64,000 bases of DNA from Pseudoflavonifractor phocaeensis (GTDB taxonomy: Bacteria > Bacillota > Clostridia > Oscillospirales > Oscillospiraceae), in assembly GCF_021531815.1 (NCBI RefSeq), contig NZ_JADYUM010000011.1, forward strand, positions 1-64,000, in the 5' to 3' direction. This document shows, in pieces, positions 1 to 64,000 of the stretch; position 1 is the first letter of the stretch, and every line of letters begins with the position of its first letter. The notes below the pieces were generated by a model. The model worked only from the letters and a program-made list of their open reading frames with translations. It made no database searches and was not told where the DNA came from. A program made the translations under genes and the position numbers.

Positions 1-206
1 CTGGTTTTGCTGCCCCGCCATCCGGGCCTTCGGCCCTGGGTCGGGGAAACTTGGATTTGAGCAACCGTCGACCTCCGGCGCCTGAGTTTCCGAATTGTGC
101 GGCGTGGTTCCTGACTGTGTAGCCCTTCCCCCAGCGATCTTCGAGGTGAATTGCCCCGAAGGGGCAAGAGAAGGCAGCCTGGGGGGCGAAATTCCTTTGC
201 CCCTAT
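1..206 (+). ncRNA. ssrS: Candidate 6S RNA (5' end may lie outside the window)
   Basis: This gene-free stretch can fold into a long rod. GCTGCC at 9-14 pairs with GGCAGC at 173-178; 24-36 forms a small GGGCC/GGCCC hairpin; GGGGAA at 43-48 pairs with TTCCCC at 126-131; and 151-167 forms a 7-bp hairpin with a GAA loop, followed by a purine-rich run and CAGCC. That 3' arrangement matches what I recall of the 3' half of E. coli 6S RNA, which binds RNA polymerase. The family call is by architecture only, and another structured RNA is possible. Confidence 0.42.
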
Positions 207-256
207 AAACGAAAATTTATCATATCATTACCACATCAACAAAGAAGGTGACCGTA

Positions 257-1318
257 ATGTCCCTGACTGTGATCTATCCCCACCCTGACGCCGGCTGGGC
301 CGACCAGCGGCTGTCGGGCATCCTGCGCCACGCCCTGGAGGGCCGCCCGGTCCGGGTCCTGCGCACCGCCGGGGAGCTGGAGGGTCTGGCGGGACAGAAG
401 CTCCTGTTCGCCCTGGCTCTGGGGGACGCGGGGACCAACCTGGAGTATGTGAAAATGCTCTCCCGCCTGCGCCTGGATCCCGGATTACTGGAGGGCTGCA
501 CCGCCGGGCTGATCGTGGACGGGGCCTCCCCCCTGTACACCAAATCTGCCGCCGCCGAACTCACCCTGGCGGCCAACCTGGCGGGTTGTGCCTTTGTGGG
601 CCGGCCCCTGGTGGAGGGCACCGGCTCCCTGGTCAACTTCCGCATCCAGGCCAAGAACCTGGATACCAATCTGATGGGCGCCTACCGGGCCGCCGCCCGG
701 GACCTGGTCCGGCGTCTGGAGGAGGAATCTTTCCCCAGGCAGGACGCCCCGAAGCTGCTGGTCCTCCACGCCTCCAGCCACCACACCTCCAACACCATGC
801 AGCTCTGGGAGCAGGTCAGGACCCGCCTGGGGGACCGGTTCACCTTCACGGAGATCGGCCTGCGCAACGGCACCCTGTCCGACTGCTCCGGCTGTCCCTA
901 CACCATGTGCCTCCACTTCGGCGAGAAGGGGGGTTGCTTCTACGGCGGACTGATGCAGGAGGAGGTCTATCCCGCTGTCCGCCGGTGCGCGGGGCTGGTG
1001 ATGCTGTGTCCCAACTACAACGATGCTCTATCCGCCAACCTCACCGCCTTTATCAACCGGCTCACCGCCCTGTTCCGCCAGACCCGGTTTTATGACAAGG
1101 CCCTGTTCGCTCTGGTAGTATCGGGCTATTCCGGGGGGGACATCGTGGCCCGGCAGCTGATCTCCGCCCTGAATATGAACAAATCCTTCTATCTCCCCGG
1201 CCGCTTCGCTTTGATGGAAACGGCCAACGACCCCGGCGAGGCCCTGACCCTCCCCGGCATTCAGGACCGGCTGGACCGTTTCGCCCACAACATTCAGGAT
1301 ACGCTGCTCACGCCATAA
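257..1318 (+). CDS. Flavodoxin-fold NAD(P)H-dependent oxidoreductase (iron-sulfur flavoprotein-like)
   Basis: Protein of 353 aa in two parts. Residues 1 to about 155 are an unrecognised N-terminal domain. From about 160 there is a flavodoxin-like FMN reductase domain that opens with the typical strand and phosphate loop (LLVLHASSHHTSNT). It has a cysteine cluster C-x2-C-x4-C-x8-C (CSGCPYTMC then GGC), in the place where iron-sulfur flavoproteins carry their cluster ligands, and a later LCPNYNDALSANL segment like the FMN-binding loop. The ATG at 257 is preferred over the GTG at 248 because the Shine-Dalgarno AGAAGG overlaps that GTG. The role is inferred to be soluble electron transfer or reduction; the substrate is unknown. 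The gene stands alone and ends at a strong terminator. Confidence 0.75.
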   Translation: MSLTVIYPHPDAGWADQRLSGILRHALEGRPVRVLRTAGELEGLAGQKLLFALALGDAGTNLEYVKMLSRLRLDPGLLEGCTAGLIVDGASPLYTKSAAAELTLAANLAGCAFVGRPLVEGTGSLVNFRIQAKNLDTNLMGAYRAAARDLVRRLEEESFPRQDAPKLLVLHASSHHTSNTMQLWEQVRTRLGDRFTFTEIGLRNGTLSDCSGCPYTMCLHFGEKGGCFYGGLMQEEVYPAVRRCAGLVMLCPNYNDALSANLTAFINRLTALFRQTRFYDKALFALVVSGYSGGDIVARQLISALNMNKSFYLPGRFALMETANDPGEALTLPGIQDRLDRFAHNIQDTLLTP

Positions 1319-1353
1319 GGAAAGGGAGCCTCCCGAGGGAGGCTCCCTTTTTA
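1319..1353. terminator. Bidirectional intrinsic terminator
   Basis: A 14-bp stem (1321-1334 with 1337-1350) with a 2-nt turn, flanked by A and T runs, lies between the convergent flavoprotein gene and spoIIQ-like gene and can serve both. Confidence 0.85.
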
Positions 1354-1355
1354 CT

Positions 1356-2120
1356 TCATTTCTCCGGCAGGTAGTCCGCAGGGTCCACCGGGACCCCGTC
1401 GTCCCAGGCCTCCAGATGGAGGTGGGCATTCATGCTGCTCTCCGCGATGGCGGTGCTGCCCACAGTGCCCAGGACGGTCCCGGTCTCCACCGCGTCTCCT
1501 GCCTTCACCGTGGGCTGCTGGGCCAGGTTGGCGTAGAGGGTGGTCAGGCCATTCCCATGGTCCACCACCACCGTGGTGCCCATGAGGCCGTCGTCATAGA
1601 CCTGGGTGACCGTGCCCGCCGCCATGGCCAGCACCTTTGTCCCCTGGCTCGCCGCAATGTCCAGCCCGTCATGGGTCCGCCAGTCCCCCAGCGTGGGGTC
1701 CAGCGCCAGTGTCTCCACGCTGAAGGTCCGCAGCACCTCCCCCTTCACCGGCCAGGTAAAGACCAGGGCCGCAGGCTTCTTGGGTTCCTCCGGCTGGTCC
1801 GCCGGAGCGGGTTTCTTCACCGGTTCAGGGTCATCCTTGGGCGCGGGCACCTCCACCTGCGCCTTCCCGGCGGTCTGGGTGTTCTCCTCCGGTTCCGGAG
1901 AAATGGTGCCCACCGGATCGGGGCCGTTGGCCTCCGAGTCGGGGAGGACCACCGAGGTATCGCCCCCGGCGGGTTCCGCCGCTTCGCCGGCGGGATTCAT
2001 GGTTCGGATCACATAATAGCCCGAAATTCCTATGGTGGCGACACACAGGAAAAGGACTATGTAAAAGCCCTTTCCCAGGACGAAATCGCCCAGTTTTTCA
2101 ATCAATCTTCGGTTCTTCAA
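1356..2120 (-). CDS. spoIIQ: SpoIIQ-like M23 peptidase-domain membrane protein
   Basis: A 254-aa protein with one N-terminal membrane segment (about 19-39), a Pro/Glu-rich linker (about 42-118) and a LytM/M23 domain (about 120-250). H150-x3-D154 and H233-x-H235, which bind zinc in active M23 enzymes, are present. The third catalytic histidine position, normally in a Y-x-H motif, reads YAN with N198. SpoIIQ is the forespore half of the SpoIIQ-SpoIIIAH channel in engulfment, and many SpoIIQ proteins have degenerate active sites. The start is TTG at 2120, eight bases after GGAGGTGG; no ATG fits. A forespore-type promoter lies upstream. A different sporulation or cell-wall M23 protein is the main alternative. 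Confidence 0.72.
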   Translation of the reverse strand: MKNRRLIEKLGDFVLGKGFYIVLFLCVATIGISGYYVIRTMNPAGEAAEPAGGDTSVVLPDSEANGPDPVGTISPEPEENTQTAGKAQVEVPAPKDDPEPVKKPAPADQPEEPKKPAALVFTWPVKGEVLRTFSVETLALDPTLGDWRTHDGLDIAASQGTKVLAMAAGTVTQVYDDGLMGTTVVVDHGNGLTTLYANLAQQPTVKAGDAVETGTVLGTVGSTAIAESSMNAHLHLEAWDDGVPVDPADYLPEK

Positions 2121-2143
2121 AGAAAAACCACCTCCGTGCCCTC

Positions 2144-2173
2144 TATTGTGGACAAGCCGGGAGGCAGTTATAC
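2144..2173 (-). promoter_or_regulatory. Candidate sigma-F/sigma-G forespore promoter of spoIIQ
   Basis: On the minus strand GTATA (2173-2169), 15 bases, then GTCCACAATA (2153-2144). This matches 8 of 10 defined or permissive positions of the sigma-F -10 consensus GGNRANAHTW, with a perfect GYWTA -35. It lies about 24 bases before the start codon, which fits forespore expression of spoIIQ. Confidence 0.42.
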
Positions 2174-2277
2174 GCCGCGGGCAAAAATTTTCCTGTTCCC
2201 TCTTTCCGGGAATAAAGGCCCTGCTCCACGGGCAAAATTTCCTCAGCACACATTTGACCGGAAAGGCGGAATGTTTT

Positions 2278-2706
2278 ATGGAAGTCAGAGATCTGATGAA
2301 CCCCAGCGTGGTCTCCATCGAGCCAACCTCCTCAGCCGCCCTGGCCGCCCGGCTCATCAGCCGGCACAACGTGGGGGCCCTGCCGGTGTGCTCCCAGGAC
2401 CGGCGGCTGCGGGGGGTGGTCACCGACCGGGACATCGTGCTGCGGTGCGTGGCGGCGGAGGAGGACCCGGCCCAGACCATGGTCCGGGACATCATGACCC
2501 GGAACTGCGCCACCGTCTCTCCCGGGGACGACTGCCGGGAGGCCAGCCGGGTCATGGCGGTCCAGCAGGTGAGGCGGCTGCCCGTGGTGGAGGGCGGCAA
2601 GGTGGTGGGCATGATCTCCCTGGGAGACCTGGCCCGCAGCCACCGGATGGACATGGAGGCCGCTCAAGCTTTGAGCGAAATCTCGGAAAATGTGGTCATA
2701 CGGTAA
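2278..2706 (+). CDS. Paired CBS-domain protein
   Basis: 142 aa made almost entirely of two CBS repeats (about 5-60 and 70-125), each with the typical RDLM/RDIM entry and the V-x-D-RDI or G-x-x-S-x-GDL exit. Tandem CBS pairs bind adenine nucleotides and usually act as energy sensors. There is no catalytic or membrane domain, so this is a stand-alone Bateman module. The partner and ligand are not evident. The start is the ATG seven bases after AAGGCGGA; the overlapping ATG at 2271 is out of frame. It is divergent from spoIIQ. Confidence 0.85.
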   Translation: MEVRDLMNPSVVSIEPTSSAALAARLISRHNVGALPVCSQDRRLRGVVTDRDIVLRCVAAEEDPAQTMVRDIMTRNCATVSPGDDCREASRVMAVQQVRRLPVVEGGKVVGMISLGDLARSHRMDMEAAQALSEISENVVIR

Positions 2707-2744
2707 AAGAGGTCCCGGAACCACAGTTCCGGGACCTCTTTTTG
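2707..2744 (+). terminator. Intrinsic terminator after the CBS gene
   Basis: The stem AGAGGTCCCGGAAC / GTTCCGGGACCTCT is followed by a T run. Confidence 0.88.
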
Positions 2745-2846
2745 CTCCGCAACCGAAAAGTTGCGAAAAAATGGTGGATTGCAACCCCGGTTGCGTGTAA
2801 ACTGGCCTCACCGGCCGGAATCACACGACAGAAAGGAAGCATCCCC

Positions 2847-3506
2847 ATGACACTTGGTGAACAGATCAAACAACAGAGGGAGGCGCAAAACATGACCCAG
2901 GAGGAGCTGGCGGAGCAGCTGGGGGTCAGCCGCCAGGCTGTCTCCAAATGGGAGAGCGGCACCGCCCAGCCCCAAGGGGCCAACCGGGCCGCCCTCCGGG
3001 CCCTGTTTTCCCTGGATATGCCCGGCGATGAACCCCGGCCCGCCCTCCGCGGCCTGACCATCGGGGGCTGGATTACGGCGGCGGTGCTGCTGGCGGCGCT
3101 CCTAGGGACGTGGCTGCTCCCGGGCGGCAATCCAACCCAAACGCAGCCCGCTCCGGAGTCCCGCACCATCCACGTGCGTTTCTACGACGAAAACCAGGAG
3201 GAGGTCCTCTCGGAGGCTCTCTGGTACAACACCGCCAAGGTAGACAGTCTCCTCATCGACTGGACACAGGGTACCCCGGACACCGCCAAGCTTTTTTTCA
3301 CCCCCGCCGGGAGCGAGACCATGGAGGACACCGAGCTGTTGCTGACGAAGAGCATTTCTGACGGAAACGTCTCCCTCCTCCTGTCCGCGGACTGCCTGCA
3401 CCGTGAGGCGCTGAGCGGAGACCTCTATATTCAGCTCTCCTTCGGAGACAAGGACATCGTGGTCAGCGACCTGTACAATGTTTTTTACGACCCGTCGATC
3501 ATTTGA
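2847..3506 (+). CDS. XRE-family regulator with membrane anchor and extracytoplasmic domain
   Basis: 219 aa. Residues 1-45 form an XRE helix-turn-helix (TQEELAEQLGVSRQAVSKWE). This is followed by a short linker, one hydrophobic segment at about 72-93, and an outside domain of about 125 aa with no family I recognise. One-pass XRE proteins are common in Clostridia and can couple an external or membrane signal to transcription. The usual second half of the DNA-binding domain looks short (the motif runs directly into GANRAALRALF). The start is ATG at 2847 after GAAAGGAAG. It is convergent with a second XRE membrane protein. Confidence 0.75.
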   Translation: MTLGEQIKQQREAQNMTQEELAEQLGVSRQAVSKWESGTAQPQGANRAALRALFSLDMPGDEPRPALRGLTIGGWITAAVLLAALLGTWLLPGGNPTQTQPAPESRTIHVRFYDENQEEVLSEALWYNTAKVDSLLIDWTQGTPDTAKLFFTPAGSETMEDTELLLTKSISDGNVSLLLSADCLHREALSGDLYIQLSFGDKDIVVSDLYNVFYDPSII

Positions 3507-3510
3507 GACC

Positions 3511-3540
3511 AGGGCGCGGCCGATGGCCGCGCCCTGCTGT
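3511..3540. terminator. Hairpin between two convergent XRE genes
   Basis: The stem AGGGCGCGGCC / GGCCGCGCCCT has a 3-nt loop, without a clean T run on either side. It is a probable weak or bidirectional terminator. Confidence 0.5.
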
Positions 3541-3541
3541 C

Positions 3542-4003
3542 CTATTTCTTTGGATCTTCCTCAAAGTCCTCATAGTTTTTTTCGTAATACTCCCGGTTGC
3601 GGATCTCGTCCAGGATCAGACAAGTACAAAAGACGATCAACATTCCCAGCAATATCTGGCCGCAAAGCAAAATCGCAGCGTCGCCGTCGCCGAGGAATCT
3701 CCCAAAGATTGTGCCGAGCAGCACGATTCCACAATATCCCCCCGGAATCACTCCCAGCACCGGCCAATAGGACACCCGATGGTACCGGAGTTGTTTCCCC
3801 TTCTCTTTTCCATAGAGCAGTCGTTCCGGCTCCACCTCCAGTACCCGAGCGATCTGTCCCAGGGTATCCAGCCCGGGCAGAGACAGTCCCCGTTCCCATG
3901 CGGACACCGTCTGCCGGGTCACATGGAGCGCTTGGGCAAACTGTTCCTGGGACATTCCCTTCTCTTTCCTCAAATTCTTGATATTGGCAGCGATCTCATT
4001 CAT
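3542..4003 (-). CDS. XRE-family regulator with two C-terminal membrane segments
   Basis: 153 aa. Residues 5-60 carry a complete XRE domain (MSQEQFAQALHVTRQTVSAWERG, then SLPGLDTLGQIARVLEV, which is the classic Clostridia/Bacilli form). Two hydrophobic segments follow at about 80-102 and 113-133, and then an acidic/aromatic tail (YYEKNYEDFEEDPKK). The start is ATG at 4003 after a GGAGG-type site. The target is unknown; autoregulation is usual for the family. Confidence 0.78.
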   Translation of the reverse strand: MNEIAANIKNLRKEKGMSQEQFAQALHVTRQTVSAWERGLSLPGLDTLGQIARVLEVEPERLLYGKEKGKQLRYHRVSYWPVLGVIPGGYCGIVLLGTIFGRFLGDGDAAILLCGQILLGMLIVFCTCLILDEIRNREYYEKNYEDFEEDPKK

Positions 4004-4088
4004 GGAACTCCCTCCTGTTTCTTCCTCTATCCTACCAGACGGGTGCGAATTGCTCAAGCAAATCATATTTGCCCCGCCTTTTAGTCAA

Positions 4089-4120
4089 AAAATTGGGCCT
4101 CCGCCAGTACGGAAGCCCAA
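4089..4120 (-). terminator. Intrinsic terminator of the lspA-rluD operon
   Basis: On the minus strand, the stem ATTGGGCTTCCG / CGGAGGCCCAAT is followed by TTTTTTG. Confidence 0.85.
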
Positions 4121-4124
4121 TTCT

Positions 4125-5033
4125 TTATTTATCGATCTGTTTCAATACCTTTTCAAACCAGTCGGGCAGGGGGCACTCCAGCTCCACCGGCTTCCCGGTG
4201 GAGGGGTGGACAAACCTTAACTTCCGGGCGTGGAGGCACTGTCCCGCCAAACCGGGCCAGGGCTTTTTGCTGCCGTAGACCACGTCCCCCAGGAGGGGGT
4301 GTCCGATAGAAGCCAGGTGGACCCGGATCTGGTGGGTTCGCCCCGTCTCCAGGCGGCACTCCACATGGGTATAGCCGGGGTAGCGGCCCAGGACGGACCA
4401 GTGGGTCACCGCGGGGCGGCCGTTTTTACGGTCGATGGCCATTTTCTTCCGGTCCACCGGGTGTCGGCCGATGGGGGCGTCCACGGTGCCCGCGTCCTCC
4501 CGGAGATTGCCCACCGCAACCGCCTCATACACCCGGGCCAGGGAGTGGTCCTGGAGCTGGGCGGCCAGGGCCAGGTGGGCCTTGTCGTTCTTTGCGGCGA
4601 TGATGAGGCCGGAGGTATCCCGGTCGATGCGGTGGACGATGCCGGGACGCAGCTCCCCGTTGATCCCGGACAGGGAGTCCCCGCAGTGGTAGAGCAGGGC
4701 GTTGACCAGGGTGCCGTCGGGATGGCCGGGGGCGGGGTGGACCACCAGGCCCACCGGCTTGTTGACCACGATGACGTCGGCGTCCTCGTACACCACGTCC
4801 AGGGGGATATTCTGGGGCAGGATGGCCACCGGCTCCGGGTCAGGGAGAACCGCCTCCAGCACGTTGCCGGGGGCGGTCTTGTAGTTCTTCTTCACCGGGC
4901 GGCCCCCCAGGGTCACCGCCCCCTCCTCCAGCAGCCGCTGGGCGGCGGACCGGGTCAGGCCGGGGACGCAGCGGGCCAGAAAGGCGTCCGCCCGCTCCCC
5001 CGCCCGGTCAGCGGTCAGCCTTAAGGTCTCCAT
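4125..5033 (-). CDS. rluD: 23S rRNA pseudouridine synthase, RluD family
   Basis: 302 aa with an N-terminal S4 RNA-binding domain (about 12-60) and a pseudouridine synthase domain containing the signature HRIDRDTSGLIIAAKN, whose first Asp of RIDRDTSG is the catalytic residue. The family isomerises uridines in helix 69 and other 23S sites. Which sites this copy modifies cannot be read from sequence. The ATG at 5033 lies inside the lspA 3' end (26-bp overlap) and has the strong site GGAGGGAG, so the two genes are translationally linked, as in many Firmicutes. Confidence 0.92.
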   Translation of the reverse strand: METLRLTADRAGERADAFLARCVPGLTRSAAQRLLEEGAVTLGGRPVKKNYKTAPGNVLEAVLPDPEPVAILPQNIPLDVVYEDADVIVVNKPVGLVVHPAPGHPDGTLVNALLYHCGDSLSGINGELRPGIVHRIDRDTSGLIIAAKNDKAHLALAAQLQDHSLARVYEAVAVGNLREDAGTVDAPIGRHPVDRKKMAIDRKNGRPAVTHWSVLGRYPGYTHVECRLETGRTHQIRVHLASIGHPLLGDVVYGSKKPWPGLAGQCLHARKLRFVHPSTGKPVELECPLPDWFEKVLKQIDK

Positions 5034-5502
5034 GGGGCTCTCCCTCCGCTTTGGGCTCCAGCTTGTCCATGAGGAACAGGTAGTACAGTCCGGCGGCGAT
5101 GCCGCCCACCACCACGCAGATGTCCGCCACATTGAAGACGGCAAAATTCATAAACAGCACGTTAAACATATCCACCACAAACCCCCGGAAGGCCCGGTCG
5201 ATGAGATTGCCCACGGCCCCCGCCAGCAGCAGGGTCAGGGTGACTTTCCCCAGGGGATGGCGGAAAAAATTTTTCCACAGGGCCAGGGCCAGCACCACGG
5301 ACATGACCAGGGAAACCAGGGCCAGCAGCCAGGTGTGCTCCGAGAAAATGGAGAAGGCCGCCCCGGTGTTCTGCACATAGGTCAGCTCCATGAGGTAGGG
5401 AATGAAGGGGACATGGCCCCCAAGGGGGATATTCTGCAGGACCAGATATTTCACCAACTGGTCCAGAGCCACCAGGACCAGAGTAAGAATGACATAGGGC
5501 AT
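5008..5502 (-). CDS. lspA: Lipoprotein signal peptidase II
   Basis: 164 aa with four membrane helices. The two conserved aspartates are present, in GNLIDRA and in FNVADICV, and are the catalytic dyad that cleaves prolipoproteins at the lipobox. N-x-GAAFS (QNTGAAFS) is also conserved. Substrates in this window include the solute-binding protein at 46842-48167 and the lipoproteins at 30119-30604 and 62771-63307. It overlaps rluD. Confidence 0.95.
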   Translation of the reverse strand: MPYVILTLVLVALDQLVKYLVLQNIPLGGHVPFIPYLMELTYVQNTGAAFSIFSEHTWLLALVSLVMSVVLALALWKNFFRHPLGKVTLTLLLAGAVGNLIDRAFRGFVVDMFNVLFMNFAVFNVADICVVVGGIAAGLYYLFLMDKLEPKAEGEPHGDLKADR

Positions 5503-5609
5503 GGATCGTTCCTCCGCAGCCGGGTATCCTCCGCTTGTCGCAGCGGGTATTTTTTCTTTATTGTAACATATCCCGTCCCTCAGAGAAAGACCCTTTCCCC
5601 CGAAATTTT

Positions 5610-6506
5610 TTATCCCTTCGTCCCCGTTCCCGCCGCCGGAAGGGCGGGCTTTCTGGCAAAGATCGTCAGCAGCGTGGCCCCGAAGACCATGGCGGCGCCC
5701 AGCAGCAGCCGCAAGCTCAGCCGCTCCCCCAGGAACAGGATGCTGAACAGGGTGGCAAATACCGGCTGGGTGGAGACGATGAGGGAACTGCGGTTGACGG
5801 TGGTCACCCGGTAGGCGGAGATGGCCAGGGTATTGCACAATCCGGCGCCGATCAGTCCGCTGTACAGCAGCAGCAGCACCGGCTTCACTTCAAAGCAGGT
5901 GGGCCAGCTCCCGGTGACCGCCGTGGGCAGCAGCCAAAGCACCCCGATGGTGGTCATCTGGACCACACTGAGTCCGGTGGAGTCCGTCCCCGGTGTCCGC
6001 ACGCTGCGGGAGGAATAGATGGAGGTGGATGCGGACATGAAGGCGCCCATTAGCAGGATCCCGTCTCCCCACTCAATATAAAAGGGGAAGTGCACCGTCA
6101 TCACCACCACGCCGGTGAAGCAGATCAGCGCCGCCGCCCCCTGCCAGAAGCCGGGTTTGACCCGGAACAGCAGGCAGTTCAGCAGCGGCACCAGCACCAC
6201 AGAGGCGGAGCTGATGTAGGCCGATTTGCTGGCGGAGGAGAATTGCAGGCCGCAAGTTTGAAGCCACATGGCCACGCCCAGCATGCAGCCCATGATAAAG
6301 CCCCGGCGCAGCGTAACGGCGCTCCACCGGATCTTACGGCACATGACCGCAAACAGGACCAGACCGCCCATCAGGAACCGGGCCCCGGTGATAAAACTGG
6401 GGGCGTAGATGCCGGAGATGGCCTTTACGCTCACAAACCGCAGTCCCAGGCAGACCTGGCAGAACAAGATGCTCAATTCTCCCTTTGTCTGTTCACTTAA
6501 CCTCAT
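5610..6506 (-). CDS. EamA/DMT-superfamily transporter, member of the local LysR regulon
   Basis: 298 aa with ten hydrophobic segments in two EamA repeats. DMT carriers of this type usually export metabolites or amino-acid-like solutes. The ATG at 6506 has the good site GAGGTGG. Upstream at 6583-6652 is a close copy of the promoter/operator region shared by the LysR gene and the enolase-superfamily operon. This carrier is therefore probably induced with that catabolic operon and may export its end product or exchange it for substrate. That role is inferred from regulation, not from the protein itself. Confidence 0.82.
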   Translation of the reverse strand: MRLSEQTKGELSILFCQVCLGLRFVSVKAISGIYAPSFITGARFLMGGLVLFAVMCRKIRWSAVTLRRGFIMGCMLGVAMWLQTCGLQFSSASKSAYISSASVVLVPLLNCLLFRVKPGFWQGAAALICFTGVVVMTVHFPFYIEWGDGILLMGAFMSASTSIYSSRSVRTPGTDSTGLSVVQMTTIGVLWLLPTAVTGSWPTCFEVKPVLLLLYSGLIGAGLCNTLAISAYRVTTVNRSSLIVSTQPVFATLFSILFLGERLSLRLLLGAAMVFGATLLTIFARKPALPAAGTGTKG

Positions 6507-6582
6507 GGTTTTCCACCTCGACGGAGTCCCTTCTCCCACGCACGGGAACGCGGGGCCCCCAAGTCAATCTGCTCCACCTGTC

Positions 6583-6652
6583 ATTGTAGCACAGGAGTTT
6601 TTCAAGAAAAGCACTTCTTTCTTGATACCGCTACAACTTTCCGTTGTACATG
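6583..6652 (-). promoter_or_regulatory. LysR-regulon element copy 1 (upstream of the EamA gene)
   Basis: About 70 bp, closely matching 12324-12394. It contains ATTGTAGCA (the complement of a TACAAT -10 facing the EamA gene), the shared block GCACTTCTTTCTT, and the perfect inverted repeat TACAAC-N5-GTTGTA at 6632-6648, whose core ACAA-N7-TTGT is LysR-box-like. Confidence 0.65.
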
Positions 6653-6684
6653 GAAAAGGCGTCCGGAGGGCTCCGGACGCCTTG
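6653..6684 (-). terminator. Terminator of the CoA-transferase operon
   Basis: On the minus strand the stem AAGGCGTCCGGA / TCCGGACGCCTT is followed by TTTTCC. It separates the five-gene operon from the EamA gene, which has its own promoter. Confidence 0.85.
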
Positions 6685-6702
6685 GTACTTCTGCTGCGGT
6701 GT

Positions 6703-8001
6703 TTAAAGCAGCCCCATTTCCTTAGCCTTGAAGGTCAGCTCGTCCCGGAACTTGGGATGGGCCACCTGGATCAGGGCCTTGGTCCGCTCCGCGGGGCTCT
6801 TGCCCACCAGCTTGGCCACGCCCTGCTCGGTGACCACGTACTCGATGACGGTACGGGGCAGGCTGACGGGGGTGCCGGGCTTGAAGCAGGGAGTGATCTT
6901 GGAGAACTTGCCGTTCTTGGTAATGGACTCCAGCACCACGATGGACTTGCCCTCCAGGTTGGCGGCGGCGCCGGAGGCGAAGTTGCAGATGCCGCCCATG
7001 CCGCTGTACTGCTTGCCCTTCAGGAACTCGGCGTTGGCCTGGCCCATCAGGTCGATCTCCACAGCGTTGTTGATGGCGGTCATCCGGTGCTGCCGGTAGA
7101 TGACGCCGGGGTTCAGCACCTCCTGGCAGTTGTTCAGCTCCACGCCCTGGTTGTGGTCCAGCCAATCAAACAGGCGCTTGGGGCCCACCACCTGGGTGAA
7201 CACGGATTTACCCTTCTTCTCGCTCTTGGCCCGGTTGGTCACGATCCCCCGCTCGGTCAGCAGCATCAGGATCTCGCCGTACACCTCGGTGTGGACGCCC
7301 AGGTCCCGCTTGTTCTCCAGGTACATCAGGGAGGCGGCGTTCAGGCGCCCCAGACCCACCTCAATGGTGGCCTCATCGGGGATCAGCTCGGACAGGTAGC
7401 CGCCGATGGTGCGGTAGGTGTCGGCGTTCTCCTCGCCCATATCCACCTCGGCACCCTGGAGCAGATAGTTCTCGGCGTCCTCATCCACGATGTAATCCAC
7501 TTCGCTGACATGGATCAGGTTGCTGCCGTAGATGAAGGGGTAGTTGGTATTGGTCTCCACGATGACCAGGTCCGCGTCCTCACAGGCCTTGCGGACAAAG
7601 TCGGTGCAGGTGCCCATGGACATATAGCCGTGGGCGTCGGGCTTGGTGACCTCCAGGAAGGCGACGTTGCACTTCAGGGCGGTGGAGGCGATCTTGTTCC
7701 AGTGCCAGTATTCGCCGGGGATATAGTCCACCCGCTTCTCGTCAAACAGCTGATAGGTGCTGTTGTTCAAAAAGCTGGTGGCCGGGTGGAACCATTCGCC
7801 CACCCCCGGGGCGTCCGGCATAAAGTTGGTGATGGGCTCGTAATAGAATACGTCCTCCAGGTCCTTCCGCTCCACCAGCTTACGCAATACGGCGCGGCAG
7901 TCCCGGTTGCCCGTCATGATGCGGTCGCCGCTCTTGATCATATCGGCGGCCTGCTGGGCGGTGATACATTTCTTTTTGAATTCTTCCTGCCAAAGTGCCA
8001 T
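6703..8001 (-). CDS. Acyl-CoA:carboxylate CoA-transferase (4-hydroxybutyrate/butyryl-CoA transferase type)
   Basis: 432 aa, full length for the acetyl-CoA hydrolase/transferase family. It has the N-terminal and C-terminal halves typical of the group. The predicted catalytic glutamate is E239 in LGVHTEVYGE, close to the position of Glu238 in the clostridial 4-hydroxybutyrate CoA-transferase. A glycine-rich CoA-site loop (YSGMGGICNFASGAA) comes later. It moves CoA between acetyl- or butyryl-CoA and an organic acid. As last gene of the operon it probably activates the imported or processed acid for the crotonase and acyl-CoA dehydrogenase. The exact acid is not deducible. Confidence 0.85.
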   Translation of the reverse strand: MALWQEEFKKKCITAQQAADMIKSGDRIMTGNRDCRAVLRKLVERKDLEDVFYYEPITNFMPDAPGVGEWFHPATSFLNNSTYQLFDEKRVDYIPGEYWHWNKIASTALKCNVAFLEVTKPDAHGYMSMGTCTDFVRKACEDADLVIVETNTNYPFIYGSNLIHVSEVDYIVDEDAENYLLQGAEVDMGEENADTYRTIGGYLSELIPDEATIEVGLGRLNAASLMYLENKRDLGVHTEVYGEILMLLTERGIVTNRAKSEKKGKSVFTQVVGPKRLFDWLDHNQGVELNNCQEVLNPGVIYRQHRMTAINNAVEIDLMGQANAEFLKGKQYSGMGGICNFASGAAANLEGKSIVVLESITKNGKFSKITPCFKPGTPVSLPRTVIEYVVTEQGVAKLVGKSPAERTKALIQVAHPKFRDELTFKAKEMGLL

Positions 8002-8009
8002 TTTGCACT

Positions 8010-8090
8010 CCTCCTATACATCAGAAAGGAAGGGGAATCCCTCCGGAGGCCATCCCCTGGAGCAGGAATCCCCTTCCCCGAATCTGTTTC
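8010..8090 (-). other. Hairpin between the crotonase and CoA-transferase genes
   Basis: An imperfect stem of GGAAGGGGA with TCCCCTTCC encloses a loop of about 30 nt, without a strong T run. It may be a partial terminator or an mRNA processing/stability element within the operon. Confidence 0.4.
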
Positions 8091-8092
8091 TA

Positions 8093-8908
8093 TTACTTCT
8101 TGCCTTCCTGCTCAGCCTTCCAGGCCATGGCAGCCTTCAGACCCTGCTCGTTGACGATCTTGTTGAACTCAGCCTGCTCCTGGACCTGGTTGATGCGGCA
8201 CAGGTTGAACATCTCGGCGGCGAACTTCTGAGCCTGGTGCATGCCCATGATCTCATAGCTCTGGTTGATCTCATACTTCAGGATGCGCATGGCCTCGGCG
8301 GGCATGTCGGCCAGACGGTTGGCGATCTCCATGGTCTTGGCCTCCAGCTGGTCGGCGGGCACCACGAAGTTGACCACGCCGGCCTCCTTCATATCCTGAG
8401 CGGACCAGAAGTCGCCCAGGAACAGGAACTGCTTGACCCGGTTCATGGACATTTTCCAAGGCTCGGGCAGCACATCGCTGGCGTAGGAGTACTTCAGCTC
8501 GGGCTCGCTGAACTGGGCGTTATCTGCCGCCACCACCAAATCGCTCATAAATGCGAACCAAACACCGCCGCCGATGCAGTAACCCTGAACGGAAGCGATG
8601 ACCGGCTTCTTGGCCTCCCATATCGTGCGCAGGGTATTCAATTCCATCAGGCTGTTCTCCCGGCGGGCGGGGACCTCAACGATCGGAGAACCGATGCTCT
8701 CTTTCAAATCGAATCCGGCAGTGAAAGCTTTCTCGCCGGCGGCACAGAGGACGATCACGTTGGTATCGGGATCTGCGTCAGCACGGCGGATAAAATCGCC
8801 GAAGTTCTCCATCAGTACGCTGTTTAGCGCATTACGAACCTTGGGGCGGTTCAGGATGACCTTGCTGATTTTGCCGACTTTTTCGTACAACAGCACTTCT
8901 TCACTCAT
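8093..8908 (-). CDS. Crotonase-family (enoyl-CoA hydratase/isomerase) enzyme with altered active site
   Basis: 271 aa with the crotonase fold. CoA and oxyanion-hole motifs are present: AFTAGFD (61-67) and GYCIGGG (109-115). Aligned by hand to rat enoyl-CoA hydratase, the second catalytic acid (Glu164) is kept as E137 in SEPEL, but the Glu144 position is W117 in GGGVWF. The residues after it (SYASDVLPEPW) also depart from the usual GTIPGAGG loop. So plain hydration of crotonyl-CoA is doubtful, and isomerase, dehydratase or hydrolase chemistry on an unusual acyl-CoA is possible. The ATG at 8908 follows GAAAGGGAG; it is the fourth gene of the operon. Confidence 0.82.
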   Translation of the reverse strand: MSEEVLLYEKVGKISKVILNRPKVRNALNSVLMENFGDFIRRADADPDTNVIVLCAAGEKAFTAGFDLKESIGSPIVEVPARRENSLMELNTLRTIWEAKKPVIASVQGYCIGGGVWFAFMSDLVVAADNAQFSEPELKYSYASDVLPEPWKMSMNRVKQFLFLGDFWSAQDMKEAGVVNFVVPADQLEAKTMEIANRLADMPAEAMRILKYEINQSYEIMGMHQAQKFAAEMFNLCRINQVQEQAEFNKIVNEQGLKAAMAWKAEQEGKK

Positions 8909-8992
8909 GATAATAGCTCCCTTTCGTCTCATTAAAATATTAGGTAAAGATGATATATGGTTCCTCAAATGGCAGAAGTGTACCCCCTGCCA

Positions 8993-9547
8993 TTAGTCAG
9001 CAAATTCGGGGGCAGTGTAGGAGGAACCCGGGCGCAGCACCCGCTCCCAACTGCCGATATGGACCCGTTCCGCTTTGAAACGGTCTTTGACCGGCCTCTC
9101 ATAGGCCGGATACCCCACCGGGACCACCGCCAACACTTCCACATAGTCGGGGAAGCGGTACAGTTCCCGCAGGGCCGCGATTTTTTCCTCGTCCGGATAG
9201 ATCCCGCACCATACGGCGCCCAGCCCCTGGTGTTTCGCTTCGATGAGCAGGTTTTCCGTGGCGGCGGAACAGTCCTGGGGCCAAAAATCAAACCGGTATT
9301 TCTTCTGCGTCGTGTCGGCGCAGACCAAGATGGCACACTTTGCCTGTTTCAGCATTTCCACATGGGGTGAGATCTCCATGATGGGTAAAAAGTCTTCCGG
9401 CCGCTCCAGCACGATGAAGTGCCAGGGCCGTTCGTTCCCGGAGGAGGGGGCGCACATGGCCGCCCGGAGCAGCGCCTCTATTTTTCCCCGCTCCACCGGC
9501 TGTTGGGTATACTGGCGCACACTGGTGCGCTCAAAGATTTCTTTCAT
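8993..9547 (-). CDS. Nitroreductase-family FMN oxidoreductase
   Basis: 184 aa. The family N-terminus RTSVRQYTQQPV, the SSGNERPWHF phosphate/FMN segment and the GLGAVWCGIYPDEE stretch are all clear. The family reduces quinones, nitro groups or enone-like substrates with NAD(P)H, and some members catalyse ring or side-chain redox steps. The gene sits between the symporter and the crotonase, so it probably acts on a pathway intermediate. The tail contains many aromatic and charged residues but no extra domain. The start is ATG at 9547 after AAAGGAGG. Confidence 0.85.
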   Translation of the reverse strand: MKEIFERTSVRQYTQQPVERGKIEALLRAAMCAPSSGNERPWHFIVLERPEDFLPIMEISPHVEMLKQAKCAILVCADTTQKKYRFDFWPQDCSAATENLLIEAKHQGLGAVWCGIYPDEEKIAALRELYRFPDYVEVLAVVPVGYPAYERPVKDRFKAERVHIGSWERVLRPGSSYTAPEFAD

Positions 9548-9569
9548 AAATCCTCCTTTTCTGTGCCGT

Positions 9570-9608
9570 TCCGCAGCCCGCGGCGGCTGGGCCGCCGCGG
9601 GCTGCCGG
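9570..9608 (-). other. Strong GC-rich hairpin inside the catabolic operon
   Basis: GCAGCCCGCGGCGGC pairs perfectly with GCCGCCGCGGGCTGC across 3 nt, 23 bases before the nitroreductase Shine-Dalgarno. There is no T run, so it is more likely an mRNA stability or processing stem that adjusts gene expression levels than a terminator. Confidence 0.6.
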
Positions 9609-9646
9609 AAAATACATACGAATTGGAACGGCAAAAAGGACGCTGG

Positions 9647-11029
9647 TTACTTGGCGGCTTCCGCGTTTTTCGGCTGGGTGCACAAGCTCACCACGACAAA
9701 TGCAATCGCGGAGGGAAGAATGGGGAAAATGGAGGCATAGGGGAATGCGATGCCGCAGAACTTGTTCAGGAACACAAAGAAGATGCCGGTCACCGAAGCT
9801 GCCACCGCGCCGGGCTTGGTAGCGCCCTTCCAGAAAATGCCGCCGACGAACATGACCAGGGTACCGGCGCACATAAAGGTATAGGCATAGGACAGCATTT
9901 TAATGATGGAGGTGGTGCCGAGAGCCACATACAGGGTGATCAAACCGGCGGCAAAGGTAATGACTTTCGCCAGGCGGTCCAGCTTTTTCTCGTTGGGGTT
10001 TTTGTTGATGAACTGCAAATAGATGTCTTTGGTGATGGAAGCGGTCACATAGATCAGCTGAGAGTCCACGGTGGACATGATAGCGGCCATCAAAGCGGCA
10101 ATCATCAGCGCGCCGACAAAGGGCGGGAAGACTTCCAGCATAACCTTGAAGATGATGCTGCCGGCGGCGGCGTCGGGGAACAAAGCGCGGCCGTACATGC
10201 CGATCAGCACGGGCAGGAACACATAGGGCAGCAGAAGGACACCGCCCCAGAACGCGGAGCGAACAGCGGTCTTTTCATCTTTGGCGGAGACGTTGCGCTG
10301 GAACGAGGCCGCGGAGATCAGGCCGAACAGCATGGTGGGGATCGCGTTCATAATGATAACTTCAAAATCCATGTTAAAGAGGTTCCAGCTGCCGGCGGGC
10401 AACGCGGCGTGGATCACGTCAAAGGCGCCGTTGCCCAGCATATAGGCGATGGAGATCAGCGTGCAGGCAACAATGACGGCGACCTGGATCACGTCGGTCA
10501 TCATAACGCCCCATTGGCCGGACATGGAGGCGTAGATGAACACCGCAAGGCCCACAAGGCAGACACCGAGGATGGGATTCAGCCCCAGGTAAGAGAACAG
10601 GTTCTTGCCGGCGGTGATCTGGCCGGCCATAATGCTGATGGCGGCGCCGCAGTTGATCACGGCGAAGATCGTACCGGTGATGTGGCCGCCGTATCGCTTG
10701 TCCAGACATTCAGACAGGGTCAGGCTGTCGGTGCGGTACAGTTTCTTGGCGATGACCATGGCAAAGACGAGATAACTCAGACAGGCTCCGACTCCGTACC
10801 ATACGCCGGCCAGTCCGTAATTGGCACCGTTTTCAGCTCCGCCGACCACCACTCCGTTGCCGATATGAGAACCCATGTAAGAACCGCAAACCATCAGAAA
10901 GCTGCCCTTTTTTGCGGCGGTGACGAACTCTTCGAAATTTTTTGATGTATTGCGACCTATGTAGCCGATTCCCATCATCGCGACCATGTAGACAATCAGA
11001 ACGATGACGCTGAGTGTTAACGTATTCAT
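9647..11029 (-). CDS. Sodium:solute symporter (SSS family)
   Basis: 460 aa with about 13 hydrophobic segments and the SSS pattern of small-residue helices (GGAENGANYGLAGVWYG, then GQITAGKNLF). There is a sodium-site-like stretch in helix 8 (LMAAIMSTVDSQLIYVTASITKDIY), which contains the STVDS motif usual for the family. Family members import organic acids, sugars, proline, pantothenate and similar solutes with Na+. Its place directly after the enolase-superfamily gene makes it the likely importer of the operon's substrate. The start is ATG at 11029 after GAGGAGG. Confidence 0.9.
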   Translation of the reverse strand: MNTLTLSVIVLIVYMVAMMGIGYIGRNTSKNFEEFVTAAKKGSFLMVCGSYMGSHIGNGVVVGGAENGANYGLAGVWYGVGACLSYLVFAMVIAKKLYRTDSLTLSECLDKRYGGHITGTIFAVINCGAAISIMAGQITAGKNLFSYLGLNPILGVCLVGLAVFIYASMSGQWGVMMTDVIQVAVIVACTLISIAYMLGNGAFDVIHAALPAGSWNLFNMDFEVIIMNAIPTMLFGLISAASFQRNVSAKDEKTAVRSAFWGGVLLLPYVFLPVLIGMYGRALFPDAAAGSIIFKVMLEVFPPFVGALMIAALMAAIMSTVDSQLIYVTASITKDIYLQFINKNPNEKKLDRLAKVITFAAGLITLYVALGTTSIIKMLSYAYTFMCAGTLVMFVGGIFWKGATKPGAVAASVTGIFFVFLNKFCGIAFPYASIFPILPSAIAFVVVSLCTQPKNAEAAK

Positions 11030-11119
11030 AATTTACCTCCTCAGTTTTCCCATTGTTTTTTTGCTCTCTCCGTGTGTTATCTATCTAAAAACCGCTTGCG
11101 CGGATAGCACACCTCCTTC

Positions 11120-12274
11120 TTATCCCTTCAGAATGCTGTACTTCTTCACCAGGTCCTCGTCGATGTCGATTCCGAAGCCCGGTCCCTGCGGCATGGGGAT
11201 GCAGCCGTCGGCCTTGTCCACCAGGAAGTTCTCCTTCAGCACGCCCTGGAAAGCCTGGGGCGTCAGCGTGGGAGGATCGCAGGGATATTCCAGCCAGGTG
11301 AAGTTGGGATAGGAAGCCACCAGATGCATGCTCTGGAGCACTCCCATACCAGGGATGTAGGCGTGGGGATTGACGATCTTGCCGTAACTGTCCGCCAACG
11401 CCGCGATCTTGCGGATATAGCTGATGCCGGTACTCATGGTGCAGTTGGGCTGCAGAATATCATAGCACCCCTTATCCAGCATGATCTTGAAATCAGGGAT
11501 CCCGATGTTGATCTCGCCGCCGGCAATGGGGATCTCCACCTCGTCGTTGAGCCGGGCCAGACCGTCGAAGTCATAGCGCCAGAGGGGCTCTTCCAGCCAG
11601 GTACAGCCCAGCCGCTCCATCTCCCGGGCGGTATCCCGTGCCCGGCTGTAGCTCCACACCGGCGGGAAGCCGTTGTTGTTGCGCTCGCAGGCGGTGCCCT
11701 GGTTGGCGTCCACCATGATCTCCAGCTTGTCGCCGATGGCCTCCCGCACATTTTCGATGATGGCGATGTCGTCCTTCATCTTCTCGCTGGAGAAGCGCAG
11801 CTTTACCGCCTTGAAGCCCATTTCCACCAGGCGATGGGCGTCTTCCTTCCGCTGCTCCTTGGAGCGGATCTCGCCCCAGGCGGCATATACCGGGATACGG
11901 TCACGGGCCGCGCCCAGCAGCTTGTACACCGGTAGGCCGGCCGCCTTGCCGATGATATCCCAGCAGGCGTTCTCAATGACCCAGGGGCGGGTGGCGATCC
12001 GGGCCACATTCCGCAGCTTCAGCATCAATTTCTCAATATCAAAAGGAGAATCGCCCACCACAAAGGTCTTGGCGTACTCCATGGTTTCGCACACAATACG
12101 CAGGATCCCGTGAGGCGCCTCCATACAGGAGTAACCTGTAATGCCCTCATCCGTATGGACCCTGACCACAAAGATGACCTGTCCCTTCTCCGTCTTGCCG
12201 GGATACCACGTGGGGTGGAATTCCTGCGGGAAGGGGACTTCTACACAATCATAGGTAATGTCAGTGATTTTCAT
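11120..12274 (-). CDS. Enolase-superfamily enzyme, mandelate racemase subgroup
   Basis: 384 aa, with an N-terminal capping domain (1 to about 120) and the modified TIM barrel. Catalytic positions visible: K158-L-R160 on the second barrel strand, metal ligands D189 (MVDAN), E228/E229 (WLEEP) and E254 (AGGE), and a D272/H304 pair (YDILQPN and NPHAY) like the Asp-His dyad of the mandelate racemase subgroup. Members abstract an alpha proton from a carboxylate to racemise, isomerise or dehydrate hydroxy acids. The insertion TACERNNNGFPPVWSY after the Asp ligand would line the active site. It is first gene of the operon, divergent from LysR. The substrate is unknown; a sugar acid or 2-hydroxy acid is the usual case. 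Confidence 0.85.
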   Translation of the reverse strand: MKITDITYDCVEVPFPQEFHPTWYPGKTEKGQVIFVVRVHTDEGITGYSCMEAPHGILRIVCETMEYAKTFVVGDSPFDIEKLMLKLRNVARIATRPWVIENACWDIIGKAAGLPVYKLLGAARDRIPVYAAWGEIRSKEQRKEDAHRLVEMGFKAVKLRFSSEKMKDDIAIIENVREAIGDKLEIMVDANQGTACERNNNGFPPVWSYSRARDTAREMERLGCTWLEEPLWRYDFDGLARLNDEVEIPIAGGEINIGIPDFKIMLDKGCYDILQPNCTMSTGISYIRKIAALADSYGKIVNPHAYIPGMGVLQSMHLVASYPNFTWLEYPCDPPTLTPQAFQGVLKENFLVDKADGCIPMPQGPGFGIDIDEDLVKKYSILKG

Positions 12275-12323
12275 TGCGCTTCCTCCTAAAAACAGTTTGT
12301 CCGGATGATCGGAACTTGCTGAT

Positions 12324-12394
12324 ATTGTAGCAAAAGAGTTTTTCGATGAAAAACACTTCTTTCTTTGTACTGTTACAATTTTTTGTTGTATAAT
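12324..12394. promoter_or_regulatory. LysR-regulon element copy 2 with divergent promoters
   Basis: For the LysR gene: TTGTAC (12365-12370), 18 bases, TATAAT (12389-12394), with the inverted repeat TACAA-N7-TTGTA (12374-12390) between them, which suits autorepression. For the minus-strand operon: a TACAAT -10 at 12329-12324 with TTTTCA 17 bases upstream. The element is repeated at 6583-6652. Confidence 0.7.
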
Positions 12395-12427
12395 GTACAA
12401 CGTAAATCTACAGAGGAGGTCCTCAAA

Positions 12428-13312
12428 ATGACGATCCGGCAGTTGACTTACTTTGTCACGATCTACAAGAACGGCAACTTGCTGAAGGCCGCGGAGGAAC
12501 TGTATATTTCCCAGCAGGCGCTGAGCCGCGCCCTGAGCCTGTTGGAAACGGAATTGGGGGTTCCTTTATTCACCCGGAGCCACAAGGGGGTCGCCCCTAC
12601 CCCGGCGGGGACGGAGCTGTTCCGCAGCGCCCAGCCAGTACTGCAGGCCATGGCCGCCTTGGAATCCCATATGAACGAATTTATCCAGCTGGGGAACGGG
12701 CAGCTCCGCATCGGTCTGGCCGCCGCCACCCGCTATCTGACCAGCAGGAGCATCTGGCAGAATTTTCAGAAGAAATATCCCCAGATCACCCTTCAGGTCA
12801 AGGAATACCCCTCTCTGGAAGGGCTGAGGCTGCTGGAAAACGATCAGCTGGATGTGCTGACCTTCTCCGACTACGACGCCGGGGAGGAATACAACCAGTA
12901 TCCGCTGAAAAGTTGGGACCGGGTCCTTCTGGTCCCCCGGACACACCCGCTTTATGAAAAAGATTACGCGGAACCCGGCGACCTGGCCGGGGAACACATC
13001 GCCTTCTGCGCAAATCCCATGATCTACCGCCAGATCCAGGACTTTATCCGGGAAAACAACTTCCCGCCCACTGACATCACCCTGGTCAGCGACACGCTGT
13101 ACATGTACGAGACCTGCCACTCCGACCAGTGCCTGGGGATCGCGATCCAGGGGTGTTTCTCCGACGTCTTCCTGCCCCAGTTTCCCGATCTGAAGGCGCT
13201 TCCCTTCCGGGAGCCCTTCTTCCCATACACAGTTACGGCCATTTCCAAAAAGGGCCATCCCATGGCTCCCGTGATCGCCGATCTGGCGGACTACTTGTCC
13301 CAGCAGCTGTAA
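12428..13312 (+). CDS. LysR-family transcriptional regulator of the catabolic cluster
   Basis: 294 aa with an N-terminal winged helix-turn-helix (residues 1-60, with AAEELYISQQALSRALSLLE as the recognition region) and a periplasmic-binding-like effector domain from about 90. It is transcribed away from the enolase-superfamily gene with a shared promoter region, the standard LysR arrangement. Its probable targets are that operon, itself, and the EamA gene, all of which share the same element. The effector is presumably the pathway's substrate or an intermediate. The start is ATG at 12428 after GAGGAGG. Confidence 0.92.
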   Translation: MTIRQLTYFVTIYKNGNLLKAAEELYISQQALSRALSLLETELGVPLFTRSHKGVAPTPAGTELFRSAQPVLQAMAALESHMNEFIQLGNGQLRIGLAAATRYLTSRSIWQNFQKKYPQITLQVKEYPSLEGLRLLENDQLDVLTFSDYDAGEEYNQYPLKSWDRVLLVPRTHPLYEKDYAEPGDLAGEHIAFCANPMIYRQIQDFIRENNFPPTDITLVSDTLYMYETCHSDQCLGIAIQGCFSDVFLPQFPDLKALPFREPFFPYTVTAISKKGHPMAPVIADLADYLSQQL

Positions 13313-13576
13313 AAGGACGTTTTCCCGCGCTAGCAATTTAGCGCGTTGGCGATGAGGAATAGAATACTACTTTCCATCTGTTGGAACTGACCAGCCCTCA
13401 CAGTGCACCAAGCCCAAGAACTTGTCAAAGGGAAGAGGGGGGAGAAGGGAACCTTCGACAGGCGGAGCGGAAACTTGCTTAGACGGAGAGAGGTGAGACC
13501 GCTCCGCCGCTCTTTTGTCTTACTCGGATACACTGTGAGGATTGGCCAGCCAAGAGAAAGAGAAGAGAACTGTAAA
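13313..13576. other. Intergenic stretch with a 10-bp stem hairpin, between lysR and etfA
   Basis: No gene seen. 13461-13470 (GGCGGAGCGG) pairs perfectly with 13499-13508 across a 28-nt loop, followed on the plus strand by CTCTTTTGTC. This is a possible late terminator for the LysR gene or a structured element. GCGCTAGCAATTTAGCGC at 13328-13345 is a second small hairpin. Confidence 0.4.
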
Positions 13577-14581
13577 TTAAACTGCCTGCTTCGCCCGGTA
13601 GGCCTTGATGGCCTCGGTCAGCTTGGGCACGATCACGCTCAGGTCGCCCACAACGCCCAGGTCGGCCAGCTTCATCATGGGAGCGCCTTCGTCCAGGTTG
13701 ATGGCGACAATATACTCAGAGCCTTCCATACCGGCCTGATGCTGAATGGCGCCGGAGATGCCGCAGGCAATATACAGGTTGGGGCGGACGGTCTTGCCGG
13801 TCTGGCCCACCTGCCGGTCCTTTTCGATCCAGCCGCTGTCCACCGCCACACGGGAAGCGGACACCTCGCCGCCCAGAACGTCGGCCAGCTCCCGCAGGGG
13901 CTGATAGCCCTCGGGCCCGCCTACGCCGCGGCCGCCGGAGACCAGGATCTTGGCCTCGGTGATATCCACGCTCTTTTTCTCGTTCCGGTTGATCTCCAGG
14001 ATCTCCACGTTCATGTCGCTCATGGACAGTCCGGCGTCCACCAGCTCCACCTCGCCGGTCCGGCTCTCGTCCTTCTCAGGCAGAGGCATGACGCCGGGGC
14101 GGACGGTGGCCATCTGGGGACGGTAGTCCTTGCAGACGATGGTGGCCATGATGTTGCCGCCGAAGGCGGGACGGGTCATCAGCAGAAGCTTGGACTCCTC
14201 CTCAATGGCCAGGCTGGTGCAGTCGGCAGTCAGACCGGTGTGGACGCGGCCGGCGACCCGGGGGGCCAGGTCACGTCCAATGCTGGTGGCGCCGAAGAGC
14301 ACGATGTCGGGATCATAGGTATGGATCACATGGGTCATGGCCTTGGCATAGGGCTCGGTGGTATAGTGCTCCAGCACCGGGTGGTCCACCACCAGCACCT
14401 TGTCCGCGCCATAGTGGCACAGCATGTCGCTCAGTCCGGCCACGCCGCTGCCCATCAGGACGGCAACCACCTGCTCATTCAGTTCAGCGGCCAGTCTGCG
14501 GGCCTCGCCCAGCAACTCGATGCTCACCTTCTGGACCATCCCGGCGCGCTGTTCAATCGCTACGAAAATATCCTTGCTCAT
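13577..14581 (-). CDS. etfA: Electron transfer flavoprotein, alpha subunit
   Basis: 334 aa. The N-terminal domain shares the ETF fold, and the C-terminal FAD domain (about 205-325) has the diagnostic VSGGRGVGG, GEVSASRVAVDSGW and QVGQTGKTVRPNLYIACG blocks. With EtfB it accepts electrons from, or donates them to, an acyl-CoA dehydrogenase. The gene order acyl-CoA dehydrogenase-etfB-etfA is that of clostridial bifurcating complexes, where the reaction couples enoyl-CoA reduction to ferredoxin reduction by NADH. Bifurcation itself is an inference. It lies ten bases from etfB. Confidence 0.95.
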   Translation of the reverse strand: MSKDIFVAIEQRAGMVQKVSIELLGEARRLAAELNEQVVAVLMGSGVAGLSDMLCHYGADKVLVVDHPVLEHYTTEPYAKAMTHVIHTYDPDIVLFGATSIGRDLAPRVAGRVHTGLTADCTSLAIEEESKLLLMTRPAFGGNIMATIVCKDYRPQMATVRPGVMPLPEKDESRTGEVELVDAGLSMSDMNVEILEINRNEKKSVDITEAKILVSGGRGVGGPEGYQPLRELADVLGGEVSASRVAVDSGWIEKDRQVGQTGKTVRPNLYIACGISGAIQHQAGMEGSEYIVAINLDEGAPMMKLADLGVVGDLSVIVPKLTEAIKAYRAKQAV

Positions 14582-14591
14582 AGCTGCCTCC

Positions 14592-15380
14592 TCAAATAAT
14601 ATGGCGCTCGATCAGCTTCGCCATAATCGCGTCCACTGCCTCATCCGCAGACAGGCCGCTCAGCACGGTGCCGCTGGTCTTCGCCTGCTTGGTAAAGGAC
14701 TGGCGGACATTGGTGGGAGAACCTGCCAGGCCGATCCACGCGGGATTCAGATCGTCCTTCAGATCGTCAAAGCCCAGGATCTTGACTTCCTTGTTGTAGG
14801 CGTCCACGATGCCGCCCACGCTCATATACCGGGGCTCCGCCAGCTCGCTCAGGGCGGTGATCAGGCAGGGGGTCTTGACCTTCAGCAGGTGGTACTGGTC
14901 CTCAAACTGCCGTTTGACCACCAGGCTGTCTCCCTGGACCTCCACGCCCTCGGCATAGCTGACCTGGGGGATCCCCAGCTGCTCGGCGATCTGGGGGCCC
15001 ACCTGGGCGGTATCGCCGTCGATGGCCTGCCGTCCGGTGATGACCAGATCGAAGCCGATCTTCCGGAGGGTGGCGCCCAGGATGGTAGCGGTGGCGTAAG
15101 TGTCGGAGCCGCCGAACTCCCGGCCGCTGACCAGAACGGCCTCGTCACAGCCCATGGCCAGGGCTTCCCGGAGGGCCACGTCGGCCTGGGGGGGACCCAT
15201 GCAGACCACGGTGACGCTTCCGCCCACCTGCTCACGGATCCGGAGGGCAGCCTCCAGACCGGTCTTGTCGTCATGGTTGATGATGCTGGGAACACCGTCA
15301 CGGATCAGGGTATTGGTCTTGGGGTCCAGCCTCACTTCAGCGGTGTCGGGCACCTGCTTGATACAAACAACGATTTTCAT
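14592..15380 (-). CDS. etfB: Electron transfer flavoprotein, beta subunit
   Basis: 262 aa with the family start KIVVCIKQVPDT and the GRQAIDGDTAQVGPQIAE signature segment. It lacks the long C-terminal extension of FixA-like proteins and matches the length of clostridial EtfB, which holds a second FAD in bifurcating forms and AMP in others. It is the middle gene of the operon, 16 bases from the acyl-CoA dehydrogenase gene and 10 bases from etfA. Confidence 0.95.
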   Translation of the reverse strand: MKIVVCIKQVPDTAEVRLDPKTNTLIRDGVPSIINHDDKTGLEAALRIREQVGGSVTVVCMGPPQADVALREALAMGCDEAVLVSGREFGGSDTYATATILGATLRKIGFDLVITGRQAIDGDTAQVGPQIAEQLGIPQVSYAEGVEVQGDSLVVKRQFEDQYHLLKVKTPCLITALSELAEPRYMSVGGIVDAYNKEVKILGFDDLKDDLNPAWIGLAGSPTNVRQSFTKQAKTSGTVLSGLSADEAVDAIMAKLIERHII

Positions 15381-15396
15381 TTCTTCAGCGCCCTCC

Positions 15397-16539
<1,143 letters not shown>

Positions 16540-16598
16540 AACTACCTCCCAAAACAAGTATCTGCAAACTGTCACCGGAGTATCTTGTTGATGGCCTT

Positions 16599-16627
16599 AT
16601 TTTACTTGCATGCAAATTATTTGTCAA
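16599..16627 (-). promoter_or_regulatory. Promoter of the acyl-CoA dehydrogenase-etfBA operon with a palindromic operator
   Basis: TTGACA (16627-16622), 17 bases, TAAAAT (16604-16599). The spacer holds the perfect palindrome TTGCATGCAA (16606-16615), ideally placed for repression. Confidence 0.75.
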
Positions 16628-16860
16628 CACATTTTTCCGCTTTAATCGAGTGCATTGTTAATTTTGTCACATAGCACAATTTTGGCTTTGCTTTTTTTAT
16701 ATTTTGACAAAATACGCCAATTGATTCATCTTTTCATGCAAATACTCTAGTTTTTGCAACTATTTATTCATTTTAAACCAGGCGCATCTTTCCGGCTCCT
16801 CCAGCGGACGCCTTGCCAAGAGAGGAAACGGCTTGCTATAATTCACACAGTACCGACAAA
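16628..16860. other. AT-rich divergent intergenic region (acyl-CoA dehydrogenase / PLP lyase)
   Basis: No gene seen. This region carries ATGCAAAT half-sites (16735) matching one arm of the palindrome in the acyl-CoA dehydrogenase promoter, and an inverted pair TTTTGTCA / TGACAAAA. The PLP-lyase promoter is TTGCCA (16813-16818), 18 bases, TATAAT (16837-16842). Confidence 0.6.
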
Positions 16861-16871
16861 GGAGAGATGAC

Positions 16872-17861
16872 ATGATGGAGGGACTTGACTGCCTGCGCTC
16901 CGTGGGCCGGCTGGACATCGGCCTTTTCCCCACTCCGCTCCACCGGCTGCGCCGGCTGGAACAGGACCTGCAATTTCCCGGCATTTATATCAAGCGGGAC
17001 GATCTGAACGGGATCGGTCCGGGAGGCAACAAGATCCGCAGTCTGGAATACCTTCTGGCCGAGGCCAGGGAGCAGAACTGCGACCTGGTGTTTGTCTCCG
17101 GTCCGCTCCAATCCAACCTGTGCACCCTCACCGCCGCCGCCTGCGCCAAAACCGGGCTCGACTGTGAAATCGTGGTCAACGGCGACCGCCCCCAGACGCC
17201 CACCGGAAACCTGCTGCTCAATGAGCTGCTGGGCGCCGGCGTCCACTATCTGGGTCCGGTTTCCCAGAGCCAGCGCGCCGACGCGGTCCAGGCCCTGTGC
17301 GACGACGCGCGGCGCCGCGGACGCCGGCCCTACGTCATTCAAAACGGCGCCTCCACCGGCCGGGGCGCCCTCGGCTACGTGAACGCGGTCCCCGAGCTGA
17401 TGGGCCAGTGCGCCGCCATGGGACTGGAGGGGATGACCATTTACGTCCCGGCCGGAAACGGGGGCGTGGCCTCGGGACTGGTCCTGGGCAACTACCTGGC
17501 CGGCTCCCCCTTCCGGATCGTGGTGGTCAGCGTGGAATACGACTACCGGGACACCTGCGCCCACCTGAACAAGATCATGGGAGAGAGCGCCAAGCTGCTG
17601 GGGGTGGCGCCGCCCCCGGACGCGGAGGCGCTGTGCCGGGTCACGGAGGAGTTCCGCGGCGCGGGCTGGGGCTGCAACACCCCGGACAGTGAACAGGAGG
17701 TCCTGCGCCTGGCCCGCATGGAGGGCATCTTGTCCGAAAACATCTATAACAGCAAGGTCCTGGTGGGGATGGAGACGGAGATCAGGCGGGGCGGCGTCTC
17801 CGGGAATGTCTGTTTCCTCCATACCGGCGGGATCGGTTCCCTGTACGCCCAGTATTCGTGA
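16872..17861 (+). CDS. PLP-dependent D-cysteine desulfhydrase / ACC deaminase-family enzyme
   Basis: 329 aa fold-type II PLP enzyme. K54 in GPGGNKIRSLE is the expected PLP Schiff-base lysine, SGPLQSNLCTLTAAA binds the carboxylate region, and PAGNGGVASGLVLG is the phosphate-binding loop. The family deaminates or desulfhydrates small D-amino acids (D-cysteine, D-serine) or 1-aminocyclopropane-1-carboxylate. Most gut-bacterial members are D-cysteine desulfhydrases, but specificity is not readable here. ATGs at 16872 and 16875 are both possible. It has its own promoter and a strong terminator. Confidence 0.85.
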   Translation: MMEGLDCLRSVGRLDIGLFPTPLHRLRRLEQDLQFPGIYIKRDDLNGIGPGGNKIRSLEYLLAEAREQNCDLVFVSGPLQSNLCTLTAAACAKTGLDCEIVVNGDRPQTPTGNLLLNELLGAGVHYLGPVSQSQRADAVQALCDDARRRGRRPYVIQNGASTGRGALGYVNAVPELMGQCAAMGLEGMTIYVPAGNGGVASGLVLGNYLAGSPFRIVVVSVEYDYRDTCAHLNKIMGESAKLLGVAPPPDAEALCRVTEEFRGAGWGCNTPDSEQEVLRLARMEGILSENIYNSKVLVGMETEIRRGGVSGNVCFLHTGGIGSLYAQYS

Positions 17862-17904
17862 CCGGCCCCTCCGGGGACCTCCCCGCACCTTCTCTACCTG
17901 TAAA

Positions 17905-17949
17905 TCAAACAGCAGGGCATTGCCGGAACGGCCATGCCCTGCTGTTTTA
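17905..17949 (+). terminator. Intrinsic terminator after the PLP lyase gene
   Basis: The stem AAACAGCAGGGCAT / ATGCCCTGCTGTTT is followed by a short T run. Confidence 0.88.
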
Positions 17950-17994
17950 TGCGCTCAAATCTGGTCACCCTGTGTTCATCGAGGGTATGTAGCT

Positions 17995-18420
17995 TTAATT
18001 CCGGCGGGCATTTTCCTTGATTAGGGTACACTGACGCTTGAATTTGGCCAACTCCGCCGGCTTTATCCCCCGGGTCACCTCAAGGTTTGCCTCCTGGATC
18101 GCCTGTTCAATGCCCGGCTGCAGCGCGCTGCCTTCCTTCGTCAGACAAACCAGAACAGACCGGCGGTCCTCCTGGCTGTACATTCTGGTCACCAATTTTT
18201 TCCGCTCCATCCGTTCGATCAGTCCCGTAACGGTAGAGGTATCGATCTGAAGGGTCTGGGCCAACTGGGTGGGCGTCTGCATATCCGTATCCCAAAGGCA
18301 CTTCAGCAGAGAATACTGGATCGGAGTCACGTCAAAAGGATGGAGCTTCTCCTTGAAGTGAATGTGAACGGCGTTTTGGGTGCTGTTCAGAATAAAATTG
18401 ATACACTCGTAAAGTTCCAC
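17995..18420 (-). CDS. MarR-family transcriptional regulator
   Basis: 141 aa. The winged-helix core has TPTQLAQTLQIDTSTVTGLIERME and the wing KLVTRMYSQEDRRSVLVCLT, both diagnostic. MarR proteins are ligand-responsive repressors that bind short palindromes. The GTG at 18420 is preferred because GGGAGG lies 7 bases upstream; an earlier in-frame GTG lies inside that site. Targets may include itself and, since ATGCAAAT also occurs upstream of it, the acyl-CoA dehydrogenase operon; this link is only suggestive. Confidence 0.88.
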   Translation of the reverse strand: MELYECINFILNSTQNAVHIHFKEKLHPFDVTPIQYSLLKCLWDTDMQTPTQLAQTLQIDTSTVTGLIERMERKKLVTRMYSQEDRRSVLVCLTKEGSALQPGIEQAIQEANLEVTRGIKPAELAKFKRQCTLIKENARRN

Positions 18421-18632
18421 GCTAAATCCTCCCACAATCTGGTATCTCCCATTTTACACGTGGATTCCGTTTTATGTCAATGGATTTTCCGCCTTTTCCT
18501 ATGCAAATCTCCCACAATCCCTTTTATATCCTGTTCCGTTTTGGATATATTTTTTGGCTTCAGTGGGAGGATCCCTCGGCGGCGCCGGCCGGAATCTGGA
18601 TTCTTATCCCATGTTCCGGTATGGACTCCGTT

Positions 18633-19637
18633 TTACATCCGCCGTTTTTTCAGCAGCCGGATGTCATCCCCAAAGAAATGGAGGACGTGGTACTCCCCCT
18701 CCAGCCGGGAGGCGATCTGGGGCGCATAGCGCTGGGCCGCCTCGGTGATGGACAGGTTGGAGGAGATGACGGTGCACCGCCCCGCCACCAGCCGGGTGTT
18801 CACCAGCTCATACAGGGCGGACTGGGTGAACTGGGTGGTCAGCTCGCTGCCCAGGTCGTCCAGGATCAGCAGGTCGCAGTTGAGATACCGGCGGGTCTCG
18901 TCTCGGGCCTCCCGGCCGTCGTCGCTGTCCCGCAGGAATTTCCGGGCCTCAAACTGGGCGAAGACGTTGCCCGCCGTGTCATAGACCACGGAGAAGCCGT
19001 TTTCCGACACGGTGCGGGCGATGCAGGCGGACAGGAAGGTCTTGCCCAGCCCCGGAGGGCCGGACAGGAACAGGTTTTTGAAATAAAATCGTCCGAATTT
19101 CTGGGCGTAGTTCAGGCAGACCTCATAGACCAGCTCCATGTTCTCCCGGGGTGAGGTCCCTTTGCCGGGCCAGGGGGTCATGCTGTAGTAGTCCAGGCGG
19201 AAGGTGTCAAAGGACTGGCCGCCCAGGTCCAACAGCTTGGACAGCTCCTTGATCTGTTCCTCGGTGCACAGCTTTTGCAGGCAGGCGCACATTTTGGCCC
19301 CCCGCCAGCCCGTGTCCCCGCACAGGGGGCAGGCGGGCTTGTCATCCAGGGCGTCCTCGGGCAGCCCCAGCCCCCCCAGCAGCACCGCCCGCTCCCGCTG
19401 CAGGTCCAGGTTCTGCTTCCGGATGGCCAGGACCGCCTGGGCGGGGCTCTCCCCCTGGCGCAGGGCGGCGGCCATCAACTGGGACATGGTGCCCCGCAGC
19501 TCCCGGTCCAGCCGGGCCAGACGGGGTTCCCGGGCGTAGGCGTCGGCCCGGCGGCGCTCCAGCTGGTCTGACCGGGCCCTCCGGCCGTTCTCCAGGCGCT
19601 CCACCGCCCGGCGCAGCACATTGGGATCATATGACAT
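18633..19637 (-). CDS. dnaI: Primosomal helicase loader DnaI (DnaC/IstB-type AAA+ ATPase)
   Basis: 334 aa. The N-terminal half contains a zinc-type cysteine set (CPLCGDTG and CAC) seen in DnaI proteins. The C-terminal AAA+ module has Walker A GPPGLGKTFLS, Walker B LLILDDLGSE and sensor 1 ISSNLS. DnaI loads the replicative helicase at origins and stalled forks together with DnaD and DnaB. It lies four bases after dnaD, confirming the primosome operon. Confidence 0.92.
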   Translation of the reverse strand: MSYDPNVLRRAVERLENGRRARSDQLERRRADAYAREPRLARLDRELRGTMSQLMAAALRQGESPAQAVLAIRKQNLDLQRERAVLLGGLGLPEDALDDKPACPLCGDTGWRGAKMCACLQKLCTEEQIKELSKLLDLGGQSFDTFRLDYYSMTPWPGKGTSPRENMELVYEVCLNYAQKFGRFYFKNLFLSGPPGLGKTFLSACIARTVSENGFSVVYDTAGNVFAQFEARKFLRDSDDGREARDETRRYLNCDLLILDDLGSELTTQFTQSALYELVNTRLVAGRCTVISSNLSITEAAQRYAPQIASRLEGEYHVLHFFGDDIRLLKKRRM

Positions 19638-19641
19638 GGGG

Positions 19642-20586
19642 TCAGCCCTCCTCCCGTTTCATCTGTTCCATCAGCCGGCGCATCCGGTCCATATCCTCCC
19701 GGGCCCGCTGCTCCTCCTGGGCTGGGACAGGCTGGGGTGCCTGTCCTCCTGCCCGCACCGGCCTGGGGTCCCGGTCCCCCGCCCGGACGGCGGCGGCGGT
19801 GTGCAGCCCCTTCTCGTGCCAGCGGCGTAGGATGCCGTTCATATAGCCCCAGTCCATTGACCGCTTTTTCAGCACGGTCTTCTCGTAGGCCATGCGGATG
19901 GTCTCGTCGTCGAAGCCCATATCGTCCCAGGCGGCGATATAGGTCTTTTCCCGGTCCACCAGGGGCCGGGCCGGGATGTCCAGCAGACGGAGCACCTCCG
20001 CCTCCCGGCCCCGCAGCTGGGTCAGCCGCTGGATGTGGGCCTCCGCCCGCTCCATGGTGTCGATGCCCCGGCGGGCCCAGACAAAGCCCTCCTTCCGGAT
20101 CTGGGACAGGAAGGGTTTCCTGCCCGGGCCGTATTTCCGCTCCATCTCCTCGGTGCACCAGCCCACCAGCATGAGGATGACCTCGGCGGGGAGGGCCAGG
20201 TGGTCGTAAAGGGTGTACAGGGTCTTCAGGTCGTTGGCAGACAGCTTTTTCCCCAGCCGCCGCTCCACCTCGTCGCACAGGGCGGGGAAGGTGGAGGCCC
20301 GGTCAGACAGGGCGGCGGTGATGTCCTCCAGGGCGTAGTCCGGGGGCGGCGTCTCCTGGGGAGCCGGATCGGCCAGAGGGACCTCCGCCGGGGCCAGGCC
20401 CTGGCTTTTCAGCCCATCCAGAGCCGCTCGGAGCCGGGGCTCCGGCCAGTTCAGCCGGTCTGCCGACCCGTGGCGCAGCAGGCATATGTACAGTAGGGCG
20501 GCGTCGCCGCTGTCCAGCTTCACCAGCCGGTCCGCCGCCTGTCCGGTCATGGCCAGCACCTCTCCGGGGAGCAACGTCTGGGCCAC
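19642..20586 (-). CDS. dnaD: DnaD-domain primosomal protein
   Basis: 314 aa with two DnaD-type helical domains (about 115-180 and 205-280), the second carrying YIAAWDDMGFDDETIRMAYEKT and MDWGYMNGILRRWHEKG, typical of the DnaB/DnaD C-terminal domain. A charged Pro/Gln-rich tail follows. It acts in primosome assembly and DNA remodelling at oriC. The start is GTG at 20586, six bases after GGAGGCGG; no in-frame ATG is better placed. Promoter: TTTACG (20660-20655), 17 bases, TACAAT (20637-20632). Confidence 0.85.
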   Translation of the reverse strand: MAQTLLPGEVLAMTGQAADRLVKLDSGDAALLYICLLRHGSADRLNWPEPRLRAALDGLKSQGLAPAEVPLADPAPQETPPPDYALEDITAALSDRASTFPALCDEVERRLGKKLSANDLKTLYTLYDHLALPAEVILMLVGWCTEEMERKYGPGRKPFLSQIRKEGFVWARRGIDTMERAEAHIQRLTQLRGREAEVLRLLDIPARPLVDREKTYIAAWDDMGFDDETIRMAYEKTVLKKRSMDWGYMNGILRRWHEKGLHTAAAVRAGDRDPRPVRAGGQAPQPVPAQEEQRAREDMDRMRRLMEQMKREEG

Positions 20587-20631
20587 GGGGCACCGCCTCC
20601 TCTCTTTCTCTGCCCTTATCTGAGTTTTTCT

Positions 20632-20660
20632 ATTGTACCGCAAAATTCCCCCGGCGTAAA
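20632..20660 (-). promoter_or_regulatory. Promoter of the dnaD-dnaI operon
   Basis: TTTACG, 17-base spacer, TACAAT on the minus strand, about 46 bases upstream of the GTG start. Confidence 0.55.
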
Positions 20661-20868
20661 CAGGGAAAATCCGTTGCGGCACTTCTCCCCGGTCTTTCCC
20701 GCCTCCCGCGTCCCGCCGTTTTTCCTTTCCGTGCAAAACCGGGGCGGAAAACCGCAAAATTCATGGATTATTTATTTCTCAAACCGGCGGGACTGTGTTA
20801 TAATGGGGATTAAGTTGGATGCTTGCGTCCATGGACGCGAAAAAGAGAAAACAGGGGGAGGCATTCCG

Positions 20869-21180
20869 ATGAAAAACAAAGTGGTGGTCACCATTGCCGG
20901 TCGGGACTATACCATGGTCGCCGTGGAGGACGAGGCCTACGTCCGCAAGTGCGCTTCCCATGTGGACGCCCAGCTCCGGGAGATCAACAGCAGCCGCCTT
21001 TCCCAGGCGGACGCCGCCGTACTGGCGGCCATGAACATTGCCGACCAGTACTTCAAGGAGCAGGAGGCCGCCGAGAACCTGCGCCGCCAGATCAAAGACA
21101 ACCTGGAGGAGGCCAACCGGCTGAAAATGGAGCTGTCCGAGGCCAAGCGGGAGATCTTCAAGCTGCAAAACCGCAAATAA
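20869..21180 (+). CDS. zapA: Cell-division protein ZapA
   Basis: 103 aa. The N-terminal beta-rich head (KVVVTIAGRDYTMVAVEDEAY) and the long C-terminal coiled coil (about 55-103) are the standard ZapA layout; it bundles FtsZ filaments at midcell. The ATG at 20869 follows GGGGGAGG. A TATAAT box at 20799-20804 is the probable -10. An intrinsic terminator follows, so it is likely monocistronic. Confidence 0.9.
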   Translation: MKNKVVVTIAGRDYTMVAVEDEAYVRKCASHVDAQLREINSSRLSQADAAVLAAMNIADQYFKEQEAAENLRRQIKDNLEEANRLKMELSEAKREIFKLQNRK

Positions 21181-21208
21181 CCACAAAGTCTGCCTGTTAC
21201 ACAAGGCC

Positions 21209-21240
21209 GGTGCCCGGCTGAGCCGGGCACCCCATCTTTT
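21209..21240 (+). terminator. Intrinsic terminator after zapA
   Basis: The stem GGTGCCCGGCT / AGCCGGGCACC has a 1-nt turn by strict pairing, so in practice it is a tight loop. CCATCTTTTATT follows. Confidence 0.75.
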
Positions 21241-21261
21241 ATTCTATCCCGGAGGTGTCCC

Positions 21262-23346
21262 ATGCTGGAGCTTCTTGCCCCCGCCGGCTCCATGGAGTCG
21301 GTGACCGCCGCCGTTCAGAACGGCGCGGGAGCGGTCTATTTCGGATACGGAAATTTCAACGCCCGCCGCAACGCGAAGAACTTCTCGGAGGAGGAGGCAG
21401 CGGCGGCGGTTTCTTACTGTCATCTTCGGGGGTGCAAGGTCCACCTGACCCTGAACACCCTGCTCACTGACCGGGAGCTGGAGGTGGCCGCCCAGGTGGC
21501 CGCCCACGCCAGCGCCATCGGCTTGGACGCCGTCATCGTCCAGGACCTGGGCGTCATGCGGATGCTGCGCCAGACGGTGCCCGACCTGCCCATCCACGGC
21601 TCCACCCAGATGACCGTCCACTCCCTGGACGGGGTAAAGCTGTGCGCCGACCTGGGGATCAGCCGGGTGGTGCTGTCCCGGGAGCTGAGCCGGGACCAGA
21701 TCGCCTATATCTGTCAGCACTCCCCCATCGAGATCGAGGTATTCGGCCACGGGGCCCTGTGCATGTGCTACTCCGGCCAGTGCTTCTTCTCCAGCGTCAT
21801 CGGCGGCCGCAGCGGCAACCGGGGCCTGTGCGCCCAGCCCTGCCGGCTGAAATACGGCTGGGGGGCCAAGGCCAACGAATACCCCCTGTCGTTGAAGGAC
21901 ATGTCCCTGGCCGGACACCTGAAGGAGCTCCAGGACATGGGAGTGGCCTGTCTGAAGCTGGAGGGCCGGATGAAGCGGCCCGAATATGTGGCCATCGTCA
22001 CCGGGATCTATGCCCGGGCCCTCCGGGAGGGCCGGGAGCCCACTGCCGAGGAGCTCCAGCAGCTGGAGCAGGCCTTCTCCCGCCAGGGCTTCACCCAGGG
22101 CTACTACCTGGGGCAGAAGGGGCCCGACATGTTCGGCACCCGCCAGGAGGAGAAGGAGCCCCGTGAGCTGTACGCCCAGGCCCGGGCCACCTATGAAAAC
22201 GGAGAGTACCGGAAGGAGCCGGTGCGGATCTACGCCCTCATTGAAAAGGGCCAGCCCGCCCAGATCGCCGTCCAGGACAAGGAGGGCCGGGTGGTCCACG
22301 CCGAGGGTCCCGTACCCGAGGAGGCCCGGAACGTGCCCCTCACCCGGGAGAAGGTGGAGGGCCAGCTCTCCCGCACCGGAGGCACCCCCTACGGCTGCGA
22401 AAAGGTGATGGCCAAGGTGGAGGAGGGCCTGTCCCTCCCCCTGTCCGCCCTGAACAATCTGCGGCGGCAGGCTCTGGAGGAGCTGTCCGCCCAGCGGGTG
22501 CTCCCGCCCCAGCGGAGGCATGAGGACTTCCACCCCGGGGTGCGCTATGAGAATCAAAAGCAGCCCCCCGTCCTCACCGTATCCGTGCGGGAGGCGGGGC
22601 AGGTCAGCGACGAGCTGCTGGCTCTGAAGCCCGCTCTGCTATATCTCCCCGCCGACCAGGGCGCCGCCCACCCCGACGTGGTGGAACAGTGCCAAAAGGC
22701 CGGGGTCCCGGTGGCCGCCCTGCTGCCCCGGATCTGCTCCGACAGCGAGACCCAGGCCCTGGAGGCCCATCTGGTGGCCCTGCGGGACCTGGGCGTGGAG
22801 GAGGCCCTGGCCGGCACCCTGGGGGTGGCCCGGCGGGCCATGCGCCTGGGCTTTCGGGTCCGGGGAGACTACGGCCTGGGGGTGTACAACAGCCAGACCG
22901 TCAAGGAGTTGAAGCGGCTGGGCTTCACAGCCGCCACCGCCTCCTTCGAGCTGAAGCTGGCCCAGATCCGGGACCTGTCCAAGGCCATTCCCCTGGAGTT
23001 CATCGCCTACGGCCACCTGCCCCTGATGATCACCGAAAACTGTATCATCCACAACCACACCGGACAGCATACCTGCGGCAACGTGAATCTGCTCACCGAC
23101 CGGAAGGGAGAGCGGTTCCCCGTGGTGCAGGCCTGGGGCTGCCGGAACGAGATCCTCAACGCCAAAAAGCTGTTTTTGGCGGACAAGTCCGCCGACTACG
23201 CCCGGCTGGGGCTGTGGGGCGCCCGGCTGATGTTCACCACCGAGTCCGCCCCGGAGTGCGTCCGGGTACTGGAGCGCTACCGGGGCCGGGGCAATTACCA
23301 GCCCAGCGACTACACCCGGGGACTTTATTACCGGGACGTGGAGTGA
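21262..23346 (+). CDS. Peptidase U32 family protein (long DUF3656-containing form)
   Basis: 694 aa. The N-terminal TIM-barrel-like U32 domain starts with ELLAPAGSMESVTAAV and contains the signature EVFGHGALCMCYSGQCFFSS with NRGLCAQPCR, whose conserved cysteines suggest an Fe-S or redox site. The C-terminal part (about 370-690) is the extension found in the longer family members, with further conserved cysteines (NCIIHN and HTCGN). Well-studied U32 proteins act in prephenate-dependent tRNA/rRNA hydroxylation (TrhP, RlhA) or ubiquinone hydroxylation, so the old collagenase label is probably wrong here. The start is ATG at 21262 after GGAGG. Confidence 0.88.
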   Translation: MLELLAPAGSMESVTAAVQNGAGAVYFGYGNFNARRNAKNFSEEEAAAAVSYCHLRGCKVHLTLNTLLTDRELEVAAQVAAHASAIGLDAVIVQDLGVMRMLRQTVPDLPIHGSTQMTVHSLDGVKLCADLGISRVVLSRELSRDQIAYICQHSPIEIEVFGHGALCMCYSGQCFFSSVIGGRSGNRGLCAQPCRLKYGWGAKANEYPLSLKDMSLAGHLKELQDMGVACLKLEGRMKRPEYVAIVTGIYARALREGREPTAEELQQLEQAFSRQGFTQGYYLGQKGPDMFGTRQEEKEPRELYAQARATYENGEYRKEPVRIYALIEKGQPAQIAVQDKEGRVVHAEGPVPEEARNVPLTREKVEGQLSRTGGTPYGCEKVMAKVEEGLSLPLSALNNLRRQALEELSAQRVLPPQRRHEDFHPGVRYENQKQPPVLTVSVREAGQVSDELLALKPALLYLPADQGAAHPDVVEQCQKAGVPVAALLPRICSDSETQALEAHLVALRDLGVEEALAGTLGVARRAMRLGFRVRGDYGLGVYNSQTVKELKRLGFTAATASFELKLAQIRDLSKAIPLEFIAYGHLPLMITENCIIHNHTGQHTCGNVNLLTDRKGERFPVVQAWGCRNEILNAKKLFLADKSADYARLGLWGARLMFTTESAPECVRVLERYRGRGNYQPSDYTRGLYYRDVE

Positions 23347-23386
23347 CGTCCCCGCCATCTTATTTCATTTGGGAGGCTGTTCCCTC

Positions 23387-24076
23387 ATGGTTTCCACTTC
23401 ACCCATGGGCCGCTTCCTGCTGGACCATCTGCGGCGGATGCTGCTGGCCTCGGCGGGACTGGCCCTGTTCGCCGTCGGTACCTATCTCCAGCTGAAAGCC
23501 GCCATCGGCTACGCCCCCTGGCAGGCCCTGCATGAGGGGCTGGCCCGGCACCTGTCCATGTCCTACGGCAATGCCTCCATCCTGGTGTCCATCGCCGTGG
23601 TGGCGGCAGACCTGCTGCTCCGGGAGCCCATCGGCATCGGCACCATCATGGACTCTCTGCTGGTGGGCTGGCTCACCGACCTGTGCCTCTGGCTGGACCC
23701 CATCCCCGACCAGCGCGGCTGGGCGGCCCCCGCCCTGCTGCTGGTGGCCGGACTGTTCGTGATGGCCTTCGGCCAGTATGTCTATATGACGGCCGCCCTG
23801 TCCTGCGGACCCCGGGACGCCCTGTCCGTGGCCCTGGCCCGCCGGTTCCCCAAGCTCTCCATCGGCACCGTCACCGCCGCCACCCTGGCACTGGTGCTGC
23901 TGGCGGGCTGGCTGCTGGGCGGCTCCATCGGCTTCGGCACCCTGATCCATCTGGTGGCCACCGGGCCTATCATCGACCTGGTGTTCCGTCTGCTCCGCTT
24001 CGACCCCCGCTCCGTTCAGCACGAGGGCCTGGTCCAGACCTTCCGGGCCTTCTCCCGGGCCCACGCCGCCGCTTGA
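23387..24076 (+). CDS. YczE/YitT-like integral membrane protein
   Basis: 229 aa with five to six hydrophobic segments and the family pattern GTYLQLKAAIGYAPWQALHEGL, GIGTIMDSLLVG and SCGPRDALSVALARR. The two internal repeats are similar to each other. The function of the family is unknown; some Bacillus members affect lipopeptide secretion. The ATG at 23387 has GGGAGG ten bases upstream. It follows the U32 gene closely and precedes dut, so a loose housekeeping operon is likely. Confidence 0.75.
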   Translation: MVSTSPMGRFLLDHLRRMLLASAGLALFAVGTYLQLKAAIGYAPWQALHEGLARHLSMSYGNASILVSIAVVAADLLLREPIGIGTIMDSLLVGWLTDLCLWLDPIPDQRGWAAPALLLVAGLFVMAFGQYVYMTAALSCGPRDALSVALARRFPKLSIGTVTAATLALVLLAGWLLGGSIGFGTLIHLVATGPIIDLVFRLLRFDPRSVQHEGLVQTFRAFSRAHAAA

Positions 24077-24121
24077 ACCGTCTGCGTTATTTCACATGAC
24101 ATTGACTGTGAGGAATCAACT

Positions 24122-24571
24122 ATGGAACTGAAGATCAAAGCCCTCTCCCCCAAGATCGGCCATGAGATCCCCGCCCCCTTCTACGCCAGCGCCGGGGCGG
24201 CGGCTATGGACCTCCACGCCTGCACCGACACGCCGGTGACCATCCCCGCCGGGAAGCGGGCGGTCATCCCCACAGGCATCGCCATCGCCCTGCCCTCGGC
24301 GGAATATGTGGCCCTGGTGTTCGCCCGCAGCGGCCTGGGCATCAAGCACGGCATCGCCCCCGCCAACTGCGTGGGCGTCATCGACAGCGACTACCGGGGA
24401 GAGATCCTGGTGGGGCTGCAAAACTCCGGGGACCAGGACTACACCGTCCAGCCCGGAGACCGCATCGCCCAGCTGATGATCACCCCCGTTATCCAGGCCC
24501 AGGTCCGGATGGTGGAGGAGCTGGGCGACACCGCCCGGGGGGCGGGGGGCTTCGGCTCCACGGGGAAATAG
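24122..24571 (+). CDS. dut: Deoxyuridine triphosphatase
   Basis: 149 aa with all five trimeric dUTPase motifs in order: AAAMDLHA, ARSGLGIKHG, GVIDSDYRGEI (holding the catalytic Asp), DRIAQLMI and RGAGGFGSTG. It hydrolyses dUTP to dUMP and pyrophosphate, which keeps uracil out of DNA and feeds dTMP synthesis. The C-terminal phosphate-binding arm is complete. Confidence 0.95.
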   Translation: MELKIKALSPKIGHEIPAPFYASAGAAAMDLHACTDTPVTIPAGKRAVIPTGIAIALPSAEYVALVFARSGLGIKHGIAPANCVGVIDSDYRGEILVGLQNSGDQDYTVQPGDRIAQLMITPVIQAQVRMVEELGDTARGAGGFGSTGK

Positions 24572-24662
24572 AAGTGGCCGAGCCGTCATGAGCAGGCGAG
24601 GCGTGACAAGAAATCACATCCCCATCGATATTCTTTACATCCACCTTTAGGAGTGACCTGCG

Positions 24663-25526
24663 ATGTTCAAACTATTTGGAAAGAAGAAAGAAGCGCCCAA
24701 GTCTGACGCTTCCAGCGCCCAGCACCCCGAGCTGGCCGCTCTGGCCGCCCAGTTCGACCCGGAGGAGTTCGACATTCTGGCCGTCACCGGGGCCAACGGC
24801 TTCGGCGGCGATAAAGAGCCCGGCCAGGAGCTGTGGACCGCCACCCTGCCCCTCACCGCCTGGAAGGAAGACGGCGGACCCCTCCACCGGGAGGACACCT
24901 GCCTGGTGGCCCTGGCTGACGACACCCTGCTGGGCTACCTGCGGCGGCTGGCCCCCCGGGACTCCATCATCCAGGCCCGGGTGCGCCAGGGGCTGGATGA
25001 CGACCGCTTCCTGCTGGTGGGGATGCCCTCCCCCGTCATGGACCCGGAGCTGAAGGCCATTCTGGAGGAGCAGAAGCAGGAGGTCAGCACCTGGGTCCCC
25101 GGGCTGGGCACCTTTGTGCTCAACCGCTCGGTCAACTGGTTCCAGGCCGACGTGGACTGGCTGGGCCAGTCCATCCAGCTCACCTACGACCAGGGGAGCG
25201 AGGCGGAGATGAAGGCCGCCCAGGACAACGCCCTGGACCTCATGGCCGACCAGGCGGGCTGGGACGGAAAGGTGCGCGCCTTCGCCGCCGGCCAGCTGCT
25301 GTCCCAGGCCAACGACTGGGTCCGGGAGGCCGCCGGAGAGGACGGGGAAGCCGGAGAGGTCACCCGGGAGAGCTTTCTGGAGCAGATGGAGCTGGAATCC
25401 GTCCAGATCTATGGGGACGGCCGCTTTGAGTTCTGGTTCAACGACGGCGGCCTGTTCTGGGGCCGCGCCATTCATGTGACCGGGTCCCTGACCGAGGGGC
25501 CCGCCGACGCTCAGATGGAAGGATAA
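24663..25526 (+). CDS. Uncharacterised DUF2262-like protein
   Basis: 287 aa, acidic, with a short basic N-terminus (MFKLFGKKKEAPK) and no membrane segments. The region of about 150-280 resembles the DUF2262 pattern: FVLNRSVNWFQADVDWLGQSIQLTY, a helical stretch, ANDWVREAAG, then a beta-rich end with FEFWFNDGGLFWGRAIHV. No catalytic motif is recognised. It ends six bases before maf and may be read with it. The function is unknown. Confidence 0.6.
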   Translation: MFKLFGKKKEAPKSDASSAQHPELAALAAQFDPEEFDILAVTGANGFGGDKEPGQELWTATLPLTAWKEDGGPLHREDTCLVALADDTLLGYLRRLAPRDSIIQARVRQGLDDDRFLLVGMPSPVMDPELKAILEEQKQEVSTWVPGLGTFVLNRSVNWFQADVDWLGQSIQLTYDQGSEAEMKAAQDNALDLMADQAGWDGKVRAFAAGQLLSQANDWVREAAGEDGEAGEVTRESFLEQMELESVQIYGDGRFEFWFNDGGLFWGRAIHVTGSLTEGPADAQMEG

Positions 25527-25531
25527 CCGCC

Positions 25532-26134
25532 ATGGCCATCATTCTCGCGTCCCAATCCCCCCGGCGGCGGGAGCTGCTGGGGCAGATGGGCATTTCCGAC
25601 TTTATCATCCGCCCCGCCCAGGGGGAGGAGAAGGCCGCCCCCGGCCTCTCCCCCGCCCAGCTGGTGGAGGCGCTGTCTCTCCAAAAAGGGGTGGAGGTGG
25701 CCGCCTCCGCCGCCCCCGGGGACCTGGTCATTTCCGCCGACACGGTGGTGGCGGTGGACGGCCGGGTCCTGGGCAAGCCCCATAGCCGGGAGGAGGCCGC
25801 CGCCATGCTGGCCTCCCTGTCCGGTCGGACCCACACGGTGTACACCGGGGTGACGGTCTGCCGGGACGGGGATGTGCTCACAGAGCACGAGGCCACCGCC
25901 GTCCGCTTCCGTTCCCTGACCCCCGGCGAGATCGCGGCCTACGTGGCCACCGGGGAGCCCATGGACAAGGCCGGGGCCTACGGCATCCAGGGGTACGGCG
26001 CCCTGCTGGTGGAGGGTATCGAGGGGGACTACTGCAACGTGGTGGGCCTGCCGGTGTGCCGTCTGGGGCGGATGCTGGCCCGGTTCGGCGTGGACGTTTT
26101 GGCCCTGTGCGCCCAGAAGGAGCAAATGCCGTGA
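25532..26134 (+). CDS. maf: Maf-family nucleoside triphosphate pyrophosphatase
   Basis: 200 aa. It begins with the Maf signature LASQSPRRRELL, contains the catalytic-acid segment ISADTVVAVDG and ends the core with DKAGAYGIQGYGALLVEGIEGDYCNVVGLP. Maf hydrolyses non-canonical or modified NTPs and is linked to division-septum control. Its stop overlaps the mreC GTG start (GTGA), so translation is coupled to the cell-shape operon, the usual Firmicutes order. Confidence 0.94.
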   Translation: MAIILASQSPRRRELLGQMGISDFIIRPAQGEEKAAPGLSPAQLVEALSLQKGVEVAASAAPGDLVISADTVVAVDGRVLGKPHSREEAAAMLASLSGRTHTVYTGVTVCRDGDVLTEHEATAVRFRSLTPGEIAAYVATGEPMDKAGAYGIQGYGALLVEGIEGDYCNVVGLPVCRLGRMLARFGVDVLALCAQKEQMP

Positions 26135-26973
26135 AAGATTTTCTGCGTCAAAACGGAATATTGCTGGTGGTCATCGCCCTGCTGCTGTCCATCCTCATCG
26201 GGGTGGGTTCCGCCTTCCTGGGGGGCAACTCCGACCCGCTGTCCAACCTGTTCAACACCGTGACCGCCCCCATCCGGGGAGGCGTCGCCGCCGTGACCGG
26301 CTGGGCGGAGGGCGTTTACGCCTACGTCTTCCACTACCAGGAGCTCCACGACGAGCTGGATGAGCTGCGGCTCCAGGTGGCCGCGCTGGAGGAGGAAGTC
26401 CGGAACGGCCAGGAGGCCAGCCGGGAGAACGAGCAGCTCCGGAGCCTGCTGGACCTCCAGGAACGGCGGCGGGATTTCGTCTTTGAAAACGCCAAGGTCA
26501 CCGCCCGCTCCACCTCCAACTGGGAATCCACCCTGACCATCTCCAAGGGCACCTCCGCCGGGGTGGAGGTGGGCAACTGCGTCATCACCGAGACAGGCAA
26601 GCTGGTGGGGGTAGTGTCCGAGACGGGGCTGAACTGGTCCACCGTATCCACCGTCATCAACACCGACATTGAAATGGGGGGCATCGTCACCCGCACCTAC
26701 TCCGCCGGCATCCTGGAGGGAGATTTCGCTCTGATGCAGCAGGGCAAGCTGAAGCTGAGCTATCTGCCTGACGGGGCCCAGCTGGTGTCCGGGGACGAGG
26801 TGCTCACCTCCGGCAAGGGGGACATCTATCCCTCCGGACTGGTGGTGGGCCAGGTGGAGGGGGTCTTTACCGACCCCTCCGGCATGACCCGCTACGCCGT
26901 GGTGGCCCCCGACGTCCGGTTCGATGAACTCATCGAGGTTTTTGTCATCAAGGATTTTGACATTGTGGAGTGA
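26131..26973 (+). CDS. mreC: Rod-shape determining protein MreC
   Basis: 280 aa with an N-terminal membrane helix (about 8-27), a coiled coil (about 65-110) and the MreC beta domain (about 120-280) ending in DVRFDELIEVFVI. MreC sits outside the membrane and organises the elongasome with MreD and PBP2. The GTG at 26131 overlaps the maf stop by four bases and is served by GAAGGAG. Confidence 0.93.
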   Translation: MKDFLRQNGILLVVIALLLSILIGVGSAFLGGNSDPLSNLFNTVTAPIRGGVAAVTGWAEGVYAYVFHYQELHDELDELRLQVAALEEEVRNGQEASRENEQLRSLLDLQERRRDFVFENAKVTARSTSNWESTLTISKGTSAGVEVGNCVITETGKLVGVVSETGLNWSTVSTVINTDIEMGGIVTRTYSAGILEGDFALMQQGKLKLSYLPDGAQLVSGDEVLTSGKGDIYPSGLVVGQVEGVFTDPSGMTRYAVVAPDVRFDELIEVFVIKDFDIVE

Positions 26974-27192
26974 GGGGACCCTCCTCTTTTCCAAAGATTT
27001 CATCCCCTTCGCCCCTGCGGGTCCGCTTCCCTTCACTTCCGATGCAGCAAATGTAGGGCCCGATGCCCTCATCGGGCCGTCTCTGCAGCTCTCCGTCACG
27101 GGCAGGGGCGCGCTGTGTTCGCCCCTGCTGCAAAAGCCGCCGCAGGCGGCACCTCAACTTCTGATTCTTAACGCAAACAAGGGGGGACCGCC
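26974..27192 (+). repeat. Hairpin-bearing intergenic insert between mreC and mreD
   Basis: 219 bases without a gene inside an otherwise tight operon. It holds GGCCCGATG / CATCGGGCC (27057-27077) and a long imperfect hairpin GCAGCAAA...TTTGC-type pair (27043-27134) with GGCAGGGGCG / CGCCCCTGC arms. The last 26 bases (27155-27180) are similar to the mreD-PBP2 gap at 27718-27740. Confidence 0.55.
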
Positions 27193-27705
27193 ATGACCCG
27201 CCGCGACCTGATCCACAAATGGTCTGTCTACACCCTGGGCCTGCTTCTGGTCTGGGTGGTGGACGCCTATTTTCTGCCCCGGTATCCGCTGCTGGGGATC
27301 TCCCCCATGCTGCTGCCCCCCGCCCTGGCGGCGGTGGCGGTGCTGGAGGGCGCCCTTGCCGGTTCCGGCTTCGGTCTGGCGGTAGGCCTGCTGTGGGAGC
27401 TGGCCTACCCCGGCGGCTTCGGCGGGTTGGTGCTGTTTATGGCCCTGGCGGGCATGGTCACCGGGGCCCTCTCACAATACGCCCTGTCCCAGTCCCTGCC
27501 CGGCTGCCTGCTGTGCACCGCCGGGGTACTGGCGGTGCTGGACGGCCTGCGGGTGCTCCGGGGACTCATCACCGACGCCGCGGGGCTGCCCGCCCTGCTC
27601 CAATTGGCCATCCCCGAGTGCCTGCTCACCCTGGTCTGGGCTCCCCTGGTCTATCTGCTGTTCCGGACCATCTTCAACCGGGTAGGGGGCACCAAGCTGG
27701 CCTGA
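27193..27705 (+). CDS. mreD: Rod-shape determining protein MreD
   Basis: 170 aa with five or six hydrophobic helices and few charges. It is identified by size, topology and position between mreC and a class B PBP. It links MreC and the peptidoglycan synthases in the membrane. The start is ATG at 27193 after AAGGGGGG. Confidence 0.87.
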   Translation: MTRRDLIHKWSVYTLGLLLVWVVDAYFLPRYPLLGISPMLLPPALAAVAVLEGALAGSGFGLAVGLLWELAYPGGFGGLVLFMALAGMVTGALSQYALSQSLPGCLLCTAGVLAVLDGLRVLRGLITDAAGLPALLQLAIPECLLTLVWAPLVYLLFRTIFNRVGGTKLA

Positions 27706-27753
27706 TGGGCGGCCCCACAACTTCTGATCTCCAATGCAAAGGGGGTGTTCCGC

Positions 27754-30054
27754 TTGGACACCAAACAATTCCACCGCCGGGTATGGGCCATAGTGGTCCT
27801 GCTGGCCATCGTCCTGACCTCTCTGGGCTCCACCCTGTATGACCTTCAGATCAACAACGGCGAGGAGTATTACAAGCAGTCCAAATACAAGATCGCCGAG
27901 ACGGAAACGGTGGAGGCGGGCCGGGGCCAGATCCTGGACCGGAACGGCCGGGTCCTGGTTTCTGACCGGGCGGTGTATCAGGTGAAGCTGAACACCAGCC
28001 TGATGGGCAGCACCCAGGAGCGCAACGCCACCATCCTCTCCCTGATCCAGGCGGCCCATGAGGCCGGAGTGGAGTGGTCCGACTCCCTGCCCATCTCAGC
28101 CCAGGCGCCCTTTTTCTTTACCACCGACCAGCCCTACTACACCGTCACCCAAAAGGACGACGGCACCCAGGTCCGCTCCCTCACCCGGCTGGGCAAGCTG
28201 GCGGTGGCCATGAAGTGGATCCAGGACCCCACAAAGGACCCGGAGCCCGCCGGAGAGTCCTCCACGCCGGCCAAGAAGCCCGGCCTGCTGGACCGGATCA
28301 AGTCCTTTTTCACCGGAGAGACAGGGGACGCCTCCTCCCCCTCCACCAAGGAGGAGACTCCCTACACCCTGCCCACCGCCACAGAGCTTCTGGGCCTGAT
28401 GTGCCGCTCCTTTGAGCTGAAAGGGGAGGGCGCGGTGGACGAAAAAACCGCCAGGGAGTCGGGGACACAGGTCCCCGCCCTGAATATCGGCGACCTGGAC
28501 TCCGCCGACGCCCGGGCGGCGGCGGGCGTCCTGTACGAGCTGTCCCTCTACTCCAAAGGCGTCAACTGGAACCCCTATATTTTCGCCGAGGATGTGGACA
28601 TCGATTTCATCTCCCGGGTCAAGGAGCTGTCCCTCAACGGCGTGGTCATTGAGGCCACCACCGTCCGCCAGTACCACACCGCCTACGCCGCCCACCTGCT
28701 GGGCCGGGTCGCCGCTATGAGCCCGGAGGAGTGGAGCTACTACAAGACCGTGGACGAGGACGGCGACGGCACAGCCGACTACCAGATGGACGACACCGTG
28801 GGCAAGGAGGGCGTGGAGAAAGCCTTTGAGTCCTACCTCCGGGGCACCCCGGGGGTCCGCGCCCTGGAGCGGAACACCAATGGAAAGATCGTCTCCCAGA
28901 CCTGGCTCACCGAGCCGGAGCCCGGAGATAACGTGGTCCTCACCATCGACATCGACCTGCAGAAGAAGGTGGAGGACACCCTGGCCGAGTCCCTGCCCAA
29001 CCTGGTCAGCAAGGAGGTGGAGGGCGCCGCCTGCGTGGTGCTGGACGTGAAAAACTCCGATGTGCTGGCCTGTGGCTCCTACCCCACCTTTGATCTGGCC
29101 AGCTACGGCGCCGACTACAACAAGCATCTGGAAAATCCCCTGAAGCCCCTGTTCAACCGGGCCCTCCAGGGCACCTACGCCCCCGGTTCCACCTTCAAGA
29201 TGGTCACCGCTGTGGCCGGTCTGGAGGAGGGCATCGTCACCCCCACCACCCAGATCCGGGACGAGGGACAGTACACCTACTACGGCACGCCCCCCTACCC
29301 CAAATGCTGGATCTACCGCCAGAAGGGCGGGACTCACGGCCTTCAGAACGTCTCCCAGGCCATTGAAAATTCCTGCAACTACTACTTCTTCGAGGTGGGC
29401 CGCCAGCTGGGCATCGAGCGCATCACCGACTATGCCGGCCGCTTCGGCCTGGGGCAGAAGACGGGCATCGAGCTGGACGAGAAGGCCGGCATCATGGCCG
29501 GCCCGGCGTACACCGAGAGCCTGGGCGGCACCTGGTACGAGGGCAGCACCCTGTCCGTGGCCATCGGCCAGGAGAGCAGCCAGTTCACCCCCATCCAGCT
29601 GGCCAACTACATCGCCACTCTGGTCAACGGTGGTACCCGGAACGCCACCCATCTGCTGAAAGAGGTCAAATCCAGCGACTTCTCCCAGATCCTTTACACC
29701 TACGAGCCCCAGGTCCTCAGCACCATCGACATCCAGAGCAAAAACCTGGAGGCGGTGAAGAAAGGCATGCTGGCCCTGACCACCGAGGGCTCCGTCCGCC
29801 GGTACTTCCAGGACCTGCCCTTCCGGGTGGGCGCCAAGACGGGCTCCGCCCAGATCAGCACCCAGACCGAATCCAACGCCGTCTTCGTCTGCTTCGCCCC
29901 CTACGACGACCCGGAGATCGCCGTGGCCATGGTGGTGGAGCACGGCGGCAGCGGCTCCGAGCTGGGCGCCATGGCGGCGGACATTCTGGACTACTACTTC
30001 TCCGCCCAGGAGACCCGGGACGAACCTCTGACGGAAAACACCCTGGTGCGCTGA
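27754..30054 (+). CDS. mrdA: Penicillin-binding protein 2 (class B transpeptidase, elongasome)
   Basis: 766 aa. It has an N-terminal membrane helix (about 10-30), a dimerisation/pedestal domain opened by AGRGQILDRNGRVL, and a transpeptidase domain with the active Ser near 479 (APGSTFKM), SCN near 538 and KTG near 694 (GAKTGSAQ). The pedestal carries an insertion rich in Pro/Ser/Glu/Lys (about 165-205) that makes it longer than E. coli PBP2. Its place after mreCD assigns it to side-wall elongation. TTG at 27754 is preferred; a GTG at 27745 abuts the ribosome site AAAGGGGG. Confidence 0.92.
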   Translation: MDTKQFHRRVWAIVVLLAIVLTSLGSTLYDLQINNGEEYYKQSKYKIAETETVEAGRGQILDRNGRVLVSDRAVYQVKLNTSLMGSTQERNATILSLIQAAHEAGVEWSDSLPISAQAPFFFTTDQPYYTVTQKDDGTQVRSLTRLGKLAVAMKWIQDPTKDPEPAGESSTPAKKPGLLDRIKSFFTGETGDASSPSTKEETPYTLPTATELLGLMCRSFELKGEGAVDEKTARESGTQVPALNIGDLDSADARAAAGVLYELSLYSKGVNWNPYIFAEDVDIDFISRVKELSLNGVVIEATTVRQYHTAYAAHLLGRVAAMSPEEWSYYKTVDEDGDGTADYQMDDTVGKEGVEKAFESYLRGTPGVRALERNTNGKIVSQTWLTEPEPGDNVVLTIDIDLQKKVEDTLAESLPNLVSKEVEGAACVVLDVKNSDVLACGSYPTFDLASYGADYNKHLENPLKPLFNRALQGTYAPGSTFKMVTAVAGLEEGIVTPTTQIRDEGQYTYYGTPPYPKCWIYRQKGGTHGLQNVSQAIENSCNYYFFEVGRQLGIERITDYAGRFGLGQKTGIELDEKAGIMAGPAYTESLGGTWYEGSTLSVAIGQESSQFTPIQLANYIATLVNGGTRNATHLLKEVKSSDFSQILYTYEPQVLSTIDIQSKNLEAVKKGMLALTTEGSVRRYFQDLPFRVGAKTGSAQISTQTESNAVFVCFAPYDDPEIAVAMVVEHGGSGSELGAMAADILDYYFSAQETRDEPLTENTLVR

Positions 30055-30118
30055 ACCAACCGCCTTTCAAACGTTTCTCCTGTTCCAAATATCTCCGGGA
30101 ATCTGACGAGGTAACTAT

Positions 30119-30604
30119 ATGAAAAAGATCGTCGCGGTCCTTCTTTCGTCGATACTCTGCGCTACAATGCTGGCGGGGTGTAATGGCCCCGCCAAAGGTG
30201 GGCAGACACCATCTGTTTCTGTCTATTCCTTCAGCGGCGAAAACGACCTTCTTTCCATCTCAAACGGGGTGATCGTTTTATCAGATGAGGAACAGACATT
30301 TTATGGCGGCGATTTAGCAGTAGATCAGGAACATTTTGATGAAGTCACGGCGTATACCGAGACATTCTATGTTCTGTCCGGCGGCGGGAAAAATATCCTG
30401 CTGTCCAACAGCGTTGTGGACGAAACAGGTGAAACCATAGGCGTTTCCGGCAAGACCGGAAAGCTATCCGGCGGCACTGTGCTGACTGCCGGCGTTGACG
30501 CACTGCCAAACTGTCTTTGGTTTGAATTAAAGACAGCAGATTTGGATGGCGCAGAACATGAGTATCAACTGCAATTGACCGTAACGGAAATCACCGACAA
30601 CTGA
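30119..30604 (+). CDS. Putative lipoprotein of unknown function
   Basis: 161 aa with a signal peptide and lipobox MLAGC (acylated Cys about 21). The remainder is a single globular, beta-rich domain without a recognised family (VLSGGGKNILLSNSVVDE in the middle). Base composition is visibly less GC-rich than the flanking PBP2 and mrp genes, which hints at separate acquisition. A promoter-like TTGACG/TAGACT pair (30632-30660) immediately downstream belongs to mrp. Confidence 0.7.
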   Translation: MKKIVAVLLSSILCATMLAGCNGPAKGGQTPSVSVYSFSGENDLLSISNGVIVLSDEEQTFYGGDLAVDQEHFDEVTAYTETFYVLSGGGKNILLSNSVVDETGETIGVSGKTGKLSGGTVLTAGVDALPNCLWFELKTADLDGAEHEYQLQLTVTEITDN

Positions 30605-30631
30605 CCATAAAAGCAGCCCTTTATCATAGCC

Positions 30632-30660
30632 TTGACGGCAGGGCCAAAAGAGGGTAGACT
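30632..30660 (+). promoter_or_regulatory. Promoter of mrp
   Basis: TTGACG, 17-base spacer, TAGACT. Confidence 0.6.
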
Positions 30661-30720
30661 ATGGGTTTGAAGAATGATCTTTTTTGATTTTTTCCATTAA
30701 CGATAAGGAGTGCCTGTCAC

Positions 30721-31530
30721 ATGTCTGAATGTACCCATGATTGTTCCAGCTGCAGCGCCGACTGCGGCTCCCGGGACATGCGCGTTCCCGGCAACGCCCT
30801 GTCCAGCGTCAAGCGCGTCATCGCCGTGGTCAGCGGCAAGGGCGGCGTCGGCAAGAGCACCGTCACCGCCTCCCTGGCCGCCGCCATGTCCAAGAAGGGC
30901 CGCAAGGTGGCCGTTCTGGACGCCGACATCACCGGTCCCTCCATCCCCACCGCCTTCGGCATCCACCAGAAGGCTACTGGCACCGACGCCGGCATCGATC
31001 CCGCCGTCACCGCCGGCGGCGTCAAGCTCATGTCTTTGAACCTGCTGTCCGCCAACGAGACCGATCCCGTGATCTGGCGGGGCCCCGTCATCGCCGGGGT
31101 GGTCACCCAGTTCTGGCAGGACGTGGTGTGGGGCGACGTGGACTATATGTTTGTGGACATGCCCCCGGGCACCGGCGACGTGCCCCTGACCGTCTTCCAG
31201 TCCCTGCCCGTGGACGGCATTATCGTGGTCACCTCCCCCCAGGACCTGGTGTCCATGATCGTTACCAAGGCGGTGAACATGGCCAAGATGATGGGCATCC
31301 CCGTCCTGGGCCTGGTGGAGAACTACAGCTACTTCCAGTGCCCCGACTGCGGCAAGCGCCACGCCATCTTCGGGGAGAGCCATCTGGACCAGGTGGCCAT
31401 GGAGCTGGAGCTGCCTGTCCTGGCCCGCCTGCCCATCGACCCCAGCCTTGCTGCCGCCTTCGACGCCGGCAAGATCGAGCAGGTGGAGCACAACCCCCTG
31501 GCCGAGCTGGCCGACCGTCTGGACGGCTGA
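30721..31530 (+). CDS. mrp: Mrp/NBP35-family P-loop ATPase (Fe-S carrier)
   Basis: 269 aa. It opens with a cysteine-rich segment (CTHDCSSCSADC) like eukaryotic NBP35. A deviant Walker A (SGKGGVGKSTV), the switch DADITGPSIP and the block VDMPPGTGDVPLT follow. A C-terminal C-x2-C (CPDCG) is the cluster-bridging motif at the dimer interface. It assembles or carries iron-sulfur clusters for apoproteins, plausibly important for the many Fe-S enzymes of an anaerobe. The start is ATG at 30721; an intrinsic terminator follows. Confidence 0.93.
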   Translation: MSECTHDCSSCSADCGSRDMRVPGNALSSVKRVIAVVSGKGGVGKSTVTASLAAAMSKKGRKVAVLDADITGPSIPTAFGIHQKATGTDAGIDPAVTAGGVKLMSLNLLSANETDPVIWRGPVIAGVVTQFWQDVVWGDVDYMFVDMPPGTGDVPLTVFQSLPVDGIIVVTSPQDLVSMIVTKAVNMAKMMGIPVLGLVENYSYFQCPDCGKRHAIFGESHLDQVAMELELPVLARLPIDPSLAAAFDAGKIEQVEHNPLAELADRLDG

Positions 31531-31548
31531 GTCCCCTTTCAAAATCAG

Positions 31549-31586
31549 GACCGCCTCCGGCCATTGCGCCGGGGGCGGTCTTCTTG
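31549..31586 (+). terminator. Intrinsic terminator after mrp
   Basis: The stem GACCGCCTCCGG / CCGGGGGCGGTC is followed by TTCTT. Confidence 0.75.
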
Positions 31587-31663
31587 ACATTTTCTCCCTG
31601 TGATGATACCATGAATCGACACAAATTTACGGCGCGCCGCCGGAATACAAGGAGGAACCCCTT

Positions 31664-31885
31664 ATGGACATTGTGGCAAAAGTCAATGAGCTGGTGGAGA
31701 CCATTACCAAGGACGAGAAATTGATGGCGCAGTTCAAGAAGGACCCCGTCAAGGCGGTGCAGGGACTGGTGAAGGGCCTGGACCTGGACGACGAGGTGCT
31801 GGACAAGCTGGTCAAGGGCATCCAGGGCAAAATGGGCGCGGACAAGGTGGCCGGGGCCCTCAGCGGACTGAAAAAGCTGTTTTGA
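31664..31885 (+). CDS. Small acidic/basic helical protein of unknown function
   Basis: 73 aa, almost wholly predicted helical, with a high Lys/Asp content and the repeat-like core AVQGLVKGLDLDDEVLDKLVKGIQGKMGADK. It has a very good ribosome site (AAGGAGG, 31650) and its own strong terminator, which argue for a real, well-expressed gene. No family is recognised; small soluble proteins of this look are common next to metabolic genes in Oscillospiraceae. Confidence 0.75.
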   Translation: MDIVAKVNELVETITKDEKLMAQFKKDPVKAVQGLVKGLDLDDEVLDKLVKGIQGKMGADKVAGALSGLKKLF

Positions 31886-31892
31886 CAACCAT

Positions 31893-31934
31893 AACACCGG
31901 GCGCGGGAAATTCCCCGCGCCCGGTGTTTTTATG
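31893..31934 (+). terminator. Intrinsic terminator after the small protein gene
   Basis: The stem AACACCGGGCGCGGG / CCCGCGCCCGGTGTT is followed by TTTTA. Confidence 0.88.
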
Positions 31935-31946
31935 GCACATATGGTA

Positions 31947-31983
31947 TATAAAAAGAGGCGCCGCTGTCAAAGCGGCGCCTCTT
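31947..31983 (-). terminator. Intrinsic terminator after gap
   Basis: On the minus strand, AGAGGCGCCGCT / AGCGGCGCCTCT is followed by TTTTTATA. Confidence 0.88.
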
Positions 31984-32000
31984 GCAGAAGCGGGATAAGA

Positions 32001-33390
<1,390 letters not shown>

Positions 33391-34419
33391 ATGCCTGATT
33401 TGAATGATCTGCTCGCCTGTTTTCCGGAGGCCGCCGTTCTGATCCAGGGGGACCGGATCGCCGCGGCCAACCCCATGGCCAGGCACTATCTGCCCCAACT
33501 GGAGCCGGGTGCCCCGGTCCCCTCCTGGTTCCCGCCCCTCTCGGAGGAGGCCCCCCGGTCCGGCGTCTTTACCGCCGGACTGAGCCGCTATGCCTTCCGC
33601 CTGGCCGGGACTTCCGGCGGGCTTTGGCTCACCTTTCAGCCCGCCCCCCTTACCGCCCTCACTGACACCCAGCTGGACGGGGCGCTGCGCCAGCTACGTA
33701 CCTTCCTGGGGGAATTACTGGTGGGTTCGGAGGAGCTTTCCGGTCCCGGCCACCCGGAGCTGAAAAAGAGCTTCCACCGGCTGTTCCGGCTGGTGGACAA
33801 TCTGGACTTTATGCGTCTGGCCGGGAGCGGGGACGGCGTCCCCTTCCGCCCGGTCACCATGGATCTGGCTGGGCTGTGCCGCCAGACCTGCGCCGAGGCC
33901 GCCCCTCTGCTCCGTGACGCGGGGGTGGAACTGGATTACCAGTCCCCCCTCTCCTCCCTGCTGGTCCCCGGCGACCCCCAACTGCTTCGCCGCCTGCTGC
34001 TGGAGCTGATCGCCAACGCCGCCCGGGCGCCGGGTCAGGACCGGATCGAAGTCCGCCTCCGCAGCCAGGGCGGGCGGGCGGTGCTCACCCTCTCCGGCAA
34101 CGGCGCCCCGCCCACCCAGCGCCAACTGGCCGCCATGCTCCAGCAGGACACCGACCAGCGCCTCCCCATGGCCGGGTCCGGGGCCGGCCTGGGCCTGCCC
34201 ATCGCCCGGCATATTGCCTCCCTCCACCAGGGTTCCCTGCTGGTGGACCTGGGGCAGGAGGCCCCCACCACCATTCTCTCCCTTCCCACCGGTCCCCTGG
34301 ACCCCCGTGTTCCGGTGCGCTCCCCCATCCTCCAGCAGGACGGCGGACTGTCCCCCTTGCTGGTGGCCCTGTCCGACGTGCTGCCCGCCGGACTGTTTGC
34401 CCTGGACGATGACAGCTGA
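33391..34419 (+). CDS. Soluble sensor-histidine-kinase-like protein with degenerate motifs
   Basis: 342 aa without membrane segments. The N-terminal 90 residues look PAS-like (ACFPEAAVLIQGDRIAAANPMARHYL). A helical hairpin (about 100-155) contains ELKKSFHRLFRLVDNLDF where a dimerisation/phosphoacceptor domain is expected. The C-terminal HATPase domain has an N box (LLELIANAARAPG), a weak G1 box (LSGNGAPP instead of DNGxG) and a clear G2 box (GSGAGLGLPIARHIASLHQG). No response regulator is adjacent. It is either an orphan kinase or an ATP-binding sensor without kinase activity. It has its own promoter and terminator. Confidence 0.72.
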   Translation: MPDLNDLLACFPEAAVLIQGDRIAAANPMARHYLPQLEPGAPVPSWFPPLSEEAPRSGVFTAGLSRYAFRLAGTSGGLWLTFQPAPLTALTDTQLDGALRQLRTFLGELLVGSEELSGPGHPELKKSFHRLFRLVDNLDFMRLAGSGDGVPFRPVTMDLAGLCRQTCAEAAPLLRDAGVELDYQSPLSSLLVPGDPQLLRRLLLELIANAARAPGQDRIEVRLRSQGGRAVLTLSGNGAPPTQRQLAAMLQQDTDQRLPMAGSGAGLGLPIARHIASLHQGSLLVDLGQEAPTTILSLPTGPLDPRVPVRSPILQQDGGLSPLLVALSDVLPAGLFALDDDS

Positions 34420-34425
34420 CTCCCG

Positions 34426-34460
34426 CGCCCGGAAGCCCTCCACCCGCTTCCGGGCGTTTT
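34426..34460 (+). terminator. Intrinsic terminator after the sensor-kinase-like gene
   Basis: The stem CGCCCGGAAG / CTTCCGGGCG is followed by TTTT. Confidence 0.8.
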
Positions 34461-34570
34461 CCCGGATTTTCCCGTTTCTTCCCCGGATTCCCAGGAAAAT
34501 CCCTTGACGCTCCCTCTCCCCCGTTGTAAAATGTTTGGGTGTATTTTGATGAAAAAAGGCGGTGATTGTC

Positions 34571-36058
34571 ATGGCCAAAGGGGGCTTTGACAACCAGCAG
34601 TATCTGCGTCTCCAATCCCAGCACATCCGGGACCGGATCGCCCAGTTCGGCGGCAAGCTGTATTTGGAGTTCGGCGGCAAGCTCTTTGACGACTACCACG
34701 CCTCCCGGGTCCTGCCCGGTTTTGAGCCGGACAGCAAGATCCGGATGCTGGAGCAGCTGAAGGACAAGGCGGAGATCATCATTGCCATCAACGCCGGCGA
34801 CATTGAGAAAAACAAGGTCCGGGGCGACTTGGGCATCACCTATGACAGCGACGTGCTGCGGCTCATCGACATTTTCCGCTCCCGGGGCCTGTATGTGGGC
34901 AGCGTGGTGGTCACCCGCTACACCGGCCAGCCCGCCGCCGACGCCTTCCAGACCCGCCTGGAGAGTCTGGGCGTCCGGGTCTACCGCCACTACCCCATTG
35001 ACGGCTATCCCCACAACATCGCCAAGATCGTCAGCGACGAGGGCTACGGCAGAAACGACTATATCGAGACCTCCCGCCCCCTGGTGGTGGTCACCGCCCC
35101 CGGCCCGGGCAGCGGCAAAATGGCCACCTGCCTGAGCCAGCTCTACCACGAGCACAAGCGGGGCATTGTGGCGGGCTATGCCAAGTTTGAGACCTTCCCC
35201 ATCTGGAACCTGCCCCTGAAGCACCCCGTCAACCTGGCCTACGAGGCGGCCACCGCCGACCTGGACGACGTGAACATGATCGACCCCTTCCACCTCCAGG
35301 CCTACGGGCAGACCACCGTGAACTACAACCGGGACGTGGAGGTGTTCCCTGTCCTGTCCGCCATGTTTGAGAAGATCACCGGCAGCTGCCCCTACAAATC
35401 CCCCACCGACATGGGGGTCAATATGGCTGGCAACTGCATCTACGACGACGACGCCTGTCAGGAGGCCGCCAAGCAGGAGATCGTCCGGCGGTACTACGAC
35501 GCCCTGTGCGAGCGCCGCCAGGGTAAGGGCTCTGACTGCGCGGTGTACAAGCTGGAGCTGCTGATGCAGCAGGCCGGCATTACCCCCGCCATCCGCCCGG
35601 TGGTGGCCGAGACCAACCGGCTGGCTGAGGAGACCGGCGAGCCCGCCATGGCTATCCAGCTGGCCGGCGGTGCCATCATCACCGGCAAGACCTCCGAGCT
35701 TATGGGCTGCTCCGCCGCCGCCCTGCTCAACGCCCTGAAAAAGCTGTCCGGGGCGGGGGGGCACGGCATCCACCTCATCGCCCAGAGCGCCATCGAGCCC
35801 ATCCAGACCGTCAAGGTCCGGTACCTGGGTTCCAACAACCCCCGGCTCCACAGCGACGAGGTGCTCATCGCCCTAGCCTCCTCCGCCAACGCCGACCCCA
35901 AGGCCGCCAAAGCCCTGGACGTACTGGCCGAGCTAAAGGGCTGCCAGGCCCACTGCTCCGTCATCCTGTCCGCCGCCGACGCGGTGACCTATAAAAAGCT
36001 GGGCCTCCAGCTCACCTGCGAGCCCCGGTACCAGACCAACAAACTGTATCACCGATAA
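34571..36058 (+). CDS. DUF1846 family protein
   Basis: 495 aa, the full length of this conserved Firmicutes family. Recognisable stretches are YLEFGGKLFDDYHASRVLPG near the start, VVVTAPGPGSGKMATCLSQLYH (a P-loop-like GPGSGK) near 180, and SPTDMGVNMAGNCI and AIQLAGGAIITGKTSELMG further on. Structures exist for homologues, but I know of no firm function; the P-loop-like motif suggests nucleotide binding. The start is ATG at 34571 after AAGGCGG. A strong terminator follows. Confidence 0.85.
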   Translation: MAKGGFDNQQYLRLQSQHIRDRIAQFGGKLYLEFGGKLFDDYHASRVLPGFEPDSKIRMLEQLKDKAEIIIAINAGDIEKNKVRGDLGITYDSDVLRLIDIFRSRGLYVGSVVVTRYTGQPAADAFQTRLESLGVRVYRHYPIDGYPHNIAKIVSDEGYGRNDYIETSRPLVVVTAPGPGSGKMATCLSQLYHEHKRGIVAGYAKFETFPIWNLPLKHPVNLAYEAATADLDDVNMIDPFHLQAYGQTTVNYNRDVEVFPVLSAMFEKITGSCPYKSPTDMGVNMAGNCIYDDDACQEAAKQEIVRRYYDALCERRQGKGSDCAVYKLELLMQQAGITPAIRPVVAETNRLAEETGEPAMAIQLAGGAIITGKTSELMGCSAAALLNALKKLSGAGGHGIHLIAQSAIEPIQTVKVRYLGSNNPRLHSDEVLIALASSANADPKAAKALDVLAELKGCQAHCSVILSAADAVTYKKLGLQLTCEPRYQTNKLYHR

Positions 36059-36066
36059 GCGCAATG

Positions 36067-36111
36067 AGGCGCCTCCGGGAGAAGGATCTCCCAGGGGCGC
36101 CTATACTTTTT
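36067..36111 (+). terminator. Intrinsic terminator after the DUF1846 gene
   Basis: The stem AGGCGCCTCCGGGAGA / TCTCCCAGGGGCGCCT (one mismatch region) is followed by ACTTTTTG. Confidence 0.8.
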
Positions 36112-36208
36112 GGGCGCCTGTCCCGCCCATCACTTTCGGCAGGGTTTTCCCCACATCGCACGCTCCACGCGGAGGCAAAAATTTTGTCAAATCTCACCCC
36201 TGTTTTTC

Positions 36209-36238
36209 TTGACGAGTACAGGGTGATAAGAGTACAAT
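36209..36238 (+). promoter_or_regulatory. Promoter of pyrG
   Basis: TTGACG (36209-36214), 18 bases, TACAAT (36233-36238). Confidence 0.7.
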
Positions 36239-36286
36239 AACCCGGTGTTTTTCAAAACAGTGAATTGAATCGACGGAGGGATATTT

Positions 36287-37894
36287 ATGGCAGTGAAGTA
36301 CATTTTCGTCACCGGCGGCGTGGTTTCCGGTCTGGGCAAGGGCATCACAGCGGCCAGTCTGGGCCGTCTGCTGAAGCAGCGGGGCCTGCGGGTGAAGGTC
36401 CAGAAGCTGGACCCCTATCTGAACGTGGACCCGGGAACCATGAGCCCCTACCAGCACGGCGAGGTATTCGTCACCGATGACGGCGCGGAGACCGACCTGG
36501 ACCTGGGCCACTATGAGCGCTTCATCGACGAAAACCTCACCTTTAATTCCTCCGTTTCCTCCGGCAAGGTGTATTGGGACGTGCTGAACCGGGAGCGCCG
36601 GGGCGACTATCTGGGCGGCACCGTCCAGATCATCCCCCACATCACCGGCGAGATCAAAAACCGCATCTACGCCCTGGACACGCCGGATACCGACGTGGCC
36701 ATCGTGGAGATCGGCGGCACCGTGGGCGACATCGAGAGCCAGCCCTTCCTGGAGTCCATCCGCCAGGTGGCCGCCGAGCGGGGCCGCCAGAACGTGATGT
36801 TCGTCCACGTCTCCCTCATCGTGGCCATCCCCGGCACCGGGGAGCTGAAGAGCAAGCCCACCCAGCACTCCTGCAAGGAGCTGCTGTCCCTGGGCATCCA
36901 GCCCGACGTCATCATCTGCCGCAGCGACTATCCCGTCCCCAAGGACATTCTGGAAAAAATCTCCCTGTTCTGCAACATCCCCGTGGAGAACGCCATCCCT
37001 AACCTCACCGCCGACATTCTTTATGAGGTCCCCCTGATGCTGGAGCGGGAGGGGCTGGCCGACGTGGTGGTCCGCCGCCTGGGGCTCATCTGCCATATGC
37101 CCGACCTGACCGAATGGGCCACCATGGTCCACCGGGCCAAGAACCCCAAGGGCTGCGTGGAGATCGCCCTGGTGGGCAAGTATGTGGCCCTCCACGATGC
37201 CTACCTGTCCGTGGTGGAGGCCCTGACCCACGGCGGCATTGAGAACGACGTGAAGGTGAAGGTCCGCTGGGTGGACTCCGAGACCGTCACCGACGGCAAC
37301 GCCGCCGAGATCCTGGCGGGGGCCGACGGCATCCTGGTCCCCGGCGGCTTCGGTGACCGGGGCATCGAGGGCAAGATCTCCGCCGTCCGCTATGCCCGGG
37401 AGCACAAGGTGCCCTTCCTGGGCATCTGCCTGGGCATGCAGATGGCGGTCATCGAGTACGCCCGCCACGTCTGCGGCATGGAGGACGCCCACTCCAGCGA
37501 GCTGTCCCGGACCACCGCCCATCCGGTCATCGACCTGATGCCCGACCAGCGGGGGGTGACCGCCAAGGGCGGCACCATGCGCCTGGGCGCCTATCCCTGC
37601 CGCATCACCGGCCACGACACCTTTACCTATCAGGCCTACGGCTCCGACGAGATCAGCGAGCGCCACCGCCACCGCTACGAGTTCAACAACGACTACCGCC
37701 AGGTCCTCACCGACGCGGGCCTGACCCTGGCCGGCCTGTCCCCCGACCAGCGTCTGGTGGAGATCGTGGAGCTCCACGACCACCCCTGGTTCGTGGGCGT
37801 CCAGTTCCATCCGGAGCTGAAAAGCCGGCCCAACAAGGCTCATCCCCTGTTCCGGGAGTTCATCGGCGCGGCCAAGAAGCAGAAGGCCGAATAA
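36287..37894 (+). CDS. pyrG: CTP synthase
   Basis: 535 aa with the synthetase domain (1 to about 265; [41 protein letters not shown]) and the glutaminase domain (about 290-535; nucleophile Cys in FLGICLGMQ, His/Glu in FHPE). It makes CTP from UTP, ATP and glutamine. The last 22 codons are copied downstream at 38002-38067. Strong codon bias and its own promoter. Confidence 0.97.
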
Positions 37895-38001
37895 GTCCAG
37901 CGCGGGCCGGCTTTTTGCCATCTCCGGCGGTTCCCGCGCCAGCGGGGAGCCGGAGGGCATGGAATCAAGCGGGCAAAAGCGGGCAGAGCCCCGCTTTTGT
38001 C
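37895..38001 (+). other. Spacer between pyrG and the copy of its 3' end
   Basis: 107 bases, no gene. 37972-37998 contains GCAAAAGCGGG / CCCGCTTTTGT around CAGAGC, which can act as a terminator-like hairpin after pyrG. Confidence 0.6.
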
Positions 38002-38075
38002 CCGGCCCAACAAGGCTCATCCCCTGTTCCGGGAGTTTACCGGCGCGGCCAAGAAGCAAGAGGCCGCTGAGGAAT
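38002..38075 (+). pseudogene. Detached copy of the pyrG 3' end
   Basis: 38002-38037 is identical to 37825-37860. 38002-38067 matches 37825-37890 in 62 of 66 bases, and then continues to its own stop (GCTGAGGAATAA). The copy encodes [24 protein letters not shown] in that frame, two residues longer at the end than pyrG, so it is not a simple recent copy but looks like a pyrG allele end. It has no start or promoter. Confidence 0.85.
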
Positions 38076-38083
38076 AAGCAATC

Positions 38084-38118
38084 TGCCCCGCTCCCGAACC
38101 CCTATCCGGGAGCGGGGC
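38084..38118 (+). terminator. Hairpin after the pyrG 3'-end copy
   Basis: GCCCCGCTCCCG / CGGGAGCGGGGC encloses a loop of 10 nt, with no clear T run. It may be the original pyrG terminator stem. Confidence 0.5.
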
Positions 38119-38184
38119 GATCTCATCGCGCGGGGCGGCGCCTCCCGTCATTCCACGGCCATTCACTTTTCCGCCCCCAGTCCC

Positions 38185-38213
38185 TTGACTTTCCCGTCCC
38201 TTTCCTCTATGAT
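38185..38213 (+). promoter_or_regulatory. Promoter of the MATE gene leader
   Basis: TTGACT (38185-38190), 17 bases, TATGAT (38208-38213). Transcription should start near 38220, about 118 bases before the gene. Confidence 0.8.
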
Positions 38214-38228
38214 AAAGGCAGCAATTGA

Positions 38229-38320
38229 ATGAGGTGTCCTTTGGCCGCCGGGTCAGAGGGTCACGCGCCGAACATCCCATCGTTAGGCCTTGAAGATGGG
38301 ATCGTCGGCGTTTTCTTTTT
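38229..38320 (+). promoter_or_regulatory. Terminator-controlled leader, candidate guanidine-IV (mepA-type) riboswitch
   Basis: The leader ends in a strong intrinsic terminator: CGCCGA (38266-38271) with TCGGCG (38305-38310), ATCCCATC (38274-38281) with GATGGGAT (38295-38302), then TTTTCTTTTT. Upstream, GGTGT (38233-38237) can pair with ACATC (38272-38276), which would break the terminator, so the leader can switch. Guanidine-IV riboswitches control MATE pump genes in Clostridia in this way. The class call rests on context and architecture, not on a model search. Confidence 0.48.
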
Positions 38321-38337
38321 GAGAAGGGAGCTTTGCT

Positions 38338-39648
38338 GTGAATTCGTCCAAATGCTTTCGGGAATTTGTCCGGTTCTGTTCATTGAATGTGTTGGGGATG
38401 GTGGCGCTCTCCTGCTACGTACTGGCGGACACCTTTTTTGTGGCCAACGGCCTGGGCCCGGACGGGCTGGCCGCCCTGAATCTGGCCATTCCCATGTACA
38501 GCTTCATCGGCGGCGTGGGGCTGATGCTGGGAATGGGCGGCGCCACCCGGTTTTCCATCGCGCGGCACCAAAACCGTTCCCATGAGAGCAATGCCGCCTT
38601 TACCCATACCCTGGCGGTGGCCGTTCTTCCCGCAGCCTTATTCTTTCTGGCCGGACTGTTTGCTTCCGGCCCCATTGCCGCCCTGCTGGGGGCCGGTGGC
38701 CCGGTGTTCTCCATGACCAGGACCTATATCCGGGTCCTGTGCCTGTTCGCCCCCGCGTTTCTCCTGAACCACATCCTCCTCTGCTTCGTCCGGAACGACG
38801 GCGCGCCCCAGCGCTCCATGGCCGCCATGGTCACCGGGAGCCTGTCCAACATCCTGCTGGACTACATTTTCATCTTTCCCATGGACATGGGCATCTTCGG
38901 CGCGGTGCTGGCCACCGGTCTGGCGCCTCTCATCAGCCTGGCCGTCCTGTCCCCCTTCTTCCTGGGGCGGAAAAACACCTTTCACTGGGTCCCCTGCGCC
39001 CCATCCCTGCCCCTGTGCGGCAAGATCCTCTCCGCCGGACTTCCGTCCCTGGTCGCGGAGGTGTCTGCCGGCGCGGTGATGGTGGCCTTCAACTTCATTC
39101 TGCTGGGACTCCAGGGCAACCTCGGCGTGGCCGCCTACGGGGTGGTGGCCAACCTGTCCATCGTGGTGCTGGCCATCTACTCCGGCGTGGCCCAGGGCGT
39201 CCAGCCCCTGCTCAGCCAGTACTACGGCGCGGGACAGCCGGACCGGATCAGGGATGTGCTCCGCTACGCCGTGGTCACCGTGCTGCTTCTCTCCCTCTGT
39301 TTCTATCTGGGCCTGTCCCTGGGCGCGGAGCCGCTGGCCGCCCTGTTCAACCGGGACCGGGACCCCGGGCTCCAAGCCATCGCCGTCCGGGGGCTGCAGC
39401 TCTACTTCCTCGGCTGCCCCTGGGCCGGACTGAATACCGTGCTGGCCATCTATTTCACGTCCACCGACTGTCCCCTGCCCGCCCACGTCATCTCCCTGCT
39501 CCGGGGCTTTGTTTTGATCCTGCCTCTGGCCTTCCTGCTGTCCGCTCTCTGGGACATGACCGGCCTGTGGCTCACTTTCCCCATCACCGAGGGGGCGGTA
39601 GCCGCCCTGGCTATCGTCCTGTACGTTCTCCGGCGGCCAAACCATTGA
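38338..39648 (+). CDS. MATE-family multidrug/cation efflux pump
   Basis: 436 aa with twelve hydrophobic helices in two halves and the MATE pattern (NVLGMVALSCYVLADTFFVA near the start, VTGSLSNILLDYIFIF and AVAYGVVANLSIVVLAIYSG-like stretches). It exchanges Na+ or H+ for organic cations. The GTG at 38338 is preceded by AGAAGGGAG, directly after the leader terminator, so expression depends on read-through. Of the DinF/MepA type rather than NorM. If the leader senses guanidinium, the pump would export guanidine-like cations. Confidence 0.9.
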   Translation: MNSSKCFREFVRFCSLNVLGMVALSCYVLADTFFVANGLGPDGLAALNLAIPMYSFIGGVGLMLGMGGATRFSIARHQNRSHESNAAFTHTLAVAVLPAALFFLAGLFASGPIAALLGAGGPVFSMTRTYIRVLCLFAPAFLLNHILLCFVRNDGAPQRSMAAMVTGSLSNILLDYIFIFPMDMGIFGAVLATGLAPLISLAVLSPFFLGRKNTFHWVPCAPSLPLCGKILSAGLPSLVAEVSAGAVMVAFNFILLGLQGNLGVAAYGVVANLSIVVLAIYSGVAQGVQPLLSQYYGAGQPDRIRDVLRYAVVTVLLLSLCFYLGLSLGAEPLAALFNRDRDPGLQAIAVRGLQLYFLGCPWAGLNTVLAIYFTSTDCPLPAHVISLLRGFVLILPLAFLLSALWDMTGLWLTFPITEGAVAALAIVLYVLRRPNH

Positions 39649-39661
39649 AGAAATCCACAGA

Positions 39662-39706
39662 AAAAGGCCCCGCCGCCCGGTACACCGGGCGGCGGGGCTT
39701 CATTTT
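39662..39706. terminator. Bidirectional terminator between MATE and glgP genes
   Basis: 15-bp perfect GC stem (39667-39681 with 39684-39698); on the minus strand it is followed by CTTTTTC, on the plus strand by a weaker T run. Confidence 0.85.
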
Positions 39707-39717
39707 ATGCGTTCCTA

Positions 39718-41982
39718 TCAGTTCAGGTGCCAGATCTCCTCGTTATACTGCCGGATGGTCCGGTCAGAGGAGAAATAGCCGGACTTGGCGATGTTGACCA
39801 GCATCTTTTTCGCCCAGGCGTAGCGGTCGCCGTAGTCGTGGACGGCCCGCTCCTTGGCGGCGATATAGTCCTCCACATCCAGCAGAGCCATGAACCAGTC
39901 CTTGTTCTTCATGTCCTTCCACAGGACGGACAGGCTGGCGGGGTCGCCGGTGGCCAGCAGCTCGGGGGACACCAGGAAATCCACCAGCCGCTCCACCCCG
40001 GGACGGTGGTAACAATCCAGCGGGCGGTAGCTACCTTCAGCGTACATACGGATCACGTCGTCGCTCTTGGCGCCGAAGGTGTAGATATTCTCCGGACCCA
40101 CCAGCTGGGCGATCTCCACGTTGGCCCCGTCCAGGGTGCCCAGGGTGACGGCGCCGTTGGCCATGAACTTCATGTTGCCGGTGCCGCTGGCCTCCTTGGA
40201 GGCCAGGGAGATCTGCTCGGAGATGTCGCAGGCGGGGATGAGCCGCTCGGCCCAGGTGACGTTGTAGTTTTCCACCATGGCCACCCGCAGCCAGGGCCTC
40301 ACCTGGGGGTCCTGCTCAATGAGCTGCTGGAGGGTCAGGATCAGGTGGATGATGTGCTTTGCCATCACATAGGCGGGGGCTGCCTTGGCGCCAAAGATGA
40401 CGGTAACGGGCCGCTCGGGCAGCTTGCCACTCTTGATCTCCAGGTACTTGTAAATGATATACAGGGCGTTCATCTGCTGGCGCTTATACTCATGGAGCCG
40501 CTTGACCTGGATGTCGAAAACGGAATCGGAGTCCAGCTCAATGCCCTGGGCGGCCCACAGCTGGCGGCACAGCTGGTTCTTATTCTCCTGCTTCACCACC
40601 AGCAGCCGGTCCAGCACCACCTTATCGTTCTGATAGGCCATCAGCCCTTCCAGCTTCTGGGTGTCCCGCCGCCAGTCGGGGCCGATGCAGTCATCGATCA
40701 GGGCGGCCAGCTCCCGGTCACAGGCCTCCAGCCAGCGGCGGAAGGTGACGCCGTTGGTCTTGTTGTTGAACTTCTGGGGGTAGAGGTCGCAGAAGGGCTT
40801 CAATTCCGAGTTCTTCAGGATCTCTGTATGGAGGGCAGCCACACCGTTGACAGAAAAGCCGTAGTGGATGTCCATATGGGCCATATGGACCCGGTTCTGG
40901 CCGTCAATAATAGATACCCGGGGATCGGGATGGGCCTCCTTCACCCGCCGGTCCAGCTCCAGGATAATGGGGACCAGCTGGGGGGCCACCCTCTGGATAA
41001 AGGCCAGGGGCCACTTCTCCAGTGCCTCGGCCAGGATGGTGTGGTTGGTGTAGGCGCAGGTACGGCCCACCTGGTCGATGGCCATGTTTACCGACATGCC
41101 CCGCTCCGTCAGCAGGCGGATGAGCTCGGGGATGACCATGGAGGGGTGGGTGTCGTTGATCTGGATCACCACGTGGTCGGCCAACTCCTCCAGGGGGTAT
41201 CCCCGCTCCTCCAGCTCCTTGAGGATGAGCTGGGCCCCGGCGGACACCATGAAGTACTGCTGGTAGACCCGGAGCAGGCGGCCATTCTCATCGCTGTCAT
41301 CGGGGTAGAGGAAGGAGGTCAGGTGGTGGGCGATGTCCGTCTTGTCAAAGCCGATGCCCATCCAGGGCTGGCCGGCGGGCTCCTCCACGTCAAAGAGGTG
41401 GAGCCGGTTGGCGTATCCGTTATTCGCTCCGGGGACGGCCACGTCGTACTGGACCGCTTTCAGGTCAAACCCGCCGAAGGGGACGGTAAAGGTCCGTCCG
41501 GTGGGGATGAGCCAGCTCTCCGGCTCCAGCCAGGGGTCCGGCTCCTCAGTCTGCTTGTTGCCGGCGAATTTCTGGCGGAACAGGCCGTAGTGGTAGTTCA
41601 GGCCCACGCCGTCGCCGGGCAGTCCCAGGGCTGCAATGGAGTCCAGGAAGCAGGCGGCCAAACGGCCCAGGCCGCCGTTGCCCAGGGAGGGCTCGGGCTC
41701 CTCAGACTCGATGACCCCCAGGTCCCGGCCCATCTCGAACAGGAGGGTGCGCACCTGGTCATAGAGGCCCAGGGCCAGCAGGTTGTTGGACAGCAGCTTG
41801 CCCATGAGAAATTCCGCCGAGAAATAATACAGCTTTCGTCCCGTCTGAGGGGCGGGGCGGTCCTGGATCATCCGCCGGGTCATCAGCAGCAGGGCCTCAT
41901 ACAGCTGGTGGTCGCTGCACTGGTCCGGGGAGCGTTTGAACCGCTCCTGGGTCAGTTGAAACAGCTGTTCTTTCAGTTCCAT
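39718..41982 (-). CDS. glgP: Glycogen/maltodextrin phosphorylase
   Basis: 754 aa. The N-terminal part has [22 protein letters not shown] and [15 protein letters not shown]. The C-terminal PLP-site region carries [20 protein letters not shown], whose Lys binds PLP. It releases glucose-1-phosphate from alpha-1,4-glucans. The length is between classical glycogen phosphorylase and shorter bacterial maltodextrin forms. The ATG at 41982 follows AGAGGAG. A LacI-type operator lies just upstream, so it is co-regulated with the importer at 45-48 kb. Confidence 0.94.
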
Positions 41983-42013
41983 CGTCAAGTCTCCTCTCTG
42001 GCCTTCCAGGCCC

Positions 42014-42025
42014 GGAAACGTTTCC
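42014..42025 (-). promoter_or_regulatory. LacI-family operator in front of glgP
   Basis: The perfect palindrome GGAAACGTTTCC lies 32 bases before the start codon and about 12-24 bases downstream of the predicted transcription start, a repressing position. The same arm sequence occurs at 48205-48230. Confidence 0.75.
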
Positions 42026-42044
42026 AATTCTTGGTCACGGCGCA

Positions 42045-42073
42045 AGTATATCAGTTGCCCGCCCCAACGTCAA
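42045..42073 (-). promoter_or_regulatory. Promoter of glgP
   Basis: TTGACG (42073-42068), 17 bases, TATACT (42050-42045). Confidence 0.78.
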
Positions 42074-42087
42074 ATGGTTTTCCGTAA

Positions 42088-42101
42088 AATTGTGCACAAT
42101 T
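42088..42101. promoter_or_regulatory. Perfect palindrome upstream of the glgP promoter
   Basis: AATTGTGCACAATT is centred about 57 bases before the predicted glgP transcription start, a common distance for an activator. The regulator is unknown. Confidence 0.45.
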
Positions 42102-42138
42102 CTTTCCCTTTTAAACCAAAATGCCAGGGCAAACAGAA

Positions 42139-42176
42139 TAAAAACGGGGTCTTCTCCCCAGAAGACCCCGTTTTGT
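42139..42176 (-). terminator. Terminator of the LacI-malQ operon
   Basis: AAAACGGGGTCTTC / GAAGACCCCGTTTT with a 6-nt loop, then TTATT on the minus strand. It abuts the malQ stop codon. Confidence 0.88.
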
Positions 42177-43702
42177 TACATGATTCCTTCTTCCGCGCCA
42201 GACGGCTCCGGGAATCTTTTCCCGGCCAGGCGCTGGTAGACCCCCATCTCATGGTACAGCCTGCGGGCAAGCTCCGGACCATAGCTGCCCGGCAGGGCCC
42301 GCCACTTCCAATTGTTCCCCAAGGTGGAGGGGGTGTTCATCCGGGCCTCGCTGCCCAGGCCCAGCACATCCTGGAGCTGCATCACCGCCAGGTCGGCGCA
42401 GGAGGCCCAGGCGGAGCGCATCATGCCCCAGTTCCAGCCCTCCTCCTCGCTCAGACGGAGATACTCCTTGGCGTATTCCACGTCCTTGGCGGGGGCGCTT
42501 TCCATCCAGCCCTGGATGGTGTCGTTGTCGTGGGTGCCGGCGTAGACCACACAGTGTCTGGTGTAGCAGTGGGGCAGGTAGTCGCTGCCCGTATCCCGGC
42601 TGTCAAAGGCAAACTCCAGCACCTTCATGCCGGGGTAGCCCGTCTCCGCCAGCAGCTGGCGCACCGTATCCGTGAGGAAGCCCAGGTCCTCGGCGATGAT
42701 CTCCTTCTCTCCCAGAGCCTGATTCACGGCCCGGAAGAAATCGATGCCGGGTCCGGGACGCCAGCGGCCGTTGCGGGCGGTATCGTCCCCGAATGGGATG
42801 GCGTAATACTCGTCAAAGCCCCGGAAGTGGTCGATGCGCAGGATGTCATAGACCTGGAACTGGGCGGCGATGCGGCGGATCCACCACTGGTAGCCGTCCT
42901 CCTTCATCTTCTCCCAGTCAAAGAGGGGGTTGCCCCACAGCTGACCGTCGGCGGAGAAGCCGTCGGGGGGGCAGCCCGCCACCTCGGTGGGCCGTCCGTC
43001 CCTGTCCAGCTGGAACTGTTCGGGGTTGGACCACACGTCGGCGCTGTCCCCGGACACATAGATGGGCAGGTCCCCGATGATGGAGATGCCCTTCCCGTTG
43101 GCGTATGCCTTCAGCCTGGCCCACTGCCGGAAAAACAGGTACTGTACCGCCTTCCAGAAGGCGGTCTCCCCGGCCAGCTCCTCCCGGGCCGCAGCCAGAG
43201 CCTGGGGGCGGCGCAGCCGCTCCTCCTCGGGCCACTCAAACCAGGACACGCCGCCATGCTTGCCCTTCAGGGCCATGAACAGGGCGTAGTCCTCCAGCCA
43301 CTGTGCCCGCCGGGCGCAGAAGGCTTCAAACTCCGGGTCCTCTTTCGCCAGCAGCCGGGCGCAGGCCTTCCGCAGCACGGGATAGCGCTGGACATACATC
43401 AGGCCGTAATCCACCGCCGCCGGATCATCGCCCCAGTTCAGGCCGGCGTACTCCTCTTTTTCCAGCAGGCCCTCCTCCGCCAGGTCATCCAAATCGATGA
43501 AATAAGGGTTTCCGGCATAGGAGGAGAAGGACTGGTAGGGGGAGTCCCCATAGCTGGTGGGACATACCGGCAGGATCTGCCAGCAGGATTGGCCCCCCTG
43601 GGCCAGAAAGTCAACAAATTCCCGCGCCGCGGCCCCCATGGTGCCAATGCCGTAAGGGGCGGGCAGGGAGGAAATGGGCATCAGGATTCCCGATCTTCTC
43701 AC
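42176..43702 (-). CDS. malQ: 4-alpha-glucanotransferase (GH77, amylomaltase)
   Basis: 508 aa. The start is RRSGILMPISSLPAPYGIGTMG. The GH77 catalytic residues are visible: nucleophile Asp in LRIDHFRGF, acid Glu in IIAEDLGFL and third Asp in AGTHDNDTI. It disproportionates maltodextrins to chains that GlgP can use. GTG at 43702 is preferred because AAAGGTGG lies 8 bases upstream. An in-frame ATG at 43738 overlaps the LacI stop but lacks a ribosome site. It is transcribed with the LacI gene. Confidence 0.93.
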   Translation of the reverse strand: MRRSGILMPISSLPAPYGIGTMGAAAREFVDFLAQGGQSCWQILPVCPTSYGDSPYQSFSSYAGNPYFIDLDDLAEEGLLEKEEYAGLNWGDDPAAVDYGLMYVQRYPVLRKACARLLAKEDPEFEAFCARRAQWLEDYALFMALKGKHGGVSWFEWPEEERLRRPQALAAAREELAGETAFWKAVQYLFFRQWARLKAYANGKGISIIGDLPIYVSGDSADVWSNPEQFQLDRDGRPTEVAGCPPDGFSADGQLWGNPLFDWEKMKEDGYQWWIRRIAAQFQVYDILRIDHFRGFDEYYAIPFGDDTARNGRWRPGPGIDFFRAVNQALGEKEIIAEDLGFLTDTVRQLLAETGYPGMKVLEFAFDSRDTGSDYLPHCYTRHCVVYAGTHDNDTIQGWMESAPAKDVEYAKEYLRLSEEEGWNWGMMRSAWASCADLAVMQLQDVLGLGSEARMNTPSTLGNNWKWRALPGSYGPELARRLYHEMGVYQRLAGKRFPEPSGAEEGIM

Positions 43703-43734
43703 GTTGGAATCCACCTTTCTGTGTTCTATGTAGT

Positions 43735-44748
43735 TCATTTGGCCGCGGGCGGGCAGACGCTCTCCCCCACCACCAGTTGGAAGGGAACCACCCCATGGGT
43801 GGGCCCCTGGCGGCCCTCGATGCTCCGGAGCAGCACCTCCACCCCCTGCTCCGCCAGATGCTGGGTGTCCTGGCGGACGGTGGTGAGGCGGGGCACCGAG
43901 TAGCGGGCCATGGAGATCCCGTCGTACCCCACCACGGAGATGTCCTCGGGCACCCGCTTGCCCAGGTCCCGGAGGGCCCGGATGGCGCCGATGGCCATGA
44001 CGTCGCTCATGGCAAACAGGGCGGTCAGATGGGGGTTCCGCTCCAGCAGCCGCCGGGCGGCGGAGTAGGCATCGGCCATGGAGTACCGGCTGGGCTCACA
44101 CTGGCGGTCGGCGTCAAAGGGCACGTCCCAGCGGTCAAAAGCCGCCTTGCAGCCCAGGATACGGCGGTAGCTGATTTGGGAACAGGACCAGTTGCCCCCC
44201 AGAACGCCGATGTCCCGGTGGCCCTGGCTCAGCAGGTAGTCGATGGCCTGGGCCGCTCCGGCCTCGTCGTCGGTGGTCAGGCTGGACAGGTTGTCAAAGC
44301 CCAGCCCCCGGGCGGTGTTGGTCAGCAGGACAGAGGGGGTGCTGATTTCCCCAAAGCCCGCCCGGAAAAAGTCCAGGTCGCCGCCCAGAAACAGGAACCC
44401 CACCGGCTTGCGTTCCCGGCACAGCTGGAGGGCATAGGCCACCTCGTTGGCGTCCTCGTCCAGGTAGTAGACAGCGGCGTCCCGGCCCCGCTCCCGGAGG
44501 AGGGCCTGAATGCGCTCCACCAAGTCGGCGAACAGCATGTTCTGGGTTCCTTTTACCAAAATGGCGATGCTGGTGCCCGCCTGCTGCTTCAGATGCTTGG
44601 CGTTGTTGTTGGGCTGAAAGCCCTGCTCCTCCACCACCGCCATCACCTTCCGGCGGGTCTCCTCACTGACGTCGGGGTGCTGGTTCAGCACCCGGGACAC
44701 CGTGGCCACGCCGCAGCCGGACAGCCGGGCAATATCCTTGATGGTCAT
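43735..44748 (-). CDS. LacI-family repressor of the maltodextrin genes
   Basis: 337 aa. The N-terminal LacI helix-turn-helix is complete (MTIKDIARLSGCGVATVSRVLN, hinge region NNNAKHLKQQ), followed by the periplasmic-binding-like sugar domain (about 62-335). It sits between the glucanotransferase and the sugar ABC genes. Two AACGTT-centred operators, in front of glgP and of the solute-binding protein gene, fit its family. The effector is probably maltose or a maltodextrin. It carries the first ribosome site of the malQ operon. The ATG at 44748 follows AAGGAGAG. Confidence 0.92.
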   Translation of the reverse strand: MTIKDIARLSGCGVATVSRVLNQHPDVSEETRRKVMAVVEEQGFQPNNNAKHLKQQAGTSIAILVKGTQNMLFADLVERIQALLRERGRDAAVYYLDEDANEVAYALQLCRERKPVGFLFLGGDLDFFRAGFGEISTPSVLLTNTARGLGFDNLSSLTTDDEAGAAQAIDYLLSQGHRDIGVLGGNWSCSQISYRRILGCKAAFDRWDVPFDADRQCEPSRYSMADAYSAARRLLERNPHLTALFAMSDVMAIGAIRALRDLGKRVPEDISVVGYDGISMARYSVPRLTTVRQDTQHLAEQGVEVLLRSIEGRQGPTHGVVPFQLVVGESVCPPAAK

Positions 44749-45026
44749 GGTGTTCTCTCCTTTCCGGGCCTCCGCGATTCGCGCCCCCAGGCGCGAATGC
44801 AATCAAATCTGTTTTTCGGCGCATTTTGCCGCTTGCGGCAAAACAAAATCAAATCCGTCCGGAGACGAATTCATTTCGCCGCAGGACTCCGCTGCCCCTG
44901 GCCGCAACGGCCAGGGCCGCCTTTGCGGGCAAAGGCAAGGGGAGTATCGAAAGCGTTGTGCCGTCCTTTGGACGGCGCGGCGCTTTCGTATCCAGCGGGG
45001 ACAGCGTCCCCCCTGGAGGCTCTATT
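44749..45026. repeat. Hairpin-rich intergenic region between the ABC operon end and the LacI gene
   Basis: 278 bases, no gene. Successive hairpins: ATTCGCGCC / GGCGCGAAT (44777-44798), TTTTGCCGC / GCGGCAAAA (44824-44843), CCCTGGCCG / CGGCCAGGG (44895-44914) and a long CGAAAGCG...CGCTTTCG arm pair (44947-44987). Words such as CGAATTCA..TTCGCC recur in inverse orientation at 60592-60608. Confidence 0.5.
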
Positions 45027-45872
45027 TTACCCCTTCACGGCGCCCGCCGCAACACCTTTTATGATGTGCTTCTGGCACAGCAGGTAGACGATGATGATGG
45101 GAATGATGTTCATCATGATGGAGGCCATCATGGGGCCCATCTCCACCTTGCCGAAGCTGCCCCGGAAATACTGGATCAGGATGGGGATGGTCATATAGCC
45201 CTTGGTACGGTCCAAAACCAGGTAGGGCAGCAGGTAGTCATTCCACAGCCACATGGTCTCCAGAATACCCACGGAGATCAGGGTGGGCTTCAGGATGGGC
45301 AGCACCACCAGGAAGAAGGTCTGGATAGGGTTGCAGCCGTCGATGAGGGCGGCCTCCTCGATCTCAATGGGGATGGACTTCATAAAGCCGCAGAACATGA
45401 ACACGGCCAGCCCCGCGCCGAAGCCCAGATAAATGATGCAGATGGTGTAGGGGCTGCTCAGGTGCAGCCGGTCCGCCGTGGCGGACAGGGTGAACATCAG
45501 CATCTGGAAGGGCACCACCATGGAGAATACGAACAGATAGTAGAGGGCCTTGCTGTACCAGGCGTGGATACGGGTAATGAACCAGGCGCACATGGAGCAG
45601 CAGATCAGAATGAGCACCACCGAGCTGATGGTGATGACCAGGCTGTACCAGAAGGCGGTGAGGAATCCCTTGGAGGTCAGGGCGTCCACATAGTTGGCCA
45701 GCCCGGCGAAGGTCCCGGCGGTGGGCAGTTCAAAGGCAGTGCCGGTGGAGATGGCGGTCTCCTTTTTCAGGGAGTTGAACAGGATCATGAACACCGGATA
45801 GACCCAGGCGACGCACAGGACGCCCAGGACAACGGTCAGCACACGGTCCTTCATGGTCTGTCGCTTTGTCAT
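45027..45872 (-). CDS. Carbohydrate ABC transporter permease (MalG type)
   Basis: 281 aa with six helices. The EAA loop is IEEAALIDGCNPIQTFFLVVLPILKP, where the ATPase docks. It is the second permease of a CUT1-type importer. No ATPase gene is present in the operon, so a shared MsmK/UgpC-type ATPase elsewhere is likely. Its start overlaps the stop of the other permease by one base (TAATG). Confidence 0.92.
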   Translation of the reverse strand: MTKRQTMKDRVLTVVLGVLCVAWVYPVFMILFNSLKKETAISTGTAFELPTAGTFAGLANYVDALTSKGFLTAFWYSLVITISSVVLILICCSMCAWFITRIHAWYSKALYYLFVFSMVVPFQMLMFTLSATADRLHLSSPYTICIIYLGFGAGLAVFMFCGFMKSIPIEIEEAALIDGCNPIQTFFLVVLPILKPTLISVGILETMWLWNDYLLPYLVLDRTKGYMTIPILIQYFRGSFGKVEMGPMMASIMMNIIPIIIVYLLCQKHIIKGVAAGAVKG

Positions 45873-46723
45873 TATTGCTGCACCTCCTTGGAGCGGGTGG
45901 CACGGAGCTGGATGAGGGAGATGGCGATGACCAGGATACAGAAGATGACCGCCTTAGCCTGGCCGTAGCCCTTCCACTGGGGGCCGGAGCGGCCGTAGAA
46001 GGTCTGGTAGATGTTCAGGGCCAGCATCTCGGTCTTGTGGGCGGGATCGCCGTTGGTGAGGGCCAGGTTCTGGTCAAAGAGCTTGAAGCCGTTAGTCAGG
46101 CTCAAAAACAGGCAGATGGTGATGGAGGGCATCAGGTTGGGCAGCTTGATCCTCCAGAGGATCTGCCGCTCGTTGGCGCCGTCGATGCGGGCGGCCTCCA
46201 GGTAGTCCCCGGGGATGGCCTGGAGCCCCGCGATATAAATGATCATCATGTAACCGATCTGCTGCCAGCACATGAGGATGACCAGGCCGAGGAAGCCGTA
46301 GGGGGCGTGGAGGGACAGCAGGGGCTTGCCCAGCAGGGTCAGGACGCAGTTGAGCAGAATGTTCCAGATATAGCCCAGCACCACGCCGCCGATGAGGTTG
46401 GGCATGAAGAAGACAGACCGGAACAGGTTGGTGCCCTTGATCTCCCGGGTCAGGGCCAGGGCAATGGCCAGGGCCGCGATGTTGATGCACAGGGTGGACA
46501 CCACGGTGAACAGGGCGGTAAACCAGAAGGAGTGGAGGAAGTCCGCCTCCGTCAGGGCGTGGATATAGTTGCTCAGGCCGTTGAAGGTGGCCTTGTCGAT
46601 GGTGATGAACCGGCAGAAGGACAGGTAAAGGCCCTGGAGGAAGGGCCACACAAAGCCGATGAGAAACGCCGCCAGCGTGGGAAGGACGAACACCGGCCAA
46701 TATCGCTTGATCGCTTTTTCCAC
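45872..46723 (-). CDS. Carbohydrate ABC transporter permease (MalF type)
   Basis: 283 aa with six helices. The EAA loop is DYLEAARIDGANERQILWRIKLPNLMP. Without the large periplasmic loop of E. coli MalF, as usual in Firmicutes. It pairs with the MalG-type permease encoded next to it and with the lipoprotein upstream in the operon. Confidence 0.92.
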   Translation of the reverse strand: MEKAIKRYWPVFVLPTLAAFLIGFVWPFLQGLYLSFCRFITIDKATFNGLSNYIHALTEADFLHSFWFTALFTVVSTLCINIAALAIALALTREIKGTNLFRSVFFMPNLIGGVVLGYIWNILLNCVLTLLGKPLLSLHAPYGFLGLVILMCWQQIGYMMIIYIAGLQAIPGDYLEAARIDGANERQILWRIKLPNLMPSITICLFLSLTNGFKLFDQNLALTNGDPAHKTEMLALNIYQTFYGRSGPQWKGYGQAKAVIFCILVIAISLIQLRATRSKEVQQ

Positions 46724-46841
46724 AATATCACTTCCAAAACATAAATCACAGACTGGTACGGCGCCGTCCCATGCCGGACGGAGATGAAAAAACGGGGCGG
46801 GCGGTAAGGCCCACCCCGTTTTGATCCACGCGGCGTGAAAC

Positions 46842-48167
46842 TCAGCCGTTCAGCGCGGCGTACTCGCTGGCCCAGCCGTCCACAAACTTGGAGACCACGT
46901 CGTCCCAGCTGCCGGTACCGGCGGCGTAGGCGGTCAGGGCGTTGCCCAGCTCATTCTTCCAGTTCTCGGAAGGCATGGTGGGGAAGTTCCAGGACACGGG
47001 GATCTTGCCCTCGGCGGTATAAGCGGCGTCCTGCTTCACGAACAGGTTGGGGGAGTCCTGGGCGGCCTTGAAGGGGATGACGAAGCCCATGTCCTCGGCC
47101 ATGGCCTTGGTGCCCTTCTCAGAGGTGACGCACCAGTACATGAAGTCCAGGGTGGCCTGGATGTCCTCCTCCTTGGCGGAGTTGTTGACGCACCAGTAGT
47201 TCTCGGTGCCGGTGCACAGGCCCTGGTTGGCCTCGTCGCCCACGCCGATATAGATGGGGATCATCTGCAGGTCGTCATCGGAGAACTTGCCCTCGCCCAC
47301 CAGGTTGCCGTACTCCCAGGAACCGTTCTGGAAGAAGACGGCCTCGCCGGCCAGGAACTCGTTGCGAGAGTCGTCGCCGGTCTTGCCGGACAGAAGGGCG
47401 GGGTCGCAGGTGGAGTTGTTGATATACAGGTCAAAGATGTCCTTGTAGTTGTTCAGGTAGGTGCCCTTGATGGCGTCGGTGGTGCCGATGCCGTCGGCCT
47501 GATACTCAAAGTAGATGGGCAGGTTGGCCAGGTGGGTCTTGAAGCGCCAGTCGGAGGAGCCGTCCATACCGGCGGAGGAGAAGGCGGCGAAGCCCAGCTC
47601 GTCCTTGCGGGCGGTGATGTCCTCGGCCACCTTCTTCAGGTCGGCGAAGGACTGGATGTCATCCACGGAGTAACCGGCCTGGGCCAGCAGGGTCTTGTTG
47701 GCGATGATACCGTAGGACTCCACGACGTAGGCAATGCCCAGGGTGGCGTCGCCCTCCTTCAGGGCGAAGGCGTCGCTGGTCAGCTGGCCCAGCACATCGG
47801 AGCCGGTCAGATCCAGGCAGTAATCCTTCCAGTTGGCCAGACCCACGGGGCCGTTGACCTGGAACAGCGTGGGGGGATTGCTCTTGGCGATCTCGCTCAT
47901 CAGGTTCTGCTCATAGGTGCCGGAGGCGGCGGTGACCACGGTGACAGGCACACCGGTTTCCTCGGTGTAGGCCTTGGCCAGAGCCTGCCAGGCGTCGCCC
48001 TGCTCGGGCTTGAAGTTCAGATAGTAGACGGAGCCGGTGGCGGTGTTCCCGCCGTTGCCGGCGGAGGTTCCTGTGCTGCTGCCGGTGCTGCTCTTGCCGC
48101 CGCAGCCAGCCAGCAGAGACAGGGTCATGGCCGCCGCCAGTGCCAGGGCAAAGATCTTCTTGCTCAT
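46842..48167 (-). CDS. Extracellular solute-binding lipoprotein (CUT1 sugar importer)
   Basis: 441 aa. Signal peptide with lipobox SLLAGC (Cys22), a Ser/Thr/Gly-rich linker (about 24-45), then a cluster 1 solute-binding fold (YLNFKPEQGDAWQALAKAYTEETG at the start; GEAVFFQNGSWEYGNLVGEG central). With the linked regulator, malQ and glgP the ligand is probably a maltodextrin. First gene of the operon, with its own promoter and a double operator. Confidence 0.92.
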   Translation of the reverse strand: MSKKIFALALAAAMTLSLLAGCGGKSSTGSSTGTSAGNGGNTATGSVYYLNFKPEQGDAWQALAKAYTEETGVPVTVVTAASGTYEQNLMSEIAKSNPPTLFQVNGPVGLANWKDYCLDLTGSDVLGQLTSDAFALKEGDATLGIAYVVESYGIIANKTLLAQAGYSVDDIQSFADLKKVAEDITARKDELGFAAFSSAGMDGSSDWRFKTHLANLPIYFEYQADGIGTTDAIKGTYLNNYKDIFDLYINNSTCDPALLSGKTGDDSRNEFLAGEAVFFQNGSWEYGNLVGEGKFSDDDLQMIPIYIGVGDEANQGLCTGTENYWCVNNSAKEEDIQATLDFMYWCVTSEKGTKAMAEDMGFVIPFKAAQDSPNLFVKQDAAYTAEGKIPVSWNFPTMPSENWKNELGNALTAYAAGTGSWDDVVSKFVDGWASEYAALNG

Positions 48168-48493
48168 TCCAATGTTCCTCCTTAAAATCTTGCGGAATCT
48201 TTATTGGAAACGTTACTGGTAACGTTTCCATGCTCTACGTTCCTAATCATATCAGTCTGTCCGGCAAAATACAAGGATTTTTTGACGAATCCCAACAATT
48301 TTGGCGTATCGCCAAAATCTTTTCCTCCGTTTTGTACAATTTCTCCAGCGCGCTTCGCCGCTCCGCCCCCACCGGCCCGCAGATTTTCGTTGTCATTTTC
48401 TTCCCCATCCGCTATAATATAAAAAGAACATCCTCACAGGGGTCCGGGCTTCCCCCCGGACCCCGCGATACAGAAACTGCGGGAGGGATTTCC
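48168..48493. promoter_or_regulatory. Divergent regulatory region: ABC importer and cytidylate-kinase-like genes
   Basis: 326 bases, no gene. Minus strand: TTGTAT (48274-48269), 17 bases, TATGAT (48251-48246). Plus strand: TTGTCA (48390-48395), 17 bases, TATAAT (48413-48418). The operator for the importer lies at 48205-48230; a repeat ATTTTGGCG / CGCCAAAAT hairpin (48298-48318) lies in the middle. Confidence 0.78.
48205..48230 (-). promoter_or_regulatory. Double LacI-type operator of the sugar importer
   Basis: A 26-bp palindrome with perfect 12-bp arms TGGAAACGTTAC / GTAACGTTTCCA around TG. Each arm contains AACGTT, the LacI-type core, so it can be two adjacent half- or full sites. It lies 10-35 bases downstream of the predicted transcription start, blocking transcription when bound. 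Confidence 0.82.
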
Positions 48494-49123
48494 ATGCGCA
48501 ACTATGTGATCTCGATCAGCCGGGAATTCGGCAGCGGCGGCAGATTGATCGGCAAGCGGCTGGCCGCCCGTCTGGGCATCCCCTGCTATGACCGCTCCCT
48601 GATCCAGAAGACCTCGGAAAAAAGCGGCCTGTCCCCCGACTTCATCGCCCGGGCGGAGGAACGGGCCCGCAGCCGGTTCCATCTCTCCATCGCCCCCATC
48701 GGCATTGGCACCTCCGCCCTGGGCCACCAGGGCGTCCCCGTGAGCCACCAGGCATTCTTTGCCCAGGCCGACGTCATTCGGGAGTTGGCTGACGAGGGTC
48801 CCTGCGTCATCGTGGGCCGGTGCAGCGACTATGTGCTGGGCGAGCGGCCCGAGTGTCTGAAGGTCTTTATCCACGCCGACCTGCCCAGCCGGGTGGCGCG
48901 CTGCGTGGAGGAATACCACATCCCCTCCGAGGACATGGAACACCGTGTGATCCAGATGGACCGGGGCCGGGCCAACTACTATAACTACTATACCGGCCAC
49001 ACCTGGGGCGACATGCGCCGCTACGACCTGACCCTCAACTCCAGCACCACCGGTATCGACGGCGCGGTGGACCTGATCGTGGCCCTGGTCCAGGCCCGGA
49101 CCTCCCAGGACGCCAAGGTATAA
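48494..49123 (+). CDS. Cytidylate-kinase-like protein
   Basis: 209 aa. The P-loop-like start ISREFGSGGRLIGKRLA, then CYDRSLI, then VIVGRCSDYVL, and the lid-like DMEHRVIQMDRGRANYYNYYTG, are characteristic of the cytidylate kinase-like (AAA_26) group. These differ from Cmk (no CMP-specific domain) and their substrate is generally not known. ATG at 48494 after GGGAGGG, with a good promoter about 80 bases upstream. The next gene follows after 33 bases. Confidence 0.8.
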   Translation: MRNYVISISREFGSGGRLIGKRLAARLGIPCYDRSLIQKTSEKSGLSPDFIARAEERARSRFHLSIAPIGIGTSALGHQGVPVSHQAFFAQADVIRELADEGPCVIVGRCSDYVLGERPECLKVFIHADLPSRVARCVEEYHIPSEDMEHRVIQMDRGRANYYNYYTGHTWGDMRRYDLTLNSSTTGIDGAVDLIVALVQARTSQDAKV

Positions 49124-49156
49124 CACCCGGCTAGTATGTCCGGAAAAGGAGTTCTT

Positions 49157-49825
49157 ATGTCTGACCTGATCCTTCCCCGCATCCAGGTTTCCGGCGACGC
49201 CGGACGTATGGAAAACTATGAGGCGGCCGTCCGCTGCGCGGGCGGCCTGCCTGTCTGCGGATACGCTCCCGCTCCCGACCTGTCCTGCGCCGGTCTTCTG
49301 CTGTGCGGCGGCGGCGACATGGAGCCCGCCTGTTACGGGCAGGAGAGCCGGGGCTCCCAGCCCCCGGATCCGGTGCGTGACCGGGCGGAGCTGGCCCTGT
49401 TCGACGCCTTTCTCCGGGCCGGGAAGCCCATTCTGGGCATCTGCCGGGGGATGCAGGTCATCAACGTGGCCCTGGGCGGCTCCCTGATCCAGGACCTGCC
49501 CCCGGAGAGCAGGCCCTTCCACGGCGGCGCGGACCACGACCTGGTCCACCCCATCCGGTCCTCGGAGCGCTCCTTCCTCCGCCAGCTCTACGGCCCCGTT
49601 TTCCCGGTGAACAGCTCCCACCACCAGGCAGTAGACCGGCTGGGCCGGGGACTGGAGGCCATCGCCTGGGCGGAGATCGGCTTCCCCGAAGCCATCATCC
49701 ACCGGAGCCTGCCCATTTTCGCCGTCCAGTTCCACCCGGAGCGGATGTCCTTCGGTCACCGCCGGGAGGACACTGTGGACGGCGCTCCCCTGTTTCACCG
49801 CTTTTTGGTCCTCTGCCGGGACTGA
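49157..49825 (+). CDS. Class I glutamine amidotransferase-like hydrolase (PuuD/gamma-glutamyl hydrolase type)
   Basis: 222 aa. Glutaminase-fold triad: nucleophile Cys in ILGICRGMQVINVALGG, and His/Glu in VQFHPE. The GGGDMEP and HDLVH blocks match the Peptidase C26 group, which splits gamma-glutamyl bonds such as gamma-glutamyl-GABA. The substrate here is unknown. ATG at 49157 after AAAAGGAG is preferred to the upstream ATG at 49136. Confidence 0.85.
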   Translation: MSDLILPRIQVSGDAGRMENYEAAVRCAGGLPVCGYAPAPDLSCAGLLLCGGGDMEPACYGQESRGSQPPDPVRDRAELALFDAFLRAGKPILGICRGMQVINVALGGSLIQDLPPESRPFHGGADHDLVHPIRSSERSFLRQLYGPVFPVNSSHHQAVDRLGRGLEAIAWAEIGFPEAIIHRSLPIFAVQFHPERMSFGHRREDTVDGAPLFHRFLVLCRD

Positions 49826-49881
49826 GGGTTCCCGTTCCAATGATAACAGCGGGCTCTCAAGCCCAGGAGGTTTTCCTTGCC

Positions 49882-51201
49882 ATGCTCTTCCACTCCCTTC
49901 ACCGTCCCCTGGCTCTTTCCCTGGTCCTGCTGCTCTGTCTGGCTCCCCAGACCGCTTCTGCCGCCGCCCGGAAGGACCAGGTGACCGCCGTCTCCGCCCC
50001 CTCCCCCTACTCCCAAGAGCGGGATCCCTCCTCCGCCTACCGCTCCGCCGCCCAGCGGCTGAGCGCCCTTGGCTATGACGCCGGTCAGATCCGGACCCTG
50101 TGGGGACGGCTGGGCCCCGGGCTGAACAGCGGCGCCCTATCTGCCCAAGCCCTGGAGCTGCTGTTTCTGCCCAACTGTGACCCGGATCTTCTGGACCGTT
50201 ATCTGTCCTGTGCCCAGGCCTTTCCCGAGCTGACGGCGGAGCAGGTGGTCCTGACCGTCAACATGGGGCTGGACCAGCCCTTTTACACCCAGGTCCGGGC
50301 GGTCCCCGACCCGGGCAGTACCGCCGTCCTGGTGAACAAATACCACTCCCTGCCCAGTGATTATGTGCCGGAGCTGGAGGCTTTGGGCGCCTCCTATGGC
50401 GTGGGCTCCCTGACCCCCGAGGCCGCCGCCGCCTTCCGCCGCATGGCGGATGACGCCCGGCTGGAGGGAATCGTCCTGCACAGCGTCTCCGCTTACCGCT
50501 CTTATGGCACCCAGGACCGGCTCTACCGCGGCTACCTCTCCCAGGACAGCCAGTCCCGGGTGTACACCTACTCCGCCCGGCCGGGCTTCTCCGAGCACCA
50601 GACCGGTCTGGCCCTGGACATCAACACCGCCCGGATCAGCGCCCATTTTGAAACCACGGCGCAGTTTGCCTGGCTCCAGGCCAACTGCACCCGGTATGGC
50701 TTTATTCTCCGCTACCCCGAGGGCCGGGAGGCTGTCACCGGCTACCGGTTTGAGCCCTGGCACTACCGGTACGTGGGCACGGAAACCGCCCAGGCCTGCG
50801 CCGGCCAGGGGCTGACCTATGAGGAGTATCTGGCCTCCCTCCCCATTCCCGGAAGCTATCAGGTCCCCTCCCTGTTCTGGAAGGGCGAGCGGCTGGAGCT
50901 GGGCGGGGATACCATTCTGCTGGAGGGGATCTCCTATGTCTCCCCCCAGCGCCTCGCCTCCGTCATAGGCTGGTCCGCCGAGTTCCGAAGCGGCCGGCTG
51001 GTCCTGTCCGGGGACGGACGCCAGCTGGTCCTCTCCCCGGGCCGCAGCTGCCAGTTGGATGGCCGGGCCCGCCGGCTCTCCTCTCCCGCCCTGCAGCTGG
51101 ATGACAGGCTGTACCTCTCCCTGGATGACCTGTGCGCCCTCCTTCCCCTCGAGCTGGTCCCCGGAGAAGCCGGTCTGGAGCTGCGGTCCGCCGCGCTTTG
51201 A
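49882..51201 (+). CDS. Secreted VanY-type D,D-carboxypeptidase with C-terminal copper-amine-oxidase-like domain
   Basis: 439 aa. Signal peptide (about 1-28, ending TASA). Residues about 35-140 are a helical domain of unknown type. The VanY domain (about 145-310) has the zinc motifs SEHQTGLALDI and EPWHYRYVG. The last 110 residues fit a copper-amine-oxidase N-terminal-like domain (FWKGERLELGG, ISYVSPQRLASVIGW, DRLYLSLDDLCALL), common in Clostridia envelope proteins. It trims terminal D-Ala in peptidoglycan. ATG at 49882 is chosen over 49840 because AGGAGG lies between them and precedes a proper signal sequence. Confidence 0.87.
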   Translation: MLFHSLHRPLALSLVLLLCLAPQTASAAARKDQVTAVSAPSPYSQERDPSSAYRSAAQRLSALGYDAGQIRTLWGRLGPGLNSGALSAQALELLFLPNCDPDLLDRYLSCAQAFPELTAEQVVLTVNMGLDQPFYTQVRAVPDPGSTAVLVNKYHSLPSDYVPELEALGASYGVGSLTPEAAAAFRRMADDARLEGIVLHSVSAYRSYGTQDRLYRGYLSQDSQSRVYTYSARPGFSEHQTGLALDINTARISAHFETTAQFAWLQANCTRYGFILRYPEGREAVTGYRFEPWHYRYVGTETAQACAGQGLTYEEYLASLPIPGSYQVPSLFWKGERLELGGDTILLEGISYVSPQRLASVIGWSAEFRSGRLVLSGDGRQLVLSPGRSCQLDGRARRLSSPALQLDDRLYLSLDDLCALLPLELVPGEAGLELRSAAL

Positions 51202-51221
51202 CCCGTCCCGCTTTTCATCAA

Positions 51222-51258
51222 AAACAGAGCCCTCCGGAACATTCCGGAGGGCTCTTCA
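51222..51258. terminator. Bidirectional terminator
   Basis: GAGCCCTCCGGAA / TTCCGGAGGGCTC with a 2-nt turn, T-rich on both sides, between convergent VanY and SLH genes. Confidence 0.85.
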
Positions 51259-51259
51259 T

Positions 51260-53134
51260 TTATTTCTCCCGGGCCACGATCACCCGGATCCGTCCGCCGT
51301 CGGCGTCCGTCTTGTCGTACCAGCCGGTGAGGGCATAGCCGCCATCCCGCACCCGGGACAGGGAGGACAGGTAGTAGTCCCCGTTCCGCAGCTCATAGAC
51401 CGCCGCCCGGTCGGAAAGGGTGTAGCTTCTGCTTCCCGCCAAAAACCGGTTTCCGCTGACCTCTCCGGTTTTGGCGCAGTTCAGGGGCAGCAGCCCCTCC
51501 GGAACCTGGAGGGTCCCCTTCAGGCGGATGGGCCCCGGCTCCACGGGGTAGCGAGTGGAAGTCTGGGAGATCAGGACGGACTCTCCTCCCACATCCAGCT
51601 CATAGGTGTAGGAGGCGAACTCCCCCTCCCCCACCTGGTCCAGGGAGGTGAGGACGCCGTACTGGTACACGTCCCCGGTGACGTCGTTCAGCACCATCCG
51701 GTCGATCTCTCCGCTGCTGTTTTTGGAGTAGTACCGCACCATGGAGCCGGACAGGCTGAGTCCCGCCAGACGGCTGGGGTAGACCCGGACGCCCCGGCTG
51801 CCGCTCACGTCCAGGATCTCTACGCTCTCCGCAAAGCTCTCGCTCCCCACCTTGGTCCCGGCCCCGTTGACCTTACCGGCCAGGGAGGATGTGGGCAGGC
51901 TTTTCAGCGCCGTCTTGCCCTCGCCGGACAGGGTGACCTGGACCAGATTTCCCTCCCGCTGGCCGGAAGGGGCCTCATAGCGGTAGGTCTTCCCGTCGGT
52001 ACACAGGACCACAGCGGTCCGGGCGGTGTAGCTCCCGCCCCGCCCGTCGGAATAGGAGGCGGTCTCCACCGCGGTGACCACACCCACCTGGCCCGCCGGG
52101 GAGGCAGGGCCCGAGGTTTCCCCTCCCGACACAGCGGCCACGGCGCCATTCCGGCCCAGAAGCAGCGTGACGGTGTCCCCCAGGCCGTACTGCCCCAGGT
52201 CGGACAGGGCGTAGGCCGCCGATGCCGTCTCAATGGGGCAGGTCCGCCCCGCCACCGTCACGGAGGAGGGGGCGGAGGAGGAGGGTTCCAGGGCCTGGAT
52301 GGCCCCGGTGACCCGGTCCCGGTACACCCACAGGGTGTTCAGTCCCCGGTTCCAATAGACCACGTCCCCCTCCCGGATGTCAGCGGCGCCGGCCGTTTTG
52401 CCCTCCAGCCGCACCCCGGCTCCCTGGACGGCAAAGGGAATGGAGTCCTGCCAGCTCCCCCGGGCCACCACCGGGCCCTCCATTGACTGGTTGATCAGGG
52501 CCACCAGGTCCAGCTCCCCAGCGGCGTTCAGGGAGTGGCCCAGCGTCTCCAGATAGGGCCGTCCCTCTTTGGTATCCGCGGTCATCAGGTTATAAAACAG
52601 GTACATGGCGTCCCGGCGGGTCAGCGGACTGTTCGCCCCGGCGGCGGTCACTCCCCGGTCCAGCTTCAGGCTCCGGTACAGGGCCAGCTGTCCCGTGGGA
52701 TAGGCCCCCGAGAAGTCGGCGGGGCCATATCCCAGCAGCCGCAGGACGATGGCCGTCCCTTCCGCCAGGACGATGGGGCTGTTGGGGCGGAAGGTGCCAT
52801 CCGAGTAGCCCGAGACAAGCCCGGCGGCCACCCCCGCCTCCACATAGCCCGAGGCCCAGTGGCCCCGGGGCACGTCGGGGTAGGGGGAGACAGCGGCCTG
52901 GCCGACCTGGTCGCCCGCCGGGGTGGCCTTTACGGCCATGGTGACGAACTCCGCCCGGGTCACCGGGCCGGACAGGTTCATCTCCCCCCGGGCGTCTCCC
53001 ACCATGATCCCCAGGGCGCTGACCACCTGGGCGGCCTCCTCCTCGGAGACCGGAGCCGCGGCCACGGCGGGGAGGGCCAGGGCCAGGACCAGACAGGCCG
53101 CGGACAAGGCGGCAGTGAAACGGTGTTTTTTCAT
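51260..53134 (-). CDS. SLH-domain surface protein
   Basis: 624 aa with a signal peptide (1 to about 27, ending AVAA). Two to three S-layer homology repeats occupy about 30-205 (LSGPVTRAEFVTMAVKA, DVPRGHWASGYVEAGVAAGLVSGYSDGTFRP, then a third). The remaining 400 residues are beta-rich, with repeated short domains and no known catalytic motif. SLH repeats bind pyruvylated wall polymers. It follows a MacB-type efflux operon by 69 bases and may be read with it, but no functional link is visible. Confidence 0.87.
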   Translation of the reverse strand: MKKHRFTAALSAACLVLALALPAVAAAPVSEEEAAQVVSALGIMVGDARGEMNLSGPVTRAEFVTMAVKATPAGDQVGQAAVSPYPDVPRGHWASGYVEAGVAAGLVSGYSDGTFRPNSPIVLAEGTAIVLRLLGYGPADFSGAYPTGQLALYRSLKLDRGVTAAGANSPLTRRDAMYLFYNLMTADTKEGRPYLETLGHSLNAAGELDLVALINQSMEGPVVARGSWQDSIPFAVQGAGVRLEGKTAGAADIREGDVVYWNRGLNTLWVYRDRVTGAIQALEPSSSAPSSVTVAGRTCPIETASAAYALSDLGQYGLGDTVTLLLGRNGAVAAVSGGETSGPASPAGQVGVVTAVETASYSDGRGGSYTARTAVVLCTDGKTYRYEAPSGQREGNLVQVTLSGEGKTALKSLPTSSLAGKVNGAGTKVGSESFAESVEILDVSGSRGVRVYPSRLAGLSLSGSMVRYYSKNSSGEIDRMVLNDVTGDVYQYGVLTSLDQVGEGEFASYTYELDVGGESVLISQTSTRYPVEPGPIRLKGTLQVPEGLLPLNCAKTGEVSGNRFLAGSRSYTLSDRAAVYELRNGDYYLSSLSRVRDGGYALTGWYDKTDADGGRIRVIVAREK

Positions 53135-53203
53135 CCTGAAAACTCCTTTATCTCATGATAAACCGTAGAGCGCGGTTCTTCCCCCGCGTCCGCCCGCCCG
53201 TGC

Positions 53204-54469
53204 TCAGTCATACCGCAGGGCGTCGATGGGGTTGAGCTTGGCGGCCTTATTGGCGGGCAGGTAGCCGAACAGGACGCCGATGCCCACGGAGACGCCGAAG
53301 CTCACCAGAACGGCGCTGAGGGTGGGGGTGGCGTTGAAGGTGATGCCGCTGGCCCCCAGCTGCTCCACCAGCATGCCCCCCAGCAGGGACCCGATGCCCG
53401 TGGCCACCAGACAGCCGAAGGCGATGCCCAGCAGGCCGCCGATGGCCGAGGTGGTGCCCGCCTCAATGATGAACTGGCGGCGGATGTCCCGGCGCTTGGC
53501 CCCCAGGGACTTCCGGATGCCGATCTCCCGGGTGCGCTCGGTGACCGACACCAGCATGATGTTCATAATGCCGATGCCCCCCACCAACAGGGAGATGGCG
53601 GCGATAGCCACCAGCACTGTCATGGCCACCCCCATCATGGCGTTGATGGTGGCCACCTGCTCCGCCATAGTCTCAATGTAGAACAGATTGTTGCCGTTTT
53701 CATCGTACCGCATATCCGTCTGGTAAAAGTCCAGAAGCATGACCGTCAGCAGCTCCTTGGCCCGGGCGGCGGTGTCCCGGGAGGTGCTGGTGATCTGATA
53801 GAGGGTGACGTTCCGGTCCCGGTTGAGCTCCAGGGCATTTTCGTAGGGGATGTAGATCCTGTCGTCGCCGCCGCCCTCCTCCATGAGGCTGTCCCTCCGG
53901 GCCAGAACGCCCACCACCGTGTAGGGGATGCCGCCGATCCGCAGGGTCTTGCCCAGGGCATCGCCGCCGAAGGCCTCCTGCTCCAGGTACGCCCCGATGA
54001 CGCACACCTTTCCCCGCTGGGCCACGTCCACATAGCGGATGTAGCGCCCCTTCGCCAGACGGTCTCCGTCCAGGGTGCCCCCCAGCTCTGCGCTGTACAT
54101 GGCCTCGCTGACCCCGAAGACGCCGGTTTTTTCAAATTTTTCCTCCCCCGCCCGCACGCCGCCGGCGCAGTTCACCCAGGGGGTTACGCCGGAGAAGACT
54201 TCGGGATATTTCGCGGTAAATTCATACATGTGCTCCGGATCAAAGGCCATGGTGGTGCCGTCCCCCCGGCCCCAAACATAGGCGTAGATCTGGTTGACCC
54301 CCACCTTCTCCACCTGCTGCTCCACCATGCCGGTGAGGCCGTTGCCCAGGGAGATGATGATGATGACCGCCCCCACGCCGATGACGATGCCCAGCATGGT
54401 GAGGAAGGAGCGCATTTTGCTGGTCTGGAGGGACTTTAACGCCAGCTTGAAGGACTGGGTCACGTTCAT
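53204..54469 (-). CDS. MacB-type ABC transporter permease
   Basis: 421 aa. N-terminal helix (SKMRSFLTMLGIVIGVGAVI), the MacB extracytoplasmic domain (about 45-275), and three C-terminal helices with the TERTREIGIRKSLGAKRRDIRRQF coupling region. This mechanotransmission-type family exports antimicrobial peptides, lipoproteins or toxins. Its ATG overlaps the ATPase stop by four bases (ATGA). Confidence 0.92.
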   Translation of the reverse strand: MNVTQSFKLALKSLQTSKMRSFLTMLGIVIGVGAVIIIISLGNGLTGMVEQQVEKVGVNQIYAYVWGRGDGTTMAFDPEHMYEFTAKYPEVFSGVTPWVNCAGGVRAGEEKFEKTGVFGVSEAMYSAELGGTLDGDRLAKGRYIRYVDVAQRGKVCVIGAYLEQEAFGGDALGKTLRIGGIPYTVVGVLARRDSLMEEGGGDDRIYIPYENALELNRDRNVTLYQITSTSRDTAARAKELLTVMLLDFYQTDMRYDENGNNLFYIETMAEQVATINAMMGVAMTVLVAIAAISLLVGGIGIMNIMLVSVTERTREIGIRKSLGAKRRDIRRQFIIEAGTTSAIGGLLGIAFGCLVATGIGSLLGGMLVEQLGASGITFNATPTLSAVLVSFGVSVGIGVLFGYLPANKAAKLNPIDALRYD

Positions 54470-55194
54470 GCCTCCCCCTCCTCTCCCGGCTGGACCACCG
54501 CCCGGGGGTCGCGGGCATCTCCGTCGTAGATGATCTTCCCGTCCTGGAGGCGGACGATCCGGTCCGCCTTCACGGCGATGGAGTTGTCATGGGTAATGAG
54601 GACCACCGTGTCCCCCTCCCGGTTCAATTGTTTCAAAAAGCCCAGCACCTCCCGGCCCGTCCGGGAGTCCAGGGCGCCGGTGGGCTCGTCGGCCAGGATG
54701 ACCGAGGGCTCCCCCGCCAGAGCCCGGGCGATGGACACCCGCTGCTGCTGGCCGCCGGAGAGCTGGGAGGGCAGATGCTTTCCTTTGTCGGCCAGCCCCA
54801 CCCGCTCCAGGGACCGGACGGCCCGCGCCCGCCGCTCCTCCGCCGGGACCCCGCCGTAGAGCAGGGGCAGCTCCACGTTTTCCAGCACCGTCAGCTTGGG
54901 GATCAGGTTGTACTGCTGAAAGATGAAGCCCAACATCTTGTTGCGGATCTCCGCCTGCTGGTCGTCGTCCATGGTGGACACGTCCACGCCCCCCAGATGA
55001 TAGCTGCCCGCTGTGGGCACGTCCAGACAGCCGATGATGTTCATGGCGGTGGACTTTCCGCTGCCGGACTGGCCCACGATGGCCACAAACTCTCCCCGAT
55101 CGATGGTGAGGCTCACCCCGTCCAGGGCGTGGACGGCCTCCTCCCCCATGGGATAGATCTTGTAAACATCTTTTAATTCAATGAGGTGGCCCAT
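54466..55194 (-). CDS. MacB/LolD-type ABC transporter ATPase
   Basis: 242 aa. Walker A GQSGSGKST, signature LSGGQQQRVSIARAL, Walker B VILADEPTGALD, H-loop ITHDNS. It energises the adjacent MacB-type permease. Four bases after the membrane-fusion gene. Confidence 0.95.
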   Translation of the reverse strand: MGHLIELKDVYKIYPMGEEAVHALDGVSLTIDRGEFVAIVGQSGSGKSTAMNIIGCLDVPTAGSYHLGGVDVSTMDDDQQAEIRNKMLGFIFQQYNLIPKLTVLENVELPLLYGGVPAEERRARAVRSLERVGLADKGKHLPSQLSGGQQQRVSIARALAGEPSVILADEPTGALDSRTGREVLGFLKQLNREGDTVVLITHDNSIAVKADRIVRLQDGKIIYDGDARDPRAVVQPGEEGEA

Positions 55195-55198
55195 GTTC

Positions 55199-56800
55199 TC
55201 AGCCTCCCGCCGGAGCAGTCTCCGTATCCAGGTAGGCTACGGTGTCCCCTTCCTCCAGTCCGCCGGTAATCTGGATGTACGCCCCGTCGCTGACCCCCAG
55301 GGTGACGGTCCGCTCCTCCAGTTGGGCGGGATCGGTCAGGGTCCCGTTCTCCCCCAGGGCTCCCGCCGGGACTGCCAGCACCTTGTTCCCCCGGCTCACC
55401 GCTGAAACAGGGACGGTCAGGGCCCCGGAGACCGCATCCCCCAGGATGACGGCCGACACGTTCATCCCGGGCTTCAGGTCCCCGTACTCCTCCACCCGAA
55501 TGGTGGCGGGGTAGGTGGTAAAGCCGTTGGTGGTGGCGCCGTTGATGCTCACCCGGTCCACCACCCCCCGGAAGGTCTGGCCGGGCAGGGCGTCGGCGGT
55601 AATCTCCACCTGCTGCCCCTCCCGCACTTTTCCAATGTCCAGCTCGCTGACATTCATCTGCAGGGTCAGGCAGCTCAGGTCATAGAGGACCGCCAGGGTG
55701 CCGGAGTCGATGCCGTCCACCTTGTCCCCGGCTTTGACGTTCTTCTCAATGACGGTGCCAGAGATGGGGGCGGTGATGGTATAGCTGTCCAGGGCCTCCT
55801 GAGCCTGCTGGCAGGTGAGCCGGGCGTTTTCCACGGCGATGGAGGCGCTCTCCAAAGAGGTGTGGACGGCGGAGCCCCCCAGGGTGGCCAGGGCGCTGCC
55901 GGCGGACACCCTGCTGCCGGCGGTGACCAGGACGTCCGTGACCTCGCCGGAGGTCTGGGCCACCACGGTCTGGCGCATGTTCTCCTCAAAATGGCCGCTG
56001 CCCGCGCAGGGAACGTCCCCCGCCACGGCGGTGGCCGTGTCAGCGGAGGTCAGGGCGCCGGGGTTGCTGACGCGGATCTTCACCTGGCGGACCAGGGTGC
56101 CGCCCGCCCCCACCAGGTCGGCGGAGGACACCGACTCCACGGTGCCCGGCAGGGTCTCCAGGGTGCCGGAAAGGGTCACTTGGGCGCTCTGGCCCGGAGA
56201 GAGCTTCTGGGCGTCGGCGGAGAGGAAAGGCAGGGTAAGGGTCAGGGTGGAGGTATCCGCAATATCCGCGATGGCGGTGCCTGGGGACACCAGGTTCCCC
56301 TTCCGGACATGGACCTGCTGCACCACCCCCGCGGCGGAGGCGCTGGGCGTCAGAGCGGCGGACAGCTCGTCATAGCTCAGCTGGGCCTGGCGCAGGGAGA
56401 GCTGCGCCTGCTGGAGGGCCGTCTGGGCCTTGCTGGGGTCGATGCGGTAGAGCAGATCCCCCTTCTCCACCCTGTCCCCTACCTCCAGCGGGGCCTCCAG
56501 CACCTCTCCCGAGATCAGGGTCCCCACCTGGTAAGTCTGGATCGCCTGCACCGTTCCGGTGCCCTCCACCGTCACCGTCAGGTCCCGGCGCTGGACGGCT
56601 TCGGTGAGGTAAGCGGAAGCCATGCCCCCGTCGTTCGCCCCGTTTCCCCGAAACAGAAACCAATAGGCCGCCAGCGCCAGTACTAGCAGGACCGCCAGTC
56701 CCCGAAGCCACTTCTTTCGTTTTTTCGGGGCCTGAAAAACAGGTCCCTCTTTCTTCCGGGGCGCCTGGACCGCCGGAGTCGTTGCCTGTGTCGCTTCCAT
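55199..56800 (-). CDS. Membrane-fusion (HlyD/MacA-like) efflux subunit
   Basis: 533 aa. One N-terminal helix (about 30-47), a beta-barrel/lipoyl region (VEGTGTVQAIQTYQVGTLISGEV), a helical hairpin and a second lipoyl half (TITAPISGTVIEKNVKAGDKV). It is longer than most MacA-type proteins because the central part (about 155-285) appears duplicated or extended. First gene of the three-gene operon fusion protein-ATPase-permease, an exporter for an unknown substrate. Confidence 0.9.
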   Translation of the reverse strand: MEATQATTPAVQAPRKKEGPVFQAPKKRKKWLRGLAVLLVLALAAYWFLFRGNGANDGGMASAYLTEAVQRRDLTVTVEGTGTVQAIQTYQVGTLISGEVLEAPLEVGDRVEKGDLLYRIDPSKAQTALQQAQLSLRQAQLSYDELSAALTPSASAAGVVQQVHVRKGNLVSPGTAIADIADTSTLTLTLPFLSADAQKLSPGQSAQVTLSGTLETLPGTVESVSSADLVGAGGTLVRQVKIRVSNPGALTSADTATAVAGDVPCAGSGHFEENMRQTVVAQTSGEVTDVLVTAGSRVSAGSALATLGGSAVHTSLESASIAVENARLTCQQAQEALDSYTITAPISGTVIEKNVKAGDKVDGIDSGTLAVLYDLSCLTLQMNVSELDIGKVREGQQVEITADALPGQTFRGVVDRVSINGATTNGFTTYPATIRVEEYGDLKPGMNVSAVILGDAVSGALTVPVSAVSRGNKVLAVPAGALGENGTLTDPAQLEERTVTLGVSDGAYIQITGGLEEGDTVAYLDTETAPAGG

Positions 56801-56950
56801 GGTCAGTCTCCTTTTGGGCCCGGCACGGGCCCCTGGTTTTGCTTTTGATTCTAGCGGGCAAAGCTTAGATTCCTTGTAAGAAATCCTGAAAATTTCATTA
56901 AATTTCCACCCGCGGCCCCTACGCTACACCTTCCATCAAGGGGAAGGTCA

Positions 56951-56984
56951 AGAAAAAAAGACCGCCTGAGGCGGTCTTTTTTCT
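56951..56984. terminator. Bidirectional terminator between the HAD gene and the efflux operon
   Basis: AAAAAAGACCGCC / GGCGGTCTTTTTT with a tight loop. Confidence 0.88.
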
Positions 56985-57000
56985 GATTCCCATGTTGTCT

Positions 57001-57798
57001 TTATTCCAAACAGCTCAAAATGGCGGCAGCCACGCCCTCCTCCCCGTTGGAGGGGGCGATCCGGGCGGCAATTTCTTTGATGGCGGAAGACGCGTTGCCC
57101 ATGGCGATGGGGGTGCCCACCGCCCGGAGCATGGCCAGGTCGTTGTCGCTGTCCCCCACGGCGGCGCACTGGTCCAGGGGCACGCCGTACATCATGGCCA
57201 GCAGAGCCAGGGTCCTCCCCTTGTCCACCCCCGAGGCCACCAGTTCAAAGTCATGGTCGTTGGAGGCGGTCAGTTCCACCCCCGGCAGGGCGGCCAGCTC
57301 CTCCAGGGGGTAGGCCGGCCGGTTCCAGTCCCCGTGCACCTTGGTCAGGGGCAGTCCCCGCTCCTCCAGATAGGCCAGGGGGTCGTCCACCGTCACGGCG
57401 TTGTCGTGGAAGGCGGGGTAGGGGTAGGTCCGCAGCAGAGACTCCTTGGAGAAGGGGTCCAGGACAATTTGGTCCCCGGCAAAGATCATCAGCTCGATCT
57501 CCCGGCCCAAGCACAGCTCCAGCACCCGCCGGCCGGAGGGCTCCGGGATATCCCGGCGGCGGAGGACCTGCCCGGTGCTTCCATCCACCAGGGCCGCGCC
57601 CCCCAGGCAGGAGATCAGAGCGTCACAGCCGGCCTCTTTGGCGAACCAGATGGCCTCGGGGATGGGCCGGCCAGTGTCCAGCACCACCCGGACGCCCGTT
57701 TCCCTGGCCCTGGCAATGGCGTCCTTCGCCCCTTGCGTGATCTTCCCAGACGGGTCCAGCAGGGTGCCGTCCAGGTCCAGGGCAATGAGTTTTATCAT
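57001..57798 (-). CDS. HAD-superfamily Cof-type phosphatase
   Basis: 265 aa. Motif I IALDLDGTLL with nucleophile Asp, motif II-type LDTGRP, the Lys in GVDKGRTLALL and motif IV VGDSDNDLAML. The C2B cap domain lies between. These enzymes dephosphorylate sugar phosphates, FMN or PLP; specificity is not readable. It follows feoB by 71 bases on the same strand. Confidence 0.92.
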   Translation of the reverse strand: MIKLIALDLDGTLLDPSGKITQGAKDAIARARETGVRVVLDTGRPIPEAIWFAKEAGCDALISCLGGAALVDGSTGQVLRRRDIPEPSGRRVLELCLGREIELMIFAGDQIVLDPFSKESLLRTYPYPAFHDNAVTVDDPLAYLEERGLPLTKVHGDWNRPAYPLEELAALPGVELTASNDHDFELVASGVDKGRTLALLAMMYGVPLDQCAAVGDSDNDLAMLRAVGTPIAMGNASSAIKEIAARIAPSNGEEGVAAAILSCLE

Positions 57799-57869
57799 AG
57801 GATCATCCTTCCGGTGTGGAGTTTATCCGGGCAGGGCGGGGGCTTACCCCCGCTTCTTCTCCCTAGCGC

Positions 57870-60284
57870 TCATAGAAACAGGCTGCCCAGCTGGTACACC
57901 AGCATGGACACCACATAGGCGCAGCCGATCTGCCAGGCGATGGAGAAGCAGGCCCATTTCTTGCTGTTCATCTCCTTGAACAGAGTGGACACGGCGGCCA
58001 CGCAGGGGACATACAGCAGCACGAAGACCAGCAGGGAAAAGGCGGACAGGGGGGTGAAGCCGGTCATGGCGGCGGCTACCTCCCCGCTGGCTGCGGTAAG
58101 GGGGAAGCCGTAGAACATGGACAGGGAGGACACCACCATCTCCTTGGCGATGAGGCCGGTGAGCAGGGCCACGGCCGCCTGCCAGTGTCCGAAGCCGCAG
58201 GGGCCAAAGATGGGGGCGATCACCGAGCCAAGGGCGCCCAGCATGCTGTGGTCGGCGCTCTCCACCATATGGAGGGAGAAGTCGAAGGACTGGAGCAGCC
58301 ACAGCACCATGGACATGAGCAGGATCAGGGTGCCCGCTTTGATGAGGAAGCCCTTCACCTTCTGCCATACGTGGGTCATCATGTTGCCCAGGGAGGGCAG
58401 GCGGTAGGGGGGCAGCTCCAGCACGAAGGGGGCGGGCTCCCCGGCGAACAGGGTGTGCTTGAAAAACAGGCCGGACAAGATGCCCACCACCATACCGATG
58501 ACGTACAGGGCGAAGACCACCAACCCCGCCCAGGCGCCGAAGAAGGCGGAGGAAATGAGGCCGTAGACGGGCAGCTTGGCGGAGCAGGACATGAAGGGCA
58601 CCAGCAGGATGGTCATCCGCCGGTCCTTCTCGTTCTCCATGGTCCGGGCGCCCATAATGGCGGGCACCGAGCAGCCAAAGCCCATGAGCATGGGGATGAA
58701 GGCCTTGCCGCTGAGGCCGAACCGGCGCAGCAGCCGGTCCATGATGAAGGCGGCCCGGGACATATAGCCCGAGTCCTCCAGGAAGGACAGGAAGAAAAAC
58801 AGCAGGGCGATCTGGGGCAGGAAGGTGAGCACGCCGCCCACGCCGCCGATGATGCCGTCACACAGAAGGGAGACCAGCACCCGGGACACCCCGGCCCCCG
58901 TCAAAACCGCCTCCAGCCAGACGGCCAGAGCGTCCATCCCCGCCCCCACCAAGTCGGACAGCCAGGAGCCGAAGGGGCCGAAGGTGACGGCGAACATCAC
59001 CAGCATGGTGCACAGGAACAGGGGGATGGCGAAGATCCGGTGGGTCACCACCTTGTCGATCTTCTCGCTGAAGGTCAGCTCCCCGGCTCCCTGGCCCTTG
59101 ACCACCGAGGCGGAGACTACCTTTTCAATGTACTGGTAGCGGCTGTCGGCGATGAGGGTCTCCCGGTCTCCCAGGTCGCTGGAGTTCTCATACTCCGCCA
59201 CCACCTTCTCCAGGCGGTCCTTCACATTCTGGGGCAGGCCCAGGGCCTTGGCCACGATGTCATCCCCCTCCAACAGCTTGATGGAGGCCCAGTGGGCAGG
59301 GAGGTGGGCGGCGTAGGCGTAGTCGTGGATCAGTTCGCCCATGCGGTGGTGGATGTCGTGGGTAAAGTCGTCATAGAGGTCATCCGGCTCGATGGTGCAG
59401 CCCAGGTGCATCTGCCGGTGGGCGGTGTGGAGCAGTTCCTCCAGCCCCTCCCCCGTCCGGGCGGTGATGGGGACCACGGGGATGCCCAGTTCCTTGGACA
59501 GGCGCGCCACGTCGATCTGGTCCCCCCGCTTGGCCACCTCGTCCATGAAGTTCAGGGCTACCACCATGGGCCGTTCCAGCTCCAGCAGCTGGACGGTGAG
59601 GTACAAGTTGCGCTCCAGGTTGGTGGCGTCCACGATGTCGATGACGCAGTCGGGGGCCTCCCCGATGATAAAGTCCCGGGAGACGATCTCCTCCATGGAG
59701 TAGGGGGACAGGGAGTAGATGCCGGGCAGGTCCACCACCGTGAGCACCTTGTCCCCCAGATGGGCGGTGCCCTCCTTTTTCTCCACCGTGACGCCGGGCC
59801 AGTTGCCCACATACTGGTTGGAGCCGGTGAGGGCGTTGAACAGAGTGGTCTTGCCGCAGTTGGGGTTGCCCGCCAGGGCGATGCGCATGGGCCGGCTGTC
59901 GTGGGCGGAGGCGTCATAGCCCGCGGCGTGCTCATTGAGCTCATGCTCATGGTCCCGCATCTGGCGGCGCACCGTCTCCGGGTCCGCCTCCCGGCGGGTC
60001 ATGGCCCGGCGTGCGCTGTCCGCCTCCCGGCGCGGGTTGCCCATGACGATCTGCTCCGCGTCCGCCCGGCGCAGGGACAGCTCATAGCCCCGGAGGCTCA
60101 CCTCCAGGGGGTCCCCCAGGGGGGCGATCTTGGTCACCTTCACCTGGGTCCCGGGGGTCAGCCCCATGTCCACCAGCCGCCGCTTCACCGCTCCGGACTG
60201 GTTGCCCACCGAGAGGATGGTGCCGCTCTGGCCCGGAGTCAGGTCATTCAATGTTTTCCTATCCGGTCTTTTTGTCTGTTCCAT
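57870..60284 (-). CDS. feoB: FeoA-FeoB fusion ferrous iron transporter
   Basis: 804 aa. Residues about 12-80 are a FeoA SH3-like domain (LTPGQSGTILSVG, RRLVDMGLTPGTQVKV) fused by a charged linker (85-130) to FeoB. The G domain has G1 GNPNCGKTT (139-147), G3 DLPGIYS and G4-like ALNFMDE. The membrane domain has the Gate motifs with Cys (FGCSVPAIMGAR, PFMSCSAKLPVY). It imports Fe2+ in a GTP-dependent way. Separate feoA genes are the usual arrangement, so the fusion is notable but known in Clostridia. Confidence 0.95.
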   Translation of the reverse strand: MEQTKRPDRKTLNDLTPGQSGTILSVGNQSGAVKRRLVDMGLTPGTQVKVTKIAPLGDPLEVSLRGYELSLRRADAEQIVMGNPRREADSARRAMTRREADPETVRRQMRDHEHELNEHAAGYDASAHDSRPMRIALAGNPNCGKTTLFNALTGSNQYVGNWPGVTVEKKEGTAHLGDKVLTVVDLPGIYSLSPYSMEEIVSRDFIIGEAPDCVIDIVDATNLERNLYLTVQLLELERPMVVALNFMDEVAKRGDQIDVARLSKELGIPVVPITARTGEGLEELLHTAHRQMHLGCTIEPDDLYDDFTHDIHHRMGELIHDYAYAAHLPAHWASIKLLEGDDIVAKALGLPQNVKDRLEKVVAEYENSSDLGDRETLIADSRYQYIEKVVSASVVKGQGAGELTFSEKIDKVVTHRIFAIPLFLCTMLVMFAVTFGPFGSWLSDLVGAGMDALAVWLEAVLTGAGVSRVLVSLLCDGIIGGVGGVLTFLPQIALLFFFLSFLEDSGYMSRAAFIMDRLLRRFGLSGKAFIPMLMGFGCSVPAIMGARTMENEKDRRMTILLVPFMSCSAKLPVYGLISSAFFGAWAGLVVFALYVIGMVVGILSGLFFKHTLFAGEPAPFVLELPPYRLPSLGNMMTHVWQKVKGFLIKAGTLILLMSMVLWLLQSFDFSLHMVESADHSMLGALGSVIAPIFGPCGFGHWQAAVALLTGLIAKEMVVSSLSMFYGFPLTAASGEVAAAMTGFTPLSAFSLLVFVLLYVPCVAAVSTLFKEMNSKKWACFSIAWQIGCAYVVSMLVYQLGSLFL

Positions 60285-60322
60285 TGATAAGTCCCTTCTC
60301 TTGGATCAGAATATCCACATAG

Positions 60323-60351
60323 ATTATACGAAAGGGCCCCTATAATTTCAA
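60323..60351 (-). promoter_or_regulatory. Promoter of feoB
   Basis: TTGAAA (60351-60346), 17 bases, TATAAT (60328-60323). No clear Fur box seen. Confidence 0.78.
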
Positions 60352-60453
60352 GGGAAAGTTAATTGCAGCAAACTCCTCCGGGTACAGAAAAGGAGCGCCC
60401 GAAACCTGCGTCCCTTTGTGCAGATTTTAACGGTCGGGCCACCGGGACATAAA

Positions 60454-60539
60454 AAACGGAGCGCCCAGCCGGACGCTCCGTTCCTTTTCCTATTTACTAT
60501 GTTCAGGCCAGGGCGGCGGTGATGATAGCCATGGAATAG
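60454..60539 (-). pseudogene. Detached copy of the pta 3' end and terminator
   Basis: 60501-60539 matches 60743-60781, the last codons of pta including the stop, in 38 of 39 bases. The adjoining terminator stem ACGGAGCG / CGCTCCGT (60456-60481) matches the true pta terminator at 60705-60730. It encodes only the last residues SMAIITAALA and cannot function. Confidence 0.85.
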
Positions 60540-60700
60540 GTCCCATGGGAGCGCACTCCCATGGGAACCCGTTACTGTTTCAATGCTCGGGCGAAGTGAA
60601 TTCGCCCTGCGCAAATCCGGTCCCGCTTTGGCGGCACCGGATTTACGGCGCACAGCGCCGCCCCATCACAGATGGGGCCCGAGGTCTATTCCATGGCAAA
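60540..60700 (-). repeat. Hairpin array between pta and the copy of its 3' end
   Basis: 161 bases, no gene. Consecutive stems: TCCCATGGGA pair (60541-60567), GGGCGAA / TTCGCCC (60590-60608), AAATCCGGT / ACCGGATTT (60616-60645), GGCGC / GCGCC (60647-60660) and CCCCATC / GATGGGG (60661-60677). 60681-60697 is an exact inverted copy of 60770-60786 inside pta. Confidence 0.65.
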
Positions 60701-60735
60701 TAAAACGGAGCGCCCAGCTGGACGCTCCGTTCTCT
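60701..60735 (-). terminator. Terminator of pta
   Basis: On the minus strand, ACGGAGCG / CGCTCCGT followed by TTTTA. Confidence 0.8.
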
Positions 60736-60744
60736 CTATTCTGT

Positions 60745-61719
60745 TCAGGCCAGGGCAGCGGTGATGATAGCCATGGAATAGACCTCCTGGGCGTTGCAGC
60801 CGCGGGACAGGTCGTTGATGGGGGCATTCAGGCCCAGCAGGATGGGGCCGTAAGCCTCGAAGGAGCCCAGGCGCTGGGCGATCTTGTAGCCGATGTTGCC
60901 GGCGTTGATGTCGGGGAAGATGAAGGTGTTGGCGTAGCCGGCCACCTTGGAGCCCTTGCACTTGGTCTGGGCCACCCGGGGGGAGACAGCGGCGTCGAAC
61001 TGCAGCTCGCCCTCGATGGGCACGTTGGGCATGGCCAGCTTGGCCTTCTCGGCGGCGTTGCGCATCTTGTCCACGTCCTCGCCCTTGCCGGAGCCCAGGG
61101 TGGAGTAGCTCAGGAAGGCCACCTTGGGGTCGATGCCGAAGATCTTGGCGCAGGAGACGGTCTCGGAGGCGATCTCCACCAGCTCGTCCTCGGTGGGCTT
61201 AATGTTGATGGCGCAGTCGGCCATGGCCAGCACGTCGTTGTCGCCGGTGGCGGAAGGACGGACCAGGATGAAGCAGGAGGACACGATGGAGTTGCCGGGC
61301 TTGGTCTTGACCAGCTGCAGGGCGGGACGGACGGTGTCGGCGGTGGAGTAGGTGGCGCCGCCCAGCAGGGCGTCAGCCTCACCCATGGCCACCAGCATGG
61401 TGCCGAAGTAGTTGCCCTTCTTCAGGGCGGCGCGGCAGTCGTCCTCGGTCATCTTGCCCTTGCGCAGCTCCACCATGCGCTTGACCATGGCGTCCATGCC
61501 GGCGTAGGTCTCGGGGTCGATGATGATGGCGCCCCGGATGTTGAAGCCGGCCTCCTCGGCGGCGGCCAGAACCGCGGCCTCATTGCCGATGAGGATGGGG
61601 GTCAGGAAGGTACCGGACAGCAGGCGGGCGGAAGCCTCCAGGATACGGGGGTCGGTGCCCTCGGTGAACACGATCTTGCGGGGGTGTGCTTTCAGGATCT
61701 CGATGAGTTTCTTGAACAT
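60745..61719 (-). CDS. pta: Phosphate acetyltransferase
   Basis: 324 aa, the short single-domain Pta. Recognised by IVFTEGTDPRILEAS at the start, ADALLGGATYSTADTVRPALQ, and TFIFPDINAGNIGYKIAQRLG with GPILLGLNAPINDLSRGC near the end. Converts acetyl-CoA and phosphate to acetyl phosphate, giving ATP through acetate kinase, which is not in the window. The promoter TTGCAT (61802-61797), 17 bases, TACCAT (61779-61774) is plausible. Its 3' end is duplicated downstream. Confidence 0.95.
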   Translation of the reverse strand: MFKKLIEILKAHPRKIVFTEGTDPRILEASARLLSGTFLTPILIGNEAAVLAAAEEAGFNIRGAIIIDPETYAGMDAMVKRMVELRKGKMTEDDCRAALKKGNYFGTMLVAMGEADALLGGATYSTADTVRPALQLVKTKPGNSIVSSCFILVRPSATGDNDVLAMADCAINIKPTEDELVEIASETVSCAKIFGIDPKVAFLSYSTLGSGKGEDVDKMRNAAEKAKLAMPNVPIEGELQFDAAVSPRVAQTKCKGSKVAGYANTFIFPDINAGNIGYKIAQRLGSFEAYGPILLGLNAPINDLSRGCNAQEVYSMAIITAALA

Positions 61720-62028
61720 ATTTCATTCCTCCAAATCAAATTCCGGCGCACAAACACGCTGCTTTCGGTGACTATGGTAGCATTTCCCGCCGCAAAATGC
61801 AAGAGCCTTGGCCCCGGTTTCCGTCCTTCTTTTTCGATGGATCAGGCCCCTGCCATGCCGGTTTGTTCAAGGGTCGGCCGCATACCCCGCCCTTCCGGGC
61901 AAAACGGCCCGCAGACGGCCCCATTCTCCGGCTCTCCCGGAATTTTTCCGCATTTTCCTCTTTACGCCACGTAATGTTTTCAGGTATACTATACCAAGTG
62001 TATTGTGATTTTTATGAGGTGACCACTT
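61720..62028. other. Divergent intergenic region between pta and an XRE gene
   Basis: 309 bases, no gene seen. Holds the pta promoter (61774-61802) and, for the XRE gene, TATACT at 61985-61990 within the near-palindrome GGTATACTATACC, with a weak TTTACG 18 bases upstream. The palindrome may be an autoregulatory operator. Confidence 0.5.
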
Positions 62029-62718
62029 GTGAACGAAGAATTTTCCCGCACCCTGTCCCTCCTCCGCCAGGAGAAGGGGGTCAGCCAACGCACCGCCGCC
62101 GCGGCCCTGGGGATCTCCCAGGCCCTGCTGAGCCACTATGAAAACGGCATCCGGGAGCCCGGCCTCCCCTTTGTGGTTCGTGCCTGCGACTACTACGGCG
62201 TGTCCGCCGACTTTCTCCTGGGCCGCACCCTCAGCCGGGACGGCACCACCATCGCTCCGGAGGAGCTCTACGACCTGAGCGACGAGAAAAACAATTCCAT
62301 GAAGGGCGGCGTGCTGGCCCTGCTGTCCAAAAAGCTGCTGGTCAACTCCATCGGCGTGCTTTTCGACCTGCTGTCCAAGACGGGCAGCCGGGAGGCCATC
62401 AAGGCCGCCTCCAACTACCTGTCCACCGCCGTCTACACCATGTACCGCCGGCTGTACCAGGCGGACCCCGGCAACAACCCCGACTTTTTCTCCGTCCCCA
62501 CCCACTATTTTCAGGCGGGTCTGGCGGAGGCGGACATGAAGTGCGCCGAGGCAGAGCTGGCCGACGCCCTGGCCATTCACATCAAGGAAAAGGGGCCCAT
62601 GCCTGAGATGACCCACGACGCCCTGGCCCGGAATTATCCCGTGCTGTACCAGTCCCTGCTCCAGGTGGTCCACAACACCGGCGAGCGGATCAACGGCATT
62701 ATGGCGGGCCGGAAGTAA
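62029..62718 (+). CDS. XRE-family transcriptional regulator with C-terminal helical domain
   Basis: 229 aa. XRE domain at 1-65 (LRQEKGVSQRTAAAALGISQALLSHYENGIREP, then YYGVSADFLLGRT). The C-terminal 150 residues are mostly helical with no family I recognise and no membrane segment. The GTG at 62029 follows GAGGTG by seven bases. Single gene with its own promoter, upstream of a lipoprotein gene by 52 bases. Confidence 0.82.
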   Translation: MNEEFSRTLSLLRQEKGVSQRTAAAALGISQALLSHYENGIREPGLPFVVRACDYYGVSADFLLGRTLSRDGTTIAPEELYDLSDEKNNSMKGGVLALLSKKLLVNSIGVLFDLLSKTGSREAIKAASNYLSTAVYTMYRRLYQADPGNNPDFFSVPTHYFQAGLAEADMKCAEAELADALAIHIKEKGPMPEMTHDALARNYPVLYQSLLQVVHNTGERINGIMAGRK

Positions 62719-62770
62719 AACAATCTTTCCCCCTTAACGCGTTACGGCACATCCGCAAAGGAGGCAGATT

Positions 62771-63307
62771 ATGCGTAAATTGAGGACCCTCCTCCCCATG
62801 GTTTTCCTTCCATTGATATTGGTGCTGTCCGCCTGTCAGCAAAATCCCGCTCCTCCGTCCGAGCCAACCTTCGACCCCGTTGTATTTGTCCGCACCAGTG
62901 TGCAGACGCAGCCTGACGGCAGTTACGGCATTTGGGAATATAATGCCGATGAGAGCCGGACGCGTTTTACTTCCTATGACAGCCTCGGCCGTTACGCGTA
63001 CCGCATCGATTGTCTCTACGACGGCCAGAACCGTCTGCTTGAGGAGAAGTATCAGGGGCTCAACCAAGACGGCTCCGTCTTGGAGCAGTACACAACGTAC
63101 AACTACTCAGGCGCCGAAGCTGTCATTACCCTGAAAACCCCGGATTCTGCCCGCGCGGCCTGTACCTATACCATGTCTGACCCTGCGCATCAGGTAAAGG
63201 TCAAAAACGTGGGTCAGTCCTCCGGTAAGGTCACAGAACTGACCATTAAAGAGCTGGATGTCCAGGGCACCTGGCTGACCGATCAGCGCATCGTTCTGGA
63301 GCCGTAA
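62771..63307 (+). CDS. Putative lipoprotein with a YD-repeat-like segment
   Basis: 178 aa. Signal peptide with lipobox LSAC. The segment [30 protein letters not shown] resembles one or two YD/RHS-type repeats, seen also in small wall-attached lipoproteins. GC content is lower than its neighbours, as with the lipoprotein at 30119-30604. Good ribosome site (AAAGGAGG). Function unknown. Confidence 0.7.
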
Positions 63308-63350
63308 ATATTCCAGTCTTTTATCCCATATCCCACAAACGAGGTGCATT

Positions 63351-64000
63351 ATGACTGACCAATCCAAAATCCGAAACTTTTCTATCATCGCCCACATCGA
63401 CCACGGGAAGTCCACCTTGTCCGACCGGCTGATCGAACAGTGCCACGCGGTGGAGCAGCGCCAGATGGAGTCCCAGCTGCTGGACAACATGGACCTGGAG
63501 CGGGAGCGGGGCATCACCATCAAGGCCCGGGCGGTCCGTCTGGACTACCAGGCCCAGGACGGGGAGATTTACCACCTGAACCTCATCGACACCCCGGGCC
63601 ATGTGGACTTCAACTACGAGGTATCCCGCTCCCTGGCCGCCTGCGAGGGCGCGGTGCTCATCGTGGACGCCTCCCAGGGCATCGAGGCCCAGACCCTGGC
63701 CAACACCTACCTGGCCATGGAGCACGACCTGGAGATCCTCCCCGTGGTCAACAAGATCGACCTGCCCGCCGCCGATCCCAAACGGGTGAAGGATGAGATT
63801 GAAAATATCCTGGCCCTTCCCGCCCAGGACGCCCCGGAGATCTCCGCCAAGCAGGGCATCAACATCCCCGCCGTACTGGAGGACATCGTCCAGAACATCC
63901 CCGCCCCCACCGGCGATCCCAAGTCCCCCCTGAAGGCCCTGATCTTCGACAGCCAGTATGACCCCTACGTGGGCGTGGTGGTCTACTTCCGCATCATGGA
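63351..64000 (+). CDS. lepA: Elongation factor 4 (LepA), 5' part only
   Basis: The first 216 codons are present and the reading frame runs off the window end. G1 is AHIDHGKST, switch II is [11 protein letters not shown] and G4 is [26 protein letters not shown] is the standard LepA N-terminus. It is a translational GTPase that helps stalled or mis-translocated ribosomes. ATG at 63351 after GAGGTG. Confidence 0.95.

Follow-up and report, generated by a model that had tools for sequence, protein, structure and literature searches.

In a stretch of 64,000 nucleotides of Pseudoflavonifractor phocaeensis DNA (hereafter, the window), an element found upstream of a gene for an EamA-family transporter (element A) is repeated upstream of a run of probable breakdown genes that is divergent from lysR1, a gene for a LysR-type regulator (element B), and we consider it likely, judging from the sequences themselves, that A and B are promoters of one small regulon, activated by a regulator of LysR type. 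Our best reading of element A is that of an activator-dependent promoter of the EamA gene, which would answer to LysR1 and perhaps to its paralog LysR2, coded further along the same contig. The type of switch is ordinary; what is new is the proposed link of a lone transporter gene to the breakdown genes nearby. The features of the window are listed in Table 1.

Table 1. Genes and proposed regulatory elements, with positions in the 64-kb window.
Feature	Positions	Strand	Remarks
EamA-family transporter gene	5610..6506	-	PF00892, E 1.4e-28; GAGGTGG before ATG at 6506
Element A	6583..6650	-	Proposed operator-promoter of LysR type for the EamA gene; aligns with B at 82% in 67 columns, layout common to B, C and L023
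A -10 TACAAT	6583..6588	-	TGC before hexamer; no report from promoter scan
A 18-base block, minus strand AAGAAAGAAGTGCTTTTC	6606..6623	-	Proposed activation site, overlaps -35 region; one of three 0-mismatch places in genome
A dyad TACAA-N7-TTGTA	6632..6648	.	Proposed recognition site, centre -64
Inverted repeat + TTTT	6656..6683	-	Probable terminator of operon, upstream of A; palindrome 93% over 28 bases; T run by eye
CoA transferase gene, acetyl-CoA hydrolase/transferase family	6703..8001	-	PF13336, PF02550
Enoyl-CoA hydratase/isomerase family gene	8093..8908	-	PF00378
Nitroreductase-family gene	8993..9547	-	PF00881
Sodium:solute symporter (SSF) gene	9647..11029	-	PF00474
Enolase-superfamily (MR_MLE) gene	11120..12274	-	First gene of proposed operon; PF13378, PF02746
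Element B	12324..12392	-	Proposed LysR-type operator-promoter of operon, shared with lysR1
B -10 TACAAT	12324..12329	-	TGC before hexamer; -35 TTTTCA, 17-base spacer; promoter scan 9/12
B 18-base block	12348..12365	-	Proposed activation site
B dyad TACAA-N7-TTGTA	12374..12390	.	Proposed recognition site, centre -65
TATAAT overlapping B dyad	12389..12394	+	Possible lysR1 -10, by eye; no report from promoter scan
lysR1, LysR-type regulator gene	12428..13312	+	PF00126, PF03466

LysR1 is a LysR-type regulator by its scores in Pfam, which are well above the cut-offs for both domains (77.5 bits against 26.6 for PF00126 and 71.1 against 28 for PF03466), and a comparison with the PDB matched two entries, 3fzv and 6m5f. 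Its best NCBIfam match, over nearly the whole length, is the CidR family (NF047520), but the 127.8 bits obtained are far under the cut-off of 415 bits, which leaves LysR1 outside that family, and the neighbouring genes are other ones as well. The enolase-superfamily protein matched no PDB chain at E<=1e-40. As far as family names can tell, a CoA transferase, an enoyl-CoA hydratase and an SSF symporter would be suited to taking up an organic acid and breaking it down by a CoA-linked route. On the 3' side of lysR1 and convergent with it, frames that resemble by eye two electron-transfer flavoprotein subunits and an acyl-CoA dehydrogenase (13577-16575) may serve the same pathway; they hold no 0-mismatch copy of the conserved block described below.

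The original prediction had aligned the two elements over about 70 bases with a single-base gap. The likeness is there, with one 1-base gap and 82% identity over 67 columns (6583-6648 in A, 12324-12390 in B; E 1.2e-11 in a search against the bacterium's own 2.67-Mb genome), but it ends at 6648/12390, and the last bases that had been included (CATG versus TAAT) match poorly. Two other observations were borne out: the inverted repeat TACAA-N7-TTGTA is kept in both elements with 0 mismatches, and TACAAT occupies the -10 position upstream of a minus-strand gene in each. These two copies of the inverted repeat are the only exact ones in the window, where up to 2 mismatches give 10 matches for 4.29 expected, and the 21-base left part was found, with up to 3 mismatches, at the places of A and B only (0.01 expected). 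The Smith-Waterman score of the pair is 72, while B, dinucleotide-shuffled 400 times and aligned each time to the 86.9-kb contig, gave a mean of 25.0, a standard deviation of 2.5 and a maximum of 36, which rules out a chance likeness between two AT-rich promoters. The elements have a G+C content of 38% (A) and 26% (B), against 57-63% in their 500-base flanks. A known RNA element was ruled out as the identity of the repeat, no Rfam 15 family matching positions 5400-13700 at its gathering score.

The element is not restricted to this pair. The same contig carries, past the end of the window, a third copy, C (C2:79358-79426; a search with B matched it at C2:79381-79401), between an SSF gene on the minus strand and the second, paralogous lysR on the plus strand. 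LysR2 is 54% identical to LysR1, and the genes of this second cluster correspond to those of the window with 73% identity for the CoA transferase, 96% for the enoyl-CoA hydratase and 97% for the SSF symporter. The dyad of C is included in a longer palindrome (C2:79408-79450; 43 bases, 84%, its arms being perfect over 15 bases by eye), which the other three copies lack. The fourth copy is in contig CALWVX010000233.1 (hereafter, L023), which we assigned, by contig number and translations, to G037, a metagenome-assembled genome of the same genus. There, it stands between the lysR and the enolase-superfamily gene of an orthologous cluster, in which lysR (52%) is divergent from the enolase-superfamily gene, itself followed by SSF, nitroreductase, enoyl-CoA hydratase (76%) and CoA-transferase genes; genes without an identity figure were named by reading their translations. 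Neither AAGTGNTTTT nor AAAANCACTT occurs in the 224 bases after this CoA-transferase gene, where, by eye, another gene starts.

The most conserved part of the elements is an 18-base block, GAAAARCACTTCTTTCTT, found with 0 mismatches to its two-letter pattern at exactly three places in the 2.67-Mb genome, namely A, B and C, all on this contig. The other matches at up to 3 mismatches were five, each with 3, and the reversed control gave eight at the same limit; these counts rule out a wide repeat family.

When the contig was compared with itself, the A/B pair ranked seventh, behind two paralogous gene stretches, a 207-bp repeat, two local direct repeats of short length and lysR1/lysR2; the matches listed below it were lysR coding sequence or self-palindromes. 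The 207-bp direct repeat (C2:74880-75086 and C2:80384-80590, beyond the window; 92% identical) flanks the second cluster, corresponds by eye to the 3' end of a gene like htpG, and has the look of a scar left at the end of a gene by insertion or recombination. A 65-bp direct repeat in the window (37825-37889 and 38002-38066; 94%), made of the 3' end of a gene (CTP synthase by eye) and a second copy just downstream of that gene, is the same kind of event, and a third gene-end duplication is possibly seen at 60453-60539 and 60702-60781, where an 87-column direct repeat (86%) holds a terminator-like palindrome and maybe a gene end.

All four copies share one layout. Read toward the downstream gene, which always has the direction of the element, a 17-base dyad (consensus TRCAA-N7-KTGTR) is followed after 7 or 8 bases by the 18-base block, ending in AAGTGYTTTTC, and after 17 or 18 more by a -10 hexamer (TACAAT, TACAAT, TAGAAT and TATAAT for A, B, C and L023, respectively); 30 of the 69 columns are invariant. 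If transcription is taken to start 7 bases beyond the -10, the dyads are centred at -64, -65, -65 and -63, near the -65 expected of a recognition site, and AAGTGYTTTTC falls at about -41 to -30 in all four sites, a position that makes it a putative activation site. Both TACAAT hexamers are found in the context TGCTACAAT on the minus strand, with TG (TGC) before the hexamer, in the place of which L023 has TGT and C has TAA. A consensus scan reported a sigma-70-like minus-strand promoter at B (9/12, 0.4 expected), no such site at A and no promoter for lysR1 at B; as promoters that depend on an activator commonly have a weak -35, the scan does not settle the matter. The dyads of B and L023 run into TTGTATAAT, a possible -10 of lysR; A has TTGTACATGG at the matching place, and no plus-strand gene there. 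A lysR divergent from the target gene, with a common operator, is found at B, C and L023, and A has no adjoining lysR. The T-N11-A motif of LysR-type sites is absent from the dyad, A and B having C-N11-G at the matching positions of TACAA-N7-TTGTA, which weakens membership in a LysR regulon without excluding it, as many described sites deviate from the consensus.

In the mechanism that we propose, one dimer of a LysR tetramer would occupy the dyad near -65 as its recognition site, and an inducer would bring the other dimer onto AAGTGYTTTTC near -35, the regulator thus recruiting RNA polymerase to promoters whose -35 is poor and whose -10, in the case of A and B, is extended. Element B would drive an operon made of the enolase-superfamily, SSF, nitroreductase, enoyl-CoA hydratase and CoA-transferase genes, and LysR1 would probably repress its own gene, since the dyad of B overlaps a TATAAT that may be the -10 of lysR1. 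Located just past the probable terminator of this operon (an inverted repeat that the terminator scan, requiring five T where four are present, does not report), A would provide the EamA gene with its own inducible promoter under the same control, and C would play the same part for the second cluster with its own LysR2.

This arrangement agrees with what is described for other LysR-type regulators, whose recognition sites mostly have their centre near -65 and whose activation site can overlap the -35, according to the accessible part of PMC12016517. In the same excerpts (PMC12016517), BhbR1 of Pigmentiphaga kullae H8 acts at Pphbh1, a divergent promoter with a dyad near -65 and a second site overlapping the -35, and a pair of redundant catabolic clusters is treated as well, each of which has a regulator of its own. 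The recognition site of BhbR1 is ATA-N9-TAT with T-N11-A, unlike the TRCAA-N7-KTGTR found here, which has no T-N11-A at its centre, and our case differs further from Pphbh1, as presented in those excerpts, by a block common to three promoters, one of which stands by itself in front of a transporter gene (PMC12016517). Site 1 of BenM/CatM, ATAC-N7-GTAT in the accessible part of PMC6628147, has the same N7 arm spacing in a promoter region of LysR type, but with other letters and with a T-N11-A where our dyads have C and G. One more point counts against the proposed mechanism: the block is more conserved than the dyad, and the activation site is described, in the excerpts of PMC12016517, as the low-affinity one.

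This same point would be accounted for if the block were the site of another regulator, the LysR proteins acting on the dyad only and A, B and C being co-regulated chiefly by that other protein: the block has 0 mismatches in the three elements and exceeds in conservation a dyad whose arms differ in C. We nevertheless hold this to be very unlikely, because the dyad accompanies the block at nearly fixed spacing in all four copies, three of which are directly beside a lysR of one family, because the position of the block fits an activation site, and because the genome has no other 0-mismatch block, though a separate regulator could well have one.

Whether A is a working promoter can be approached from its substitutions. 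At the columns common to B, C and L023, A agrees in 30 out of 31, and it matches B at 26 of the 38 others (Fisher p 0.002); treated in the same way, the other sites gave p values of 0.045 (B), 0.005 (C) and 0.063 (L023). A less dependent test, counting the columns where A equals B when C equals L023 (33/37, against 23/32 elsewhere; p 0.063), is only suggestive. A is thus more conserved at the shared columns, which, coming from four sites and one alignment, lends support to its function without amounting to proof. From this agreement and from the layout of B, C and L023, we infer that the EamA gene probably belongs to the LysR regulon, as the original prediction had it, although the lack of T-N11-A and of a scan promoter at A speak against it.

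One has to keep in mind that A and B flank the proposed 5.7-kb operon as direct repeats, one at each end, and that their mutual likeness (56 of 69 columns) exceeds that of either to C or L023 (42-47 columns), as it would in two copies left by recombination or local duplication, A being then a passive scar with no regulatory role; the other gene-end repeats of the contig make duplication plausible as an origin. Such an origin is compatible with function, though, and the absence of a role seems improbable to us in view of the 30 shared columns kept out of 31, against 26 of 38 others. A is also as near to C and L023 (44 and 44 columns) as B is (42 and 47), and it retains an extended -10 and faces, at a distance of 77 bases, a gene whose ribosome-binding site is good.

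The dyad is also informative as to which regulator would act on A. Its arms in A equal those of B (TACAA/TTGTA), one base away from those of L023, so that TACAA/TTGTR covers the sites of LysR1 and of the L023 regulator, and C has TGCAA/GTGTA. Residues 28-34 are SQQALSR in LysR1 and in the LysR of L023 and SHQALGR in LysR2, which thus departs from both by having H for Q at helix position 29 and G for S at position 33, two positions that we take to touch DNA in BenM. LysR1 is favoured for A because of these common arms and of the SQQALSR that it shares with the L023 protein. Control of A mainly by LysR2 would be in line with the block, identical in A and C (GAAAAGCACTT...) and different by one base in B (GAAAAAC); with the dyad arms and the two helix positions both pointing away from LysR2, and with lysR1 at 5.7 kb from A against about 73 kb for lysR2, we give it little credence. 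As the blocks of A and C are equal, some cross-talk between A and LysR2 may nonetheless occur beside the control by LysR1 that we favour. A rather doubtful extension would be that the two regulators share the activation block while their recognition dyads have parted, resulting in a partly insulated network of three promoters in which the block is the most conserved part, the free-standing A having brought a lineage-specific transporter into the regulon.

Relatives have little to offer for comparison. A combined pattern, composed once the four sites were known, was found in 2 of 64 genomes of the genus, at four places (three in the genome studied here and one in G037), and nowhere in the reversed control; a further block match with one mismatch, in G007, lies inside a 269-aa frame and was taken as chance. 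The EamA protein had no match in the other 63 genus genomes (E<=1e-40) or in the other 299 of a family sample (E<=1e-50), and since no relative searched keeps the gene, A is without comparative support of its own. Searches with LysR1 returned only the two own copies from 300 family genomes (E<=1e-60) and 394 order genomes (E<=1e-40), as did a three-LysR profile in 338 phylum genomes (E<=1e-75); each of these samples covers only part of a larger group, and scoring was limited to the first few candidates in every genome. The enolase-superfamily protein matched its own genome only among 400 family genomes (E<=1e-130), a sample evidently without G037, which holds such a gene. Scanning the genome contigs gave no relative of LysR1 and three loci for the enoyl-CoA hydratase, L023 alone being close (76%). 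In the genus, the hydratase matched 3 of 64 genomes, the own one, G037 and G034 (47%); the 47% loci, L020 and L022 (3.2 and 3.8 kb), adjoin frames like electron-transfer flavoprotein and another CoA transferase, with no lysR seen among frames of at least 120 aa. A literature search found no paper on this gene combination, nor on the DNA-contact residues.

If our reading of these elements is right, a pair of uncharacterised LysR proteins in a lineage of the Oscillospiraceae would have a regulon of three promoters, and a lone EamA transporter would be tied to a CoA-linked breakdown cluster, of which it would probably handle a substrate or a product. The two clusters would also offer a small natural example of how paralogous LysR proteins diverge along with their operators.
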